From Methylotenera mobilis JLW8 (lineage in GTDB: Bacteria; Pseudomonadota; Gammaproteobacteria; Burkholderiales; Methylophilaceae): a stretch of 64,000 bases of DNA. This document shows, one piece after another, positions 1-64,000 of the stretch. The stretch covers positions 1,674,001 to 1,738,000 of the forward strand of contig NC_012968.1 in NCBI RefSeq assembly GCF_000023705.1, in the 5' to 3' direction. The notes beneath the pieces were generated by a model. That model was given only the letters and a program-made list of their open reading frames with translations, was not told the origin of the DNA and searched no databases. Within the stretch, counting starts at the first letter, position 1. The number at the start of each line of letters is the position of its first letter. A program made the position numbers and the translations under genes.

Positions 1-477
1 CAAGCTAGCAGTATGGCCATCTTCACCCAAGCCTAAAATCACCAAGTCAAACGTACGCACACCAGCTAGGGTTTGTGCATAGGCTTTTGCACCTTCAACA
101 TTGCCTAGCTCGGCCGGGATATCATGAATCTGATTGGCTGGAATCGCCACATGGTTTAACCATGCGTCGCGTGCCATTTTGCTGTTGCGATCTACATGGT
201 CCGCAGGCAAGCAGCGGTCATCGTTGTGGTACACATGCCAATTGGCCCAATCTGCATTTTCTTTAGCCAACAACTGATAAACGCTTTTTGGCGTGCTACC
301 GCCAGCCAGTACAATTAAAAAACTACCGTATTTTTTAATTGCCTCATCGGCCGTTTGCAAGATACTTTTCAAGGTCGCTTGATTGATTTCATCCTGCGAA
401 TTAAAACGGTACCAGCGTGTATGCTGATTATTCGCTAAAGTAAGTGATTTAACTTCAAGTGTTTGTGTGGTTTGCAT
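1..477 (-). CDS. pgl: 6-phosphogluconolactonase, partial (C-terminus beyond the window edge)
   Basis: Hydrolyses 6-phosphogluconolactone to 6-phosphogluconate after Zwf, in the oxidative pentose phosphate branch; in RuMP-cycle methylotrophs this branch also serves formaldehyde dissimilation. The 159 visible codons start at an ATG (475-477, minus strand) and run off the left edge without a stop. The lactonase/SugarP isomerase signatures LAGGSTP (about residue 58) and GLGEDGHTASL (at the visible end) are present, and NDDRCLP replaces the usual DERWVP-type segment. The gene is divergent from zwf across about 175 bases, an arrangement that suits joint control. Family call is secure; the C-terminal 70 or so residues are unseen. 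Confidence 0.93.
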   Translation of the reverse strand, partial: MQTTQTLEVKSLTLANNQHTRWYRFNSQDEINQATLKSILQTADEAIKKYGSFLIVLAGGSTPKSVYQLLAKENADWANWHVYHNDDRCLPADHVDRNSKMARDAWLNHVAIPANQIHDIPAELGNVEGAKAYAQTLAGVRTFDLVILGLGEDGHTASL

Positions 478-652
478 AAAACAGTGCTGCCTTTTTCGGT
501 ATAATTACATTAATTCGTTTAAAGGCGCTATTTTAACCTGAGTGCTTCATAAAGTTGCGAAATTATGAAGCAATCCAGTGAATATGAAAATCTGGCGAAT
601 ATGAAATAGCCCCTCAGTATTTACAAAAACCTATTTAAGAAAGTTTGAAATA

Positions 653-2158
653 ATGGCAAAAAAAATAGATCCTTGTACCTTGGTGCTGTTTGGCGCGAGC
701 GGTAACTTATCTCGCATCAAACTAATGCCTGGTTTGTTTCGCCTAGATGCAGCTGGCCGCTTACCGGAACACATGGTAATTCTTTCTGTGGGCCGCGGTG
801 AAGTGTCGCGCGAAGACTGGCAAGCCGATGTTAAAGGTATGTTGGATGCCAAATTCAAAAACGGTTACGACCAAAAAGTGTTCGAGCGTTTTATCGCACG
901 TAACCACTACCATGCAAACCCACCTAATGACCCTAACGCTTACAAAAAGCTGCAGGAAAGACTGGCAGATACAGCCATCTACCCACAAAACCTGGCTTAC
1001 TTCCTATCAGTACGCCCAACCGATTTCGCACCGATTGTGGAAGAGCTATCAAAAGTTGGCCTTGTGGATGAAAGCCAATACTGGCGCCGTGTGCTGATTG
1101 AGAAACCATTTGGTACCGACTTACCAAGCGCACAAGCATTGCAGGCCGAGCTGACCAAACACCTCAAAGAGAGCCAAATCTACCGTATTGACCACTACTT
1201 AGGTAAATCTGCATTACAAAACGTGATGCTGACACGCTTTGCAAACGCGATGTTTGAGCCATTATGGAACAATGAGCACATTGACCACGTGCAAATCACC
1301 AACAACGAAACCCTAGGCGTTGGCGACCGCACGACATTCTACGATGCTACTGGCGCCCTACGCGACATGGTACAAAGCCACTTGCTACAAACATTAGCAC
1401 TAGTTGCCATGGAAAAGCCGCAAGACTTGAGCCCGGAGAGCATTCGCGCTGAGAAAATCAAGCTGTTAGAAGCTATCCGCCCGATTCCAGTGAACGAACT
1501 TAGCAAACACGCATTCCGTGCGCAATACAAAGCCGGCCGCGTACAAGCCGGTGATGGCCATGGCGAAAACGTAACAGGTTACTTGGAAGAGCTAGCACGC
1601 GATGGCGTAACTGAAAGCGTGACAGAAACTTACGCTGCGCTGAAACTGTTTATTGATAACCCGCGCTGGAAAGGCGTGCCGTTCTACGTGCGCACCGCTA
1701 AACGCATGCACGAAGGCAACACCGCGATTTCTATCCGATTCAAAAAAGCACCTATGCAATTGGTAGAAGGCCAACACCAAAACTGGCTAACACTGAATAT
1801 TCAGCCACGTGAATGCATCAAAATGGAAATCGAATCTAAGATTCCAGGTTTGGACGTTGCAACACGCACGCTGAGCATTGATGCACCACAACGCCAACAA
1901 GGTGATGAAACTATCGATTCTTACGAATCTTTAATGCTGAACTTGATGGAAGGCGACCCATCACTTTACTTGCACATCAGTGAAGTTGAAGCACAATGGC
2001 GCTTGGTTGACCCTGTGGTAAAAGCTTGGATGGCTGACAAGTCACCAGTACATCAATACCCAGCTGGTAGCCGTGACCCACAAGAATCTAGCGTGATTTT
2101 TGAATCTGAAGATCAATTCTGGCGCTACAGCATTGAATTAGGTGGCGACAAACACTAA
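653..2158 (+). CDS. zwf: Glucose-6-phosphate 1-dehydrogenase
   Basis: Oxidises glucose 6-phosphate to 6-phosphogluconolactone with reduction of NAD(P)+ in the cytoplasm. The 501-residue protein has the normal family length. The N-terminal nucleotide motif reads LFGASGNLSRIKL (Asn where enteric enzymes have Asp). The substrate-binding and catalytic segment RIDHYLGK lies near residue 178, followed by RFANAMFEPLWN. The start ATG follows the purine-rich GAAAGTTTGAAATA, a weak ribosome site. It sits opposite pgl and is closed by a strong terminator, so it is probably monocistronic. Coenzyme preference cannot be read from the sequence. Confidence 0.97.
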   Translation: MAKKIDPCTLVLFGASGNLSRIKLMPGLFRLDAAGRLPEHMVILSVGRGEVSREDWQADVKGMLDAKFKNGYDQKVFERFIARNHYHANPPNDPNAYKKLQERLADTAIYPQNLAYFLSVRPTDFAPIVEELSKVGLVDESQYWRRVLIEKPFGTDLPSAQALQAELTKHLKESQIYRIDHYLGKSALQNVMLTRFANAMFEPLWNNEHIDHVQITNNETLGVGDRTTFYDATGALRDMVQSHLLQTLALVAMEKPQDLSPESIRAEKIKLLEAIRPIPVNELSKHAFRAQYKAGRVQAGDGHGENVTGYLEELARDGVTESVTETYAALKLFIDNPRWKGVPFYVRTAKRMHEGNTAISIRFKKAPMQLVEGQHQNWLTLNIQPRECIKMEIESKIPGLDVATRTLSIDAPQRQQGDETIDSYESLMLNLMEGDPSLYLHISEVEAQWRLVDPVVKAWMADKSPVHQYPAGSRDPQESSVIFESEDQFWRYSIELGGDKH

Positions 2159-2190
2159 GCTGCTATTTCGCTTAATAAAGCGTTTTTACA

Positions 2191-2227
2191 AACCTCACAA
2201 CTTATTCAATAAGTGTGAGGTTTTTTT
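2191..2227 (+). terminator. Rho-independent terminator after zwf
   Basis: AACCTCAC-led arm (2191-2206) pairs with the arm ending GTGAGGTT (2208-2222) with a single bulged base, followed directly by a T7 run. It begins 33 bases past the zwf stop. Confidence 0.88.
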
Positions 2228-2251
2228 CATTGTAAAACCTATAATTTCTCC

Positions 2252-2279
2252 TTGTAATTCAGCGGTTAGGCCTTATAAT
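2252..2279 (+). promoter_or_regulatory. Probable sigma70 promoter of dcd
   Basis: TTGTAA (2252-2257) and a perfect TATAAT (2274-2279) are separated by 16 bases and lie 37 bases before the dcd start codon, downstream of the zwf terminator. Confidence 0.6.
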
Positions 2280-2315
2280 TCGATTCACTTTAAACCTCTA
2301 TCAATTTAAACAATT

Positions 2316-2891
2316 ATGAGCATTAAATCAGACAAATGGATTCGCCGCATGGCAGAACAACACGGCATGATAGAGCCATTTGAGCCTAATCAAGTCAAAA
2401 TGAATGCGGCAGGCGAACGCATGGTGTCTTACGGTACCTCTAGCTATGGCTACGATATCCGCTGCTCAAGAGAATTTAAGTTATTTACCAACCTCAACAG
2501 TACCATTGTGGATCCAAAAAACTTTGATCCAAATTCTTTTGTTGAAGTAAATGCAGACTACTGCATTATTCCGCCAAACTCATTTGCTTTAGCGCGCACA
2601 GTGGAATACTTCCGCATTCCACGCAACGTACTTACCGTGTGCTTGGGCAAATCCACCTACGCGCGTTGCGGCATCATTGTGAACGTAACACCGTTTGAAC
2701 CAGAGTGGGAAGGCTATGTCACATTAGAGTTCAGCAACACTACTCCACTGCCAGCTAAGATTTATGCAAATGAAGGTTGCGCGCAAGTGTTGTTCTTTGA
2801 AGCTGATGCAGATGATGTTTGCGAAACCAGCTATAAAGACCGTGGCGGTAAGTACCAAGGTCAAGTTGGCGTGACGCTACCAAAAATCTAA
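2316..2891 (+). CDS. dcd: dCTP deaminase
   Basis: Deaminates dCTP to dUTP, feeding dUMP and then dTMP synthesis by ThyA, which is encoded 3 kb away. The protein has 191 residues, close to the usual 188. Visible family features are [10 protein letters not shown] near residue 41, the phosphate-contacting GKSTYARCG (about 110) and the catalytic glutamate in [14 protein letters not shown] (about 137). The C-terminal GGKYQGQ segment is the mobile lid. Preceded by its own promoter, so expressed separately from zwf. Confidence 0.96.
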
Positions 2892-3027
2892 CATTGAGGT
2901 GCTCTTAGGCACTGAGTTCCACATTACGGCGAGAAGCAGCCTAACAGCTGAGCTAAGCGTATTAATAGATTAAGAGTAAGCGGCGCTTATTTAAGCCGCG
3001 CTCACCATATAATTTAAAGGCATTTGA

Positions 3028-5268
3028 ATGAAATTTCGTTTCCCTGTCATTATTATTGACGAAGACTTCCGCTCAGAGAACTCATCCGGTTTAGGTATTC
3101 GCGTACTGGCCAAAGCCATTGAAGAAGAAGGCACCGAAGTGTTGGGTGTGACCAGCTACGGTGACCTAACCTCGTTTGCACAGCAGCAAAGCCGCGCCTC
3201 AGCGTTCATTTTATCGATTGATGATGAAGAGTTTATCGAGGAAAAACCAGAGGCGATTGAGCAACTACGTAAGTTTGTAGCAGAGATTCGTTACCGCAAC
3301 GAAGAAATCCCAATTTTCCTGCACGGTGAAACACGTACCTCGCGCCATATCCCGAATGATGTATTACGTGAACTGCATGGCTTTATTCATATGAATGAAG
3401 ATACGCCAGAGTTCGTAGCACGCTTAATCATTCGCGAAGCCAAAGCTTATTTAGATAGCCTGCCACCACCGTTTTTTAAAGCACTTACGCACTATGCGGC
3501 GGATGGCTCTTACTCATGGCACTGCCCTGGTCACTCAGGCGGCGTGGCATTCTTAAAATCACCTGTTGGCCAAATGTTCCACCAGTTTTTTGGCGAGAAT
3601 ATGCTACGTGCCGACGTATGTAACGCCGTAGATGAGTTAGGCCAACTGTTAGACCACACCGGCCCGGTCGCCGCTTCTGAGCGCAATGCCGCACGTATCT
3701 ACAACTGTGACCATCTATACTTTGTGACTAACGGTACGTCTACCTCCAACAAAATGGTGTGGAACTCAACCGTAGCGCCAGGTGACGTGGTAGTGGTTGA
3801 CCGTAACTGCCATAAGTCGGTATTGCACTCCATCATCATGACTGGCGCAATCCCTGTGTTCCTGATGCCGACACGTAACCACTTCGGTATTATCGGCCCG
3901 ATTCCGAAAAGCGAATTTTCTTGGGAAAACATCCAGAAGAAAATCGAGCGCAACCCATTTGCAATCGATAAGAACGTAAAACCGCGTGTACTTACTATCA
4001 CGCAATCTACCTATGACGGTGTGTTGTACAACGTAGAAGAAATCAAAGAAATGCTGGATGGCAAGATCGACACCCTGCACTTTGATGAGGCTTGGTTACC
4101 ACACGCTACTTTCCACGACTTCTATGGTGATTACCACGCGATTGGCGCAGATCGCCCACGCTGTAAAGAGTCTATGGTGTTTTCAACGCAATCCACCCAC
4201 AAATTGCTAGCAGGCTTGTCACAAGCCTCGCAAATTCTGGTGCAGGATGCAGAAAACAACCAGCTGGATCGTGACGTGTTTAACGAAGCGTACCTCATGC
4301 ACACCTCTACTAGCCCGCAATACTCTATCGTCGCGAGTATAGACGTAGCTGCAGCCATGATGGAAGCACCAGGCGGCACCGCATTGGTTGAAGAGTCTAT
4401 TATGGAAGCCTTAGACTTCCGCCGCGCAATGCGCAAAGTGGATGAAGAATGGGGTACCGACTGGTGGTTTAAAGTATGGGGTCCAAACGACCTTTCAGAA
4501 GAAGGCATTGAAGAGCGCGACGCGTGGATGCTGAAAGCCAACGAAGGCTGGCACGGCTTTGGTAACCTAGCAGAAGGCTTTAACATGCTAGATCCGATCA
4601 AAGCCACTATCATCACGCCAGGCTTGGATATTCACGGTGACTTCTCTGATGAGTTTGGCATTCCAGCCGCCATTGTGACCAAATACTTGGCAGAGCACGG
4701 TGTGATTGTTGAAAAAACCGGCTTGTATTCATTCTTCATCATGTTCACCATCGGCATCACCAAAGGCCGCTGGAACACCATGGTAGCCGCGCTACAGCAA
4801 TTTAAAGATGATTACGACAAGAACCAGCCATTATGGAAAGTCTTGCCAGAGTTCGTACAAAAAAACCCACGTTACGAGCGCTTAGGCCTGCGTGATTTAT
4901 GTGCACAAATTCATGGTGTCTACAAAGCTAACGACGTGGCACGTTTGACGACAGAAATGTACCTGTCAGACATGGTGCCGGCAATGAAACCAACCGACGC
5001 TTTTGCTAAGATGGCACATCGCAAGATTGACCGTGTAGCGATTGATGAGCTTGAAGACCGCATTACGGCAGTATTGTTAACGCCTTACCCACCAGGCATT
5101 CCATTGCTGATTCCTGGTGAACGCTTCAACAAGATTATTGTGAACTACCTGAAGTTTGCCCGTGAGTTTAACGAACGCTTCCCAGGCTTTGAGACTGACG
5201 TGCACGGTCTGGTAAAACAAGTGGTGGATGGTAAAGCAACCTACTACGTGGATTGTGTAGCGCAATAA
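3028..5268 (+). CDS. Orn/Lys/Arg decarboxylase, biodegradative type (fold-type I PLP)
   Basis: Decarboxylates a basic amino acid to the matching polyamine (agmatine, cadaverine or putrescine). At 746 residues it matches the AdiA/CadA/SpeC large-form family. An N-terminal response-regulator-like wing domain (about 1-130) precedes the PLP domain. The Schiff-base lysine is in STQSTHK (about residue 391), preceded by HFDEAW that contacts the cofactor. The C-terminal domain contains PYPPGIPLLIPGE. In betaproteobacteria this single-copy form is often annotated as arginine decarboxylase, but substrate cannot be fixed from sequence. ATG at 3028 follows AAAGG at a usable distance. Monocistronic by layout. 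Confidence 0.9.
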   Translation: MKFRFPVIIIDEDFRSENSSGLGIRVLAKAIEEEGTEVLGVTSYGDLTSFAQQQSRASAFILSIDDEEFIEEKPEAIEQLRKFVAEIRYRNEEIPIFLHGETRTSRHIPNDVLRELHGFIHMNEDTPEFVARLIIREAKAYLDSLPPPFFKALTHYAADGSYSWHCPGHSGGVAFLKSPVGQMFHQFFGENMLRADVCNAVDELGQLLDHTGPVAASERNAARIYNCDHLYFVTNGTSTSNKMVWNSTVAPGDVVVVDRNCHKSVLHSIIMTGAIPVFLMPTRNHFGIIGPIPKSEFSWENIQKKIERNPFAIDKNVKPRVLTITQSTYDGVLYNVEEIKEMLDGKIDTLHFDEAWLPHATFHDFYGDYHAIGADRPRCKESMVFSTQSTHKLLAGLSQASQILVQDAENNQLDRDVFNEAYLMHTSTSPQYSIVASIDVAAAMMEAPGGTALVEESIMEALDFRRAMRKVDEEWGTDWWFKVWGPNDLSEEGIEERDAWMLKANEGWHGFGNLAEGFNMLDPIKATIITPGLDIHGDFSDEFGIPAAIVTKYLAEHGVIVEKTGLYSFFIMFTIGITKGRWNTMVAALQQFKDDYDKNQPLWKVLPEFVQKNPRYERLGLRDLCAQIHGVYKANDVARLTTEMYLSDMVPAMKPTDAFAKMAHRKIDRVAIDELEDRITAVLLTPYPPGIPLLIPGERFNKIIVNYLKFAREFNERFPGFETDVHGLVKQVVDGKATYYVDCVAQ

Positions 5269-5290
5269 CTAGCACCGCTCTATAGATAAA

Positions 5291-5324
5291 GTGAGGCTTT
5301 AGTTACATCTAGCTAAAGCCTCAC
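5291..5324. terminator. Perfect 12-bp inverted repeat between converging genes
   Basis: GTGAGGCTTTAG (5291-5302) and CTAAAGCCTCAC (5313-5324) with a 10-base loop, just past the decarboxylase stop and facing folA. No clean T-run on the plus strand; the minus-strand side continues T-rich. Probably a transcription stop shared by the two converging units. Confidence 0.6.
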
Positions 5325-5452
5325 CAACCCCTTACCTAAACACTATTTAACCAAGCAAGCATGATACGTGAGTTCAGTCCGCTTTATAAGGGTCTACTGC
5401 AACCAATATTAGAGGTAGATTAAACTGAAGTATGGACAATGCAGGTAAATTA

Positions 5453-5496
5453 AGGAAAAGCAAACTATGCTACTTACGCACGTAAGTAGCATAGTT
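5453..5496 (-). terminator. 16-bp palindrome over the folA stop codon, probable terminator
   Basis: Arms AACTATGCTACTTACG (5463-5478) and CGTAAGTAGCATAGTT (5481-5496) are perfectly complementary with two bases between. The folA TAG (5470-5472) lies inside. On the minus strand the hairpin is followed by TTGCTTTTCC, so it probably ends folA transcription. Confidence 0.6.
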
Positions 5497-5952
5497 GAAG
5501 TTCAAGCCTTTTTCAGAAGTATGTGTTTCGCGTTCAGTTTCCAGCCATTCGTCAGATACTAACGCGGGGAAAAACGCATCCCCCACTACATCTAATTCAA
5601 TTTCAGTAATGTATAGCTTTTGTGCAAGTTTGAGGCCTGCTTGATACAACTCGGCACCACCGATTAGAAACACTTCATCATCGCCCTTACATAAGGCAAT
5701 AGCATCATCCAACGAGTTAGCTACCAGCGCACCTTCTACTTGGTAATTTTCATTGCGTGTCACGATGACGGTAGTACGCCCAGGCAATAAGCGCCCAAGA
5801 GAATCATAGGTCTTACGACCCATAATAATATGATGCCCCATGGTAAGCGCTCTAAAGCGCTTTAAATCCTCTGGCAGATGCCAAGGCAAGGTGTTGTTGA
5901 CACCGATTACACGGTCATGCGCAACCGCTACGATAATTGAAAGTTGAGTCAT
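5470..5952 (-). CDS. folA: Dihydrofolate reductase
   Basis: Reduces dihydrofolate to tetrahydrofolate with NADPH, regenerating the cofactor consumed by ThyA. The 160-residue protein shows the classic order: AVAHDRVIGVNNTLPWHLPEDL (positions 8-29) with the active-site acidic residue in PEDLKRF, MGRKTYDSLGR near 43, and IGGAELY near 96 for NADPH binding. It lies 17 bases downstream of thyA on the same strand, the usual thyA-folA pair. Its last codons form part of a large palindrome (5463-5496). Confidence 0.97.
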   Translation of the reverse strand: MTQLSIIVAVAHDRVIGVNNTLPWHLPEDLKRFRALTMGHHIIMGRKTYDSLGRLLPGRTTVIVTRNENYQVEGALVANSLDDAIALCKGDDEVFLIGGAELYQAGLKLAQKLYITEIELDVVGDAFFPALVSDEWLETERETHTSEKGLNFNYATYVRK

Positions 5953-5969
5953 TACTGATATGCCGCCAG

Positions 5970-6764
5970 TTAAACAGCGACTTGGCCTTTAATTGGGGGG
6001 TGCGGATCATACCCTTCTAAGGTGAAATCTTCAAACTTAAAGCTGAAAATATCTTTTACTTCTGGGTTGATACGCATAGTTGGCAATGGTCGTGGGTCAC
6101 GTTGCAACTGCTCATGCATTTGCTCAAAATGGTTCGAGTAAATATGCGCATCGCCCAGCGTATGCACAAAATCGCCTAATTTCAGGCCACAAACCTGCGC
6201 TACCATCATCGTGAGCAAAGCATATGAAGCGATGTTAAAAGGCACCCCCAAGAAGATATCGGCACTACGTTGATATAATTGGCAGCTCAACTTACCATTA
6301 GCTACATAAAACTGAAAGAATGCATGGCAAGGCGGAAGTTTCATTTGATCCACGTCCGCTACGTTCCAAGCTGAAACGATTAAGCGACGTGAATCCGGGT
6401 TATTTTTAATACTATTGACCACTTGTGCAATCTGGTCGATATGCGAACCATCTGGCTTAGGCCAGTTGCGCCATTGGTAGCCATATACCGGGCCTAGGTT
6501 ACCATTTTCATCAGCCCACTCGTCCCAGATGCGTACGCCGTTTTCTTTTAGGTATGCAATATTGGTGCTGCCCTGTAGAAACCAGAGCAATTCGTGAATA
6601 ATCGACTTTAAGTGTACTTTTTTAGTGGTAAGAAGAGGAAAACCTTCTGCCAGATTGAAGCGCATTTGGTAGCCAAATACAGAAACTGTACCGGTACCGG
6701 TGCGGTCTTCTTTTTTATTGCCATGCTCAAACACATGTTGCACTAAGTCGATGTATTGTTTCAT
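5970..6764 (-). CDS. thyA: Thymidylate synthase
   Basis: Methylates dUMP to dTMP using methylene-tetrahydrofolate. The 264-residue length equals that of the E. coli enzyme. The nucleophile is in LPPCHAFFQ (about residue 146); [13 protein letters not shown] follows with dUMP phosphate ligands, and [11 protein letters not shown] lies at the N-terminus. Translationally close to folA downstream. A perfect 11-bp hairpin separates it from thrC upstream, so its promoter must lie in 6765-6830. Confidence 0.98.
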
Positions 6765-6802
6765 CTATTCTCCGTCACCCTAGGCTCCGTTACCATGATA
6801 CT

Positions 6803-6830
6803 TATCATTCTGGCTTAAACCAGAATGATA
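6803..6830 (-). terminator. Hairpin between thrC and thyA
   Basis: TATCATTCTGG (6803-6813) pairs perfectly with CCAGAATGATA (6820-6830) around a 6-base loop, three bases beyond the thrC stop. No T-run follows on the minus strand, so it may be a Rho-dependent or mRNA-stabilising hairpin and not a classical intrinsic terminator. Confidence 0.5.
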
Positions 6831-6833
6831 GAA

Positions 6834-8261
6834 TTAAACGTTTTTAACAATAAATGTTTTGATATCTGCCGCACTCGCATCCATCACAGTAAATTTCTGC
6901 GGTAACGATTCAATCCCGTTCAACGCAGCTGGACGCTCTGGTGCCTGACCTAGCGCTTCTACGATAGAATCTTCAAACTTGGCTGGCAATGCAGTTTCTA
7001 GCACCACCATCGGTACGTTTGCATCCAAATGCTCGTATGCAACTTTCAAGCCGTCAGCAGTGTGTGTATCTATCACTACCTCGTATTTGGCTTTAGTATC
7101 GCGTATGGTTTGCATACGATGTGCATGATTGCTGCTGCCTGATACAAATCCATAATCTGCAATTTTTGCAAAATAGCCATCAGCGTTTAAATCAAAGCTG
7201 TTACCGCCGTCAACTTTCGCCCATAGTGCGCGGGTTTTATCGCTATCACGTCCCACTAAATCAAACACAAAACGCTCAAAGTTAGAGGCCTTGCTAATGT
7301 CCATAGAAGGGCTAGAAGTATGGTAGGTGTTAGCTGAACCGCGTGGGCTATATACACCGGTTTTGAAGAATTCGTCTAACACGTCGTTTTCATTGGTTGC
7401 CACCACTAGTTTATCAATCGGCAAACCCATCATGCGCGCAATGTGACCAGCGCATACGTTACCAAAGTTACCAGACGGCACAGAAAAGCTAACCTTTTGG
7501 CTGTTATTCTGCGTCACAGCTAAATAACCTTTGAAGTAATAAACCACTTGCGCAACGATACGACCCCAGTTGATAGAGTTCACTGCGCCTATTTTATATT
7601 CCGATTTAAATGCTGCGTCATTCGATACGGCTTTTACCATATCCTGGCAATCATCAAACACGCCGTTGACTGCGATATTGTAGATGTTGTCATCTTGCAG
7701 ACTGAACATCTGCGCAGTTTGGAAACGGCTCATTTTTTTATGCGGTGATAGCATAAACACACGAATGCCTTTTTTACCGCGCATTGCATATTCAGCAGCA
7801 GAACCGGTATCACCAGAAGTTGCACCTAAGATATTGGTGGTTTTACCTTCTTTGGTGAGCACATATTCAAACAAGTTACCCAGCAACTGCATGGCCATGT
7901 CTTTAAACGCCAATGTAGGGCCGTTAGAAAGGCTGAGCAGATATAGATTATCTTTCAGCTTTAAGGTTGGCGTAATATCTGCAGCATCTTGGCCAGCACG
8001 GCTAAACGCATACACATCAGCACGGTAAGTTTTATCAATAATCGCTTTTAAATCTGCAGCAGGAATATCGTCAACAAAGCGCGATAAGATGGCAAATGCT
8101 AAATCTGCGTATGACAAACCACGTAATGCTGTTAAATCAGCATCATTGAATTGCGGGTAGGTTTCTGGCAGATACAAACCGCCGTCCGGTGCTAGGCCGC
8201 CCAATAAAATTTGGCTAAAACTTAAAGCAGGCGATTGCCCGCGTGTTGATATGTATTTCAT
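6834..8261 (-). CDS. thrC: Threonine synthase
   Basis: Converts O-phosphohomoserine to threonine with PLP, the last step of threonine synthesis. It has 475 residues, as in the long proteobacterial form. The N-terminus (MKYISTRG) is typical. The PLP lysine is in GPTLAFKDMAMQ (about residue 113) and the phosphate-binding segment is in SVPSGNFGNV (about 258). It lies about 53 bases downstream of hom on the same strand, so the two probably form a threonine operon with alaA upstream. Confidence 0.97.
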   Translation of the reverse strand: MKYISTRGQSPALSFSQILLGGLAPDGGLYLPETYPQFNDADLTALRGLSYADLAFAILSRFVDDIPAADLKAIIDKTYRADVYAFSRAGQDAADITPTLKLKDNLYLLSLSNGPTLAFKDMAMQLLGNLFEYVLTKEGKTTNILGATSGDTGSAAEYAMRGKKGIRVFMLSPHKKMSRFQTAQMFSLQDDNIYNIAVNGVFDDCQDMVKAVSNDAAFKSEYKIGAVNSINWGRIVAQVVYYFKGYLAVTQNNSQKVSFSVPSGNFGNVCAGHIARMMGLPIDKLVVATNENDVLDEFFKTGVYSPRGSANTYHTSSPSMDISKASNFERFVFDLVGRDSDKTRALWAKVDGGNSFDLNADGYFAKIADYGFVSGSSNHAHRMQTIRDTKAKYEVVIDTHTADGLKVAYEHLDANVPMVVLETALPAKFEDSIVEALGQAPERPAALNGIESLPQKFTVMDASAADIKTFIVKNV

Positions 8262-8278
8262 TTAATCTCTCGTACTTC

Positions 8279-8306
8279 CGTCACCCCAGTATAGATTGAG
8301 GTGACG
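8279..8306 (-). repeat. Inverted repeat in the hom-thrC spacer
   Basis: CGTCACC (8279-8285) and GGTGACG (8300-8306) form a 7-bp stem in the 53-base spacer between hom and thrC. CCGTCACCC also occurs just upstream of thyA (about 6772-6780). It could be a processing or RNA-stability hairpin; no T-run supports termination. Confidence 0.4.
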
Positions 8307-8314
8307 ATTAATCA

Positions 8315-9625
8315 TTATTTGGCAAGCTCTTCCATACGGATGCGCACAACTTTACCAGTAATCGCTTCTAACGCTTCGATTGCGGCAATCGCGGCATTCA
8401 TGTTTTTCTCAACAGTGATATGCGTCAAGATCACGATATCTGCTTCTGTTTCGTTTTCATCCGGCTCTTTTTGCAGCATGGCATCAATAGAGATGCTACG
8501 GTCACCTAAAATCTTAGTCACATCGGCAAGCACACCTGGTTTATCACTCGCACGTAAACGCAGGTAGTAAGCACTTTGCACTTCTTCAATCGGTAAAATT
8601 GCCAAGTCTTGCACTTGTTCTGGCTGGAACGCTAGATAAGGCACACGCTGTGCGCTGGTTGCATCAATCAAACGTGCCACATCCATCAAATCAGCTACTA
8701 CCGCACTGGCTGTAGGCTCTGCACCGGCACCAGCACCGTAATAAAGTGTTGGGCCTACTGCATCACCCTTCACTACCACAGCGTTCATGGCACCATTTAC
8801 ATTCGCCACTAAGCGTTTCTCTGGAATTAAAGTCGGGTGCACGCGCAGTTCAACACCGCTGTCGCTACGCTTGGTAATACCAAGCAACTTCACGCGATAG
8901 CCTAGCTCTTCAGCGTACTTGATATCTACTTGCTCTAATTTAGTAATGCCCTCTGTGTACGCCTGCTCAAACTTCATCGGCATACCAAAAGCAATCGCAG
9001 ACATAATGGTGAGTTTATGTGCCGCATCAATGCCTTCAACGTCAAAGGTAGGGTCTGCTTCGGCATAGCCTAAGCGTTGCGCTTCGCCCAACACATCAGC
9101 AAAGTTCAAGCCTTTTTCACGCATTTCGGTCAGAATGAAGTTAGTAGTGCCATTGATAATACCAGCCACCCACTCTACTCGATTGGCACCCAATCCTTCG
9201 CGTAACGCTTTAATGATAGGGATACCACCAGCCACTGCGGCTTCAAACGCCACAATCACATGGTTTGCTTTCGCAGCAGCAAAAATCTCATTACCGTGCA
9301 AAGCAATCAGTGCCTTGTTGGCTGTGACCACATGTTTTTTATTCGCAATCGCCTTTAACACTAGCTCGCGGCTCAAGGTGTAGCCGCCAATCAATTCGAC
9401 CACCACATCTACTGCTGGATTATTCACCACAGCAAATGCATCATCTGTTACTTCAACGTCAGCAGCCAATGCTTTGGCATTAGCCAAGTTTCTATCTGCC
9501 ACCTGCACCACATTGATTGCCACACCGGTGCGGCGTGTAATTTCAGATGCATTGCGTTTTAATACTGTATACGTACCACCGCCTACTGTGCCTAAGCCCA
9601 ATATTCCAACATTTAACTGTTTCAA
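8315..9625 (-). CDS. hom: Homoserine dehydrogenase with C-terminal ACT domain
   Basis: Reduces aspartate semialdehyde to homoserine, the branch point to threonine and methionine. The 436-residue monofunctional form has a Rossmann start (GILGLGTVGGGTY), the NAD(P)/catalytic region GYAEADPTFDVEGIDAAHKL (about 205-225) and a C-terminal ACT domain (about 355-430) beginning YYLRLRASDKPGVLADV, the likely site of threonine feedback. The start codon overlaps the alaA stop by 4 bases (ATGA type), which implies translational coupling in an alaA-hom-thrC operon. Confidence 0.97.
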   Translation of the reverse strand: MKQLNVGILGLGTVGGGTYTVLKRNASEITRRTGVAINVVQVADRNLANAKALAADVEVTDDAFAVVNNPAVDVVVELIGGYTLSRELVLKAIANKKHVVTANKALIALHGNEIFAAAKANHVIVAFEAAVAGGIPIIKALREGLGANRVEWVAGIINGTTNFILTEMREKGLNFADVLGEAQRLGYAEADPTFDVEGIDAAHKLTIMSAIAFGMPMKFEQAYTEGITKLEQVDIKYAEELGYRVKLLGITKRSDSGVELRVHPTLIPEKRLVANVNGAMNAVVVKGDAVGPTLYYGAGAGAEPTASAVVADLMDVARLIDATSAQRVPYLAFQPEQVQDLAILPIEEVQSAYYLRLRASDKPGVLADVTKILGDRSISIDAMLQKEPDENETEADIVILTHITVEKNMNAAIAAIEALEAITGKVVRIRMEELAK

Positions 9626-10869
9626 GCTTTTGCTCCATCTAATTTTGATTCATGCTTTTTTCTGTAATTCTCTAAGAACCTGGCAATACGTTTAATCGCC
9701 TCGGTCAAATCATCCACATTCGGTAAGAACACCACGCGGAAGTGATCTGGCGTCTTCCAATTAAAACCAGTACCTTGCACTAAAAGCACTTTTTCTTCTA
9801 ACAACAAGTCCAGAATGAATTTTTGGTCATCCTCAATCGGATACACTTTTGGATCTAACTTTGGAAACAAATACATCGCTGCTTGTGGCTTGGTACAAGT
9901 CACGCCGGGAATTGCGGTAAGCAACTCATAAGCAACATCACGCTGTTTGCACAAGCGACCTTCTGGCGCGACTAAATCATCAATACTTTGGTAACCACCT
10001 AAAGCAGTTTGTATCGCTAACTGACCAGGCACGTTGGCACACAAACGCATTGAAGCCAGCATATTCAGGCCTTCTATGTAATCTTGCGCATGTTTTTTCT
10101 CACCGCTTAAAATCATCCAGCCTGCGCGATAGCCGCAAGTACGGTAATTTTTTGATAGGCCGTTGAATGTCACAAACAGCACATCATCAGCAAGTGACGC
10201 AATCGAGGTATGCTCATTACCATCGTATAAAACTTTATCGTAGATTTCATCTGCAAAAATGACTAAGCCATGGTGGCGGGCAATTTCCACAATACCCTCT
10301 AAAATCTCACGCGGGTATAGCGCACCGGTAGGATTGTTAGGGTTAATCACCACAATGCCGCGCGTATTAGCCGTGATTTTTGACTCGATATCCTTGAGAT
10401 TAGGCATCCAGCCAGATTCTTCATCACACAGATAGTGACGTGCCGTACCGCCTGCCAAGGTAACCGCAGCCGTCCATAATGGATAGTCTGGCATTGGTAC
10501 CAAAATCTGGTCACCATTATTTAACAAGCCCTGCATCGACATCACAATCAGCTCAGACACACCGTTACCAATAAAGATATCATCAACAGTCACGCCTTTG
10601 ATATGTTTACTTTGCGTGTAATGCATGATGGATTTGCGTGGCTCAAACAGGCCTTTACTATCGGTATAGCCACCAGCTTTGGCCATGTTACGAATCACAT
10701 CCTGTTGAATCTCTTCAGGCACTTCAAACCCGAACGAGGCAGGATTACCAATATTAAGCTTGATGATATGATGGCCGTCTTCTTCCATCTCGCGCGCACG
10801 CTGGAGCACGGGGCCGCGAATGTCGTAACAGACATTGTTAAGTTTATTAGATTTATGTAAAGGCTGCAT
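9622..10869 (-). CDS. alaA: Alanine-synthesising aminotransferase (AlaA family)
   Basis: PLP-dependent class I aminotransferase, by family making alanine from pyruvate and glutamate. The 415 residues align along their length with E. coli AlaA as I remember it: SNKLNNVCYDIRGPV at the start, NPNNPTGA (about 177), the PLP aspartate in FADEIYDKVLYD and the Schiff-base lysine in NGLSKNYR (about 240). First gene of the alaA-hom-thrC unit on the minus strand; divergent from the Mth938-like gene at 10978. Exact substrate is inferred from the family. Confidence 0.9.
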   Translation of the reverse strand: MQPLHKSNKLNNVCYDIRGPVLQRAREMEEDGHHIIKLNIGNPASFGFEVPEEIQQDVIRNMAKAGGYTDSKGLFEPRKSIMHYTQSKHIKGVTVDDIFIGNGVSELIVMSMQGLLNNGDQILVPMPDYPLWTAAVTLAGGTARHYLCDEESGWMPNLKDIESKITANTRGIVVINPNNPTGALYPREILEGIVEIARHHGLVIFADEIYDKVLYDGNEHTSIASLADDVLFVTFNGLSKNYRTCGYRAGWMILSGEKKHAQDYIEGLNMLASMRLCANVPGQLAIQTALGGYQSIDDLVAPEGRLCKQRDVAYELLTAIPGVTCTKPQAAMYLFPKLDPKVYPIEDDQKFILDLLLEEKVLLVQGTGFNWKTPDHFRVVFLPNVDDLTEAIKRIARFLENYRKKHESKLDGAKA

Positions 10870-10977
10870 AATGCGTGAATTCGTGCTTAAAAAAGCTTAT
10901 TAGTGAAAGGCATTAGTTTACATTAGAATGAGGCTTACGTTCAATTAAGCCTCAGAGATTAAAGGCAAAAATCCACA

Positions 10978-11346
10978 ATGAAGTTACATTTAACTACCGC
11001 TGAAAATAACAACCTGATTACAGCTTATGGCGAAAGCTATATAGAGGTAAACAAACAACGTTATGCGCAAAACTTGATTGTGATGCCACAGTCGATTGTG
11101 ACGGATTGGCAGGTGCAGAATGTCAGCACTTTGCAGAATGAACATTTTCAGGAAATAATCAAATTAAAACCAGAGGTTGTATTACTAGGCACAGGTGCCA
11201 CGCATGTATTTGTACATCCCAAAAACTATCAATTACTGACCGAACATGGCATTGCTCTTGAATGTATGACCACCGCTGCCGCATGCCGCACCTACAATAT
11301 ATTAATGAGCGAAGGTCGCTTGGTGGCCGCAGCACTGATACTGTAA
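10978..11346 (+). CDS. Mth938-like (DUF498) domain protein
   Basis: A 122-residue protein of the Mth938/NDUFAF3-like family, whose bacterial members have no settled role. Recognised by the fold-typical pattern VVLLGTGATHVFVHPKN (about residues 63-79) and the conserved MTTAAACRTYNIL near 98. The start ATG is 108 bases from the divergent alaA start. No signal peptide or membrane segment, so cytoplasmic. This family often sits next to alaA-hom in betaproteobacteria, which is context and not evidence of function. Confidence 0.82.
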   Translation: MKLHLTTAENNNLITAYGESYIEVNKQRYAQNLIVMPQSIVTDWQVQNVSTLQNEHFQEIIKLKPEVVLLGTGATHVFVHPKNYQLLTEHGIALECMTTAAACRTYNILMSEGRLVAAALIL

Positions 11347-11403
11347 CTGCACTACAACTTGGCAAGCATGCGGCTAAACGCTAGCTAACCAAGCCCGTAA
11401 CCG

Positions 11404-11715
11404 CTAACTTTTAATCACAGACCTCAACACCGCACTTAACACCCCGGGGTACTTCCCCTCTACCTCTTCCAGCCTTAATGAGTTCATGTGCTCAGTTCCC
11501 TCAATCAGGGTCTCTACTAGACCTGCACTGCGCAGAATTTTGAAATGATGCGACATACTGGATTTAGGACGATTCAGATTAATTTCGCCGCACGTTAACT
11601 TTTTACCTGCCTGTGCAAGCATTAGCACAATTTCCAGACGCGTTGGGTCAGCCAACGCATACATGATGTCCGTTAACTCCACTTGCTCTATTGTTGGATG
11701 CTTGATTTGCCGCAT
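11404..11715 (-). CDS. ArsR-family winged-helix repressor
   Basis: A 103-residue regulator with the ArsR/SmtB core: ALADPTRLEIVLML (about 22-35), the recognition helix in NRPKSSMSHHFKIL (about 48-61) and the wing around VETLIEGTEHMNSLR. No metal-binding CxCxC or paired cysteines are seen, so a small-molecule or redox signal is more likely than a metal. It is divergent from an Old Yellow Enzyme gene, with a perfect 12-bp palindrome between them. This makes autoregulation and repression of the flavoenzyme the obvious model. Confidence 0.87.
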   Translation of the reverse strand: MRQIKHPTIEQVELTDIMYALADPTRLEIVLMLAQAGKKLTCGEINLNRPKSSMSHHFKILRSAGLVETLIEGTEHMNSLRLEEVEGKYPGVLSAVLRSVIKS

Positions 11716-11744
11716 GCATTTAATTTAACACAACTCTTTACAAT

Positions 11745-11778
11745 ATTCTATAGTTCTATTATATTCGAACTATAGAAT
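11745..11778. promoter_or_regulatory. Palindromic operator between arsR and the Old Yellow Enzyme gene
   Basis: ATTCTATAGTTC (11745-11756) and GAACTATAGAAT (11767-11778) are exact inverted copies separated by 10 bases, centred between the two divergent starts. Size and position suit an ArsR-type dimer site covering both promoters. Confidence 0.7.
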
Positions 11779-11809
11779 TAAATATTACATGCCAACGCAA
11801 AGGATTATC

Positions 11810-12916
11810 ATGAACGACTTATTTACACCCTATCAACTGAAAGACGTCACATTAAAAAACCGGATCGCTATTCCACCTATGTGCCAATACATGGCCGATG
11901 ATGGTTTAGCTAACGACTGGCACAAAGTACATTACACAAGCTTAGCGCGTGGCGGCAGTGGCTTGGTGATAGTAGAGGCGACTGCGGTAGCACCTGAAGG
12001 ACGCATCACCCCACACTGCCTAGGAATCTGGAACGATGAGCAAGCTGAACAGTTACGCGAAATTGCAGCTGCAATTAAAGCCGCTGGTGCGGTTCCTGGT
12101 ATTCAGATTGCGCATGCCGGCCGCAAAGCCAGCGCGAATGTGCCATGGGAAGGTGATGACCATATTCCCGCAGACCATCCAGATGCGTGGCCAACCATCG
12201 CACCATCAGCGATTGCATTTGGTGGCGACCTCGCACGAGTTCCAAGCGAAATGACGATAGACGATATCAAACGCGTGCAGAATGATTTTGCATTAGCGGC
12301 ACAACGTGCGCTTGATGCAGGCTTTGAATGGCTAGAACTACATCTAGCACATGGTTACATGGGTCAAAGCTTTTTCTCTCCACACTCCAACAAGAGAACC
12401 GATGAGTATGGCGGCAGCTACGAGAACAGAGCCAGATTCAGCAAAGAGATGATTGCGTCCGTACGAAAAATTTGGCCAGACCATCTGCCATTAACCGCAC
12501 GCTTTGGCGTCTTAGAGTACGATAACAAAGACGAAGAAACACTGAACGAATCCATTCAATTGATTAATGAGTGGAAGCAGATTGGGCTAGACATGCTGAG
12601 TGTTAGTGTCGGCTTTACTATTCCAGAAACAAATATCCCGTGGGGACCTGCATTTTTGGCGCCGATTGCCGAGCGTGTACGCAATGAAACGCAACTACCG
12701 GTTTCATCTGCATGGGGTTTTGGCGCACCCAAGCTTGCTGACCAAGCAGTACGCAATGAACAACTGGATTTAGTAATGATAGGACGCGCGCATTTAGAGA
12801 ACCCCAACTGGTCATATCAAGCAGCTAAAGAGTTAGGTATAGAACAACCGGCTTGGGTGCTACCGCCACCTTACGCACACTGGCTATCAAGATACAGAAG
12901 CCCAACCGCAGAGTAA
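11810..12916 (+). CDS. NADH:flavin oxidoreductase, Old Yellow Enzyme family (YqjM/XenA class)
   Basis: FMN-dependent ene-reductase that reduces activated alkenes or other electrophiles. From the chosen ATG it has 368 residues and starts MNDLFTPYQLKDVTLKNRI. The class marker PMCQYMADDG (with the FMN-modulating Cys), the substrate-binding pair in QIAHAGRKAS and the FMN loop MIGRAHLENPNW are all visible. A start 21 bases upstream (11789) is open, but AAAGGA at 11799-11804 favours 11810. Divergent from an ArsR repressor; probably induced by the electrophile it detoxifies (inference). Confidence 0.92.
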   Translation: MNDLFTPYQLKDVTLKNRIAIPPMCQYMADDGLANDWHKVHYTSLARGGSGLVIVEATAVAPEGRITPHCLGIWNDEQAEQLREIAAAIKAAGAVPGIQIAHAGRKASANVPWEGDDHIPADHPDAWPTIAPSAIAFGGDLARVPSEMTIDDIKRVQNDFALAAQRALDAGFEWLELHLAHGYMGQSFFSPHSNKRTDEYGGSYENRARFSKEMIASVRKIWPDHLPLTARFGVLEYDNKDEETLNESIQLINEWKQIGLDMLSVSVGFTIPETNIPWGPAFLAPIAERVRNETQLPVSSAWGFGAPKLADQAVRNEQLDLVMIGRAHLENPNWSYQAAKELGIEQPAWVLPPPYAHWLSRYRSPTAE

Positions 12917-12929
12917 GCAGAAAATTGGC

Positions 12930-12968
12930 TTGGGTGCAGCCTGTAAATGAATCAAAAGTTGCACCCAA
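12930..12968. terminator. Inverted repeat downstream of the Old Yellow Enzyme gene
   Basis: TTGGGTGCA (12930-12938) and TGCACCCAA (12960-12968) form a perfect 9-bp stem with a 21-base loop, starting 14 bases after the stop and facing the converging lipoprotein gene. No T-run, so terminator status is uncertain. Confidence 0.45.
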
Positions 12969-13101
12969 ACAAGTTTCTATGGAGCATAGTTACTATGGAG
13001 TTAGATTAGAACGCCAAACTAGGTCAAAACATAGCGTTAGTTAAAATCTAAGTCAGTCAAAACTATAGATACTATGATCAGCGATTAGTCCGTAACACTA
13101 G

Positions 13102-13650
13102 CTACTGATAGGGACTTAAGGTGACTTCCAAACCGCGACCCGTTACTTTCAAATCTTTTGGGTAATATTGTGTAGAGCCAACCTTGAGTGCATCAGGCTT
13201 AACCGTATAAAGATTAAGACCATTCAATAGCTGGCTACCTAACATTTTTGCGATACCACCCATTGCGTCACTGTATTTAGACTCGACACCATCAATCAAG
13301 AAGTCATCAACGGCCACATCATTCAGGACTACAGAGTTGGTAATGGAATCCAGTTGTAAGTTGCCAGAGATAGCAAGTTTACCAGCCATCTTTTTGCCAC
13401 TAATTTGATTCAACAACTGCGTATCAAATTTTGTATACATACGACCGGTTGCATCATCAAACCTTACATTGGCATTGCTTAAACTAAGATCAAACACCTT
13501 AAGCAAAGAAATAGGGATCACCAGCTTTTCATTTAGCTTAGATTGGATTTGTTGCTGGGAGATATAAACGGTGTGATTGGAGAAACCTGCACAGCCAAAC
13601 AAGAAAAGGATGGGAAATATGAGACCCAAGAATTTCGCTTTGATACTCAT
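13102..13650 (-). CDS. DUF1439 lipoprotein (YceB-like)
   Basis: A 182-residue predicted lipoprotein. The signal peptide ends in a lipobox (LFLFGCAG, Cys at about 20). The mature part has the DUF1439 start VYISQQQIQSKLNEKL and a lipid-binding-like beta pattern without catalytic motifs. It lies downstream of fabB by 63 bases on the same strand and may be the last gene of fabA-fabB. Role unknown; family members are thought to act at the envelope. Confidence 0.78.
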   Translation of the reverse strand: MSIKAKFLGLIFPILFLFGCAGFSNHTVYISQQQIQSKLNEKLVIPISLLKVFDLSLSNANVRFDDATGRMYTKFDTQLLNQISGKKMAGKLAISGNLQLDSITNSVVLNDVAVDDFLIDGVESKYSDAMGGIAKMLGSQLLNGLNLYTVKPDALKVGSTQYYPKDLKVTGRGLEVTLSPYQ

Positions 13651-13713
13651 ACTTCCTCACCTAAATAACAAACAGCAATGCACTATAAATTTAATGCATT
13701 ACCAATTAAAGCA

Positions 13714-14946
13714 TTACAGATTTTTTGTTGATAGCGTCAATGTAGCGTTAGTTCCGCCAAAACCAAAACTATTTGATAGCGCCGTTTCAATTTTCACGTT
13801 TTCTATCGCAGTACGTACGATATTCAAACCTTCTGCCGCAGGGTCTAGCGTTTCAATATTGGCAGAAGCTGCGATAAAGTTATTTTCCATCATCAACAAG
13901 GTGTAAATTGCTTCATTCACACCAGCAGCGCCTAAGGCGTGACCAGATAACGACTTAGTAGAAGCAATCGCAGGTTGTTGATTTAAACCGTTTTCACCAA
14001 ACACTTCGCGAATCGCTTCCAACTCTTTCACATCACCCACCGGTGTACTCGTGCCGTGCGTATTGATGTAATCAATTTTCGCATCTACGCCTTCTAAAGC
14101 CAGTTTCATACAACGCACCGCACCTTCGCCTGATGGCGCTACCATATCGTAACCGTCAGAAGTTGCGCCGTAGCCTACTACTTCTGCATAGATTTTTGCA
14201 CCGCGTGCTTTAGCATGCTCATACTCTTCCAGCACCACGATACCACCGCCGCCAGAAATCACAAAACCATCACGGTCAGCATCATAAGTACGTGACGCTT
14301 TATCAGGCGTTTCATTGTACTTGCTGCTTAATGCGCCCATGGCATCAAACATAAACGACAACGTCCAGTGCTCTTCTTCTGCGCCACCTGCAAAAATAAT
14401 ATCCTGCTTACCTAATTGAATTTGCTCAACCCCTGCGCCAATACAGTGTGCGCTAGTAGAGCAAGCTGAGCTAATACCGTAATTAATACCTTTGATTTTT
14501 GCACCGGTAGCTAAGCATGCAGACACGCCGCTCGCCATCGCCTTTGTCACCATATATGGCCCGACACGGCGCACGCCTTTTTCACGGAGTGTATCAACCC
14601 CTTCCAAAATACTTTCATGCGATGCACCACCTGCACCTACAATCAAACCGGTGCGCACATTAGAAACCATTTCTTCAGGTAGCTTTGAATCAGCAATTGC
14701 CTCTTGCATCGCCAACCATGCATAGGCATGGCCTTTAGCCATAAATCGCATCAATTTACGATCAATTAGCTCTTCTACTTTGAGATTCTTGATAGATCCA
14801 GCTACGTGTGAGCGCAAGCCCATAGCAGCGTATTCTGGTTGATAAGTAATCCCCGATTGGCCAGACTTTAAGCTCGCCAACACTTCTGATTTATTGTTGC
14901 CTAAGCTCGAAACAATTCCAAACCCAGTAATAACGACACGACGCAT
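13714..14946 (-). CDS. fabB: 3-oxoacyl-ACP synthase I
   Basis: Elongates acyl chains by condensation with malonyl-ACP and is essential for unsaturated fatty acid synthesis together with FabA. It has 410 residues. The nucleophile is in [12 protein letters not shown] (about residue 161), and the two catalytic histidines are in [11 protein letters not shown] (about 296) and [10 protein letters not shown] (about 331), with the lysine in STKSLSG. It lies 56 bases downstream of fabA. ATG preceded by AAGGAGCACGAA, a strong ribosome site. Confidence 0.96.
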
Positions 14947-15002
14947 TTCGTGCTCCTTAAAAACTTTTTTATTCTACTTAAAAACTAAAAATTATCTGAA
15001 AA

Positions 15003-15518
15003 CTAGAAATTGTCCGTACGTGTAAATAAACCTACGCGCAAATCTGTTGCTACATAAATTTCACGGCCATCAATTTGCATGGTGGCATCGGCAATACCCA
15101 TCACTAATTTACGCATAATGACGCGTTTTAAATCAATGGTGTAGGTTGCTTTTTTTGCAGTTGGCAACACTTGTCCAGTAAACTTAACTTCACCTGCGCC
15201 TAATGCACGACCGCGACCCGGGCCACCCATCCAACCTAAATAAAAACCAACAAGTTGCCACATTGCATCCAAGCCTAAGCAACCTGGCATGACTGGGTCA
15301 CCGGTAAAGTGACAATCAAAAAACCATAAATTAGGCGTGATATCCAGTTCAGCAATGATTTGACCATTACCATACTTACCACCCTCTTCAGTAATAGAAA
15401 CAATACGATCAAACATCAACATTGGCGGCAATGGCAATTGTGCATTACCCTCACCAAACATTTCACCGCGACCACATTTGAGTAATTCTTCTTTTGTGAA
15501 ACTATTTTGTCTTTGCAT
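15003..15518 (-). CDS. fabA: 3-hydroxydecanoyl-ACP dehydratase/isomerase
   Basis: Dehydrates 3-hydroxydecanoyl-ACP and isomerises the product to the cis-3 enoyl form, the branch to unsaturated fatty acids. It has 171 residues, the standard length. The active-site histidine is in [22 protein letters not shown] (split: [12 protein letters not shown] at about 69-80), with the acidic partner in GLDAMWQ. First gene of fabA-fabB; its promoter should lie in the 286-base spacer shared with mxaR. Confidence 0.97.
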
Positions 15519-15711
15519 AATTTTGACTTTGTAAATGAGTTTTTAAACGTCTATTTGAACCCAATCAAGCGATGAATAATCAAGGCACTTGATTCAACTT
15601 TCGCTATTTTCGCTGGAAAACCATTTTTACGAAAGAGATATTCACTTTTTATTGTTATTTTTATTCACTTTTTAACGTTTTCATTTCATATTTAGGATAT
15701 ATTTTAATAAA

Positions 15712-15754
15712 GGGGTATACAGATCTGTTTACCCCTACAAAAAAAACGTTTACC
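15712..15754. promoter_or_regulatory. Operator-like palindrome plus third half-site upstream of mxaR
   Basis: A 24-base palindrome (15712-15735) centred on AGATCT has arms GGGGTATACAG and CTGTTTACCCC with one asymmetric base pair. A further GTTTACC copy at 15748-15754 lies 21 bases (two helical turns) after the GTTTACC of the right arm (15727-15733). It is 70-93 bases before mxaR and about 195 bases from fabA. Looks like a dimeric regulator site; the protein is unknown. Confidence 0.5.
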
Positions 15755-15804
15755 ATGTGTTTTAAGTTCTATTACAACCATTTCAAAAAATACAGGAATT
15801 CTCG

Positions 15805-16821
15805 ATGAGTGATGTTCAACTAGCTGATTGGCGCAACCATGCGCTTACTTTAGAGTCTGAAGTCAATAAAGTTGTGGTTGGCCAACAAACGCCAATTAGA
15901 CTAATTACCACTTCAATTTTCGCCCGTGGTCATGTATTACTTGAAGGTGATGTAGGCGTAGGTAAAACCACGCTACTGCGTGCATTTACTCGCGGAATTG
16001 GCGGCGGCTACCAACGGATTGAAGGCACCATTGACTTAATGCCTAACGACTTGGTATACCACACCTACCTAGGTGAAGACGGTAAACCGCATGTAAGCCC
16101 TGGCCCATTACTGATGTCTGGCGAGAACCTTTCTGTATTCTTCTTTAACGAGATTAACCGCGCACGTCCGCAGGTGCACTCCTTGTTACTGCGCGTGATG
16201 GCTGAGCGCAGTTTGTCTGCTTTCAATACCGAACACTACTTCCCGCACATGATTGTGTTTGCTGACCGCAACCAAGTAGAAAAAGAAGAGACCTTCGAGA
16301 TCCCTTCCGCAGCACGTGACCGCTTTATGATGGAAATCCCAATTGTGGTGCCAAATGATGATGCCATCATGGAAGCGTTGGTGTTTGATACTAAATTCCA
16401 TAACGTAGATGCATTAGTGGACACGGTAAAACCTGATGTACTGCAATTTGACGAACTGAATGCATTCTCCAGTGTGATACAAAATAGCATTGAAGCCAGC
16501 GACACCCTGAAAAGGTATGCCCTAAACCTATGGAAAGCAACCAAAGCACCGCTGGATTACGGTGTGAAAGTTTCTGGCGTCGATATGAATCGCCTTGTGC
16601 TTTCAGGCGCTAGCCCACGCGGCATGAGCATGATGCTGCGCGCAGCTCGTGTAAACGCATGGCTGAACAATCGTAGTGCAGTATTGCCGGATGATATTCA
16701 TGCGGTATTTCACTCTACGATTGCGCATCGCTTGGTATTTAGCCCAGTGTATGAAATGCGTCGTACGGAAATTGCGCGTGAAATGCTATCCGGAATTGTA
16801 AACGCAGTCGCGGCGCCTTAA
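15805..16821 (+). CDS. mxaR: MoxR-family AAA+ ATPase of the methanol dehydrogenase cluster
   Basis: Chaperone-type AAA+ ATPase, by family cooperating with VWA proteins to mature methanol dehydrogenase. The 338 residues contain Walker A GDVGVGKTTLL (about 50-60), Walker B with NEINRA (about 114-119) and sensor/arginine segments in GASPRGMSMMLRAAR. It heads a run of six genes in the order R-S-A-C-K-L known from mxa clusters. The identification as mxaR and not a generic moxR rests on this neighbourhood. The spacer to mxaS is 134 bases, the longest in the cluster. Confidence 0.88.
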   Translation: MSDVQLADWRNHALTLESEVNKVVVGQQTPIRLITTSIFARGHVLLEGDVGVGKTTLLRAFTRGIGGGYQRIEGTIDLMPNDLVYHTYLGEDGKPHVSPGPLLMSGENLSVFFFNEINRARPQVHSLLLRVMAERSLSAFNTEHYFPHMIVFADRNQVEKEETFEIPSAARDRFMMEIPIVVPNDDAIMEALVFDTKFHNVDALVDTVKPDVLQFDELNAFSSVIQNSIEASDTLKRYALNLWKATKAPLDYGVKVSGVDMNRLVLSGASPRGMSMMLRAARVNAWLNNRSAVLPDDIHAVFHSTIAHRLVFSPVYEMRRTEIAREMLSGIVNAVAAP

Positions 16822-16955
16822 ATGAAGCCAAATTTAAGTAACGGCCACTCTAGCAGGTAATAGCCTTGCACCATACCTGCTGGATTTTGCAACCGAGTAT
16901 CAACTCACTGATGTTAAAAGCAACCTAACCTATTGAGTTTCTGTGTTGAATTTTT

Positions 16956-17816
16956 ATGATTGAAAATATTAAATCTTTTGACTATCACATTAGCTGGAGG
17001 TCGCGCGGGCGTCATCCAGGCCGACACCCAAGTACGCAGCGCGGCATGGGCATGGAGTTTCGTGGGCATACTACCCTGCTGTCTTATCCAGACCCGCGTC
17101 GTATTGATATTCGCCAAACCATACGCGATCCGTTAGAGCAAGTGTACGTTCGCTTGTTTAACCAAAAGAGCGCCACCCCGGTTTATGTCATCTGTGATTT
17201 ATCCGGCAGCATGAACTTTGGCGCGAAAAAAAGAAAAATTAAATTAGCCGCCGAGATTGCAGAGTCGATTGCGCAATCCGCCAGCGAGCATCATGACCCG
17301 TTTGGCTTTATCGGCTTTGATGAGAAAGTGCGTGAAGACTGGATTAGCACCACTTCATTCAAGTCTCACCACGCAATCTCTATGGCAGAGTCCTTAAAGG
17401 ATTTTCATCCAGCGCAGGTCAACTGCAACGGCATTACAGAGGTTTACCGCTATTTGCCACGTGAGCGCTCTTTGGTGTTTTTGATTTCAGACTTCCACAT
17501 GCCGAATAGCTTGCTGGAAGGCGCATTATCCAACCTGCTACGCCACCATATCGTCCCCATGGTGCTATGGGATTCAGCCGAGTATAAAAACCTACCAGAA
17601 TTTGGCTTGGTTAATGTTGACGATGCGGAAACTGGAGAAAAACGCACCTTGTTTCTGCGTAAAGAGTTACGTGAAAAAATCGTGCAGTCGTTTGAAAGCA
17701 GACGCAATGAAATTTATGAGTTATTTATGCGCTTCGACATGCCGCCGTTTTATGTAGAGGGTGAGTTCGATGCAGACTCACTCACAGAATACTTTCACCA
17801 ATTTGTAGCCGCTTAA
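16956..17816 (+). CDS. mxaS: MxaS-like DUF58 protein
   Basis: A 286-residue DUF58/VWA-like cytoplasmic protein that normally partners MoxR ATPases. Early segment HISWRSRGRHPGRH, then a MIDAS-like ICDLSGSMNFG (DxSxS, about residue 75) and GFIGFDEKVREDW. Second gene of the mxaRSACKL order. ATG at 16956 has no strong ribosome site (TGTTGAATTTTT precedes), so start is moderately certain. Stop and the following spacer carry a short CACTTAAAA-type duplication. Confidence 0.85.
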   Translation: MIENIKSFDYHISWRSRGRHPGRHPSTQRGMGMEFRGHTTLLSYPDPRRIDIRQTIRDPLEQVYVRLFNQKSATPVYVICDLSGSMNFGAKKRKIKLAAEIAESIAQSASEHHDPFGFIGFDEKVREDWISTTSFKSHHAISMAESLKDFHPAQVNCNGITEVYRYLPRERSLVFLISDFHMPNSLLEGALSNLLRHHIVPMVLWDSAEYKNLPEFGLVNVDDAETGEKRTLFLRKELREKIVQSFESRRNEIYELFMRFDMPPFYVEGEFDADSLTEYFHQFVAA

Positions 17817-17836
17817 AACCACTTAAAAAAATAATC

Positions 17837-18829
17837 ATGACAAAACATTTTAGAGACCTACTACTCGCCGCCATTCTGAGCATTGCCTCGCTGCAGGCAC
17901 TGGCACTTGATAGTCAAAACTTGCCTGATGTGGATGAGGGTGTAGTAAGCATCAGCACCATAGACCCATTTAAGCGGGTTGGATATACCGTTGGCGATGT
18001 GGTTGAAAGAGAAGTCACCCTCACCATCAAAGCACCGTACAAACTGTTAGAAACCTCACTGCCGATTGTAGGCTACGAGAAGCGCTACAGAGGTAAAGTG
18101 ATTGGGATCGAGCTAAAAGAGATTCAGCACAGTAAAGTAGAGCATAAAGATTACGCCACGCATCAACTTAAGCTTGTTTATCAAGTATTTACCAACAGCG
18201 TAGTAGCCAAAAATGCAGCATTGGGCCCGGAATATTTGCAATTAGTGAACACTAAGAATAGCAAACAGTTGGTCAAATATCGTGTGCCTAGCCTGGACAT
18301 TGCGGTATCTCCTATCGCTATTTTTGGCCAGGTTAAAGTAGAAAACAATATGAGCACGTTTCTTGAGCCTTTACTGCTAAAAAATGATCAAGAAAAAACC
18401 AGACTAAAACTCGCGATTGGTGTGCTGGCATTCAGCCTGCTCGCCCTACTTTACATATTTGGCAAGCACGCATGGCTGCCGCGCATGGGCGGTAACTTTG
18501 CCAAAGCTTACCGTGCAATTAAAAAACTGCCACACAACGATGAAGGGCTAAAACAAGCAGTTGCGGCAGTGCATCATGCCTTTAACCAGACGGCACAGGG
18601 TAGCGTGTTTAACGGCAATGTAGATGAATTTCTGGAGAGCCACCCTAACTTCTCGCCTATACGCGCTGAGATTGCACAGTTCTTCGGCCTGTCACGCCAG
18701 GTGTACTTTGAACCTAGTGCAGCACATAGCGTAGGCAGTAACCCCACGCAATGGCTATTAAAATTCACCAAACAATGTCGTGACTGTGAACGTGGCTTGA
18801 TTCCAACAAGCATCGAGGCTGGAGTCTAA
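17837..18829 (+). CDS. mxaA: MxaA, methanol dehydrogenase maturation protein
   Basis: In methylotrophs mxaA is needed for active, Ca-loaded methanol dehydrogenase. The 330-residue protein has an N-terminal signal peptide (cleavage about LQALALD), a periplasmic beta-rich part with FKRVGYTVGDVVEREVTLT, a single membrane helix near 192-210 (LAIGVLAFSLLALLYIFG) and a cytoplasmic tail with CRDCERG. Context (mxaS upstream, mxaC 3 bases downstream) supports the name. Sequence conservation in this family is low, so the call leans on order and topology. Confidence 0.85.
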   Translation: MTKHFRDLLLAAILSIASLQALALDSQNLPDVDEGVVSISTIDPFKRVGYTVGDVVEREVTLTIKAPYKLLETSLPIVGYEKRYRGKVIGIELKEIQHSKVEHKDYATHQLKLVYQVFTNSVVAKNAALGPEYLQLVNTKNSKQLVKYRVPSLDIAVSPIAIFGQVKVENNMSTFLEPLLLKNDQEKTRLKLAIGVLAFSLLALLYIFGKHAWLPRMGGNFAKAYRAIKKLPHNDEGLKQAVAAVHHAFNQTAQGSVFNGNVDEFLESHPNFSPIRAEIAQFFGLSRQVYFEPSAAHSVGSNPTQWLLKFTKQCRDCERGLIPTSIEAGV

Positions 18830-18832
18830 ACC

Positions 18833-19822
18833 ATGGCTTTTTCTCACCCATGGGTATTATGGCTTCTTCCACTAGCATTTTTACCCCTGTTATTACAGCG
18901 TGCGCACGCCAAGCATTATTCTTGGGTAGATATGCTACCTGTGGATCCCCTATCTAACCTGATTAGCCTGATTCTAAAAATATTAGCGGTACTCACCCTG
19001 ATTTTTATTATCTTAGGCTTAGCTGCACCGCATACCACTGAGCAAAAGGTAGAGCGTATTGGCGTAGGCGCACAAATCGCACTGGTGCTGGATCGTAGCG
19101 CCAGTATGGATGACCCGTTCTCCGGAACCGCCGATCATAACGGCAACACCACAGTAGGCGAAACCAAGTCTGTGGCGGCGGCTAGGCTAATTACCGAGTT
19201 TGTGAAATCACGCCAGCAGGATATGTTTGGCATGATTACCTTTAGTAACTCAGCCATGTACGTACTGCCCCTCAGTGAAAATAAAAAGGCAGTGATTGCT
19301 GCAGTACAGGCAACCGCCGGTAATGCGCTATTCCAAACCAACATTGGTAGCGGGCTTACCAGCAGCGCAGCGCTGTTTGATAAAGTCACTGATTCAGGCT
19401 CACGTGCGGTAATTTTGCTTTCAGATGGTGCTGGGCGGGTAGATGCCAACACGCAACAAAAAATCCGGGACTGGTTTCAACGCTTAAACATCAGTTTGTA
19501 TTGGATAGTGCTACGCCAACCTGGTGGCCTGAGTATTTTTGACCCGAACTTTGTACCAGTAGAAGACCAGCCATTACCAGCGCAGATTGAGCTACACGAG
19601 TATTTCCAGACGTTTAAAACCCCATTTAAAGCTTATGAAGCGGAAGACCCTAGGTCACTGCAATTAGCCATGAATGACATTAACAATCGTGAGAAAAAAC
19701 CCATTAAATACGTTGAAAAAGTACCAGGGCGAGAGTACACAAATATTTGTTTTATGATTGCTGCAATCATGATTGCATTATTACTGGGCGTTAAAAGAAT
19801 AGAGGTCACAACATGGCACTAA
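18833..19822 (+). CDS. mxaC: MxaC, VWA-domain membrane protein
   Basis: A 329-residue BatA-like protein: N-terminal hydrophobic segments (about 8-20 and 44-65), a VWA domain with complete MIDAS start LDRSASMDD (about 91) and DGAG later, and a C-terminal helix (about 302-320). Starts 3 bases after mxaA and overlaps mxaK by 10 bases, so translation is coupled. Family role: maturation or metal insertion of the periplasmic dehydrogenase, with MxaR/S/L. Confidence 0.86.
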   Translation: MAFSHPWVLWLLPLAFLPLLLQRAHAKHYSWVDMLPVDPLSNLISLILKILAVLTLIFIILGLAAPHTTEQKVERIGVGAQIALVLDRSASMDDPFSGTADHNGNTTVGETKSVAAARLITEFVKSRQQDMFGMITFSNSAMYVLPLSENKKAVIAAVQATAGNALFQTNIGSGLTSSAALFDKVTDSGSRAVILLSDGAGRVDANTQQKIRDWFQRLNISLYWIVLRQPGGLSIFDPNFVPVEDQPLPAQIELHEYFQTFKTPFKAYEAEDPRSLQLAMNDINNREKKPIKYVEKVPGREYTNICFMIAAIMIALLLGVKRIEVTTWH

Positions 19823-20406
19823 GCATTACAACAACCGCAGCCAACTTTTTTACATTGAAAAAAATCACTCATTTTTTTAATGTGAAAGTTCTATCGTGGC
19901 TATTTATTATCACGGCATTGCTGGCAAGCGCAGCAGCTATCTATTACGTTAATCGCATACAACAGATTGATGCATTTAACACAGCCATTAGCACTGGTAA
20001 ACAGCCAAAATCTGATTTACAAAGCTTTGAAGCTAAATTCTCAACCGCCTACTGGCTGGCAAAAAATGAACGCTACAAAGAGGCAACGCTACTCTTTAAT
20101 AAAGCACTGAATGGTGCATCAATAGAGCAAAAAGCAGCGATTCAATACAATCTAGGCAATATCTTTTTCAGACGTGGGCTGGCCATTGCCGGCACTAATA
20201 TGACAGTGCATGATGAGGCAGAATACCTGCTCAACCAAGCTAAAAAGGCTTACCAGCTGTCATTAAGACTAGACAATAGTAACTGGCGAGCTAGACATAA
20301 TTTAGACCGCCTACTCACCATGCTGCCAGAGAATCCAACGCCTGGTGCCGGCGAAGGTGATTCTCCAGGCTTAATTATGGGCAATATCCCGGTTGGTTTA
20401 CCTTAA
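19813..20406 (+). CDS. mxaK: MxaK, TPR-like membrane protein
   Basis: A 197-residue protein with one N-terminal membrane helix (about 28-48) and a helical-repeat region containing AKNERYKEATLLFNKAL and QYNLGNIFFRRG, typical of TPRs. It sits between the two VWA genes, as BatB/BatC-type TPR proteins do. Overlaps mxaC by 10 bases. Name assigned from order; sequence alone would only say TPR protein. A tandem 14-base repeat directly follows the stop. Confidence 0.8.
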   Translation: MALSITTTAANFFTLKKITHFFNVKVLSWLFIITALLASAAAIYYVNRIQQIDAFNTAISTGKQPKSDLQSFEAKFSTAYWLAKNERYKEATLLFNKALNGASIEQKAAIQYNLGNIFFRRGLAIAGTNMTVHDEAEYLLNQAKKAYQLSLRLDNSNWRARHNLDRLLTMLPENPTPGAGEGDSPGLIMGNIPVGLP

Positions 20407-20408
20407 AG

Positions 20409-20436
20409 CTAAGATTGAATAACTAAGACTGAACAA
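20409..20436 (+). repeat. Tandem 14-base repeat after mxaK
   Basis: CTAAGATTGAATAA (20409-20422) and CTAAGACTGAACAA (20423-20436) differ at two positions and begin two bases after the mxaK stop; a weaker third copy starts CTTAGAAACTGATT. Fills most of the mxaK-mxaL spacer. Confidence 0.75.
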
Positions 20437-20458
20437 CTTAGAAACTGATTGATTCATT

Positions 20459-21457
20459 ATGCATCCAATTTATAATTATTTACGTCATCGAAAAGATGTC
20501 AGTCTATTGCTCGCTGCCTTTTTGCTCTTGGCTATCGCCTTATTCAACCCTAAAGTGCCGATTAAACGCAATATCTACAGCTATCTATTTGCCGTCGATA
20601 TTTCACAAAGCATGAATGTGCTGGATAAAACTATCAATGGCAAGCCTGTTTCACGGCTAGTCTACACGCAAGACATTTTGCATAAACTGGTCAGTGAACT
20701 GCCATGCGGCACCAACATCAGCATTGGTTTATTTGCTGGGGTCAGCGTTGCCGCGCTGTATACTCCAATTGAGGTTTGCGAAAACTTTGACGCTATCAAC
20801 GACACCATAGACCATTTTGACTGGCGTAACGGCTGGTCTGGTAACAGCAGAATCAGAGCCAGCATGCCAGTATTGGCTAAAACCATACGCTCCTTCCCTG
20901 CACCAGCGCAAGTGGTGTTTTTTACCGATGGTGAAGAAGCACCTAAGCTACATATTTTTAATCGGCAGGACCTTACTTCCTTTCAAGGCGGCGATGACTG
21001 GCTCTTTGTGGGCGTAGGCTCCGATAAGGGCACGCCTATTCCCAAATATGATGAATTTAACCAGCTGATTGGCTACTGGGCCAATGAGAGCTTTGCCATG
21101 CAGCCGGGGATCGCCCAGATTTCGGAGTCTAACCTAGGCACTAGAAATGATAGCGTAGCCAATGGCGAGGGTGACCGCTACCTGTCTAAATTGGATGAAA
21201 CCTACCTCAAGGAGCTTTCCAAAGAAATTAATGGCATGTATGTACGTGGCGACAGCGTTTCCACCATCTTGGGTGCCATGAAAAAGCAAAAACCAGCGCG
21301 CCGTGACAACGCCAATTTTGAACTGCGCTGGATTTTAGCGAGCATCGCAGGCGTATTATTTATATTAGCCTACTTACCTAAACACCCAGTGCTTGAGTTA
21401 AAAGCACAATGGCGTACTTTAGTTAGCCGCAGACGTACACTGAAGCAAACGCCTTAA
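20459..21457 (+). CDS. mxaL: MxaL, VWA-domain membrane protein
   Basis: A 332-residue protein with an N-terminal membrane helix (about 14-30), a VWA domain with MIDAS motif AVDISQSMNV (about 48), FFTDGEEAP near 156 and a C-terminal helix (about 281-300). Last gene of mxaRSACKL here; mxaD does not follow, since the next gene is ygfX on the other strand. Expected to act with MxaC in dehydrogenase maturation. Confidence 0.85.
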   Translation: MHPIYNYLRHRKDVSLLLAAFLLLAIALFNPKVPIKRNIYSYLFAVDISQSMNVLDKTINGKPVSRLVYTQDILHKLVSELPCGTNISIGLFAGVSVAALYTPIEVCENFDAINDTIDHFDWRNGWSGNSRIRASMPVLAKTIRSFPAPAQVVFFTDGEEAPKLHIFNRQDLTSFQGGDDWLFVGVGSDKGTPIPKYDEFNQLIGYWANESFAMQPGIAQISESNLGTRNDSVANGEGDRYLSKLDETYLKELSKEINGMYVRGDSVSTILGAMKKQKPARRDNANFELRWILASIAGVLFILAYLPKHPVLELKAQWRTLVSRRRTLKQTP

Positions 21458-21484
21458 ACGCAACCAGCAAGTGCATAACAACTT

Positions 21485-21940
21485 TTAACGCACTTGGTCA
21501 CGCTTGCCCCATAGCAGCCATACCCTAAACCGCCTCAAATCTTGGGCGTTGCTGCTATCTGGCAAGATTAACAGCGGTCGGCTTAACCAGCACTGCAAAT
21601 AGCCTGCATCTTGTTGCTTAAAGTGCACGATGGTGAGCCAAGGCGTAATTACGCTATCAATCCCCAAAGACACATCACTCAAGCGCTGCCCGTCTTTACG
21701 CAAGATATCTAGTTGGTTTTTCGCGTTTACATGCAGACCAACCGGTGACCACGGAAACAAATGCAGCCCATCACCAGCCAGCGCGCAAATCGCCGCCAGC
21801 CAGATCAGCAGTAATGATATACACAGCAGGCTAGCTGATAGCGGTACTAGACAGACTAACCAGCTACTTAACACGCTCATCGTCAGCAACAGCGTAGATA
21901 AAATAAATGAGGGCTTGAAATTCAGGGTTATCGGCTTCAC
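21485..21940 (-). CDS. ygfX: YgfX-family membrane protein
   Basis: A 151-residue protein with two membrane helices (about 13-32 and 34-54), then a soluble tail with PWLTIVHF, a basic stretch and the end-motif DLRRFRVWLLWG that marks YgfX (CptA-like). In enterics ygfX follows sdhE and is described as affecting MreB and FtsZ. Here it is divergent from ygfZ across 74 bases. Similarity is short-range, so confidence is moderate. Confidence 0.72.
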   Translation of the reverse strand: MKPITLNFKPSFILSTLLLTMSVLSSWLVCLVPLSASLLCISLLLIWLAAICALAGDGLHLFPWSPVGLHVNAKNQLDILRKDGQRLSDVSLGIDSVITPWLTIVHFKQQDAGYLQCWLSRPLLILPDSSNAQDLRRFRVWLLWGKRDQVR

Positions 21941-22014
21941 GTTATAATCAGTAGTCCGTTTTACACAATTTAATTGATACTAATTGATAATAGGCAATCA
22001 TACAAAAGGTTAAC

Positions 22015-23022
22015 ATGAGCAATCAACAATGGCAGGCATTTATTCAAACCACCACACCAGTAATGGACATGGGTAATACTCAACCATTGTTAGAGAACGC
22101 AACCGTGATGTGCGACCTCTCCCACCTAGGCCTATTACAACTTAGCGGTGCAGATGCATTCACCTTTCTGCAAGGTCAGGTTACTAACGACGTTAATCAG
22201 CTGAAGGGTGAAACTGCGCACTACACAGCTTACTGCACACCTAAGGGTCGCATGCTAGCCCTCTTTCTGGCGTTTGCACAGCATGAGCGCATCCATCTGC
22301 AAATGCCATTGGAGCTAGTCGCTGCGACAGCGAAACGATTAAAAATGTACGTGATGCGTAGCAAGGTAGAAGTGCAGGACACGAGCCATGACATCATTAA
22401 AATTGGCCTAAGTGGACCGAACGCGAACGCATTACTCAGCACACAATTTGCAGAAATCCCACAACATGACTACGAGTTAGTTACCCTTGACAATGGCTCA
22501 CTTCTGAAACTGCCTGGCAGCACGCACGCACGATTTGAGATTTTTACCGACATCAATCATGCACCAGCAATCTGGAGCGCCTTATCTGCACAAGCTAGCG
22601 TGGCAAATGCTGACTATTGGGAATGGCTGGAAATTCAAGCTGGCGTGCCTGACGTAAAGCCTGAGACACAAGAGGAATTTGTGCCGCAAATGTTAAATCT
22701 GGATTTACTCAGCGGCATTAACTTTAAAAAAGGCTGCTATACCGGCCAGGAAATCGTAGCCCGTACACATTACCTCGGCAGCATTAAGCGCCGCACCTAT
22801 CTGGCACATGTAGCGCAAGCGACAGCAGCCGGTGAGAATATCCTTAACACAGCCAATGATCCCGTGGGTAAAGTAGTGCGTAGCGCACCTGCTCCACAAG
22901 GAGGCTATGACATACTGGCTGAGATTAGATGTGCCGAAATTAACTTGGAAAATACAGAGGCTATTCAACTCACAGCAAGTGGGCATACCCTCACGCTCAA
23001 AACACTACCGTATTCACTTTAG
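22015..23022 (+). CDS. ygfZ: Folate-binding protein YgfZ (iron-sulfur cluster repair)
   Basis: GcvT-like tetrahydrofolate-binding protein needed for a subset of Fe-S enzymes such as MiaB. It has 335 residues. The N-terminal GcvT fold starts at CDLSHLGLLQLSG with FLQGQVTNDV; the YgfZ signature KGCYTGQEIVARTHYLG (about residues 239-255, with the conserved Cys) is complete. Divergent from ygfX. Monocistronic by layout. Confidence 0.93.
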   Translation: MSNQQWQAFIQTTTPVMDMGNTQPLLENATVMCDLSHLGLLQLSGADAFTFLQGQVTNDVNQLKGETAHYTAYCTPKGRMLALFLAFAQHERIHLQMPLELVAATAKRLKMYVMRSKVEVQDTSHDIIKIGLSGPNANALLSTQFAEIPQHDYELVTLDNGSLLKLPGSTHARFEIFTDINHAPAIWSALSAQASVANADYWEWLEIQAGVPDVKPETQEEFVPQMLNLDLLSGINFKKGCYTGQEIVARTHYLGSIKRRTYLAHVAQATAAGENILNTANDPVGKVVRSAPAPQGGYDILAEIRCAEINLENTEAIQLTASGHTLTLKTLPYSL

Positions 23023-23155
23023 CCATTAAGTTACCAATACATCAACGGCAAACTGTCGTTGATTAAGACTACGATTAATTGGGTAAGCGTATATACAAAG
23101 TGTGAAAGGCTAGCATTTAGCGCTAAGTGTTAAGATAAGCGTTTAAATTCTGACA

Positions 23156-23200
23156 GTTAAATCTAGGTAGGTAAATCTAGGCGCCTAACATTTAGGTGCT
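23156..23200. repeat. Imperfect tandem 15-base repeat in the ygfZ-ftsB spacer
   Basis: GTTAAATCTAGGTAG (23156-23170), GTAAATCTAGGCGCC (23171-23185) and TAACATTTAGGTGCT (23186-23200) are degenerate copies in register; GCGCCTAA/TTAGGTGC inside can form an 8-bp stem (23181-23199). Lies between two converging genes. Confidence 0.55.
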
Positions 23201-23237
23201 TAAATTGGTGTAATTGGCACAAGCCTAAAAGATAAGC

Positions 23238-23567
23238 CTATGGCTTAGTCGTTGATGATGGATTAACCGGAGGTGGTGGCAGTGCTTCTGGTAACGCTTG
23301 GTCTATCACCTGATAGAAAACTTCATCCTGCTTAATCATACCAAGCTCGCTACGCGCGCGCTCTTCAATTGCAGCCTTACCACTCTTAAGATCTCGCACT
23401 TCGGCCTCTAGCGTGCCATTACGTGCTTTTAACGTGGTGTTTTTTTCCTGCTGCAGGGCAACCTGACGATTTAAGTCCCACACACGTAACCAGCTACCTT
23501 TGCCCAGCCACAGTGGATACTGTAGCAAGGCAATCAAGATCACAAAGATTAGTGTGAGGGCTTTCAA
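23238..23567 (-). CDS. ftsB: Cell division protein FtsB
   Basis: Small bitopic divisome protein that links FtsL and FtsQ. 109 residues: membrane helix at 4-20 ([17 protein letters not shown]), a coiled coil from about 32 to 62 ([16 protein letters not shown]), the conserved [18 protein letters not shown] near 69-86 and a Pro-rich tail. Last gene of pyrG-kdsA-eno-ftsB, the standard proteobacterial order; 27 bases after eno. Confidence 0.94.
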
Positions 23568-23594
23568 TTTTAACTATTCAAACACACTCTAGTG

Positions 23595-24890
<1,296 letters not shown>

Positions 24891-24991
24891 CTAAGTTCTA
24901 AATCGTTTGGCCACCAATAAACCAGACACACCCGTTAGCTTACTAACGCTTAACTCACCTATCGGCGTGGGTGTAGTAGCCTAATTATTTT

Positions 24992-25831
24992 TTACAACGT
25001 ACTTTCAATAAAACCTGCTTTTTTAACTAATCGGTCTAAATCGACTAGCACTTCTAACAAATCTCGCATTTTGTGCAGTGGCCATGCATTTGGGCCGTCA
25101 GACAGGGCTTTTGCAGGGTCAGGATGTGTTTCCATGAAAATACCGGCAATACCGCTCGCCACAGCAGCGCGTGCCAACACTGGTACATGCTCACGCTGAC
25201 CGCCGCTTTTATCGCCTTGACCTCCAGGCTGTTGCACTGAGTGCGTTGCATCAAATACTACCGGGCAATGAGTTTCACGCATGGTAGCAAGGCCACGCAT
25301 ATCTGACACTAGCGTGTTGTAGCCAAATGACGCACCGCGTTCGCACACCATAATATTATCTGCACCGCCGTTGGCTTCTTTGGCTTTTTGCACCACATTT
25401 TTCATATCACCAGGCGCCATGAATTGGCCTTTTTTGATATTCACCGGCTTACCAGAGCGCGCGCAGGCAGTGATAAAGTCAGTTTGACGGCATAAAAATG
25501 CAGGCGTCTGCAACACATCTACCACTGCGGCAACGTGCGGTACTTGTTCTTCTGTATGCACATCAGTCAAAATCGGCACACCGATTTGGCTACGTACATG
25601 GTCTAAGATTTTTAAACCTTCATCCATGCCAAAACCGCGAAATGTTTTATTAGAGCTACGGTTAGCTTTGTCGTAAGAAGATTTGTAAATAAATGGAATA
25701 TTGAGCGCTGTTGCAATTTCTTTGAGCTGACCAGCAGTATCAATCGCCATCTGCTGTGACTCGATCACGCATGGACCAGCAATTAAAAATAATGGATGCT
25801 CAAGACCCACATCAAAGTTACATAATTTCAT
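24992..25831 (-). CDS. kdsA: 3-deoxy-D-manno-octulosonate 8-phosphate synthase
   Basis: Condenses arabinose 5-phosphate with PEP to KDO 8-phosphate for lipopolysaccharide. 279 residues. [14 protein letters not shown] (about 18-31) and [12 protein letters not shown] (about 50-61) bind [14 protein letters not shown] and [12 protein letters not shown] are present. Residue at the metal-ligand Cys/Asn position in SYDKANR reads Asn, which points to the metal-independent class. Encoded between pyrG and eno. Confidence 0.97.
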
Positions 25832-25932
25832 ACGATTAACACCTTAAATATTAGCCATAAACAATATAGATAAACCCTGATGCTAGAAGCTGTTGGGTTT
25901 ACCTATACCGGTATTGATTGCTAGATTATTTC

Positions 25933-27582
<1,650 letters not shown>

Positions 27583-27820
27583 TCAGACGGGAGCCTATTT
27601 TACTTTAAAGCCCTAACACCTACAAATAAAAACTCTTAATTCTGCGTTTATTTTACTGGCTTGCATTTTGCCCAGTATTTTAAATCCAGTCGTGAATGAC
27701 GGTGATGGTACGCTAAGAAATTCACGCAATATTGATATAAATCAATCGAGTAAATTCTCACACGCATAAAATTACCAGCGGAATAATCAAGATGATTATA
27801 TTTATTGAGGAGATTAGAGT

Positions 27821-27946
27821 ATGTACGCAAATTTATTTGGCACATTTACCGGATTGTTAAGCTTGGGCGTGATTGTTTTTGTATTATTAATGGCAGCATT
27901 TTTCCTGCGTCTATTCTTCTCAGGCAAACCACAAAACGAACAATAA
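27821..27946 (+). CDS. DUF3149-type small membrane protein
   Basis: A 41-residue ORF too short for usual calling. It starts MYANLFGTFTGLLSLGVIVF, continues through one hydrophobic helix (about residues 10-33) and ends in a polar KPQNEQ tail. GAGGAGA at 27807-27813, seven bases from the ATG, is a strong ribosome site. The LLSLGVIVFVLLMAAFF pattern is that of DUF3149 proteins, which are common and uncharacterised in betaproteobacteria. It stands alone between divergent pyrG and the converging aldolase gene. Confidence 0.78.
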   Translation: MYANLFGTFTGLLSLGVIVFVLLMAAFFLRLFFSGKPQNEQ

Positions 27947-27986
27947 GCCTGACGAACCTAAGCTCAGCGCTTACGCATAATGCACA

Positions 27987-28658
27987 CTAAGGGTTATTGG
28001 CCCATGCGCCATAGCCCTTAAACTTTTCATGTACTTCCAACATTTCCTGTTGCGTCAAAATATACGGCTCACCCACTTGCAGCGCTCTTAAATACTGCTC
28101 GCATAAGGTTTCCACTTCCAGCGTGACGTTTAAAGCTTTTTCTGCGTCTGCACCCACAGCGATCATGCCGTGATTAGCCAGCAAACAGGCGGTTCTATTT
28201 GTTAATGCGTGCAAAGCGTTATCCGACAACTGCTGACTACCAAACAGTGCGTAATCCGCACACTTGATACTATCACCACCCGCCACTGCAATCATGTAAT
28301 GAAAAGCCGGAATATCGCGTCTTAAGGTGCTGAGCGTGGTCGCAAACATGCTATGTGTGTGCACCACTACATTCACTGCCGGCTTGGCTCGCAAAATATC
28401 CACATGAAAGCGCCATTCACTGGATGGCGCCAGTTCACCCTGTGCATGGCCGGTAAAATCCATCCACACCATATCGGCAGGACGCATATGTTCCACTGCC
28501 ATACCCGAAGGGGTGATTAACAAACCACCTTGCCCTTGTGCATTCTGCACACGAATACTAGCATTGCCGGAAGTGCCACGATTCAAGCCTAACGCGCATA
28601 GCTTTTGGCTCAGCTCCAACAACTGCTCACGTGCATGCTTCAGTTCATCAGCCATCAC
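27987..28658 (-). CDS. Class II (FucA-like) aldolase, probable 5-deoxypentulose-phosphate aldolase
   Basis: Zinc-dependent aldolase of the fuculose-phosphate aldolase fold, 223 residues. Motifs: SGNASIRV (about 28-35), catalytic Glu in PSSEWRFH (about 78-85), zinc HTHSM (about 100) and the third ligand in LANHGMI (about 161). PAFHYMIAVAGGDSI matches FucA better than MtnB. It follows mtnA by 25 bases. MtnA plus such an aldolase is the DHAP-shunt pairing that cleaves 5-deoxy- or methylthio-ribulose 1-phosphate into DHAP and an aldehyde. MtnB dehydratase is the main alternative; I rank it lower. Confidence 0.82.
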   Translation of the reverse strand: MMADELKHAREQLLELSQKLCALGLNRGTSGNASIRVQNAQGQGGLLITPSGMAVEHMRPADMVWMDFTGHAQGELAPSSEWRFHVDILRAKPAVNVVVHTHSMFATTLSTLRRDIPAFHYMIAVAGGDSIKCADYALFGSQQLSDNALHALTNRTACLLANHGMIAVGADAEKALNVTLEVETLCEQYLRALQVGEPYILTQQEMLEVHEKFKGYGAWANNP

Positions 28659-28683
28659 TGTATCCCTAACTATATTCTTAGCG

Positions 28684-29778
28684 TTATCGCTGCATCATGC
28701 CTAATTGCTGCGGCGCAAACACCCCTTGCTCAGTAATGATACCCGTCACCAATCTAGCTGGGGTTACATCAAAAGCCGGATTGGCCACCTGCGTACCGTG
28801 CGGCAAGATATTCACGGTTGCCATCGTTCCATCGGCCTGCCTACCACTCATCCAAGACAACTCTTCAGCACCACGCTCTTCAATTTCTATCGACTTCAAA
28901 CCGTCGTCTATAGTCCAGTCTATAGTAGGTGACGGCACCGCCGCATAAAACGGCACATGATGCCCCAGCACCGCGCTATCAAATGCTGCTAACGCTTTTA
29001 AATAGGTGCCGATTTTGTTACATACATCGCCTGTAGCCGTGACGCGGTCTGCGCCAACGATCACCATATCCACCTGTCCCTGCTGCATCAAATGCCCACC
29101 CGCATTATCGCTAATCACGGTATGCGGCACGCCATGCTGCCCCAACTCCCACGCAGTTAAACTGGCTCCTTGGTTACGTGGTCGCGTCTCTCCCACCCAC
29201 ACATGTACATCAACACCAGCGTTATGCGCCGCATAAATCGGCGCTAACGCTGTACCAAAATCGACCGTTGCCAGCCAACCTGCGTTGCAATGAGTAAGTA
29301 TATTGATGGTACGTGCTTTTTGCTGATACTGCGCATGAATTAAAACCAGACCATGTGTACCAATTGCCTGATTAAGCTTTACATCTTCATCGCAGATATG
29401 CGCCGCTTCTGACCATGCTGCAGATTGGCGCTGCGCATCTGGCAAGCGTAGTAAAGCACTCAGCATACGCTGCACCGCCCACCTTAAATTCACTGCCGTT
29501 GGGCGACTAGCAATCAATAGCTCTGCAGACTGCTGCAAGTGTCGATCAGAACAGCTATCTAATGTTGAGAGTGCAATACCATAAGCCGCCGCCGCACCAA
29601 TTAGAGGAGCACCACGCACCTGCATAGTTTTAATCGCGGTGATCATCTGTGCCAAGGTTGTTATTCTAGCCACTTCAAAAGCATGAGGCAGTTTGGTCTG
29701 GTCAATAACTTCAACACAGGGCTGCACATACTCAAAATTAGGCCAAATAGTACGGTATTGCTGATGGTTAACTAACAT
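28684..29778 (-). CDS. mtnA: Methylthioribose-1-phosphate isomerase (MtnA)
   Basis: Isomerises 5-methylthioribose 1-phosphate (or 5-deoxyribose 1-phosphate) to the ribulose form. 364 residues. [14 protein letters not shown] near 54, catalytic Cys in [10 protein letters not shown] (about 162) and catalytic Asp in [12 protein letters not shown] (about 244) are intact, which separates it from the eIF2B subunits. First gene of a two-gene unit with the aldolase. No mtnK, mtnP or mtnN lies in the window, so the supply of the phosphorylated sugar must come from elsewhere. Confidence 0.92.
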
Positions 29779-29878
29779 AAAAAACCTAACGATTTATACA
29801 CTTTTTTATAAAAATTATTAAATATAAATATTGACTTCTAAAAAGTTCCTAAGAACTTAAAATACTACCCACAATATC

Positions 29879-29887
29879 TGTGGATAA
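29879..29887 (-). promoter_or_regulatory. Single consensus DnaA box upstream of mtnA
   Basis: TGTGGATAA on the plus strand is TTATCCACA on the minus, the strict DnaA consensus, in the very AT-rich 254-base spacer between tatD and mtnA. Only one such box is seen, so this is not an origin; chance or local DnaA binding are both possible. Confidence 0.3.
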
Positions 29888-30032
29888 CTTTGTGAATTGT
29901 TGTGACTTAAAAACGTAACATACCAATTTATAAGGTTTTTTTAAAATCGCTTATTTTTTAATCTATTATTTAGTATATATAAATCAATAACTTACAAAAC
30001 AACCGTTGATTGTTAACGTTTTTTTGGCTTTC

Positions 30033-30845
30033 TTAATGTAGTGCATTAACTGGTGTGCATAAGTCAGCTAATTTTGGCATGATTTTTATGGCGTTGGCAC
30101 CAGTAATATCAAGCACTTGAGCCACATCAACCTGCCTTAAATCTGCTAAAACCTGTGCAATTTTCATGAGCTCTGCAGGGCTATTTCTGCCTGCGTTCCC
30201 TAACCATTCCGGCGGAATATCCGGCGCATCAGTTTCCAGCACGATTGCCTCCAAAGGCAGCTGCGTCGCTAATGCGCGAATCTTTAACGCACGTGAATAA
30301 GTCATTGCACCACCAAACCCCAGCTTAAACCCTAACGCCATGAATTGCTCAGCTTGCTGCATGCTGCCGTTAAACGCGTGCGCAATACCACCGCACACTT
30401 TATGTTTACGCAATTGCTTTAACACATCATCAATCGCGTGCCGCACATGCAGAATCACTGGTAAATCGTAAGCTTGCGCAATTTTAAGCTGCTCTACAAA
30501 AAAATGGGTTTGCAGCTTGATGTTTTCAGGGTGCGTACTTGGAGTGCTCAGAAAGTAATCCAAGCCAATTTCTCCAATCGCAACGGGCTGGTGGTTTTGC
30601 ACATAGGTGCGTAGTGCGTCGATATCAACTAATGCAGATTGTTCTACATACATAGGATGCACACCAAGCGCGTACACACAGTTTGGATAGTCCTGACACA
30701 GCTTGATGACAGTATCAAAGTATGCACGCGTCACAGCCGGAACCACAATGCCAGACACGCCATTCTCAAACGCAGCGCACACGATATGATCGCGGTCGGC
30801 ATCAAACTCGGCTGCATCCAGATGGCAGTGGGTATCAATCAGCAC
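30033..30845 (-). CDS. tatD: TatD-family metal-dependent DNase
   Basis: Amidohydrolase-fold nuclease of the TatD/YcfH group, implicated in DNA repair and RNA quality control in other bacteria; despite the name it is not part of the Tat translocase. 270 residues. Metal ligands: DTHCHLD (residues 4-10), Glu in AIGEIGLDYF (about 93), His in PVILHVRHA and in GIAHAFNG, and Asp in LETDAPDI (about 207). Stands alone on the minus strand. Confidence 0.9.
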   Translation of the reverse strand: MLIDTHCHLDAAEFDADRDHIVCAAFENGVSGIVVPAVTRAYFDTVIKLCQDYPNCVYALGVHPMYVEQSALVDIDALRTYVQNHQPVAIGEIGLDYFLSTPSTHPENIKLQTHFFVEQLKIAQAYDLPVILHVRHAIDDVLKQLRKHKVCGGIAHAFNGSMQQAEQFMALGFKLGFGGAMTYSRALKIRALATQLPLEAIVLETDAPDIPPEWLGNAGRNSPAELMKIAQVLADLRQVDVAQVLDITGANAIKIMPKLADLCTPVNALH

Positions 30846-31001
30846 GATGACTCCATTTTCATTTAAGCGCTAACATAGTGCCAAATATGCAATATCAAAT
30901 ACACGTGGCTAGCTAGACTATATTTGTGATTACACAGGTTTGACCATACATCAGCAGCGGATAGTTCTGCGTCACTCAAAATTGAGATAGCAGCATCAGG
31001 A

Positions 31002-32120
31002 CTAAGCTACAGGCACAATAGGTTTGGCGCGTACGCGAATATCTGCACCAACCTGACGAACATCTAACACTTGCAAATCAGGTACCTGTTGCATGGTAGT
31101 AAATGCTGGCATTGCAAACATGCCGTGCGCAGCGCTGCCCATCAATTTAGGTGCGTAATAAAAAATAAACTCATCTATCAGGCCTGCATGTAGCAATCCA
31201 CCATTCAGACCCTGCCCAGCCTCCACCAACACTTCATTCACATCTCGTTGCGCTAACACTTGCAACAACTGGGCTAAATCTACCTGCTGCGTTTGATTCG
31301 GGATGCAAAGCAACTCAGCACCTGTTGCCGCCAACACTGCAGCGCGCTGCTCCGTATCTACTACATAAGCCACCAGCACGGGGCTCTGTGCCAGCATAGT
31401 TGGCTCAAGCATGTTACTGTTTAGCGGTAATTGTAATTTGCTATCCACTATCACCCGCAACGGCTGGCGAGTAGCTGTAGGAAAACGCACTGTCATGCTC
31501 GGGTTATCAGCCAATACCGTGCCGATACCGGTCAAAATCGCGCAAGACTGCGCACGCCAGTGCTGTACATCTTGCCGCGCAGCCTCGCCGGTAATCCATT
31601 GGCTTTTGCCGTTACTAAGGGCGGTGCGACCATCTAAACTGGCAGCAATTTTGCTGCGCACATATGGAAAACCACGCGTCATACGCGCAATAAAGCCGAC
31701 ATTTAGCGCAACAGCCTCTTGCTCCAACACACCAACCACTACCTCTACCCCTTGCGCACGCAGCGCAGTTACACCACGCCCTGCTACTAACGGATTAGGG
31801 TCTTGCATGGCGATCACCACACGTTTTGGTTTGGCAGCAATCACTGCTTGTACGCAAGGCGGCGTTCGGCCAAAGTGACTACACGGCTCTAGCGTCACGT
31901 AAACGTCTGCGCCTTCTGCTAACGCACCCGCTTGTCGCAGCGCAAATACTTCGGCATGTGGTTCACCCGCTTTATGGTGAGCACCTTGCCCGACAATTTG
32001 CTGATCGCGCACAATGACACAACCCACACGTGGATTAGGTTGAGTGGTGTACAAACCTTGCGCTGCCAAGCGCAATGCAAGGTTCATGTAGGTATGGTCA
32101 GATGTAGATAATGTAGACAA
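31002..32120 (-). CDS. ribD: Bifunctional riboflavin biosynthesis deaminase/reductase
   Basis: Catalyses steps two and three of riboflavin synthesis: deamination, then NADPH reduction of the ribosyl side chain. 372 residues. N-terminal deaminase zinc site is GEPHAEVFAL (about 52) and EPCSHFGRTPPC (about 77-88); the reductase part starts near 150 (RSKIAASLDGRTAL) with NDEVLVEAGQGLNGG-type NADPH motif near 290. Third in glyA-nrdR-ribD; 47 bases after nrdR. Confidence 0.95.
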   Translation of the reverse strand: MSTLSTSDHTYMNLALRLAAQGLYTTQPNPRVGCVIVRDQQIVGQGAHHKAGEPHAEVFALRQAGALAEGADVYVTLEPCSHFGRTPPCVQAVIAAKPKRVVIAMQDPNPLVAGRGVTALRAQGVEVVVGVLEQEAVALNVGFIARMTRGFPYVRSKIAASLDGRTALSNGKSQWITGEAARQDVQHWRAQSCAILTGIGTVLADNPSMTVRFPTATRQPLRVIVDSKLQLPLNSNMLEPTMLAQSPVLVAYVVDTEQRAAVLAATGAELLCIPNQTQQVDLAQLLQVLAQRDVNEVLVEAGQGLNGGLLHAGLIDEFIFYYAPKLMGSAAHGMFAMPAFTTMQQVPDLQVLDVRQVGADIRVRAKPIVPVA

Positions 32121-32167
32121 AAACGTTGAGGGGCGGTCGGTGGGTTAACGATAGATTCAGAGGTATT

Positions 32168-32653
32168 TTAAGTATCGGTAGTGCGGCGCTTGGGGGCTAC
32201 GGCTTGCACGTCCAAATCGCGGATAACATCATTAAAGTCATCCACATCAGAAAAGCTGCGATACACCGAAGCAAAACGGATATAAGCCACTTTATCCATC
32301 ATTTTAAGCTCATGCATCACCATTTCGCCTAAGTCCCTAGCGTGCACTTCACGCTCGCCACGCGCCAAAATTTTCTGCGTCACATGGTCTAGCGCTTTAT
32401 CCACGTATTCGGTTGGCACCGGGCGCTTATGCAGCGCGCGGGTAAATGACACCCTTAACTTCTCACGCTTAAACTCTTCGCGTGTACCATTTTGCTTCAC
32501 AACCTGCGGTAAGTGCAGTTCTGCCGTTTCATAGGTAGTAAAGCGCTTATCACATGCACCGCACTTACGGCGGCGACGAATTGAATCACCCTCATCATTG
32601 ACTCTAGAGTCAATGACTTGGGTATCATCTGTTCCACAAAAAGGACACTTCAC
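32168..32653 (-). CDS. nrdR: Transcriptional repressor NrdR
   Basis: Zinc-ribbon plus ATP-cone repressor of ribonucleotide reductase genes; senses the dATP/ATP balance. 161 residues. Zinc ribbon [15 protein letters not shown] with CGACDKRF (Cys at 3, 6, 31, 34), then the ATP-cone from about 49. Start MKCPFCG is canonical. Between glyA (38 bases upstream) and ribD. No clear NrdR box pair was seen in the window, so its targets lie elsewhere. Confidence 0.97.
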
Positions 32654-32691
32654 AATTAGCCTTAAATGAGCTTTAAATTAACCTTGGCAGA

Positions 32692-33951
32692 TTAACCTTG
32701 ATACACTGGGAATCTTGCAGTTAAAGCATGTACTTTCACTTTAGTTGCTGCAATCACTGCTTCATCGGTTGGGTTATCCAACACGTCAGCGATTAGATTA
32801 GCAACCAAACGCGCTTCTTCTTCTTTGAAGCCACGGGTGGTGATTGCCGGTGCACCGATACGGATACCAGAAGTCACGAATGGGCTCTCTGGATCATTAG
32901 GAATCGCGTTTTTGTTCACAGTAATGTGCGCTAAACCTAAAGCTGCATCTGCCGCCTTACCGGTTAAACCTTTAGGACGTAAATCCACCATGAACATGTG
33001 TGATTCAGTGCGGCCAGAAATAATACGTAAACCGCGTGCTGTTAAAGTCTCTGCCATCACTTGTGCATTCTTAATCACTTGCGCTTGATAGGTTTTAAAC
33101 TCTGGCTGACCAGCTTCTAAGAACGCAGTAGCTTTTGCCGCAATCACGTGCATCAATGGGCCGCCTTGCAAGCTTGGGAACACGCTAGAGTTCAATGACT
33201 TCTCAAACTCAGCTTTAGCCATAATGATACCGCCACGTGGGCCGCGCAAAGTTTTGTGGGTAGTAGAAGTTACGAAATCAGCGTGCGGCACTGGGTTAGG
33301 GTAAACGCCAGCAGCAATCAAACCTGAGTAGTGCGCCATGTCAACCATGAAGTATGCACCAACTTTTTTCGCAATCTCAGCCATACGTGCCCAGTCAAAA
33401 CGCAAAGCGTAAGCTGAAGCACCGCCAATTAATAATTTTGGTTTACATTCAACGGCAATGCGCTCCATCTCGTCGTAGTCGATCTCTTCTTTATCGTTCA
33501 AGCCGTATGGCACGATGTTAAACAATTTACCAGAAAGATTAGCTGGTGAACCGTGCGTCAAGTGACCACCGTGACCTAAGTTCATACCCATTACGGTATC
33601 ACCTGGCTTCAAGATAGAGAAATACACCGCTTGGTTTGCTTGTGAACCAGAATGCGGTTGCACATTGGCATATTCTGCGCCATAGAGTGCTTTCAAACGG
33701 TCAATCGCAAGCTGTTCAACTTGGTCAACAAACTCACAGCCACCATAAAAGCGTTTGCCTGGGTAGCCCTCTGCGTACTTATTGGTCAACTGAGAACCTT
33801 GCGCCTGCATTACCGCTGGGCTGGTGTAGTTTTCAGAAGCAATCAGTTCGATGTGTTCATGTTGACGCACTACCTCTTGCTCAATCATGCCCCACAATGC
33901 AGGGTCAGCTTGATTTAAAGTATTGGCGTAGTTAAATGGTGCTTGCGACAT
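32692..33951 (-). CDS. glyA: Serine hydroxymethyltransferase
   Basis: Interconverts serine and glycine with transfer of a one-carbon unit to tetrahydrofolate. 419 residues. PLP lysine in [15 protein letters not shown] (about residue 231); [13 protein letters not shown] at about 36 and [15 protein letters not shown] near 97 are typical. The family is central in serine-cycle methylotrophs but also universal, and nothing else of the serine cycle is here. First gene of glyA-nrdR-ribD. Confidence 0.98.
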
Positions 33952-34167
33952 GGTTTTTAGTTTTCCAAATATTTGAATAAAAGGGAGTTGTTCTCATTTT
34001 AACATGACCAGCCTTCATCGTTAAGCCGAAGTAGCAAAGTTATAAAACTTAGCCACAAAACACCACAGAGATGCACAAATGGTTGATATCAACCATATTG
34101 GTTTATTTTGGTGCACCAATCAAGCACAGTAAAACAGGCAACCAATTGAATTTTAACAATATTTTAA

Positions 34168-34258
34168 TTGGCACCTTACTTGCTTTTATTTATAGCAGTG
34201 CATATCTCCAAATTGCCCCTTAACCCGTACGCTCCACAAAGTGCTACGGGTTTTTTTT
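34168..34258 (+). ncRNA. Candidate orphan small RNA (promoter 34168-34196, RNA about 34203-34258)
   Basis: In the 409-base gap between glyA (minus) and iscX (plus) a plus-strand promoter is visible: TTGGCA (34168-34173), 17-base spacer, TATAGC (34191-34196). Some 25 bases past the predicted start a strong terminator ends the unit. The predicted RNA is only about 55-60 nt, begins with ATCTCCAAATTGCCCCTT and has GCTCCACAAAGTGC in the terminator loop, so pyrimidine-rich CUCC and CCCC stretches are exposed. No ORF. The terminator has no upstream plus-strand gene to serve, which is the main support. Confidence 0.5.
34222..34258 (+). terminator. Rho-independent terminator without an upstream gene
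   Basis: AACCCGTA (34222-34229) pairs with TACGGGTT (34245-34252), followed by T6 more (T8 run 34251-34258). The only plausible transcript is the short RNA starting near 34203; the nearest gene, glyA, reads the other way. The rest of 33952-34167 holds nothing I can name. Confidence 0.85.
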
Positions 34259-34329
34259 GCTTATAAGTTTTATCTGGATAAATTCCACCTAGAAAGAATG
34301 CTAGGCATGATTTTTATGGGGGACAAAGC

Positions 34330-34335
34330 TATAAT
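34330..34335 (+). promoter_or_regulatory. -10 element of the iscX unit
   Basis: Perfect TATAAT at 34330-34335, 25 bases before the iscX ATG; no good -35 at 17 bases. A CCTAG/CTAGG inverted repeat lies just upstream (about 34287-34305) and could be an activator or repressor site. Confidence 0.5.
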
Positions 34336-34360
34336 CCACAAACCATAAGGAGAAAAACGC

Positions 34361-34555
34361 ATGAAATGGACGGACAGCCAAGCAATCGCAGAGGCACTTT
34401 ACGACAAACACCCAGATATTGACCCAAAAACTATCCGCTTTACGGATTTAATGGAATGGGTACTCCAGCTTGATGGATTTAATGATAGCCCTGATAAGTG
34501 CGGCGAAAGAATCCTAGAAGCTATACAACTGGCCTGGATTGAGGAAGCAGACTAA
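34361..34555 (+). CDS. iscX: Fe-S cluster assembly accessory protein IscX
   Basis: Small acidic protein that modulates IscS and binds iron. 64 residues, MKWTDSQAIAEALYDKHPD start and FTDLMEWVLQLDGF core, very close to E. coli IscX. AAGGAGAAAAACGC precedes the ATG. In many genomes it closes the isc operon; here it is separate and begins a three-gene unit with DUF3307 (5 bases on) and a retropepsin-like protein. Confidence 0.95.
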   Translation: MKWTDSQAIAEALYDKHPDIDPKTIRFTDLMEWVLQLDGFNDSPDKCGERILEAIQLAWIEEAD

Positions 34556-34560
34556 AACCA

Positions 34561-34926
34561 ATGTTTGAAGCCTTGCTTTGCTTGTTTATCAAGCACTTTA
34601 TCTGCGACTTCCCGTTGCAGGCATCCCCCTGGATGTACAAAAACAAAAGTACCTATGGCCATGCCGGAGGCATCGCACATGCAGCGATACATGGCATAGG
34701 CACTTTCATGGTGCTTGCCTACTGGCTGGGAGCCGCAGCATGGGTGTTCGCACTAGCAGACATGATGATTCACTATCATATCGACTGGGCTAAAATGAAC
34801 CTCAGCAGCAAGTTCGGCTGGCAAGCCAGCACTAGTGAATGGTTTTGGATACTACTCGGCTTCGACCAGCTATTGCATCACCTGACCTACATTGCCATCG
34901 TGGCCATGGCTTTTAAGCTAGCATAA
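34561..34926 (+). CDS. DUF3307 membrane protein
   Basis: A 121-residue protein with three or four hydrophobic segments (about 1-18, 40-70, 96-118). FIKHFICDFPLQ near the N-terminus and HAAIHGIGTF, with HYHIDWAK, give the conserved histidines and aspartates typical of DUF3307. Function unknown. Starts 5 bases after iscX and its stop overlaps the next gene start by one base, so it is co-translated. Confidence 0.8.
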   Translation: MFEALLCLFIKHFICDFPLQASPWMYKNKSTYGHAGGIAHAAIHGIGTFMVLAYWLGAAAWVFALADMMIHYHIDWAKMNLSSKFGWQASTSEWFWILLGFDQLLHHLTYIAIVAMAFKLA

Positions 34927-35399
34927 TGAGCAGAAACACTCTACTTTCCATCATTATCTGGCTGACACTGGCAGGTGTTATTTATTACCTCGCTGACAGC
35001 ATTCAAAATCCAAATAAAATTTACACCTTGGGCAACTCTAGTTCAGTGGTACTAAAACGTGGGCTAGATGGCCATTACCGCAGTGAAGCGCTTATCAATG
35101 GTAAAAAAGTTAAGGTATTGGTAGATACCGGCGCCACCGGAGTAGCCATTTCACAATCGACAGCAGACTTACTTAACCTAAAAAGCATTAACGCCGTGCG
35201 CACCAATACCGCCAATGGCGATAGCGTAGGCTATATGGTCAGGTTAGATTCGGTGCAAATAGGCGGTGTGCATGCGCACAACGTCGCCGCCATGATTGCG
35301 CCAGGACTGGATGGTGACGTGTTGCTAGGCATGTCGTTTTTAGGACGCATGGACATACGCTTATATAAAGGTGAAATGACGATCACCCAAGTTGAATAA
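34926..35399 (+). CDS. Retropepsin-like aspartic protease (clan AA, TIGR02281 type), membrane-anchored
   Basis: 157 residues: a signal anchor at about 5-24 (LLSIIIWLTLAGVIYYLAD) and a single clan-AA domain with the catalytic motif VLVDTGATGVAI (about residue 61-72) and GDVLLGMSFLGRM near 129. Such proteins probably act as homodimers in the periplasm; substrates are unknown. Last gene of the iscX unit. Its stop codon lies in the first unit of a four-copy 17-base tandem repeat. Confidence 0.85.
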   Translation: MSRNTLLSIIIWLTLAGVIYYLADSIQNPNKIYTLGNSSSVVLKRGLDGHYRSEALINGKKVKVLVDTGATGVAISQSTADLLNLKSINAVRTNTANGDSVGYMVRLDSVQIGGVHAHNVAAMIAPGLDGDVLLGMSFLGRMDIRLYKGEMTITQVE

Positions 35400-35456
35400 A
35401 AACCTAAATTGAATAAAATCGTAAGCTGAATGAGACAGTAAGTTGAACAAGACAGC
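35389..35456. repeat. Four-copy 17-base tandem repeat spanning a stop codon
   Basis: Units AAGTTGAATAAAAACCT (35389-35405), AAATTGAATAAAATCGT (35406), AAGCTGAATGAGACAGT (35423) and AAGTTGAACAAGACAGC (35440-35456) are in exact 17-base register. The retropepsin stop TAA (35397-35399) is within unit 1. A displaced copy, AAGGTTGAATAAAACC, sits at 35471-35486. Confidence 0.8.
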
Positions 35457-35602
35457 AATAAGCAATATCGAAGGTTGAATAAAACCAAAAGTCTGAGTAA
35501 GTCCCGTCGAGTCATTCAACTGAATAGCACTAGTTGCATCACAGCATGCGAGCTAGGCAGAACGCCAACTCGCATACCTGACCAATCATCATGCAATCAA
35601 TA

Positions 35603-37306
<1,704 letters not shown>

Positions 37307-37480
37307 TCATCTCAACAACAATTCTGCATACCTTACCAAATATTTCAAAAATACAATACGCGGCAAGCTTTAGTCAGGTAGAATTTTATTACAATAATTA
37401 AAGTGCCAAGCATCGCGGTTACGCTTGCGTTACCTCATAAAGTTTAGCATCAGACTATCAGAACTCGTTAGGGCTATAAA

Positions 37481-38695
37481 ATGGAAAATCAAGTATTTAT
37501 TGGGCGCCAGCCTATTATGGATTTGAAACAGCACATCATCGGCTATGAGCTGCTATTTAGACACAGTGCTGATGCTGATAGCGCCGTATTTGAAGATGGT
37601 CTGAAAGCCTGCTCCAATGTGTTGATCAACACCATGGGCGATATGGACGTGCAATGGCTGCTGGGTGACAAGTTAGCATTTATCAACGTCAATGAGGCGA
37701 TGCTATTGAGTGAGTTTATAGAACTCATGCCGCCACAGCGTACCGTGCTGGAAATCCTGCGCACAGTGGTAGCAGGAGATGCCGTGGTTGAACGCTGTAG
37801 AGAGTTAAGCAAGCTCGGCTATAAAATCGCGCTGGATAACCCACAACTTGGTACACAATTAGAGCTTCTCGCTCAATTTGCCAGCTTTGTAAAAGTTGAT
37901 GCGCTAAGCGTAAACCCACAAGAGGCACGTAAGCTATTCCAGAAATATGCCGCGCCGAACGTACAAATGGTGGCAGAGAAAATTGAAACGCTAGAGCAGT
38001 TTGAAGCATATAAAGAAATTGGCTTTAGACGCTTTCAGGGCTTTTACTTTGCTCGACCAGAAACCTTTACCGCCAAGGTCATCAACCCGTCGTTTGATAG
38101 CGTATTAAACCTGCTCAATTTAGTCACGCAGGACTCAGACAACAGTGATATTGAAAATGGCTTTAAACGTGATGCCGCGCTTTCATTTAAGTTGCTACGT
38201 TATATCAACTCTGTAGGTTTTGGGCTTTCCTGTGAGATTCAGTCCATTCAACATGCGCTCACCATTTTGGGCAGAAAACAGCTTTACCGCTGGCTCACAC
38301 TACTGATGGTGACCGCAGGGGAAAACTCAACACCGCCAGCATTGATGAAAACCTCTATCACCCGTGGACGCCTAACCGAACTGCTAGGCGAAAGCTACTT
38401 TGAGAAACATGATAGAGATAATCTATTTATCGTTGGCGTATTCTCGCTGCTAGATGCCATTCTAAAAATGCCGATGGATCAGGTACTGGAAAAAATTCAG
38501 CTGCCGGAAAATGTTTCTGAGGCGCTACTTACTCGCGGTGGCGTGTACGGGCCATTCTTACAATTAACAGAAGCCTGCGAAGGTGCTGATAGCAAGCGGA
38601 TTTTAGAACTAGCAGAACTGCTGCAATACGATGCAGACAAGGTCAATGAGTGTCATATCGCAGCCCTAGCATGGGCTGAGTCTCTCGGGATTTAA
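37481..38695 (+). CDS. EAL-HDOD signalling protein (YuxH type), probably catalytically inactive EAL
   Basis: 404 residues: an EAL-fold domain at about 1-200 followed by an HDOD domain at about 203-390. The start VFIGRQPIMDLKQHIIGYELLFRHS is that of YuxH-like proteins. The EAL triad is not present (ELL in its place), DDFG-like DNPQLG and AEKIE remain, so c-di-GMP hydrolysis is doubtful and binding or protein contact more likely. HDOD proteins often act in chemotaxis or type IV pili control. Converges on ycgR, which encodes a c-di-GMP receptor. Confidence 0.88.
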   Translation: MENQVFIGRQPIMDLKQHIIGYELLFRHSADADSAVFEDGLKACSNVLINTMGDMDVQWLLGDKLAFINVNEAMLLSEFIELMPPQRTVLEILRTVVAGDAVVERCRELSKLGYKIALDNPQLGTQLELLAQFASFVKVDALSVNPQEARKLFQKYAAPNVQMVAEKIETLEQFEAYKEIGFRRFQGFYFARPETFTAKVINPSFDSVLNLLNLVTQDSDNSDIENGFKRDAALSFKLLRYINSVGFGLSCEIQSIQHALTILGRKQLYRWLTLLMVTAGENSTPPALMKTSITRGRLTELLGESYFEKHDRDNLFIVGVFSLLDAILKMPMDQVLEKIQLPENVSEALLTRGGVYGPFLQLTEACEGADSKRILELAELLQYDADKVNECHIAALAWAESLGI

Positions 38696-38723
38696 TAGGC
38701 TTGACGCTTAACGGCTTGGGAAT

Positions 38724-38759
38724 TTAAATACACAGTGTATGAGCACACTGTGTATTTAA
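38724..38759. terminator. Perfect 15-bp hairpin between converging genes
   Basis: TTAAATACACAGTGT (38724-38738) and ACACTGTGTATTTAA (38745-38759) around a 6-base loop, 29 bases past the EAL-HDOD stop. AT-rich base of the stem gives short T tracts in both directions; probably a bidirectional terminator for this gene and ycgR. Confidence 0.65.
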
Positions 38760-38870
38760 CTATTTACGTTATCGAGCTATCAGACTAAGCTAACTCAGAC
38801 TTAAACTAAACCAGCTAAAACCAAGTTAGCTAAATAATCAAACTACCTAAAATAAATTACGCGGCATCAC

Positions 38871-39632
38871 TTAAGCGGCGCCATGCGCCAAAGCGATGGC
38901 TTGACGCTCCAAGATATAAACATAGCGGTTAATCAGACCTTCATTACCTCTTGAAGGCTCCACGTATTCGAATCCTACACGATACTTAGTCATCACATCC
39001 TGCACGTGTATTTCCGTAATATTTTTTACCTTTAACGTAAGATTGGTTTCACCGACATCGGGAAAACCAATTTTACAGCCATTGAATGCCTGACCAAGCA
39101 CCAAGGCTGGATTAAGTGGTGCTGCCACCAATGTGCCGATGCCGCCTAAGCTGACATCCACCAAGCTGAGCTCCAAGATAGTTTCTTCTGCAGGATTCAG
39201 CACGTCCGGTACCGGAATTTTGCATACGACAGGATTAGCTACCGGCGTGGCAAAGCGATAGAAATCGCGGCGTTGCAGGCGAACCATGTCTTTTGGCAGT
39301 GCAATTTTAATCGCCTTACCGTCTTTTAACTCAACACCGGCTATATGCGCACTGGTCCATTTTATTTTTACGCCATCTTCTTTGATAAACACCACATGGT
39401 TACTGGCAAGCAAGCGACGGTTAAACTCATCATCAACGCCCACATCTAAATACACCGCGCCAGTTTTAGCATCAATGCTGATAATGCTGGTCAGATAAAC
39501 ATCAGCACCGTGATTAAATGTCACTTTAATCATAGACTTATGCTTAATTAAGTCGTTTATAATCTGTGTAACCTCTTTCGGGTTGTGCACAATATACTGC
39601 TCTTCATTATGTACAAATGCGGCGTGTTCCAT
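38871..39632 (-). CDS. ycgR: Flagellar brake protein YcgR (PilZ domain)
   Basis: c-di-GMP receptor that slows the flagellar motor. 253 residues: N-terminal YcgR domain (about 10-115) and PilZ domain with the ligand motif RRDFYR (RxxxR, about 120) and DVSLGGIG (about 159, D/NxSxxG). The motifs are complete, so ligand binding is expected. The upstream spacer carries a five-copy 13-base repeat. Start ATG has AGGAATG nearby as ribosome site. Confidence 0.92.
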   Translation of the reverse strand: MEHAAFVHNEEQYIVHNPKEVTQIINDLIKHKSMIKVTFNHGADVYLTSIISIDAKTGAVYLDVGVDDEFNRRLLASNHVVFIKEDGVKIKWTSAHIAGVELKDGKAIKIALPKDMVRLQRRDFYRFATPVANPVVCKIPVPDVLNPAEETILELSLVDVSLGGIGTLVAAPLNPALVLGQAFNGCKIGFPDVGETNLTLKVKNITEIHVQDVMTKYRVGFEYVEPSRGNEGLINRYVYILERQAIALAHGAA

Positions 39633-39676
39633 TTCATTCCTATAAAGCTGTCGTGCTATAAACGTTAGACTTATTA

Positions 39677-39742
39677 AACCTAGTACTCAAACCTAGTGCT
39701 CAAATCCAGCACTCAAATATAGCTCTCAAAACCAGACTATCA
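39677..39742. repeat. Five-copy imperfect 13-base tandem repeat upstream of ycgR
   Basis: AACCTAGTACTCA (39677), AACCTAGTGCTCA (39690), AATCCAGCACTCA (39703), AATATAGCTCTCA (39716) and a 14-base variant ending ATCA (39729-39742). It starts 45 bases upstream of the ycgR ATG, in its promoter/leader zone; copy number changes could alter expression. The rest of 39633-39921 shows only the porin terminator. Confidence 0.8.
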
Positions 39743-39851
39743 ACCACAAAAATCTCTGTAAACAACCGCAAATAATAGCACATACTCTATTAGGTAAATA
39801 CTTAGTTACCCTTATGATAGTCTTATCTTTAACTTGCATGGCTAACAGACA

Positions 39852-39875
39852 CAAAAAAGCCAGCTCTTGGCTGGC
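39852..39875 (-). terminator. Rho-independent terminator of the porin gene
   Basis: GCCAGC (39859-39864) and GCTGGC (39870-39875) with a 5-base loop; on the minus strand the stem is followed by T6 (complement of A-run 39853-39858). Lies 47 bases past the porin stop. Confidence 0.85.
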
Positions 39876-39921
39876 ATTTTCGTAACACTTAGTCCTGCAA
39901 AGCACCCGCTTCCCACAGCAT

Positions 39922-40734
39922 TTAAAACGTACGTTTAATATATCCTATGAAACGGTCGTTACCAGTCTCCCAGCCCTTAGCGTCAACATACCAGCTATCA
40001 CTAGCATTGGTGGTAGTGTAGTTAAGGCCGGCATTCCAGCCTGTGCTGTTTGCAATGCTAAAATCTTTATTCACGCCTACTAGCCAATCAGTATAGTTTG
40101 CCTGCGAATAATGTTGCACAGTCTGGCGACCAACATGCATCAATAAATTCAGGTCGGCAATTGGCAGTTTGCAGTTGAAGTTTAACTCGGTATAGCCTGA
40201 GCCACGTGAGTTGCCGTTACCAGCGTAGTTATTGTTAATGCCAAAGAAATTAGACAGTGCGTAAGAGTGCTTTAATGTGAGATTCTCATACATTAACGCA
40301 GCATTAATTTCAGTAGTGTTAGCAGAGTCCCCCCTGTTAGTAGTACCGTGGCCAGCGTGTTTACCGTGAGGATAGAAGTACTCTATAAAGCCCACACTCA
40401 TGCTTAATTTGTCAGTTAAGGGCTGTACATAGCCACCATACAGGTCTTTTTCGACCGTATTGCCATACACTGCTCCACTATCTATATTGGTTGCCCAGAT
40501 GCCGAGATAAAAACCGCTGCTGTGTGTGTAGTCAAACCCGCCCTGTATCGAGCCGTGTTCTCTAGTGTAAGAAATGCCACGGAATGTGTAGTCGCTGAAG
40601 AATCCAACGTTTGTTGTTAATGTATGTGGTGAAGATTTTTCGCTCACCTCTTCAGCAGCATAAGCCTGCGGCATCGCACAGAAAACCGGGGCTAATATTG
40701 CTGTTTGTATTGCCGATTTCAATAAGTGTTTCAT
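39922..40734 (-). CDS. TorF-family (Gcw_chp) putative outer-membrane porin
   Basis: From the ATG at 40734 it has 270 residues. An earlier start at 40836 is open, but AAGGGGAATT just before 40734 and the signal peptide that follows (MKHLLKSAIQTAILAPVFCA, cut near YAAEE) decide the start. The mature protein begins with the family pattern LTTNVGFFSDYTFRGISY and is a run of amphipathic beta strands ending in Phe, as outer-membrane barrels do. Substrate unknown. Divergent from the cytochrome c gene next to mauN. Confidence 0.82.
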   Translation of the reverse strand: MKHLLKSAIQTAILAPVFCAMPQAYAAEEVSEKSSPHTLTTNVGFFSDYTFRGISYTREHGSIQGGFDYTHSSGFYLGIWATNIDSGAVYGNTVEKDLYGGYVQPLTDKLSMSVGFIEYFYPHGKHAGHGTTNRGDSANTTEINAALMYENLTLKHSYALSNFFGINNNYAGNGNSRGSGYTELNFNCKLPIADLNLLMHVGRQTVQHYSQANYTDWLVGVNKDFSIANSTGWNAGLNYTTTNASDSWYVDAKGWETGNDRFIGYIKRTF

Positions 40735-41043
40735 AATTCCCCTTGGTAACCTCCATAGAAAAATACTTAAATAAAAAGTGTTTACTGCTACAGCTTTACT
40801 GCCAGGAAATTGGGAACAAGTTGCATCGGGTAACATGCAAATGAAACCACCAACACCTCGCTACCATGTTGATTTATAGGTGTAACTATTATGGGCGCGC
40901 AAAAAAACGTACGTTATACAAAAACGGCAACACACGCTGCTTTATCCACCTGTTTTAGCTACGGTTATGCCGATTTTTGTCATCATGCTGTAATAGTCAC
41001 GCCTACAATCAAGGCTCGAAATAACCTTGTGGAGTTTTTTATT

Positions 41044-41427
41044 ATGCGTAGTCAATTAACAGTGGCTTCAGAGCCAAGCACTGCTGCTCATACCAGCAAA
41101 AAATCATTTGTATCAAACATTATTCTGGCGGCAGCTTTAGGTTTGTCAGCACAACTTGCGCTAGCCGACGATGCCGTACCTGCGGGCGAAGCTCTGGCTC
41201 AAAAAGGTGGCTGTCTGATGTGTCATACCATGACAAAACGCAATGTGGGCCCTGCATTTAAAGATGTAGCTGCTGTATATAAAGGCCAAGATGTAGAAGA
41301 TAAATTGATTAATAAAATTAAAAAAGGCGGCCGCGGTAGTTGGGGCGTGCTACCTATGCCGCCTAACGAAGGCAAATTAACGGACGATGAGTTCAGAGAA
41401 GTCGTGCGCTGGATTAGAGCTATGTAA
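41044..41427 (+). CDS. Periplasmic class I c-type cytochrome
   Basis: 127 residues from ATG 41044. Signal peptide (helix SNIILAAALGLSAQLALA, cut before DDAV), then one haem c site CLMCH (about 56-60) with a distal Met in VLPMPPNEGKL (about 101), as in cytochrome c551/c552. An in-frame start at 40891 would add 51 residues ahead of the signal peptide and is rejected. It ends 284 bases from the mauN stop. No azurin or amicyanin gene is in the window, so this is a candidate electron acceptor, by position only. Confidence 0.88.
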   Translation: MRSQLTVASEPSTAAHTSKKSFVSNIILAAALGLSAQLALADDAVPAGEALAQKGGCLMCHTMTKRNVGPAFKDVAAVYKGQDVEDKLINKIKKGGRGSWGVLPMPPNEGKLTDDEFREVVRWIRAM

Positions 41428-41442
41428 AGGTCAGAGCCATGT

Positions 41443-41469
41443 AAATCAGAGTCTATAGGCTCTGATTTT
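41443..41469 (+). terminator. First terminator after the cytochrome c gene
   Basis: AAATCAGAGTC (41443-41453) pairs with GGCTCTGATTT (41458-41468), one G-U pair, loop TATA. Short T tract. Confidence 0.7.
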
Positions 41470-41500
41470 ACTTATGACTTTTCTTAGCGTGACTTCTCTT

Positions 41501-41523
41501 AGCGGGGCTTGCCCCGCTTTTTT
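41501..41523 (+). terminator. Second, strong terminator after the cytochrome c gene
   Basis: AGCGGGGC (41501-41508) and GCCCCGCT (41511-41518) followed by a T6 run. Two stops in tandem protect the converging mau operon from read-through. Confidence 0.88.
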
Positions 41524-41710
41524 ACGCTGTAGAACCCAATTGCAGTATATCCCGGCAAAAATGTAAGACATGTATATCAAAAACTTCATATCAACTAGCG
41601 CAGGTTGACTAGTCTGCGAGACATGATTGAATTTAGCTGCTGTGTTATTCAGCAGACCTTGTTTTACCATATAGGTGTTGCCATTTAGCAAGACATGGTC
41701 TGTATCAAAT

Positions 41711-42571
41711 TCATTTTTTTACAATTGGGATACCGCGAAATGAACTGACACGGCTTAGATCTAACTTCATAGACAATGACCCGCTGCCACATTTATCGAC
41801 GCACGCACCGCAGCGGGTACAATCACTGTCAGTAACCGTCACGGCTTTCTGAGCAACCAAAGGCGCTAGCACATGAGGCTCAGGACAGACCTTGATACAG
41901 TCGGTACAGCCTGAACATGCATCTGTCTTGACTGCCATGATACGCAGCCTGCCATAATGCCCTATCCATCGGTAAAAAGCGCCCACTGGACAAAGATGGC
42001 CGCACCAGCCACGACGCGTCACGAGAAAATCAAACATAAACAATGCTGCTAGGAATGTGAGCCCCGCGGCAGAGGTCCACATAATTTCACGCTGCAACAA
42101 CGTGATTGGATTGATATCTTCCCAAGCAAGCGTGCCGGTGATCACAGACAGCACTAGCGCCATGACCAGTAGTACTGACCGCAAATCTTGCGACATGGTC
42201 AGGTTGCCCTTAATCTTAAACTTCTGCCGTAGCCAGTACGCAGCATCGGTCATCATATTGATGGGGCACACCCAGCTACAATAGATGCGACCGCCAAAAA
42301 ATGCATAAAATCCTCCCACAATGGCTGCCCCGATTAGCGCAGTCTGCGCTAGAGGAGCACCTGCAAGCCATGATTGCAGCAGCACAAACGGGTCAGTAAG
42401 CGGTACATTCCAGAACCAGAGACTAGAAGAAAGATTACCATGCGCGATACGCCCCACTTCCGGAATATCAACCACAAAAGCAAGCACGATCAGAATTTGC
42501 AGCGTACGACGCATTAGTAGCCAGCGATGGCTTTTAACGTAAGAAACTATTCGTCGGAATAAATTCACCAT
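41711..42571 (-). CDS. mauN: MauN, membrane-bound polyferredoxin (NapH-like)
   Basis: Ferredoxin-type membrane protein of the methylamine utilisation cluster. 286 residues with four or five membrane helices (first at about 24-38), CPIN motifs CSWVCPINMM (about 99) and CGHLCPVGAF (about 190) as in NapH, then two [4Fe-4S] motifs CSGCTDCIKVCP (about 219) and CTRCGACVDKC. Last gene of the mau operon, overlapping the mauM stop by one base. Its role in electron transfer is inferred from NapH. Confidence 0.93.
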   Translation of the reverse strand: MVNLFRRIVSYVKSHRWLLMRRTLQILIVLAFVVDIPEVGRIAHGNLSSSLWFWNVPLTDPFVLLQSWLAGAPLAQTALIGAAIVGGFYAFFGGRIYCSWVCPINMMTDAAYWLRQKFKIKGNLTMSQDLRSVLLVMALVLSVITGTLAWEDINPITLLQREIMWTSAAGLTFLAALFMFDFLVTRRGWCGHLCPVGAFYRWIGHYGRLRIMAVKTDACSGCTDCIKVCPEPHVLAPLVAQKAVTVTDSDCTRCGACVDKCGSGSLSMKLDLSRVSSFRGIPIVKK

Positions 42572-43269
42572 TACCTACGTCCCATTGCATTAGTGCCAGA
42601 AATACCTAAGCCAAGTTCGCGCGGCAATACGCGTATCGTCGCTTCGGACAGTACACAGTGTTTTTCGCAGGTGCCACAACCAGTACATTTATCTGGGTCA
42701 ACCGTCGGAATCTGTAATACACCACGCTCGTTTTGAATCGGTTTTAGCGAGATCGCTTCACCACGGATCGGACATACACGGACACAGATACTACAGGTCA
42801 GGCCTTTATAATTTAGGCAGTTTTCATGGTCTACCAGCACCGCCACACCCATATCCGCCTTGCGGATATCAGTCAACAGAGGATCAAGCGCACCAGTTGG
42901 ACAGGCTTTTACACAAGGAATATCAGTGCACATGCGGCAAGGGTCCTGGCGTGCTACAAAAAATGGAGTGCCCAATGGTGCAGGGTCAGCCCAAGTTGCC
43001 AGTTTGAGGATATCGTAGGGGCAATCTTTGACACATAAGCCGCAGCGGATGCAGGTTGAATCAAACTCTTTTTCCGGCAATGCGCCAGGCGGCCTGAGAA
43101 TTTTGGCGGCTCGTGCAGGTCGAGAAAAAATAGCCGCCTGCGCAACCATTGTGCCTAACACAGCCACACCGGCATGACGGAATATGCGTTTAATGGCCTT
43201 CCTGCGCTCTGGATTTTCTATCGCAGATTTGACAGCAACTGACACTTTTTCGGGTACATGCTCAGTCAT
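42571..43269 (-). CDS. mauM: MauM, ferredoxin-type protein (NapG-like)
   Basis: 232 residues, four [4Fe-4S] motifs: CIRCGLCVKDCP (about 74), CRMCTDIPCVKACP (about 110), CLNYKGLTCSICVRVCP (about 149) and CTGCGTCEKHC (about 191). N-terminal ERRKAIKRIF followed by a hydrophobic stretch and ARA looks like a twin-arginine signal, as in NapG. Probably exported folded, with its clusters, and partnered by MauN. Its exact role in methylamine oxidation is unsettled. Confidence 0.93.
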   Translation of the reverse strand: MTEHVPEKVSVAVKSAIENPERRKAIKRIFRHAGVAVLGTMVAQAAIFSRPARAAKILRPPGALPEKEFDSTCIRCGLCVKDCPYDILKLATWADPAPLGTPFFVARQDPCRMCTDIPCVKACPTGALDPLLTDIRKADMGVAVLVDHENCLNYKGLTCSICVRVCPIRGEAISLKPIQNERGVLQIPTVDPDKCTGCGTCEKHCVLSEATIRVLPRELGLGISGTNAMGRR

Positions 43270-43321
43270 CTCTTGCTCCTATCTTATCTTTATACTGCAG
43301 TCATCAATCAGTTTGGCTTAA

Positions 43322-43843
43322 TCACTCACTAATTATCATGTTTGCGCGTATCACCGGATGGATCCAGCACCGGAACACATACTCGCCTTCGGCATCATCC
43401 GGTACCGTCCAGCTGACAATATCTCCTGGAATCTGAATTTCAAGATTGACCACAGTACCGTCAGGATAGGTCACATAAAGTGCATGTGTAATATTGGAAC
43501 GGTTTTCAATCTCGATACGATCTTTGCGTTTTGGCACAAATGACCACGCCTCAAGCTCGTGATGCGACAGCGTCATTTTGTGCAAGGTTGCCCCTGGCGC
43601 TAATGGCGTAACTACACCCTGCTCCGCTCTGGACGGGTAAACCTTGCTTGAAGCATCACGTTTTGGAACATCATGACCGGTATGATCCTGCTCAGCATAT
43701 GAACTCGTGCATACGCCCAGCATCATGGCTGCCATCAAGGTAACTATTGATAATTTACGCCGCAACACACTAGCGGAATACGAAACGCCCGTTTTATGTG
43801 TATTGATAGCTACATGCCACAATCTTCCTAATATCTGCTTCAT
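43322..43843 (-). CDS. mauL: MauL, cupredoxin-like periplasmic protein
   Basis: 173 residues from ATG 43843, supported by GAAGGTGATG just upstream; an ATG at 43873 adds ten residues but lacks a ribosome site. A signal peptide with core VTLMAAMMLGVCTSSYA precedes the mature part. The C-terminal half is a cupredoxin-type fold (WTVPDDAEGEYVFRCWIH), with Cys and His in FRCWIHPVI near the end. MauL is required for TTQ biogenesis in some methylotrophs; mechanism unknown. Two bases separate the upstream start from mauG. Confidence 0.9.
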   Translation of the reverse strand: MKQILGRLWHVAINTHKTGVSYSASVLRRKLSIVTLMAAMMLGVCTSSYAEQDHTGHDVPKRDASSKVYPSRAEQGVVTPLAPGATLHKMTLSHHELEAWSFVPKRKDRIEIENRSNITHALYVTYPDGTVVNLEIQIPGDIVSWTVPDDAEGEYVFRCWIHPVIRANMIISE

Positions 43844-43875
43844 CACATCACCTTCAATTCTTGCTGTACGCATAC

Positions 43876-44898
43876 TTACTGTGGCATCCGAGGATAATCC
43901 ACCTTCAAGGCGCCGCCATCCAGCGTCTTAACAAATTCAATCAGTGATAATCTTTCCGCGTCGGTCAATTCAAATGGTTTCATTTCCAGCGAACGGCTCT
44001 TGCGGTCAATACCACCCTTTTCATAGTGCTTGACCACTTCGTCCAAACCACTCATCGCACCATCGTGCATATATGGACCATTAATCGGCAGATCACGTAA
44101 CGATGGTGTTTTGAACGCATACTGCATGAGCGTTACTTGCGGCGGCACTTTTGCACCGCGGCCAATATCTTCAGTACGCAGGCCGATATCATGGAAACTA
44201 TCATCGGTAAAACGCCACGACTTATGGCAGGAGGCACATTGCGCCTTGCCTGTGAATAATTTAAAGCCATGTTTAGAACGCTCGCTAATCGCGCTTTCAT
44301 CACCAGCAACCCAGCGGTCAAAAGGCGCTGCATTAGAAACCAGTGTTCTCTCGAAGCTCGCTAGCGCTTCGGTAATTCGCTTTTTGTTCACCGTAGCATC
44401 ACCAAACGCCTGTGTAAACAAAGGACGGTATCCTTGTATGCTTTCCAAGCGTGCTACTACGCTAGGCATATCAAAATTCATTTCATGCGGGGTAGTAATC
44501 GGCAGCACGGCTTGTGCCTCTAAAGAGCCGGCACGGCCATCCCACATCAAGGCTGAAAGCCACGCACTATTGAGCACGGTTGGTGTGCGGCGTGCGTTTG
44601 CTACATGTTCTGATCCCAACGGGCGTAAACGACCATCGCTCCAGCGCTTATCTGGCGCATGGCAGGTGGCACAAGACATACTATTATCACGAGATAGACG
44701 CGCATCAAAAAACAGCGTCTTACCTAAATTTGCTTTATCTTCCGTCAACGGATTAGATGAAGGTGACGGAATTCCCTCCGGCCGGCGAAAATCGTCTTTT
44801 GTAACGATTTCGCCAGCGTGTGAAATACCCGCCACCGCCATATTCATGACGAGAAGCAGGCCCATCAAGCGTGTACCGGGCCTAGTTCTCATTTTCAT
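43876..44898 (-). CDS. mauG: MauG, di-haem TTQ-synthesising enzyme
   Basis: Periplasmic di-haem enzyme that completes tryptophan tryptophylquinone on pre-methylamine dehydrogenase via a bis-Fe(IV) state. From ATG 44898 it has 340 residues; a TTG at 44919 is open but would overlap mauA. Signal peptide ends near ISHAGE. Haem motifs CATCHAPD (about 75) and CASCHKSW (about 220) are intact, and [11 protein letters not shown] supplies the Tyr region near the high-spin haem. Starts one base after the mauA stop. Confidence 0.95.
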
Positions 44899-44899
44899 T

Positions 44900-45469
44900 T
44901 TAGCTAGCCTTACCAACAACTGGTGAGATAGTGCAGTGATATGTCATATCATCATTTTCAGCACCGAAACACCAAACGATGTCGTTGTTGAACTCTGGAC
45001 GATACACTGGCAATTCACCGTGTGTATTGAAGCAACCGCAACGAGTAGCAGTTTGTTTACCACAACAGTCACGGTACGCAATCAGGTAAGTTTGACCATC
45101 ACCTGGGTTAAAGCAACTAGCAACCCATGAGCTTGGTGATAGACTTGAACCTGGTGGGCAAGATGTCAAGCTACCACCACTACAATCACAAATTTGGCCG
45201 TCGATAGAACAATGACGCCAGTAGTCACAAGCCTGTGGATCTTTATCCTGAGGCACCCAACCACGTTCACGGGTCATGCTGTTAACACTAGCTGCCTGTG
45301 CTTCACCAAGACCAAGACGAGCGCGACGGTCAACTGGTAGCAAAGGTAACAGTGCTGAACCTGCTAATAACATACCTACTTTGCCGATAAAGCTACGGCG
45401 GCCAGTGTAATTGGCCGTGGTACGCGCCAATTTCTCAATGGTAGAATCAAATCGTTTGTTTTCTTTCAT
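44900..45469 (-). CDS. mauA: Methylamine dehydrogenase small (TTQ) subunit
   Basis: Catalytic subunit oxidising methylamine to formaldehyde and ammonia in the periplasm. 189-residue precursor with a twin-arginine signal ([11 protein letters not shown], residues 22-32; cut near QAAS). The TTQ pair is Trp115 (SSWVASC) and Trp166 (IVWCFG), 51 apart as in Paracoccus (57/108), and Asp134 (YRDCCG) matches the catalytic Asp76. Twelve cysteines remain for six disulfides. All essential residues are present. Confidence 0.98.
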
Positions 45470-45510
45470 TTTGTTTTCCTTATCCTAAATATTGGAACTT
45501 TTAGACTAAA

Positions 45511-46143
45511 TTAATGAACACCTTTGTTTTCGTCTGCGTGCAGTAACGGAGTCGTGCTGTGCTTCATGAAGTCCTGTAAAGTTGAATGACCTTCACGAAC
45601 TGTCTCAAACAAGCTTTCAACATGCTCACGTGTATTGCACAGGCCTTTGCCAAGAATCACGCCATCTGCATCAAGCAACACGCCATAAGGAACTTTAGAA
45701 ATCTGATAACGGATACCAATTTCAGCTGAAACAACATAGCGCTCATTTTGCAGCGGATGGTTACGTAAGAACTCAAGGTGTTCAGCACGTGTACCATCAC
45801 TAATCAGCACTACATCAGCACCTTCTGCAGCAGCTACTGAACGAATAATCGGCAGCAACTTAGCGCAGATAGGGCAGCTTGGACCAGTAAACATCAACAG
45901 GCTTGGACGGTTTGGTGTCACCGCACGACCAACTGTAATCGGTGCACCGTCAAACGTCGTCAGACTGAACACCGGTGAGCGCTCGCCGACTTCAGGGCCG
46001 TTGTCGAGCAACATCGCACCCAGCGGAGCTGAACGCTCGTGTAACAGACCAATTTGTCGTATAACGCCAAGCATCAATGCTGCCAGGCTTAAGAATGCGC
46101 ACCACAACAACACATTCGATGCAATAATAAATCCAGTATTCAT
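45511..46143 (-). CDS. mauD: MauD, thioredoxin-like maturation protein
   Basis: 210 residues: an N-terminal membrane anchor (about 5-25) and a periplasmic thioredoxin fold with the redox motif SCPICAKLLP (CPIC, about residue 90). Needed for correct disulfide formation in the small subunit, which has six disulfides. Encoded between mauE and mauA. GGAGAATAG precedes the ATG. Confidence 0.95.
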   Translation of the reverse strand: MNTGFIIASNVLLWCAFLSLAALMLGVIRQIGLLHERSAPLGAMLLDNGPEVGERSPVFSLTTFDGAPITVGRAVTPNRPSLLMFTGPSCPICAKLLPIIRSVAAAEGADVVLISDGTRAEHLEFLRNHPLQNERYVVSAEIGIRYQISKVPYGVLLDADGVILGKGLCNTREHVESLFETVREGHSTLQDFMKHSTTPLLHADENKGVH

Positions 46144-46164
46144 TTCTATTCTCCTATGTATAAA

Positions 46165-46713
46165 CTAACTTTTTTTGGCACGTGAGTCGTGTAAACCCAC
46201 GATTAAATCTGCAGCAAGATAAAGCATCGCAAACATCGCGGCACCAGCTACACCAACCACTACTGACTCCCATGTCATTGCTGACAAACTAACAGTGACA
46301 TTAGCGGTGAAGAGACTCACTGCGGCGAGTGCAAGGGCACGCATGACGTGAAACATGCCAATGCGGCTCACACTTGTCGGGCGACGTACGCAACCACAGT
46401 CAATGTGGGTGCGGCCACGTCCGACATTAATCGCGAGTGCCATTGCAAACATCATAAACAGGCCTGCCGCTACCCACGCAGCCACCTCGCGCGCTGGCGG
46501 CACCAGCAATGCTATGGCGCTGCCAAGCTCTAACCAAGGTAGAAGCTTCGCGAATGGGGCGACCATGAAGGAAGGAAGCAGCCGGTAATTTGCAACCACC
46601 CCCTGAAACTCATCTGCATTGCGGATTTTTGGAATTGCAGCCGCAGCCAAAACAAGTGCCAGGAAAAGTGAAGCAAACACCGGAACAATCGGGTCATTAA
46701 TCAGCCAGTTCAT
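46165..46713 (-). CDS. mauE: MauE, membrane protein for methylamine dehydrogenase maturation
   Basis: 182 residues with about five membrane helices and a DoxX/MauE-type layout. A cysteine pair in IDCGCVRR (about 108) suggests it passes electrons to MauD, by analogy with DsbD/VKOR-like partners. Lies seven bases after mauB and 21 before mauD. Known as required for stable enzyme in Paracoccus. Confidence 0.94.
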
Positions 46714-46720
46714 GATTTAC

Positions 46721-47947
46721 TCACTTATCCATCGTAACGATAATTTGAGGAGCTTTACCCATCTCGTCCATTGATGCCAACTGCTTACCGCCAATCGCGT
46801 CAAAGGTATAGATGATTTTGTGCTCAATTGAAGCCGCAATCAGCGTAGGATTTTTGTCCTGAGTCACAGCAATAGAATCAATCGCATGTTTCAGGTCAAT
46901 ACGGCGCAAACGTTTACCGGTTGTACCATCAGCTACCACTACAAAACGGCTAGGTAATTTGTGCGTCCATTTAGCGCGTTGGTCTGCAAGCAGATAGATT
47001 TCGTTACGCTCTTTATGGAAAGCAATTGGTTGCCAGCCACCTGGGCCCCACTTATCTTTCTTCTCTTTATCAGTGAAAATCTCGATTGGTTTCAAGAATT
47101 CAGCACCAGAATCAGACAACTTAGCCTGGAAGATCTTACCTTCGTAAGTTGGCCATACTAGACGACCAGCTGAGTTTGAGTAGTACGGGTTATTGTGTAG
47201 ATACTCGTTCTCGGCATGGAATACTTTAGTATTTTTCTGCTTAGAGTTACCTTGGTTGTCATAAGTCACCTGCAGCAATGAACCATCACGACAGTGCATG
47301 AAGAAGTTTTGCTTAGCAGCTGGGAAAACGTGATAACAATCTGGAACAGGCATAGTCTTCACATACTTCTTGGCTTCCAGATCAACCAGACCCACGCCAG
47401 ATGATGGTGAGAACTGCTGAATCAGCATGTATTTGTCATCAACACTCAAAGACGCCGTACGTTCCATTAAACCCGTTAAAAAGCGGATTTCAGGAATATC
47501 AATATCTGCAACTGCCTCAAGTGTTTGTGGATCATGCAATCTCACGTAGTCATCTCGCTTACCATGAGCAATACGATCGTAAGTTGTATTAGCCATACCT
47601 ACAAACTTAGGGCTTGACATCACATGCGGCAGTTTGCCGCCATCGATCAAACCGTGCATTTGCAGTTTGTTATCATTAGCGCCCATGACATACGTTTGAG
47701 AAGTCATGTTGAAGTGACCAGGGTCAATCACGTAAAAACGCTTAGCATCAACAGGTGGCGCTTTTGCAACTGACAAATTGTCAATCTTTAGGCTGCCAAC
47801 TGCGGCAAGCTGTTTTGGCACAGCTTTTTGATCTTCAGCAAACGCAGGTTGCGCTGCCACCAACAAAGCGGCGATTGCCAACTTGCCTGCAACGCTAGCT
47901 GTTAGCCCGCGCTTTCCGTTTGTTGATTGATTATTTAAAGTAATCAT
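46721..47947 (-). CDS. mauB: Methylamine dehydrogenase large subunit
   Basis: Non-catalytic alpha subunit, a seven-bladed propeller that holds the TTQ subunit in an alpha2beta2 enzyme. 408-residue precursor; signal peptide core SVAGKLAIAALLVAAQPAFA cut before EDQK, apparently Sec type. The mature part has the family stretches YVIDPGHFNMTSQ, FSPSSGVGLVDL and NNPYYSNSAGRLVWPTYEG. Second gene of the operon, 61 bases after mauF; GGAGAG lies before the ATG. Confidence 0.97.
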   Translation of the reverse strand: MITLNNQSTNGKRGLTASVAGKLAIAALLVAAQPAFAEDQKAVPKQLAAVGSLKIDNLSVAKAPPVDAKRFYVIDPGHFNMTSQTYVMGANDNKLQMHGLIDGGKLPHVMSSPKFVGMANTTYDRIAHGKRDDYVRLHDPQTLEAVADIDIPEIRFLTGLMERTASLSVDDKYMLIQQFSPSSGVGLVDLEAKKYVKTMPVPDCYHVFPAAKQNFFMHCRDGSLLQVTYDNQGNSKQKNTKVFHAENEYLHNNPYYSNSAGRLVWPTYEGKIFQAKLSDSGAEFLKPIEIFTDKEKKDKWGPGGWQPIAFHKERNEIYLLADQRAKWTHKLPSRFVVVADGTTGKRLRRIDLKHAIDSIAVTQDKNPTLIAASIEHKIIYTFDAIGGKQLASMDEMGKAPQIIVTMDK

Positions 47948-48008
47948 ATTCTCTCCAGACCTTATTAATAATTGTATAAATTCACTTCTGAATCAAAACC
48001 ACCGGCTA

Positions 48009-48863
48009 TCAAATGAATAGCAGCGTAAGTGCTGCAGACCCAATAGAAAGCAAGAGGAACCCATCTACTTCAACTGCGCGTTCTTGCCAACGAGCAAGCC
48101 AAGCCTGAGCAGCCTGATTGCTAACTGGAAAAAAGTTGATAGCTACTGGCAAGCAGCGGCCAATGTTGAAGATAGCGAATATCGTGATAGCCGTTTGCAC
48201 GTCACCACTAAACAGCGCTACACCAGTGACGATGTAAAGCATTGGTGTTTGCACATAGGTCAGGTAGTTCATGCCTAATGCAAAGCCATACAACAAACCA
48301 ATCACCCAAGAACTGAAGCGGTAACGTGCGTCATGTGGCACTTGTGCGCGGCGCTGTGGATATGGCATCTTCAGGAAACCGAACTGATGCACACCATAAC
48401 CAATCGCCAGCACAGACATGCCTGCTACCATGTAGGTGAAAGGAAGTTGCTCAAACAGCAGCCAGCCTGCGAAGCCCAGTGCACCACCTAATACCAATGC
48501 ACCAACTGCATAACCTAGTACATGGGTTAAAAAGGTAGGCGTCCAACGTGCTACCGAACCGAACGAATAACGCCCAGCTGGTCGCAACAGACTCAAACTA
48601 GAATAGCCGCATGGCGACCAGGTTGATAAAAAGCCACCTACCAGTGCAAGCACGACAAACATCGCCGTTAATGCATCGGAAGTTGCCACGCTTGAATTTA
48701 GCATGCTGCCACCAACGACACCTGCGGCAATCGCTAACGCCATTGTTACAAAACGTACCGTACCTGAACGCGGCTCAGCAAAGCTGATCGCATCAGGCAC
48801 ACATGCAACGGCAGCGTTGCCTTGGGATGTCTGATACATTCCAGACCCTATACCCATTTTCAT
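48009..48863 (-). CDS. mauF: MauF, membrane protein of the methylamine dehydrogenase operon
   Basis: 284 residues with six or seven membrane helices of the CcdA/DsbD type, including the WSPCGYSSLSLLRPAGRYS segment (about 81-99). Required for active enzyme in Paracoccus and Methylobacterium; probably supports electron or disulfide supply to the periplasm. First gene of mauFBEDAGLMN here. A very strong ribosome site, AGGAGGAG, lies just before the ATG. Transcription starts from the promoter near 48922. Confidence 0.95.
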   Translation of the reverse strand: MKMGIGSGMYQTSQGNAAVACVPDAISFAEPRSGTVRFVTMALAIAAGVVGGSMLNSSVATSDALTAMFVVLALVGGFLSTWSPCGYSSLSLLRPAGRYSFGSVARWTPTFLTHVLGYAVGALVLGGALGFAGWLLFEQLPFTYMVAGMSVLAIGYGVHQFGFLKMPYPQRRAQVPHDARYRFSSWVIGLLYGFALGMNYLTYVQTPMLYIVTGVALFSGDVQTAITIFAIFNIGRCLPVAINFFPVSNQAAQAWLARWQERAVEVDGFLLLSIGSAALTLLFI

Positions 48864-48921
48864 GATCTCCTCCTATGGCCATATGGCCACTTGTTGATTG
48901 AAATAAAAACTACGCAACGCC

Positions 48922-48927
48922 AATATA
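48922..48927 (-). promoter_or_regulatory. -10 element of the mau operon promoter
   Basis: TATATT on the minus strand, 59 bases upstream of the mauF ATG. The hexamer 17 bases upstream is TACGGA, far from consensus and touching the proximal operator, as expected for a class II activator-dependent promoter. Confidence 0.6.
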
Positions 48928-48948
48928 GTTACAATTGTGTTACTTCCG

Positions 48949-49004
48949 TAGCAAGAATCGGCAAGCCATTAAGCCGCCAATCTCACTGTTGCCGATTTTT
49001 GCTA
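48949..49004. promoter_or_regulatory. mau operator module 1 (inverted pair)
   Basis: TAGCAAGAATCGGCA (48949-48963) and TGCCGATTTTTGCTA (48990-49004), inverted with one mismatch, 26 bases apart, 41 bases start to start. The proximal copy ends 21 bases from the mau -10. Probable binding site of the divergent AraC-type regulator. Confidence 0.75.
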
Positions 49005-49059
49005 CCAGTTTTATTTCTCATCCCAATCACGCTCAGTTATGCTTTTTACAAGCGCAAAA

Positions 49060-49089
49060 TAAAAAAAAAGCCGCACCCGAAGGCGCGGC
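49060..49089 (-). terminator. Rho-independent terminator inside the mau control region
   Basis: On the minus strand a GC-rich stem (GCCGC ... GCGGC, 49070-49089, GAA-type tetraloop region, one A-C mismatch) is followed by T9 (complement of 49061-49069). It ends a minus-strand transcript that starts upstream of the mauF promoter, so it cannot belong to mau or to the regulator. Confidence 0.85.
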
Positions 49090-49235
49090 CATAAAACTAG
49101 GCGTTATAAACGTTGGAGATGCCTAAATGAAAAGCTGTTAGCAATTCGATCAGTTTTAATAACCTGATAAATACTCCGTCTTCTATCTGTAAAGAACACT
49201 GCATTTAAAAACCCCGGTATTACTTAAAACTGACG
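49062..49235 (-). ncRNA. Candidate mau-coregulated small RNA (about 175 nt)
   Basis: Defined by the -10 TATAGT at 49241-49246 and the terminator at 49060-49089. The promoter geometry copies that of mauF: same operator, same 21-base distance. The RNA has a pyrimidine-rich CATCTCCAACG stretch (about 49110-49120) between TAGGC and GCCTA that could pair, leaving CUCC exposed, the kind of seed that blocks ribosome sites. It also contains a 35-codon ORF. Whether it acts as RNA, message or both is open. Confidence 0.6.
49097..49204 (-). CDS. Candidate 35-residue peptide in the mau-coregulated transcript
   Basis: ATG at 49202-49204, TAG at 49097-49099, filling the space between the predicted transcription start and the terminator stem. 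It begins MQCSLQIEDG and continues VFIRLLKLIELLTAFHLGI, which would form an amphipathic or membrane-seeking helix, ending SNVYNA. The ribosome site is weak (GGGG seven bases upstream, no GGAGG). The fit between two control signals is notable, but chance ORFs of this size are common. No family recognised. Confidence 0.35.
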   Translation of the reverse strand: MQCSLQIEDGVFIRLLKLIELLTAFHLGISNVYNA

Positions 49236-49240
49236 GGGAA

Positions 49241-49246
49241 ACTATA
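49241..49246 (-). promoter_or_regulatory. -10 element of the second mau-type promoter
   Basis: TATAGT on the minus strand, 21 bases from the proximal element of operator module 2, exactly as in the mauF promoter. The -35 position reads TACGTG (TACGGA at mauF), again non-consensus. Confidence 0.6.
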
Positions 49247-49267
49247 ACAATGCAGATGCAACTCACG

Positions 49268-49323
49268 TAGCAAGAATCGGCATACAGTTCACCCAAGCAT
49301 CTCGCTCTTGCCGATTCTTGCTA
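49268..49323. promoter_or_regulatory. mau operator module 2 (perfect inverted pair)
   Basis: TAGCAAGAATCGGCA (49268-49282) and TGCCGATTCTTGCTA (49309-49323), perfect 15-base inverted copies, 26 bases apart, 41 start to start. The identity with module 1 extends two further bases (CG) on the promoter side. Confidence 0.78.
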
Positions 49324-49602
49324 GAAACCTCTATTTTCAATACCAGTTATGCAACATCAATCTGCTCCATTATTGAAAATAGCAAGTTCACACCGACACT
49401 AATATCGAAATTTCCAATCCAAATCATTGAAGGGTATTCAGTGTATTTATTCCTTTAAATACTGCAGCCATCTACTGTCCCATCCACCGTTTATTCAGGC
49501 TAATTACATATTAAAAAATTGGGTGTAATATAAGTAAACTGATGCAATGTAAGTGGGAAATTTCATCTATATTTCATCAAGTTATCATCATGCCGTCACT
49601 AT

Positions 49603-49617
49603 TGCCGTTTTTTGCTA
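49603..49617 (+). promoter_or_regulatory. Fifth, single copy of the mau operator element
   Basis: TGCCGTTTTTTGCTA differs from the module 1 distal copy by one base. It is oriented toward the regulator gene, 209 bases before its GTG. TAAAGT at 49638-49643 lies 20 bases beyond it and could be a weak -10, so autoregulation is possible. No inverted partner at 41 bases. Confidence 0.5.
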
Positions 49618-49743
49618 TCAATCCATATTTTTTGGAGTAAAGTCACTCTTGCTAACCTAGTATTTAATGCGTATCGGAGTATCGCAACCAATAAACCATT
49701 GAACGCTTTTTAAGATTAATTACAACGATAAGAATAATAAAAA

Positions 49744-49815
49744 AGACTAGACTTTTCGCTTAAGGCATAACAATAAAAAACGCCGGATCCAGCATCCACG
49801 AAAAGTTAGACTAGA
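49744..49815 (+). promoter_or_regulatory. Leader hairpin directly before the regulator's ribosome site
   Basis: ACTTTTCG (49751-49758) pairs with CGAAAAGT (49799-49806), extended by three pairs across a bulge; AGACTAGA occurs at both feet (49744 and 49808). The stem ends right before GAGGAGA, so it could affect translation of the regulator. Confidence 0.35.
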
Positions 49816-49826
49816 GGAGAAGTGTC

Positions 49827-50846
49827 GTGAATTTCCAGGAAGAGTTTCTGGGCATATCCCCTACGGGTGGTAGCCCTAAAATACATTTAGTTGAACGCAA
49901 AACCACGGATGTGCTAGAACAAGCGGACGCGCTGCCGTTCTGGTCGCAAGACTACACACAACTGAGTAAAGGCACTTTCTCGGGCGGACTGAGCAGTGTC
50001 ACGCATCACGGTGTGCAAGTGTTTCGCGAAACCATGAACCGAGCCGTTGACCAAATCGCGTTTGCACCAGCGGATGCCTACGTGATTGGCCTACCGACCA
50101 TCATTGAGGGCGATGCCTCATGGGGGCTGATGCCAGTCAAGCCCAACGCCATGATTACTCTGGATAAAAATGCTGAGTTGGTGTTTCGCACCTCTAACTT
50201 ATCAGAAATCACGGCAGCTGTTATTTCAGCACAACGCTTGGAAGAATATGCCGCCCAAGTGGAATGGATAGATCTGCGCAAAGCAATGGAAAGCGTGAAG
50301 CCAGTAGAGCGTATCTCTCCCGATGTCACCGCCCGTTTGCAAGCATCACTTACCGACGGCATGCACTATGTATCCAAGTTTCGCGATACAGAAGATGCAG
50401 AACAGATATGGCGCCTCTTCGAAAATGACCTGATGGCAACCTGTTTGCAAGCACTATTGCAGGCTAGCAATAGCCCTAATCACAGCCACGACCACCGCAT
50501 TCATCGCTATATCGTCAATCGCGTGCGTGACCTCACACTTTCAAGCTCAGGTTACCCGCTAACGATAGAAGAGCTCTGTATTAGCCTGCGCATCAGCAGG
50601 CGAACCTTGAATCATGCCTTTATCCGAGTACTAGGCATTACACCGGTTGCCTACATGCGTAATGTACGCCTGCACCGCATACGCGCAGAGCTGCAATCTG
50701 CACCGCACCAAGTCAGATACATTGCTAGCGTAGCTGCGAAATGGGGGTTCTGGCATATGAGCTTATTCTCGCGCTATTACCGCGAGTTATTTGGTGAAAC
50801 ACCAATAGAGACGCTGTCGCGCTCACGCGTCGGTGAACGGCACTGA
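49827..50846 (+). CDS. AraC/XylS-family regulator, probable activator of mau
   Basis: 339 residues: an N-terminal domain without clear cupin motifs (about 1-210) and a C-terminal AraC DNA-binding domain (about 225-335). The first helix-turn-helix is in TIEELCISLRISRRTLNHAF and the second near RYIASVAAKWGFWHMSLFSRYYRELFGETP. The shape resembles EutR-type regulators. GTG start at 49827 has GAGGAGA six bases upstream. Divergent from mauF with five copies of a shared element between. In Paracoccus the mau activator (MauR) is of the LysR type, so this would be a different solution. Confidence 0.88.
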   Translation: MNFQEEFLGISPTGGSPKIHLVERKTTDVLEQADALPFWSQDYTQLSKGTFSGGLSSVTHHGVQVFRETMNRAVDQIAFAPADAYVIGLPTIIEGDASWGLMPVKPNAMITLDKNAELVFRTSNLSEITAAVISAQRLEEYAAQVEWIDLRKAMESVKPVERISPDVTARLQASLTDGMHYVSKFRDTEDAEQIWRLFENDLMATCLQALLQASNSPNHSHDHRIHRYIVNRVRDLTLSSSGYPLTIEELCISLRISRRTLNHAFIRVLGITPVAYMRNVRLHRIRAELQSAPHQVRYIASVAAKWGFWHMSLFSRYYRELFGETPIETLSRSRVGERH

Positions 50847-50976
50847 GCAGAGCGCTTGCTTCCCCGCAGGGTGAAGTAAGTACTACCGTGTCAGCAGTTA
50901 TTTTATTTATACATTTGTTTATATATAGTCTTTGGCCACGAGTGGGCAAAGCGTTAACTTAGGAGGTCGTCGCATA

Positions 50977-51195
50977 ATGGGTTCTTTTAGTATCTGGCAT
51001 TGGTTGATCGTACTGCTGATTGTGGCATTGGTGTTTGGCACCAAAAAATTACGTAATATTGGCGGCGACGTTGGCGGCGCAGTCAAAAATTTTAAAGAAG
51101 CGGTCAATGAAGGAAAAAGCAGCCCTGCCCTCGAACATGGCAACACCGCAGGCGGGCAAACGGTAGAGCATGATGCTACTCAGGCCAGACATTAA
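50977..51195 (+). CDS. tatA: Sec-independent translocase protein TatA
   Basis: 72 residues starting [21 protein letters not shown] at ATG 50977, chosen because AGGAGG lies at 50961-50966 and the membrane helix begins at once; an open start at 50932 would put a polar stretch in front. Transmembrane helix 5-20, then [21 protein letters not shown], the family amphipathic helix. First gene of tatABC. Its stop lies in a 13-base tandem repeat. Confidence 0.95.
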
Positions 51196-51221
51196 GGCCA
51201 AACATAAAGGCTAGTCACTAA
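51183..51221 (+). repeat. Three-copy 13-base tandem repeat spanning the tatA stop
   Basis: GGCCAGACATTAA (51183-51195, ending in the tatA stop), GGCCAAACATAAA (51196-51208) and GGCTAGTCACTAA (51209-51221). Confidence 0.8.
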
Positions 51222-51244
51222 GTTACCCAGGACATCACTACATC

Positions 51245-51667
51245 ATGTTTGATATTGCATTCTCTGAGCTTATTGTTATCGGCGTGGTGGCACTCATTGC
51301 CATCGGCCCAGACAAACTACCCAAAGTGGCACGCACCGCAGGTCATCTGTTTGGCCGAGCGCAACGCTACATCAATGATGTCAAATCCGAAATGGACAAT
51401 GAACTGCGCATAGAAGAGCTACAGAAGCTGCAGAATGAGATACTGGAAAATACGCAAGCCGCACCTAAATACCAGGTAGGTCAGGTAATCCGCCATGGAC
51501 AGATTGTCCGCGATGACCTGCTTACCCATCATGATCAGCTCACCCATGATATAGACGAAAACGAAGAGCTAGCAGCAAAACCTGTACATCCCACCACGAT
51601 GACAGAGGGTGACTATATCCCAACACCACTCCGGTCACAGCCGCTAAATCAAGCGAAGGCTAGCTAA
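51245..51667 (+). CDS. tatB: Sec-independent translocase protein TatB
   Basis: 140 residues. N-terminal FDIAFSELIVIGVVALIAIGPDKLPKVART (read in pieces) is the TatB helix with the conserved Glu8 and GP hinge; a long amphipathic helix follows (about 25-75) and a variable polar tail. Receives Tat substrates with TatC. Ends one base before the tatC start. Confidence 0.95.
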   Translation: MFDIAFSELIVIGVVALIAIGPDKLPKVARTAGHLFGRAQRYINDVKSEMDNELRIEELQKLQNEILENTQAAPKYQVGQVIRHGQIVRDDLLTHHDQLTHDIDENEELAAKPVHPTTMTEGDYIPTPLRSQPLNQAKAS

Positions 51668-51668
51668 A

Positions 51669-52433
51669 TTGGGCATCGCAGATAACTTAGTCTCACATCT
51701 GGTTGAATTACGTAATCGCCTGTTACGTATAGCAGTGGTGTTGCTACTACTCATCATCGCCCTATTCCCGTTCGCCAACGACATTTACCACTTCCTAGCC
51801 ATGCCGCTACTAGCAAGCCTGCCTGCTGGCGGGCAGATGATTGCTACCGATGTCACCACGCCGTTCTTTGTGCCAATGAAGAGTGTGCTACTGACCGCCT
51901 TTGTTATCTCGCTACCGCACACCCTGTATCAGATATGGGCTTTTGTCGCGCCAGGGCTATACACGCATGAACGCCGTCTAATCTGGCCATTGGTATTTGC
52001 CAGCACTATACTTTTTCTATGCGGCATGGCATTTGCCTACTTTTTAGTGTTTCCGGTGATTTTCGGCTTTATTAGCAACACCGCGCCTGAAGGCGTGGCA
52101 GTGATGACAGACATCGGCAATTACCTAGACTTCACCATGTCGCTTTTTATCGCATTTGGCCTCGCATTTGAAGTGCCGGTTGCCGTAGTACTTCTAGTGA
52201 CAACAGGTGTAGTAAGCATTGCCAGCTTACGTGAAGCACGCGCCTACGTGCTAGTTGGTGCCTTTGTGTTAGGTGCCATATTCACACCGCCAGATGTGAT
52301 CTCTCAGTTTATGCTGGCGATGCCGCTATGGCTACTATATGAAGCAGGCATCCTCGTCGCTAGCTTGATGCAACGTACACAACAAACCAGTGCATCTACT
52401 GCCAGTAGCCAACTATTGCCATTGGATAAATAA
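51669..52433 (+). CDS. tatC: Sec-independent translocase protein TatC
   Basis: 254 residues with six membrane helices; recognises the twin-arginine signal. SHLVELRNRLLRIAVV at the N-terminus (with the Glu15-type contact in HLVELR), FVAPGLYTHERRLIWP and the conserved IFTPPDVISQFMLAMPLWLLYE are present. Start codon is TTG at 51669, one base after the tatB stop, so translation is probably coupled. No his genes adjoin, unlike the hisE-tatABC order frequent in betaproteobacteria. Confidence 0.96.
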   Translation: MGIADNLVSHLVELRNRLLRIAVVLLLLIIALFPFANDIYHFLAMPLLASLPAGGQMIATDVTTPFFVPMKSVLLTAFVISLPHTLYQIWAFVAPGLYTHERRLIWPLVFASTILFLCGMAFAYFLVFPVIFGFISNTAPEGVAVMTDIGNYLDFTMSLFIAFGLAFEVPVAVVLLVTTGVVSIASLREARAYVLVGAFVLGAIFTPPDVISQFMLAMPLWLLYEAGILVASLMQRTQQTSASTASSQLLPLDK

Positions 52434-52462
52434 TCCAATATTAGATAAATAACCCAGTATTA
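52425..52462 (+). repeat. 19-base tandem duplication spanning the tatC stop
   Basis: GATAAATAATCCAATATTA (52425-52443) and GATAAATAACCCAGTATTA (52444-52462), 17 of 19 identical; the tatC TAA (52431-52433) lies in the first copy. Confidence 0.85.
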
Positions 52463-52551
52463 TCAGTGCCATCGCTAGCTCATAAAACAAGCGTAAATCC
52501 AGTTACGGCAAAACACTGACACCCAATACCGATTAAAGCAGCAGCACAAAA

Positions 52552-52577
52552 TAAAAAAGCCAGCTAAACGCTGGCTT
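52552..52577 (-). terminator. Rho-independent terminator after tRNA-Pro
   Basis: AAGCCAGC (52557-52564) and GCTGGCTT (52570-52577), 5-base loop; on the minus strand followed by a T-rich run (complement of ATAAAAAA). Lies 38 bases past the tRNA 3' end; may also stop tatC read-through. Confidence 0.85.
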
Positions 52578-52615
52578 CATATTAGAACTTCTTGATGCTA
52601 TAACTTCTTGATTTT

Positions 52616-52692
52616 TGGTCGGGACGGTGTGATTCGAACACACGACCCCTTGCACCCCATGCAAGTACGCTACCAGGCTGCGCTACGCCCCG
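52616..52692 (-). tRNA. tRNA-Pro (anticodon GGG)
   Basis: 77-nt cloverleaf on the minus strand starting CGGGGCGTAGCGCAGCCTGG, anticodon loop ATGGGGT (anticodon GGG), T-loop TTCGAAT and an encoded CCA end. Acceptor pairs CGGGGCG with its 3' partner. It closes the ihfA-merR unit, a layout common in proteobacteria. Confidence 0.97.
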
Positions 52693-52803
52693 AACCGTTG
52701 CTACCTATTACTGGTAACAAGGCGTGTATTATAGCGCAAAAGCCATGTCGCCATAAATCTGGCAGCATAAATAATTAGTCCACGGATAGGATACGGTCTT
52801 AAA

Positions 52804-53295
52804 TTAATGTGAAGTCTTGGCTAAAGAAAAATCCGTACGTAATAAATTTAAAATTTCACGCAACTCAGCTTTAACTGCTTGGTAATCAAAAGCAGTGCCC
52901 TTGCCTTCACCTGCAGCTATCATTGCAGGTTCAATGTCGGCAGATGTAGCCACAGCACTTTTCGCGCTGGTTGGTTTCTCACCATGCCCAGCTTTCGTAT
53001 TGAACTCAAGGTCATCTAGGCGATTACGCGCACCACTGATGGTAAAGCCTTGCTCATACAACAACTCGCGGATACGTCGAATCAGTAGCACTTCATGATG
53101 CTGATAATAACGGCGATTACCACGACGCTTGACTGGTTTAAGCTGTGTAAACTCCTGCTCCCAGTACCTTAAAACATGCGGTTTAACGCCACAAAGCTCG
53201 CTTACCTCACCAATAGTAAAGTAGCGCTTTGCTGGAATTGGTGGCAATTGCACCTTGGCGACCTGTTCAGTCATACTTTCGGCTTTCTCACTCAT
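52804..53295 (-). CDS. MerR-family regulator of the ihfA-linked type
   Basis: 163 residues. Winged-helix N-terminal domain with YFTIGEVSELCGVKPHVLRYWEQEF (read in pieces, about 25-49) and RRGNRRYYQHHEVLLIRRI. The C-terminal half lacks effector cysteines and is low-complexity, then DYQAVKAELREILNLL. This type is constantly found between ihfA and tRNA-Pro, role unknown. The start at 53295 has a poor ribosome site; MTEQ at 53274 is an alternative. Confidence 0.88.
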   Translation of the reverse strand: MSEKAESMTEQVAKVQLPPIPAKRYFTIGEVSELCGVKPHVLRYWEQEFTQLKPVKRRGNRRYYQHHEVLLIRRIRELLYEQGFTISGARNRLDDLEFNTKAGHGEKPTSAKSAVATSADIEPAMIAAGEGKGTAFDYQAVKAELREILNLLRTDFSLAKTSH

Positions 53296-53313
53296 ATAAC
53301 TACTACACTAAAG

Positions 53314-53341
53314 TATATTCGATATATATTCGGATATATTC
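53314..53341. repeat. Three helically phased TATATTC copies upstream of merR
   Basis: TATATTC at 53314-53320, 53325-53331 and 53335-53341, 11 and 10 bases apart, i.e. on one face of the helix, just before the merR start. May be an intrinsic bend or a direct-repeat operator. Confidence 0.45.
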
Positions 53342-53548
53342 AAGATACATTAAGAACACACTAAGAAAACTAACACATCACTACCAGACAACTTTTACCG
53401 TACTTTATAAGTAAAGTCTTTTAATAACTAAAAAAACTTTTACAACTAAATACTTTGTAACTTAAGACCCTTTAACCTAGACCCTACTTTTAGCCTAGGC
53501 CTAATGACTTAGGACCTTATCAGGTACGGCAGTCATGACTGACACCGA

Positions 53549-53842
53549 CTAAGATGCAAAGTTTGCGTCAACTTTGCTTTTTAATTTTTGGCTGGCATGA
53601 AACGTCACCACACGTCGTGCAGTAATTGGTATTTCTTCACCAGTTTTAGGATTACGGCCAGGACGTTCTGATTTTTGACGCAATTCAAAATTACCAAAAC
53701 CAGACAACTTCACACTATCACCGGCTTCTAGTGCAGTACGCACTTCTTCAAAAAATGCCTCCACCATATCTTTGGCTTCACGCTTATTCAACCCAACTTG
53801 CTCATACAGTAAATCAGCAAGTTCAGCTTTTGTTAAAGTCAT
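53549..53842 (-). CDS. ihfA: Integration host factor subunit alpha
   Basis: DNA-bending protein subunit. 97 residues from ATG 53842 (GGGAG five bases upstream; a GTG two codons earlier is less likely). [24 protein letters not shown] start, [12 protein letters not shown] core and the minor-groove arm [14 protein letters not shown] are standard. Downstream of pheT as in most proteobacteria; its partner ihfB is not in the window. Confidence 0.97.
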
Positions 53843-53902
53843 AAACACTCCCGTTTTTTAATGCTTTGTATCGCTATTTAATATTATTGATGATGCTAAA
53901 TG

Positions 53903-53939
53903 CAAAAAAATAAATCCCCCTGCCACAGGGTGGAGGATT
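53903..53939 (-). terminator. Hairpin between pheT and ihfA
   Basis: On the minus strand AATCCTCC-CCCTG pairs with CAGGG-GGATT, followed by TATTTTTTT. Directly after the pheT stop. Since ihfA continues on the same strand it likely acts as a partial terminator. Confidence 0.65.
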
Positions 53940-56308
53940 TAGTTTCTTAATACTGCATCAAATTTTATTTGCAACAATTGTAGCAGATTTGCGATTGCTG
54001 TATCGGCATCACTATCTGTTAATGTCTTTTGAGTATCGTGCATAAGTACTGATAATGCAAGGCTTTTTTTGTTTTCAGGCACACCTTTGCCTTGATACAA
54101 ATCGAACAATGCCACATCTGCAATCAAGGCGATATTTTCTGCTTTAATTGCACTTAATACTGCTTGCACAGCAACAGTTTCATCTAACACGATAGCCAAA
54201 TCGCGGCGCACAGGCAGTAGTTTTGATACCTCTTGATATGCTGGTAATGCACGCGCCACAATCGCGTCCACATCAAGCTCAAACACATAAGTGCTTTTCG
54301 CCAGATCGTAATGCTGCTGCCACTTAGGATGCAACTTACCTAACCAGCCAATAGCCTTGCCGTTTAGCATGACTTTCGCAGATTGACCAGGATGCAAGGC
54401 ACAGTGCTCGGCTTTTTCATAAGTTACTTGCTTATGCAGGCCATCAGCACCAATCAAGCTATCCACGTGCGCTTTCACGTCAAAGAAATCAATCTCGGTA
54501 TTGCTTGCAGCCCATTGCTCAGGCTTAGCACTACCATAGGCCAGACCAGACACGCGCGTAGTTTCTTGGTAAGCACCAGCCTGCTGTTGGTACACGGCAC
54601 CAATCTCGAACAAGTACGCACGCTCTTGCTTGCGATTAAGGTTATAAGTAAGTACATCCAGCAAACCGCCCCACAAGCTAGTACGCATCACACTCAGGTT
54701 ACTAGCAATTGGGTTCTTCAGTTTAATCGGTGCTGGGTTACCAATTAGATCACGCTCCCAGCTTTCATCCACGAAACTGTAGGTCACTACTTCTTGGTAG
54801 CCTACAGATACCAAACTGTCGCGTAGTTGGTTCAAGTGTAAGCGCTGCTCAGGTGCAGCCAGCATGTTTAAACTGGCGACCGGCGCTAACGCTGGGATGT
54901 GGTCGTAACCATGTAAACGTGCCACTTCTTCAATCAAATCTTCTTCGATATTGATATCAAAACGATAGCTAGGTGGTACTACAGTAAACACCTCAGCTGC
55001 ACTACTAAACTCAAAACCAAGCTGTGTTAATAATTGTGCAACTTTTTCTTGTGTCAGGCTAATACCTAATACAGAAATCAGGCGTGACATTCTTAGTTTT
55101 ACTGCATCACGCGCTGGCAATGCAGACATCACTTCAGTAACAGGGCCCACTTGGCCGCCACACAAAGTTTTAATCAGTGCAGTTGCATACTCAAGCGCAT
55201 TACGCGTATTGCCAAAATCCACACCGCGCTCAAAGCGGTAAGATGAATCCGTGCTGAAACCCAATCTGCGCGCTTTACCTGCAATCACCGCTGGGGTGAA
55301 GAATGCACTTTCTAAGAAAATATCGGTGGTTGCATCATCGACAGAGCTAGGCTTACCGCCCATCACACCAGCCAATGCCAGTGCGCCATTGCTATCGGCA
55401 ATCACCAGGTCATCTGCTTTTAATTCTATGGTTTGGTCATTCAGTAAGGCAATAGACTCTCCCGCGTTAGCAAAACGCACACTGATATCGCCATGCAATT
55501 TAGCTGCATCAAACGCGTGCATAGGCTGCCCTAGCTCTAACAACACGTAGTTAGTAATATCCACCACCACGCTAATACTGCGCAAGCCGCTACGCTCCAA
55601 ACGCTTTACCATCCATGCCGGTGTTGTTGCAGCAGTATTAACCCCTGTGATTAAACGGCCACAATAACGTGGGCAAACGACTGATTCATTCACTTGCACG
55701 TTTTTGCTGTTTGCATGTTCAGCCACCACAGGGACAATTGCGTTAAAGCGTGTTGGTGCGCCGGTAATCGCGGCAACGTCGCGCGCAATACCGGTCAAAC
55801 TCAAGCAATCACTACGGTTAGGCGTAAGTTTTAATGTAAATAGATGATCGTTTAGATCCAGATATTCTCGAATATCCTGCCCTACTACCGCATCATTATC
55901 CAACTCAAGTAAGCCGGTGGCTTCAGCGCTAATGCCCAACTCTTTGGATGAGCACATCATGCCAAATGACTCTACGCCGCGTACCTTGGCTTGTTTAATC
56001 GAAATACCAGGCAACTCAGCACCCACCATCGCACATGGTGCCATCAGGCCAGCACGCGCATTGGCCGCACCGCATACAATCTGTAAGGGTTCAGCCAAGC
56101 CCACATCCACCTTGCACACTTGCAGACGATCTGCATCTGGGTGTTTTTCAGCAGAAAGGATTTTAGCCACAACCACTTTGCTAAAAGCTGCAGCTACCGG
56201 CTGCATCTCTTCCACTTCCAGCCCAGCCATCGTTAGAGCATGACTCAGTGCCTGACTATCTAAATCTGTATCGACTAAACTGCGTAACCAATTTTCTGAA
56301 AATTGCAT
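53939..56308 (-). CDS. pheT: Phenylalanine-tRNA ligase beta subunit
   Basis: 789 residues, the long bacterial form. N-terminal tRNA-binding OB domain (about 40-150, VVAKILSAEKHPDADRLQVC), B3/B4 editing region (about 200-400), B5 (about 405-475) and the C-terminal anticodon-binding FDX domain (about 695-789) with VSKLLPVRRDLAIVLDE. Works as alpha2beta2 with PheS, encoded 86 bases upstream. Confidence 0.97.
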   Translation of the reverse strand: MQFSENWLRSLVDTDLDSQALSHALTMAGLEVEEMQPVAAAFSKVVVAKILSAEKHPDADRLQVCKVDVGLAEPLQIVCGAANARAGLMAPCAMVGAELPGISIKQAKVRGVESFGMMCSSKELGISAEATGLLELDNDAVVGQDIREYLDLNDHLFTLKLTPNRSDCLSLTGIARDVAAITGAPTRFNAIVPVVAEHANSKNVQVNESVVCPRYCGRLITGVNTAATTPAWMVKRLERSGLRSISVVVDITNYVLLELGQPMHAFDAAKLHGDISVRFANAGESIALLNDQTIELKADDLVIADSNGALALAGVMGGKPSSVDDATTDIFLESAFFTPAVIAGKARRLGFSTDSSYRFERGVDFGNTRNALEYATALIKTLCGGQVGPVTEVMSALPARDAVKLRMSRLISVLGISLTQEKVAQLLTQLGFEFSSAAEVFTVVPPSYRFDINIEEDLIEEVARLHGYDHIPALAPVASLNMLAAPEQRLHLNQLRDSLVSVGYQEVVTYSFVDESWERDLIGNPAPIKLKNPIASNLSVMRTSLWGGLLDVLTYNLNRKQERAYLFEIGAVYQQQAGAYQETTRVSGLAYGSAKPEQWAASNTEIDFFDVKAHVDSLIGADGLHKQVTYEKAEHCALHPGQSAKVMLNGKAIGWLGKLHPKWQQHYDLAKSTYVFELDVDAIVARALPAYQEVSKLLPVRRDLAIVLDETVAVQAVLSAIKAENIALIADVALFDLYQGKGVPENKKSLALSVLMHDTQKTLTDSDADTAIANLLQLLQIKFDAVLRN

Positions 56309-56394
56309 AATGCTTTACAACCTTGAATTAAGGATTAAATTTTTAAGTACTCAATGTGAGCGTTTGCAAACTAGTATGTTATAGACTGTGTGCG

Positions 56395-57399
<1,005 letters not shown>

Positions 57400-57536
57400 T
57401 CAATCTTTAATTATGATTAATGCTATAGAGTTTAAAATCGAATTTTAAAATCAAGGCAGCGCCAATAATAGCGCCCTATAGATTTTTGTAATACATTGAT
57501 TTGCATGTAAAAATTGCAAAGCTGGATTTTACAGCA

Positions 57537-57565
57537 AAAAAAAGAGGCCGAAGCCTCTTTTTTTC
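57537..57565. terminator. Terminator between rplT and pheS
   Basis: AAAGAGGC (57541-57548) and GCCTCTTT (57553-57560), CGAA loop, T-runs in both directions (A7 on the left, T7 on the right). Forty bases after rplT on the minus strand; separates ribosomal genes from pheST. Confidence 0.85.
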
Positions 57566-57606
57566 ATCAAACTTAAATTAAGTTTGAAAAGTACTTACCT
57601 ACCTAC

Positions 57607-57966
57607 TTATGCTGCTAAACCAGCTTTTGCTAATTCTACGAATTTTGCAAATGCCGCTTTATCAAACACAGCCAAGTCAGCTAATACTTTACGATCCACT
57701 TCGATCGCAGCTTTTTTCAAGCCATTCATGAAACGGCTATATGTCAAACCGAACTCGCGTGAGCCGGCGTTGATACGCGCAATCCACAATGTGCGGAATT
57801 GACGTTTCTTTTGACGACGGTCACGATAAGCGTATTGACCCGCTTTCATTACCGCCTGTTTAGCTACGCGGTAAACGTTTTTACGACGACCACGGTAACC
57901 TTTAGCTGCTTTTAATACTTTTTTGTGTCTAGCGCGAGCGATGACACCACGTTTTACTCTAGGCAT
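57607..57966 (-). CDS. rplT: 50S ribosomal protein L20
   Basis: 119 residues, strongly basic N-terminal arm ([19 protein letters not shown]) and helical C-terminal domain with [20 protein letters not shown]. Binds 23S rRNA early in assembly and in E. coli represses its own operon. Nine bases after rpmI. Confidence 0.98.
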
Positions 57967-57975
57967 GTTCTACTC

Positions 57976-58173
57976 CTATTGTGTTGGCATCATAGCGCGG
58001 ACGCGCTTGACATCAGTTGAAGAAATGATCGCCGTGCCGCGTAATTTACGCTTTTGCTTGGTGGTCTTTTTCGTTAGGATATGGCGCAAGTGAGAGTGTG
58101 TACGCTTCACTTTACCATTACCCAAGAATTTGAAGCGCTTTTTGGCGCTGCTCTTGGTTTTCATCTTTGGCAT
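57976..58173 (-). CDS. rpmI: 50S ribosomal protein L35
   Basis: 65 residues, [20 protein letters not shown] start, [21 protein letters not shown] in the middle (read in pieces). AAGGAGAACAAAATG gives a strong ribosome site. Between infC (116 bases) and rplT. Confidence 0.98.
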
Positions 58174-58289
58174 TTTGTTCTCCTTAGAGTGGTTAAGAGT
58201 GCTTAGGCATGCCGTTTAGCCGTATCACTCAGGGGTACTACTTCTTTAGTGCAATCCCTAGTATCAAACTAGCAATTACTCAATTTAAA

Positions 58290-58814
58290 TTACTTAACTT
58301 TCTTAATCGGCCCCAATACCATCACCATTTGGCGACCTTCCATTTTCGGGTATTGTTCAACGACTGCGTATTCTTTCAAATCTGCTTCAACACGTTTCAA
58401 TAAAGCCATACCAAACTCTTGGTGTGTGATTTCGCGGCCTCTAAAACGCAAAGTGATTTTCGCTTTATCGCCATCTTGAATGAATCGAGTGATATTGCGC
58501 ACTTTAATGTTGTAATCACCATCATCCGTCCCTGGACGGAACTTGATTTCTTTTACAACCACTTGCTTTTGTTTAAGCTTAACTTCGTGCTGTCTTTTAC
58601 TCTCGGCATATTTAAATTTGCCGTAGTCCATCAACCTGCAAACAGGTGGCGCCGCATTTGGCGCTATCTCTACAAGATCAATGTCAGCTTCTTCCGCTTT
58701 TGCAAAAGCTTCAGCTAAACTCACAATACCTAAGGGCTCACCCTCAACACCCACCAAACGAATCTGTTGCGCTGTAATATCGCCATTGATTCGGGTTTCT
58801 TTGTCCTGTGCTAT
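58290..58814 (-). CDS. infC: Translation initiation factor IF-3 (AUA start)
   Basis: 174 residues when started at ATA 58812-58814, giving [20 protein letters not shown] before the VGVEGEPLG stretch where the first ordinary start codon would be. GGAG lies seven bases upstream of the ATA. Starting later would remove the conserved RING segment of the N-domain. Rare start codons in infC are the known basis for IF-3 self-control (AUU in E. coli). C-domain with [12 protein letters not shown] and [10 protein letters not shown] is complete. Confidence 0.93.
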
Positions 58815-58853
58815 ATCAAATTCTCCAAATAGTTAAGCCGTGCACCTGTTTGC

Positions 58854-60761
58854 TTAAACCTTAGCTTCAATCTCTGCTTTTAGGCGCTCAATTAACGCGT
58901 CAATCGGCATAGAGCCTAGGTCTTCACCTTTTCTGGTACGCACGGCCAAATGTCCTGCTTGCATTTCGCGCTCACCTGCTACGAGCAGATAAGGCATTTT
59001 CTGCATGCTATGTTCGCGTATTTTATAGGTAATCTTTTCATTTCTCAAGTCAAATTCGCATCGAATGCCATTTTGCCTCAAAGTTTCAACTACTTGGCGC
59101 ACATAATCGGCCTGACTTTCAGAAATATTCAGCACCATGACTTGCACCGGTGCTAACCAAAGCGGCATCGCACCTGCATAGTTTTCAATCAAGATACCGA
59201 TAAAACGCTCCATAGAACCAACAATCGCACGATGCAACATTACTGGGCGCTGACGTGAGTTATCTTCAGCCACATACTCTGCTCCCAAGCGTTCTGGTAA
59301 GTTAAAGTCCAACTGGATAGTACCGCACTGCCATAGGCGGCCTAAACTGTCTTTCAATGTGAACTCAATCTTAGGACCGTAGAACGCGCCCTCGCCTGGC
59401 TGCAAATCAAAAGCCAGATTATTTGCATTCAAGGCGTTCGCTAACGCAGCTTCTGCTTTATCCCAAGTTTCATCTGCACCTACGCGCTTTTCTGGACGGG
59501 TTGATAATTTAACCAACACATCATTAAAACCGAAGTCGCCGTAAGCCTTGTACAGCATCTGAATAAAGTCAGCCACTTCAGCTTCAATTTGGTCTTCAGT
59601 ACAGAAAATATGCGCATCATCTTGTGTAAAGCCGCGCACGCGCATCAAGCCGTGCAATGAACCAGATGGTTCGTTACGGTGACAAGAGCCAAACTCAGCT
59701 AAACGCAACGGCAAATCGCGGTAGCTATGTAATTGGTTATTAAAAATCTGCACGTGACCAGGACAGTTCATCGGCTTCACCGCATATTCACGGTTTTCAG
59801 ATGAGGTTACAAACATATTGTCACGGTAGTTTTGCCAGTGACCGGATTTTTCCCACAGGGTTTTATCCATCACAGTTGGAGTGCGCACTTCTTGGTAACC
59901 GAAGCTTTTAAACATCTGGCGCATATACTGCTCAACCTCTTGCCAAATGCTCCAGCCGCGCGGATGCCAGAACACCATGCCTGGTGCATCATCCTGCATA
60001 TGGAAGTAATCCAATTGCTTGCCTAGTTTGCGATGGTCACGCTTTTCAGCTTCTTCCAACTGAAATAGATAAGCTTCCAGCTCGTCTTTATTGCGCCATG
60101 CGGTACCATACACGCGTTGCAGCATTTCGTTATTGCTGTCACCGCGCCAGTAAGCACCAGCTAACTTCATCAATTTGAATGATTTGATTTTACCCGTGCT
60201 TGGCACGTGCGGACCACGGCACAAGTCGGTGAAGTTACCCTCGGTATATAGTGACACATCATCATCAGATGGGATTGATTCGATGATTTCAGCTTTATAT
60301 TGCTCACCTATACTCTTGAAGTAAGCCACAGCCTCAGCGCGTGGTAATACTTTCCTGGTCACCGGCTCGTCTTTTTTAGCAAGCTCAGCCATTTTTTTCT
60401 CAATGGCGATTAAGTCTTCCGGGGTAAATGGACGCTTGTATGAAAAATCATAGTAGAAGCCATTATCAATCACTGGGCCTATGGTCACCTGTGCATCAGG
60501 GAACAGCTCTTTTACGGCGTATGCCAACAAATGAGCAGCAGAGTGGCGAATCACGTCCAAGCCTTCTGGATTTTTGTCAGTGATAATCGCTAAGTCGCTA
60601 TCTACCTCAATCAAATAACTGGTATCTACCAGCTTATCGTTAACCTTACCTGCCAATGCGGCTTTAGCCAAGCCTGCACCAATATTCATGGCGACTTCAG
60701 CCACGGTGACTGGCAGATCAAAACTACGTTGCGACCCATCGGGCAGGCGAATGACTGGCAT
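58854..60761 (-). CDS. thrS: Threonine-tRNA ligase
   Basis: 635 residues: TGS domain (1-60), editing domain with [16 protein letters not shown] (about 72-87) and SxCxH-like [10 protein letters not shown], class II core with [11 protein letters not shown] (zinc Cys, about 332) and [13 protein letters not shown] (motif 3, about 508), then the anticodon domain (about 535-635). First gene of the thrS-infC-rpmI-rplT-pheST-ihfA run; a GC hairpin sits just before its ribosome site AGAGAGA. Confidence 0.98.
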
Positions 60762-60781
60762 ACAATTTCTCTCTAAAACAG

Positions 60782-60801
60782 AAAAGCCGCAAGCGGCTTT
60801 T
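60782..60801 (-). promoter_or_regulatory. Attenuator-like hairpin in the thrS leader
   Basis: AAAAGCCGC (60782-60790) and GCGGCTTTT (60793-60801) form a tight stem; on the minus strand it is followed by TTTTCTGTTTT and then the thrS ribosome site. It looks like an intrinsic terminator 21 bases before the start codon and could attenuate thrS or act as a translational operator. Confidence 0.6.
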
Positions 60802-60903
60802 AAATAACATAAGGGATAAAGCAGGAATTATCGCACAGCAAGATAAAAGACTGCAATTTATCGCGCGCAATTATCGCCTTATCAATCACAAATGCTGAAC
60901 ATT

Positions 60904-60932
60904 AAAAAACCACTTCAACGTAGAAGTGGTTT
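60904..60932 (-). terminator. Rho-independent terminator after tRNA-Val
   Basis: AAACCACTTC (60907-60916) and GAAGTGGTTT (60923-60932), 6-base loop, T-run on the minus strand (complement of A6 at 60904-60909). Five bases past the tRNA 3' end. Confidence 0.88.
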
Positions 60933-60937
60933 AAATT

Positions 60938-61014
60938 TGGTAGGCAGTAGCAGATTCGAACTGCTGACCTCTTGGATGTCGACCAAGCGCTCTAACCAAC
61001 TGAGCTAACCGCCT
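60938..61014 (-). tRNA. tRNA-Val (anticodon GAC) with C33
   Basis: 77-nt cloverleaf: acceptor AGGCGGT with ACTGCCT, D arm GCTC/GAGC, anticodon stem CTTGG/CCAAG, loop TCGACAT, T-loop TTCGAAT, CCA encoded. The anticodon is GAC. Position 33, almost always U, is C here. All stems pair, so the gene looks functional. Upstream of thrS. Confidence 0.93.
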
Positions 61015-61118
61015 ATATTTGATATTGTCAGAACCATCACTAGCATTAAGTGCTTTGATTTGTGCGGCAATTCTAAACAGGGCACGATTTTAGCCGATTG
61101 TGGCATCAGGTGCAAACA

Positions 61119-61172
61119 GAAATCACAGTGCACATCGAAATAACAGTGCCCGACAGCAATCACAGCACATAG
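61119..61172. repeat. Three-copy imperfect 18-base repeat between mltB and tRNA-Val
   Basis: GAAATCACAGTGCACATC (61119), GAAATAACAGTGCCCGAC (61137) and AGCAATCACAGCACATAG (61155-61172), in 18-base register, in the 215-base spacer. Confidence 0.6.
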
Positions 61173-61229
61173 AAAAAAGCATAGGAATGATGGACGTATT
61201 AATTGCGCTGACGGGCAAGACTTATGAGC

Positions 61230-62561
61230 CTAATGCAACAATACGCTTTGGTACAAACTCGGGCTGGCGTAACCATCTACCGGCATCTGCTTCTGTGCTT
61301 GATAAGCGCGTATCGCGGCTTGTGTCTGTAGTCCTGGCAAACCGTCCGCCGCTCCGGCATCAAAACCACGCGCATTCAATCGGTTCTGCAAATCCAGCAT
61401 TTGTTGGTAAGTAAGCGCCCCACCCTCTGCGAAACCTCCACCCATAATACTTGGCTCTTGATTCAACAGTTTAGCCAGCTGCGCTACCGAGAGCGCATAG
61501 TTAACCGAACGGTTCCACTGCATGATGATGTCAAAATTATCGAACACCATAAAAGCAGGCCCTTGCCAGCCTTGTGGCAGCAGGATAGAAGTCTGTGCGG
61601 TGTCATTCATCAACACATCTGATGACTGCTTATCCTTAGCACTATTCATAGCATCAGCCTCTGGCTGCTGTGGCGCATTTGGCTTAGCATTTAGATCACC
61701 ATCGACTATAGCGGTGGCATTAGCCTCTAGCTCATCATCAACTAGCGGGTAAGCTTGCACCCCTAACTTAGCCCAGGTTTGCGGCGTTTTCTTGACAGCT
61801 AACTGCGCGCTCTGCAAATCAAATGCGGCAGGCAATTTAACTTCCAGCATTACCGGCGTTCGGATTTGCCAACCAATTTCCGCCAAATAATGTGCCGCAG
61901 AGGCAAACGCATCTGGCAGAGAATTTATCACATCAATCGCACCATCCGCATCACCGTCTACCGCATATAGCATAAAGGTAGTAGGCATAAACTGCATATT
62001 GCCAAATGCACCAGCCCAAGAGCCTTTAAATGACTCAGCATCCACATAGCCAAGGTCTACCATCAGCAGCGCATCCAACAACTGGGCTTTAAAGAAATCT
62101 GCTCTACGCCCCTCATAGGCTAAGGTAGCCAATGCCGACAAAACATCCAGATTGCCTTGCACCCTGCCGTACTGGGTTTCCATACCCCAAAACGCAATCA
62201 GTATCTGCCTAGGTACACCGTACTGCGCCTCAATCTCTGTCAGCAGTGCTTGATGCTTCAGCAACAAAGCACGCCCCTTTTGGACTTTTTTGTTATCAAC
62301 ACGCTGCGCAAAATAATCTAAAAACGGACTAATAAACTCAGGCTGCGCTCTATCCAGCTTAATTACGTTCGGCAAGTAGGCAGTACGGCTTACAAAACCC
62401 AGTGTAGTGTCATCCGCCATACCGAGCGCTTTAGCCTCAAATCTTATATTCTCTAGCCAAGTAGCAAAATCCTCTTTGGCCGCAGCATTACCTGCAAATA
62501 GCAGCGTGCAGCACGCCAACATCAATGGTAAATACTGCAGCAACGCAAGATGCCTATTCAT
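61230..62561 (-). CDS. mltB: Lytic murein transglycosylase, MltB family, with peptidoglycan-binding domain
   Basis: Cleaves peptidoglycan glycan strands with formation of anhydromuramic ends. 443 residues: signal peptide cut near NAAAKE, SLT_2 catalytic domain (about 30-330) with the catalytic Glu in AFWGMETQYG (about 127) and GNMQFMPTTF, and a C-terminal PG_binding_1 domain (about 385-440). An insertion at about 270-325 is low in complexity (DAMNSAKDKQSSD). No lipobox, so probably soluble periplasmic. Overlaps the next gene's stop by 8 bases. Confidence 0.9.
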   Translation of the reverse strand: MNRHLALLQYLPLMLACCTLLFAGNAAAKEDFATWLENIRFEAKALGMADDTTLGFVSRTAYLPNVIKLDRAQPEFISPFLDYFAQRVDNKKVQKGRALLLKHQALLTEIEAQYGVPRQILIAFWGMETQYGRVQGNLDVLSALATLAYEGRRADFFKAQLLDALLMVDLGYVDAESFKGSWAGAFGNMQFMPTTFMLYAVDGDADGAIDVINSLPDAFASAAHYLAEIGWQIRTPVMLEVKLPAAFDLQSAQLAVKKTPQTWAKLGVQAYPLVDDELEANATAIVDGDLNAKPNAPQQPEADAMNSAKDKQSSDVLMNDTAQTSILLPQGWQGPAFMVFDNFDIIMQWNRSVNYALSVAQLAKLLNQEPSIMGGGFAEGGALTYQQMLDLQNRLNARGFDAGAADGLPGLQTQAAIRAYQAQKQMPVDGYASPSLYQSVLLH

Positions 62562-63408
62562 TTACCAACTCTGCTAACAGTGCTTGGTAGCCGGCTTGGT
62601 AGTCAGGATATTGTAAGACAAATCCGGTCGCCAGCATCGCCTGGTTACTGAGCCGTTTGCCACCACTCACGGCTGGCGGCGCAGCCGGTTTTAGCCCTAG
62701 CTGAACTGCAATCCAGTTGAGCACTTCGTACTGGCTGACGGGTTTGCAATCAGTCACAATATAACAAGGCCTAATCTGCCTGCCAGCAATTACTTGTTGT
62801 ATTAAATGTACGATAAAATTTGCAGCATCATCACGCTGGATGCGATTAGTCCAGCTATTATCGATAGGCCAGCGCTCTGGTGCTTTTGCCAGATTAATCA
62901 TGCGTAAACGTCCTGGACCATAAATGCCAGATAGCCTCAGCACCGTATTGCCACATGTCATCGAATTTAATAAAGACTCTGCCTCTAGCAGGCGTTCACC
63001 ACCAAAATCCACCGGTGCTGCAGCAGTTAACTCATCCAATAGCTCATCTGTGACTTGGCCATAAACACGCGTGCTTGATACAAAAAACACATGCTTCAAT
63101 TGCGAATTTACTTGTTGCGTAAGCAACACATTACGCAAGCCATCAACATATGCCTGTTGATATTGCGCATCAGTTTGGCCTGTTGCAGCCACACAATAGA
63201 CGATAATATCCGGCTGGATGGTGCGCAAGACATCTAATGAGCTATACACGGTCACATCCGCTTGCAGCATATGTACCTGTGGCGCTGCTTTGGGGCTTCT
63301 GGCAACGGCATAAACTTCGGCGTTTAATCCAGTTAACCTTGTTGCTATAGCGCTACCTAGGTCGCCATAGCCTATGATTAACACTTTGGTTCGCGGCGTA
63401 TTATGCAT
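62554..63408 (-). CDS. NAD(P)-dependent epimerase/dehydratase-like protein (YeeZ type)
   Basis: 284 residues from ATG 63408; a TTG at 63444 is open but would precede the Rossmann start KVLIIGYGDLGSAIATRL with a non-conserved stretch. Extended SDR fold with FFVSSTRVYGQ and LRLSGIYGPGRL. Substrate unknown. It overlaps the Nudix stop by 8 bases and the mltB start by 8, so the three genes form one translationally coupled unit. Confidence 0.82.
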   Translation of the reverse strand: MHNTPRTKVLIIGYGDLGSAIATRLTGLNAEVYAVARSPKAAPQVHMLQADVTVYSSLDVLRTIQPDIIVYCVAATGQTDAQYQQAYVDGLRNVLLTQQVNSQLKHVFFVSSTRVYGQVTDELLDELTAAAPVDFGGERLLEAESLLNSMTCGNTVLRLSGIYGPGRLRMINLAKAPERWPIDNSWTNRIQRDDAANFIVHLIQQVIAGRQIRPCYIVTDCKPVSQYEVLNWIAVQLGLKPAAPPAVSGGKRLSNQAMLATGFVLQYPDYQAGYQALLAELVNE

Positions 63409-63943
63409 GCTGTTGCATATATTTTTCGGTGAGGAATAGCGCAACGATAGTCTTGCTATCGGTAATTTTGCCTTGCTGCACTAATTGAATCGCTTCTGCT
63501 AACGAGAGCTCAAATACTTCTAAAACCTCATCTTCGTCGCGTTGGCTGGCACCGGCAACCAAACCCTGCGCTAAGTAGGTATGAATCACCTCATTAGAAT
63601 AGCCAATACACGGGTGCTGCTCGCCTAGTTTCACCCAATTCTGAGCGATATAACCAGTTTCTTCCAGCAACTCACGCTGCCCAGTTTGCAATGTGGTTTC
63701 ATTGGCATCTATTTTGCCAGCTGGCAGCTCAATAAAGACTTGATGCAAGGGATATCTGAATTGACGTTCAAACACAATATTGCCATTAGCCAAAATGGGA
63801 ACAATGATCACCGCCCCCGGGTGCGTTACATACTCACGCTGGCTAATGTTGCCATTTGGTAAACGCACTTGATCACGTTTCACACAAAGAAAATCTCCTT
63901 GCGCTAACTCTTCGCTACTAATGCAATGCTCGGTCAAGTCCAT
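63401..63943 (-). CDS. Nudix hydrolase, ADP-ribose pyrophosphatase type
   Basis: 180 residues. Complete Nudix box from G84 of LPAGKIDANE through RELLEETGY, with the ADPRase-like context VFERQFRYPLHQVFIELPAGK before it. Likely hydrolyses ADP-ribose or other nucleoside diphosphate sugars with Mg. First gene of the Nudix-SDR-mltB unit; its start is 57 bases from the window edge. Confidence 0.9.
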   Translation of the reverse strand: MDLTEHCISSEELAQGDFLCVKRDQVRLPNGNISQREYVTHPGAVIIVPILANGNIVFERQFRYPLHQVFIELPAGKIDANETTLQTGQRELLEETGYIAQNWVKLGEQHPCIGYSNEVIHTYLAQGLVAGASQRDEDEVLEVFELSLAEAIQLVQQGKITDSKTIVALFLTEKYMQQHA

Positions 63944-64000
63944 GAACAGCCCTTTTAGTTACTAATCACAAAATCATACTGGTAGATAATAGCAGAAGAC

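Follow-up and report, generated by a model that had tools for sequence, protein, structure and literature searches.

The window analysed here is a 64,000-nucleotide stretch of the Methylotenera mobilis JLW8 genome (G000:C1:1674001-1738000; the genome, G000, has 2,547,570 bases). Domain and profile matches together with gene position placed the mau operon, in the order mauFBEDAGLMN, on the minus strand at 41711..48863. Its first gene, mauF (48863-48009, minus strand), was named by position, and the names mauE and mauL are likewise assumed from position. The gene of an AraC/XylS-type, EutR-like regulator (49827..50846, plus strand; here araC) is divergent from the mau operon, and its HTH domain matches and co-occurrence with mauF make it the candidate activator. 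Beyond the other end of the cluster a Gcw_chp (PF09694) protein, which we take to be an outer-membrane porin, was encoded on the minus strand (39922..40734), and a c-type cytochrome on the plus strand (41044..41427), both recognised by Pfam. Behind araC are genes that are presumably tatA, tatB and tatC (window 50932-52433). Of the 26 close regulator loci compared below, 19, Methylophaga among them, had tatA or tatC matches next to araC, and these neighbours perhaps serve the export of mau proteins. Expression of the mau genes of this strain is reported to be much higher on methylamine than on methanol (PMC3728764); the main text of that paper contains no mention of AraC, intergenic or non-coding.

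A 15-base element had been described in preliminary form as two inverted pairs in the region separating mauF and araC. Re-reading of the sequence reproduced these pairs, here called P1 and P2, exactly: both have 41 bases start to start, the offset between them is 319 bases, and each proximal half-site is exactly 21 bases (N21) from a minus-strand −10 hexamer. The proximal half-site of P1 (TGCCGATTCTTGCTA on the minus strand) occupied 48949..48963, and its −10 TATATT (48922..48927, minus strand) is, by the N21 geometry, the predicted promoter of the mau operon; the inverted distal half-site was on the plus strand at 48990..49004. P2 showed its proximal half-site at 49268..49282 (minus strand), its distal half-site, found by sequence comparison, at 49309..49323 (plus strand), and the −10 TATAGT at 49241..49246 (minus strand), a candidate small RNA promoter by the same geometry. 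Three of the four half-site copies were identical, the copy at 48990 having one mismatch, and the two modules (63 nt each) were 76% identical.

Comparison of mauF upstream regions across the Methylophilaceae showed that the element, its spacing and N21 are conserved. Among the 187 genomes of the family searched, 15 carried mauF and all 15 had an operator pair upstream of it; a 16th match to mauF, in G039 (30% over 127 residues, with a stop), was taken as spurious. Outside the family the regulator was found in Methylophaga (Gammaproteobacteria), Thauera and Advenella, and the operator pair was present in 10 of 11 usable loci. The Methylophaga loci and one Thauera locus kept element, spacing and N21, with a weak −10 in Thauera; the locus counted as the one without a pair was Advenella (L142), where mau genes and regulator were present and no operator pair was found. 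Regulator loci of at least 51% identity in named genomes numbered 26 (L121-L145 and L148, with some genomes contributing a second locus). Of these, 23 matched at least one mau gene, L138 with a mauF fragment only, and 22 had the operator pair. No mau gene was found at L127, which lies at a contig edge, or at L139 and L141, where a second araC copy adjoins a porin-like gene; the loci without a pair at the threshold used were L127, L138, L140 and L142.

Geometry was counted in 25 upstream regions, 15 from the family and 10 from elsewhere, after L142 (no pair), L127 (contig edge) and L138 (mauF fragment only) had been dropped. For G063, where araC is not adjacent, 1500 bases upstream of mauF were taken. 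Many of the regions come from close relatives, and L135 and L143 from one MAG, so the counts are not independent. The 25 regions contained 40 pairs with a spacing of 39-42 in 14, 48-52 in 25 and 59 in one, the last being an alternative pairing in G172, and none at 43-47. Twenty rounds of 2-base-block shuffling of the same regions gave 0 pairs against these 40, which bears out the original remark that the arrangement is hard to get by chance. On the mauF side a hexamer with at least 4/6 matches to TATAAT stood at exactly N21 in 35 of the 40 pairs, whereas other offsets from 10 to 34 reached at most 5 of 40 each in these non-independent regions. On the araC side N21 was found in 11 of the 40 pairs (at most 6 at another offset), mainly in pairs adjoining araC. 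As the two spacings differ by about one helical turn, they suggest that both half-sites must occupy one face of the DNA.

An alignment of five genomes (G000, G110, G115, G172 and G117) showed where conservation lies. The P1 half-sites (with the −10) had 90% and 93% identical columns, the higher value belonging to the distal half-site, against 8% between them, and P1 was the best conserved promoter of the alignment. The P2 half-sites showed 55% and 73% (23% between them) and the P3 half-site, described below, 80%. The core of the candidate RNA and the mauF leader reached 64% and 60% respectively, the 5′ part of the RNA 9%, and the remaining stretches 6-18%.

The genome-wide search for the element in G000 returned P1 and P2 as the only matches to half-site-N21-TATNNT with no mismatch. 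With 0-1 mismatch, and among the matches listed (which do not include G172, G173, G183, G174 and G185), 10 of 12 mau genomes had this pattern versus 0 of 13 without mau; one such match was off the mau locus (G074:C8:177504). At up to 3 mismatches the half-site-N21 pattern gave a mean of 7.9 (5 to 14) in 15 mau genomes and 4.5 (2 to 10) in 15 other genomes, and the excess was about the number of mau-locus sites. Because the two ranges overlap, weak sites elsewhere are indistinguishable from chance. The lone 15-mer at up to 3 mismatches gave 120 and 118 matches genome-wide versus 53 and 62 for the reversed pattern, and these counts yielded no usable site list. Viral contigs scanned for TTTAGGCATCTCCAA contained 58 exact 15-mer matches, which were taken as chance.

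The regulator showed the same distribution as mauF. An orthologue of at least 54% identity was present in 15 of 15 mauF genomes and in 0 of the 172 other genomes of the family, and the next full-length match in the 187 genomes was 29%; HTH-only matches reached up to 46% in a few genomes. One genome without mauF contained regulator pieces of 48-66% identity with stops, a decayed remnant (G057:C1:1575824-1576085). The C-terminal HTH matched HTH_18 (1.5e-20) and HTH_AraC (2.8e-10), both over gathering score, which places the protein in the AraC/XylS type, and the HTH segments were nearly invariant in the 15 sequences. In the predicted structure (mean pLDDT 74.6) the N-terminal domain (about 20-134) is rich in strands; besides it the model has long helices and a helical C-terminal part, the latter fitting a double HTH. 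Among solved structures, matches were obtained only to the DNA-binding domain or C-terminal part, the best being 3mn2_A. The EutR profile (NF007522) matched over the full length (1.6e-43) with 149.1 bits, under the curated cut-off of 319, and the protein was therefore not accepted as a EutR equivalog.

These observations make the neighbouring AraC/EutR-like regulator the predicted ligand of the 15-mer, which would be its half-site, and they support the preliminary choice of this protein as candidate activator; in G063 the operator remains at mauF even with araC placed at the opposite end of the cluster. The conserved N21 geometry is compatible with predicted binding of an AraC-type protein at or next to −35. 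The link of the AraC protein to the half-sites is a prediction, and the elements might instead belong to another regulator. We consider this improbable, given the co-occurrence with mauF in all 15 genomes, the araC-facing sites at araC's own promoter, and the second araC copies of G065 and G075, which also adjoin an operator pair. At L149 and L150, AraC-type proteins of 32% identity to the regulator were found beside mauA-like (38-46%) and mauB-like (26-30%) genes. These are possibly aromatic amine dehydrogenase clusters, and the regulator subfamily may control TTQ amine dehydrogenases in general.

EutR is an AraC/XylS-type activator of ethanolamine use (PMC5821096), and the regulator of the window resembles it in its AraC type, in homology along residues 22-332, in the connection to amine catabolism and in a gene tied to the controlled operon. 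Unlike EutR, it adjoins methylamine dehydrogenase genes, and its predicted operator is built from inverted half-sites 4 or 5 turns apart.

A half-site of about 15-17 bp per subunit, with the −35-proximal half slightly over the −35, is also the arrangement of RhaS/RhaR and AraC of E. coli. The halves are inverted here as for RhaS, and the half-site starts TAGCA like AraC I1. The halves are separated by 24-27 or 33-37 nt, compared with about 16-17 for RhaS, and unlike in RhaS/RhaR and AraC, one symmetric operator could here serve divergent promoters. A literature search on AraC operator spacing found nothing. In Paracoccus denitrificans the mau cluster is controlled by MauR, a LysR-type regulator on which Delorme et al. 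reportedly worked in 1997. The regulator of the window is likewise predicted to control a mau cluster, and differs from MauR in being AraC-type; a LysR-type MauR was rejected for the window because the neighbouring regulator has AraC-type domains only. To our knowledge, the mechanism that activates methylamine dehydrogenase genes outside the Paracoccus type is not settled, and our literature search on mau regulation outside that type found nothing.

Beyond P1 and P2, the operator recurred beside araC and at the cluster's far end; these copies, together with the terminator and hairpin described below, are new with respect to the preliminary description. P3 consists of a half-site facing araC with 2 mismatches (49603..49617, plus strand), and TAAAGT (49638..49643, plus strand), read from the sequence at N20, is likely the araC −10. 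This hexamer stands at N21 in G172, G117 and others, and the mauF-facing partner of P3, decayed in the window, is present in G172 and G117. At the far side of the mau cluster stands P4, a degenerate pair flanked at N21 by −10-like hexamers, one on each strand. Its half-site facing the porin gene (40915..40929, minus strand) has 5 mismatches to the 15-mer and is followed by N21 and CATAAT (40893-40888); the half-site facing the cytochrome c gene (40968..40982, plus strand) has 3 mismatches, followed by N21 and TACAAT (41004-41009).

The far-end gene was preceded by a half-site, N21 and TANAAT in 10 of the 15 mau genomes, chosen from the matches of the half-site-N21 pattern scan. Pfam identified it as a cytochrome c in G000, G063 and G075; in G058 it is an azurin, and in the other six it was assigned by position. 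The upstream partner of P4 was recognisable in four of these ten genomes, three of which had CATAAT at N21 on the other strand, and a lone half-site was found in six. The far-end porin-like gene of G173 is preceded by an operator pair. Eight other genomes carried a gene between araC and mauF with its own operator pair facing it. This gene is Gcw_chp by Pfam in G183, was assigned by position alone in G055, and was matched by tblastn with the porin of the window in G058, G064, G065, G075, G056 and G074 (38-47%). In the window the porin-like gene is found at the far end of the cluster instead, opposite the cytochrome c gene, with P4 between them. At two loci (L065:2864-5243 and L069:4662-7024) a second regulator copy, separate from the one adjacent to mauF, was found next to a porin-like gene, and an operator pair lay between the two genes. 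Judged from these predicted sites, the enzyme, its likely electron acceptor, the porin-like protein, the regulator and the RNA appear to stand under one shared operator.

P1 and P2 had been read as two promoters answering one activator, both upstream of the mau operon. The comparative evidence supports a common activator; the implied part, that both serve the mau operon, found no support. A terminator-like hairpin and T run on the minus strand (49069..49090, scored in the window) lies between P2 and P1 in all five aligned genomes, and it is preceded by a conserved TTAGGC(A/G)TCTCCAA...GCCTA hairpin. The terminator is located on the minus strand of a divergent intergenic region, with no upstream minus-strand gene to terminate. 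With this conserved terminator and hairpin between the pairs, P2 should not drive mauF. P2 most likely makes a small RNA of about 170 nt (49062..49234, minus strand) with an exposed AUCUCCAA loop, its start being set by the −10 and its end by the terminator. The conserved 3′ core (49062..49132, minus strand) consists of the hairpin UUAGGC...GCCUAG with the loop AUCUCCAAC, then the terminator. For the predicted RNA (49234 to 49061) the folding energy is −49.2 kcal/mol, with a z of −3.9.

P2 is directed at mauF and the hairpin precedes the terminator in its RNA, so P2 might also be a second mau promoter with a regulated leader, in which hairpin and terminator act as an attenuator with read-through under some signal. 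We regard this as unlikely, since the best conserved promoter, P1, is downstream of the terminator, the 5′ part of the leader is unconserved (9% of columns), the single minimum-energy fold of the window sequence contains no antiterminator, and G172 and G117 would need read-through of two tandem units. P1 and P2 could alternatively be paired operators for DNA looping or tuning, with the P2 transcript a by-product; AraC itself loops DNA, and the P1-P2 distance is 319-322 in G000, G110, G115 and G172. The distance is 293 in G117, however, and the N21 −10 of P2 is retained in five of five genomes together with the conserved RNA core, which leaves little probability for this arrangement. A small peptide was also considered, as a 35-aa frame crosses the hairpin in G000 and a frame with LG(I/V/L)S crosses the core in all seven RNA copies. 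Start codon and length are unconserved, stops break the frame at differing places, and third codon positions in the core are no more variable than the other two; the peptide was rejected on these grounds and is very improbable.

For the small RNA behind P2, a covariance model built from seven copies found exactly those seven in the 187 genomes (73-86 bits; next 36.8), distributed over 5 of the 15 mau genomes. Each of the seven is preceded by an operator pair that has a −10-like hexamer at N21, and all retain the loop UCUCC(C)AA, with the extra C in one. In G172 and G117 a second copy stands in tandem behind P3 (tandem copies at L057:6838-7219 and L058:8219-8568, respectively). One tandem copy per genome has an altered loop, CUCUCCCAAA in G172 and GUCUCCAAA in G117, as if seeds were diversifying. 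In line with a trans-acting small RNA, the candidate has a predicted promoter of its own (consensus and conservation), an intrinsic terminator and no conserved reading frame. Covariation was found in three pairs changed on both sides, all in the terminator stem, and 27 of 500 shuffles were as good; conservation of the loop hairpin was too high for this test. As covariation is weak, the arguments for the RNA are its promoter, its terminator, its conserved sequence and its tandem copies.

Model matches at E ≤ 0.01 occurred in 48 of the 187 genomes, all at or below 37 bits apart from the seven copies. These weaker matches were taken as terminators, that of G107 alone having been read in sequence: it (36.8 bits) has ATCTCCAA and a terminator-like end but no TTAGGC stem, and was rejected. 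In 300 genomes of the order the model returned G000 and a weak match in G213 (40.2 bits), which was rejected as a homologue since the loop sequence is absent. In G173 the second pair is followed by a shorter predicted transcript that carries TTTTTAGGCCTCCCCAT and has a terminator; the syntenic model match there is weak (18.5 bits). No Rfam family reached its gathering score for the RNA, the best being sbrA (24.2 bits, cut-off 45) and suhB (24 bits, cut-off 41), and an Rfam scan of the whole window returned two tRNAs only.

An sRNA gene beside and under its regulator is also seen in SgrR/SgrS-type modules. An exposed CUCC-type loop followed by a terminator is likewise known from CcsR RNAs, which belong to the sRNAs with C-rich loops. 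The CcsR1-4 sRNAs are also named cuckoo RNAs (PMC10253847). Unlike SgrS and CcsR, the candidate RNA matches no Rfam family, is tied to methylamine use and is tandem in two genomes. Our literature search found no description of the operator or the RNA; an inverted repeat upstream of mauF may already be in print.

Taken together, the locus is probably a compact AraC-type methylamine regulon that comprises mau, the small RNA, araC and the cytochrome c and porin genes, with an RNA acting in trans. One regulator subunit would bind beside the −35 position and overlap it slightly, which would make a −10 at exactly N21 usable; the second half-site, inverted and 4 or 5 turns away on the same helix face, would probably be occupied by the dimer's other subunit. 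In response to methylamine, or to a signal that derives from it, the regulator would activate mauFBEDAGLMN (from P1), the approximately 170-nt small RNA (from P2), which would end ahead of P1 at its own terminator, araC itself (from P3) and the cytochrome c and porin genes at the far end (from P4). The small RNA would most likely act in trans, through the exposed AUCUCCAA loop, on Shine-Dalgarno regions of other mRNAs. As predicted from sequence, such a regulon would bring the enzyme and a likely electron acceptor together with a small RNA and a porin-like protein. For methylotrophs among the beta- and gammaproteobacteria it would offer a single candidate regulator, a single operator and an exact rule for the promoter. 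The candidate RNA would also make riboregulation in the choice of methylotrophs between C1 substrates testable.

Possible targets of the RNA were examined through its loop, as UCUCCAA is complementary to TTGGAGA. TTGGAGA-N3-9-ATG starts numbered 28 in G000, 21 in G117 and 32 in G172 (30 of the 32 were retrieved) versus 19, 9 and 9, respectively, for the reversed pattern. Proteins with complementary starts common to genomes are, as we assume from their sequences, XoxF, PqqC, RplN, RpmB, Frr and an ankyrin protein, others being unnamed; in G117 three copies of what we take to be pqqA were among them, besides ribosomal genes. RNA targets inside the mau locus showed nothing conserved. A doubtful proposal is that the P2 RNA, induced by methylamine, pairs through its loop AUCUCCAA with the UUGGAGAU Shine-Dalgarno of the methanol dehydrogenase gene xoxF, and in a looser way with those of pqqC and some pqqA copies. 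The mau regulon would in this way silence methanol oxidation for as long as methylamine is present, which, if true, would be a riboregulated substrate hierarchy in methylotrophs.

In a control of 30 genomes the xoxF start was obtained in 22 and not in 8, and TTGGAGA was found in 16 of the 22; 10 of these 16 were in genomes without mau. Of the six starts without TTGGAGA, those of G058, G055 and G174 have TATGGAGAT, and those of G137, G115 and G063 were probably read at the wrong ATG. The xoxF leader ACTTTGGAGATTAAT is identical in relatives without mau or RNA, e.g., G109, G114 and G120, and the RNA-xoxF duplex energies did not favour the RNA of the same genome, own pairs not being the strongest. 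The same leader without the RNA, and own duplexes that are not the strongest, give no evidence of co-evolution. In G117 the P2 RNA has GUCUCCAAA and xoxF has TTTGGAGAC, which is suggestive and a single event. What we take to be pqqA, a match of 23 aa, is multi-copy: G000 has 5 identical copies and G117 has 11, of which 8 are identical, dispersed across the genome or contigs. Multiple copies were also found in other Methylophilaceae genomes, one locus each (L366-L395).
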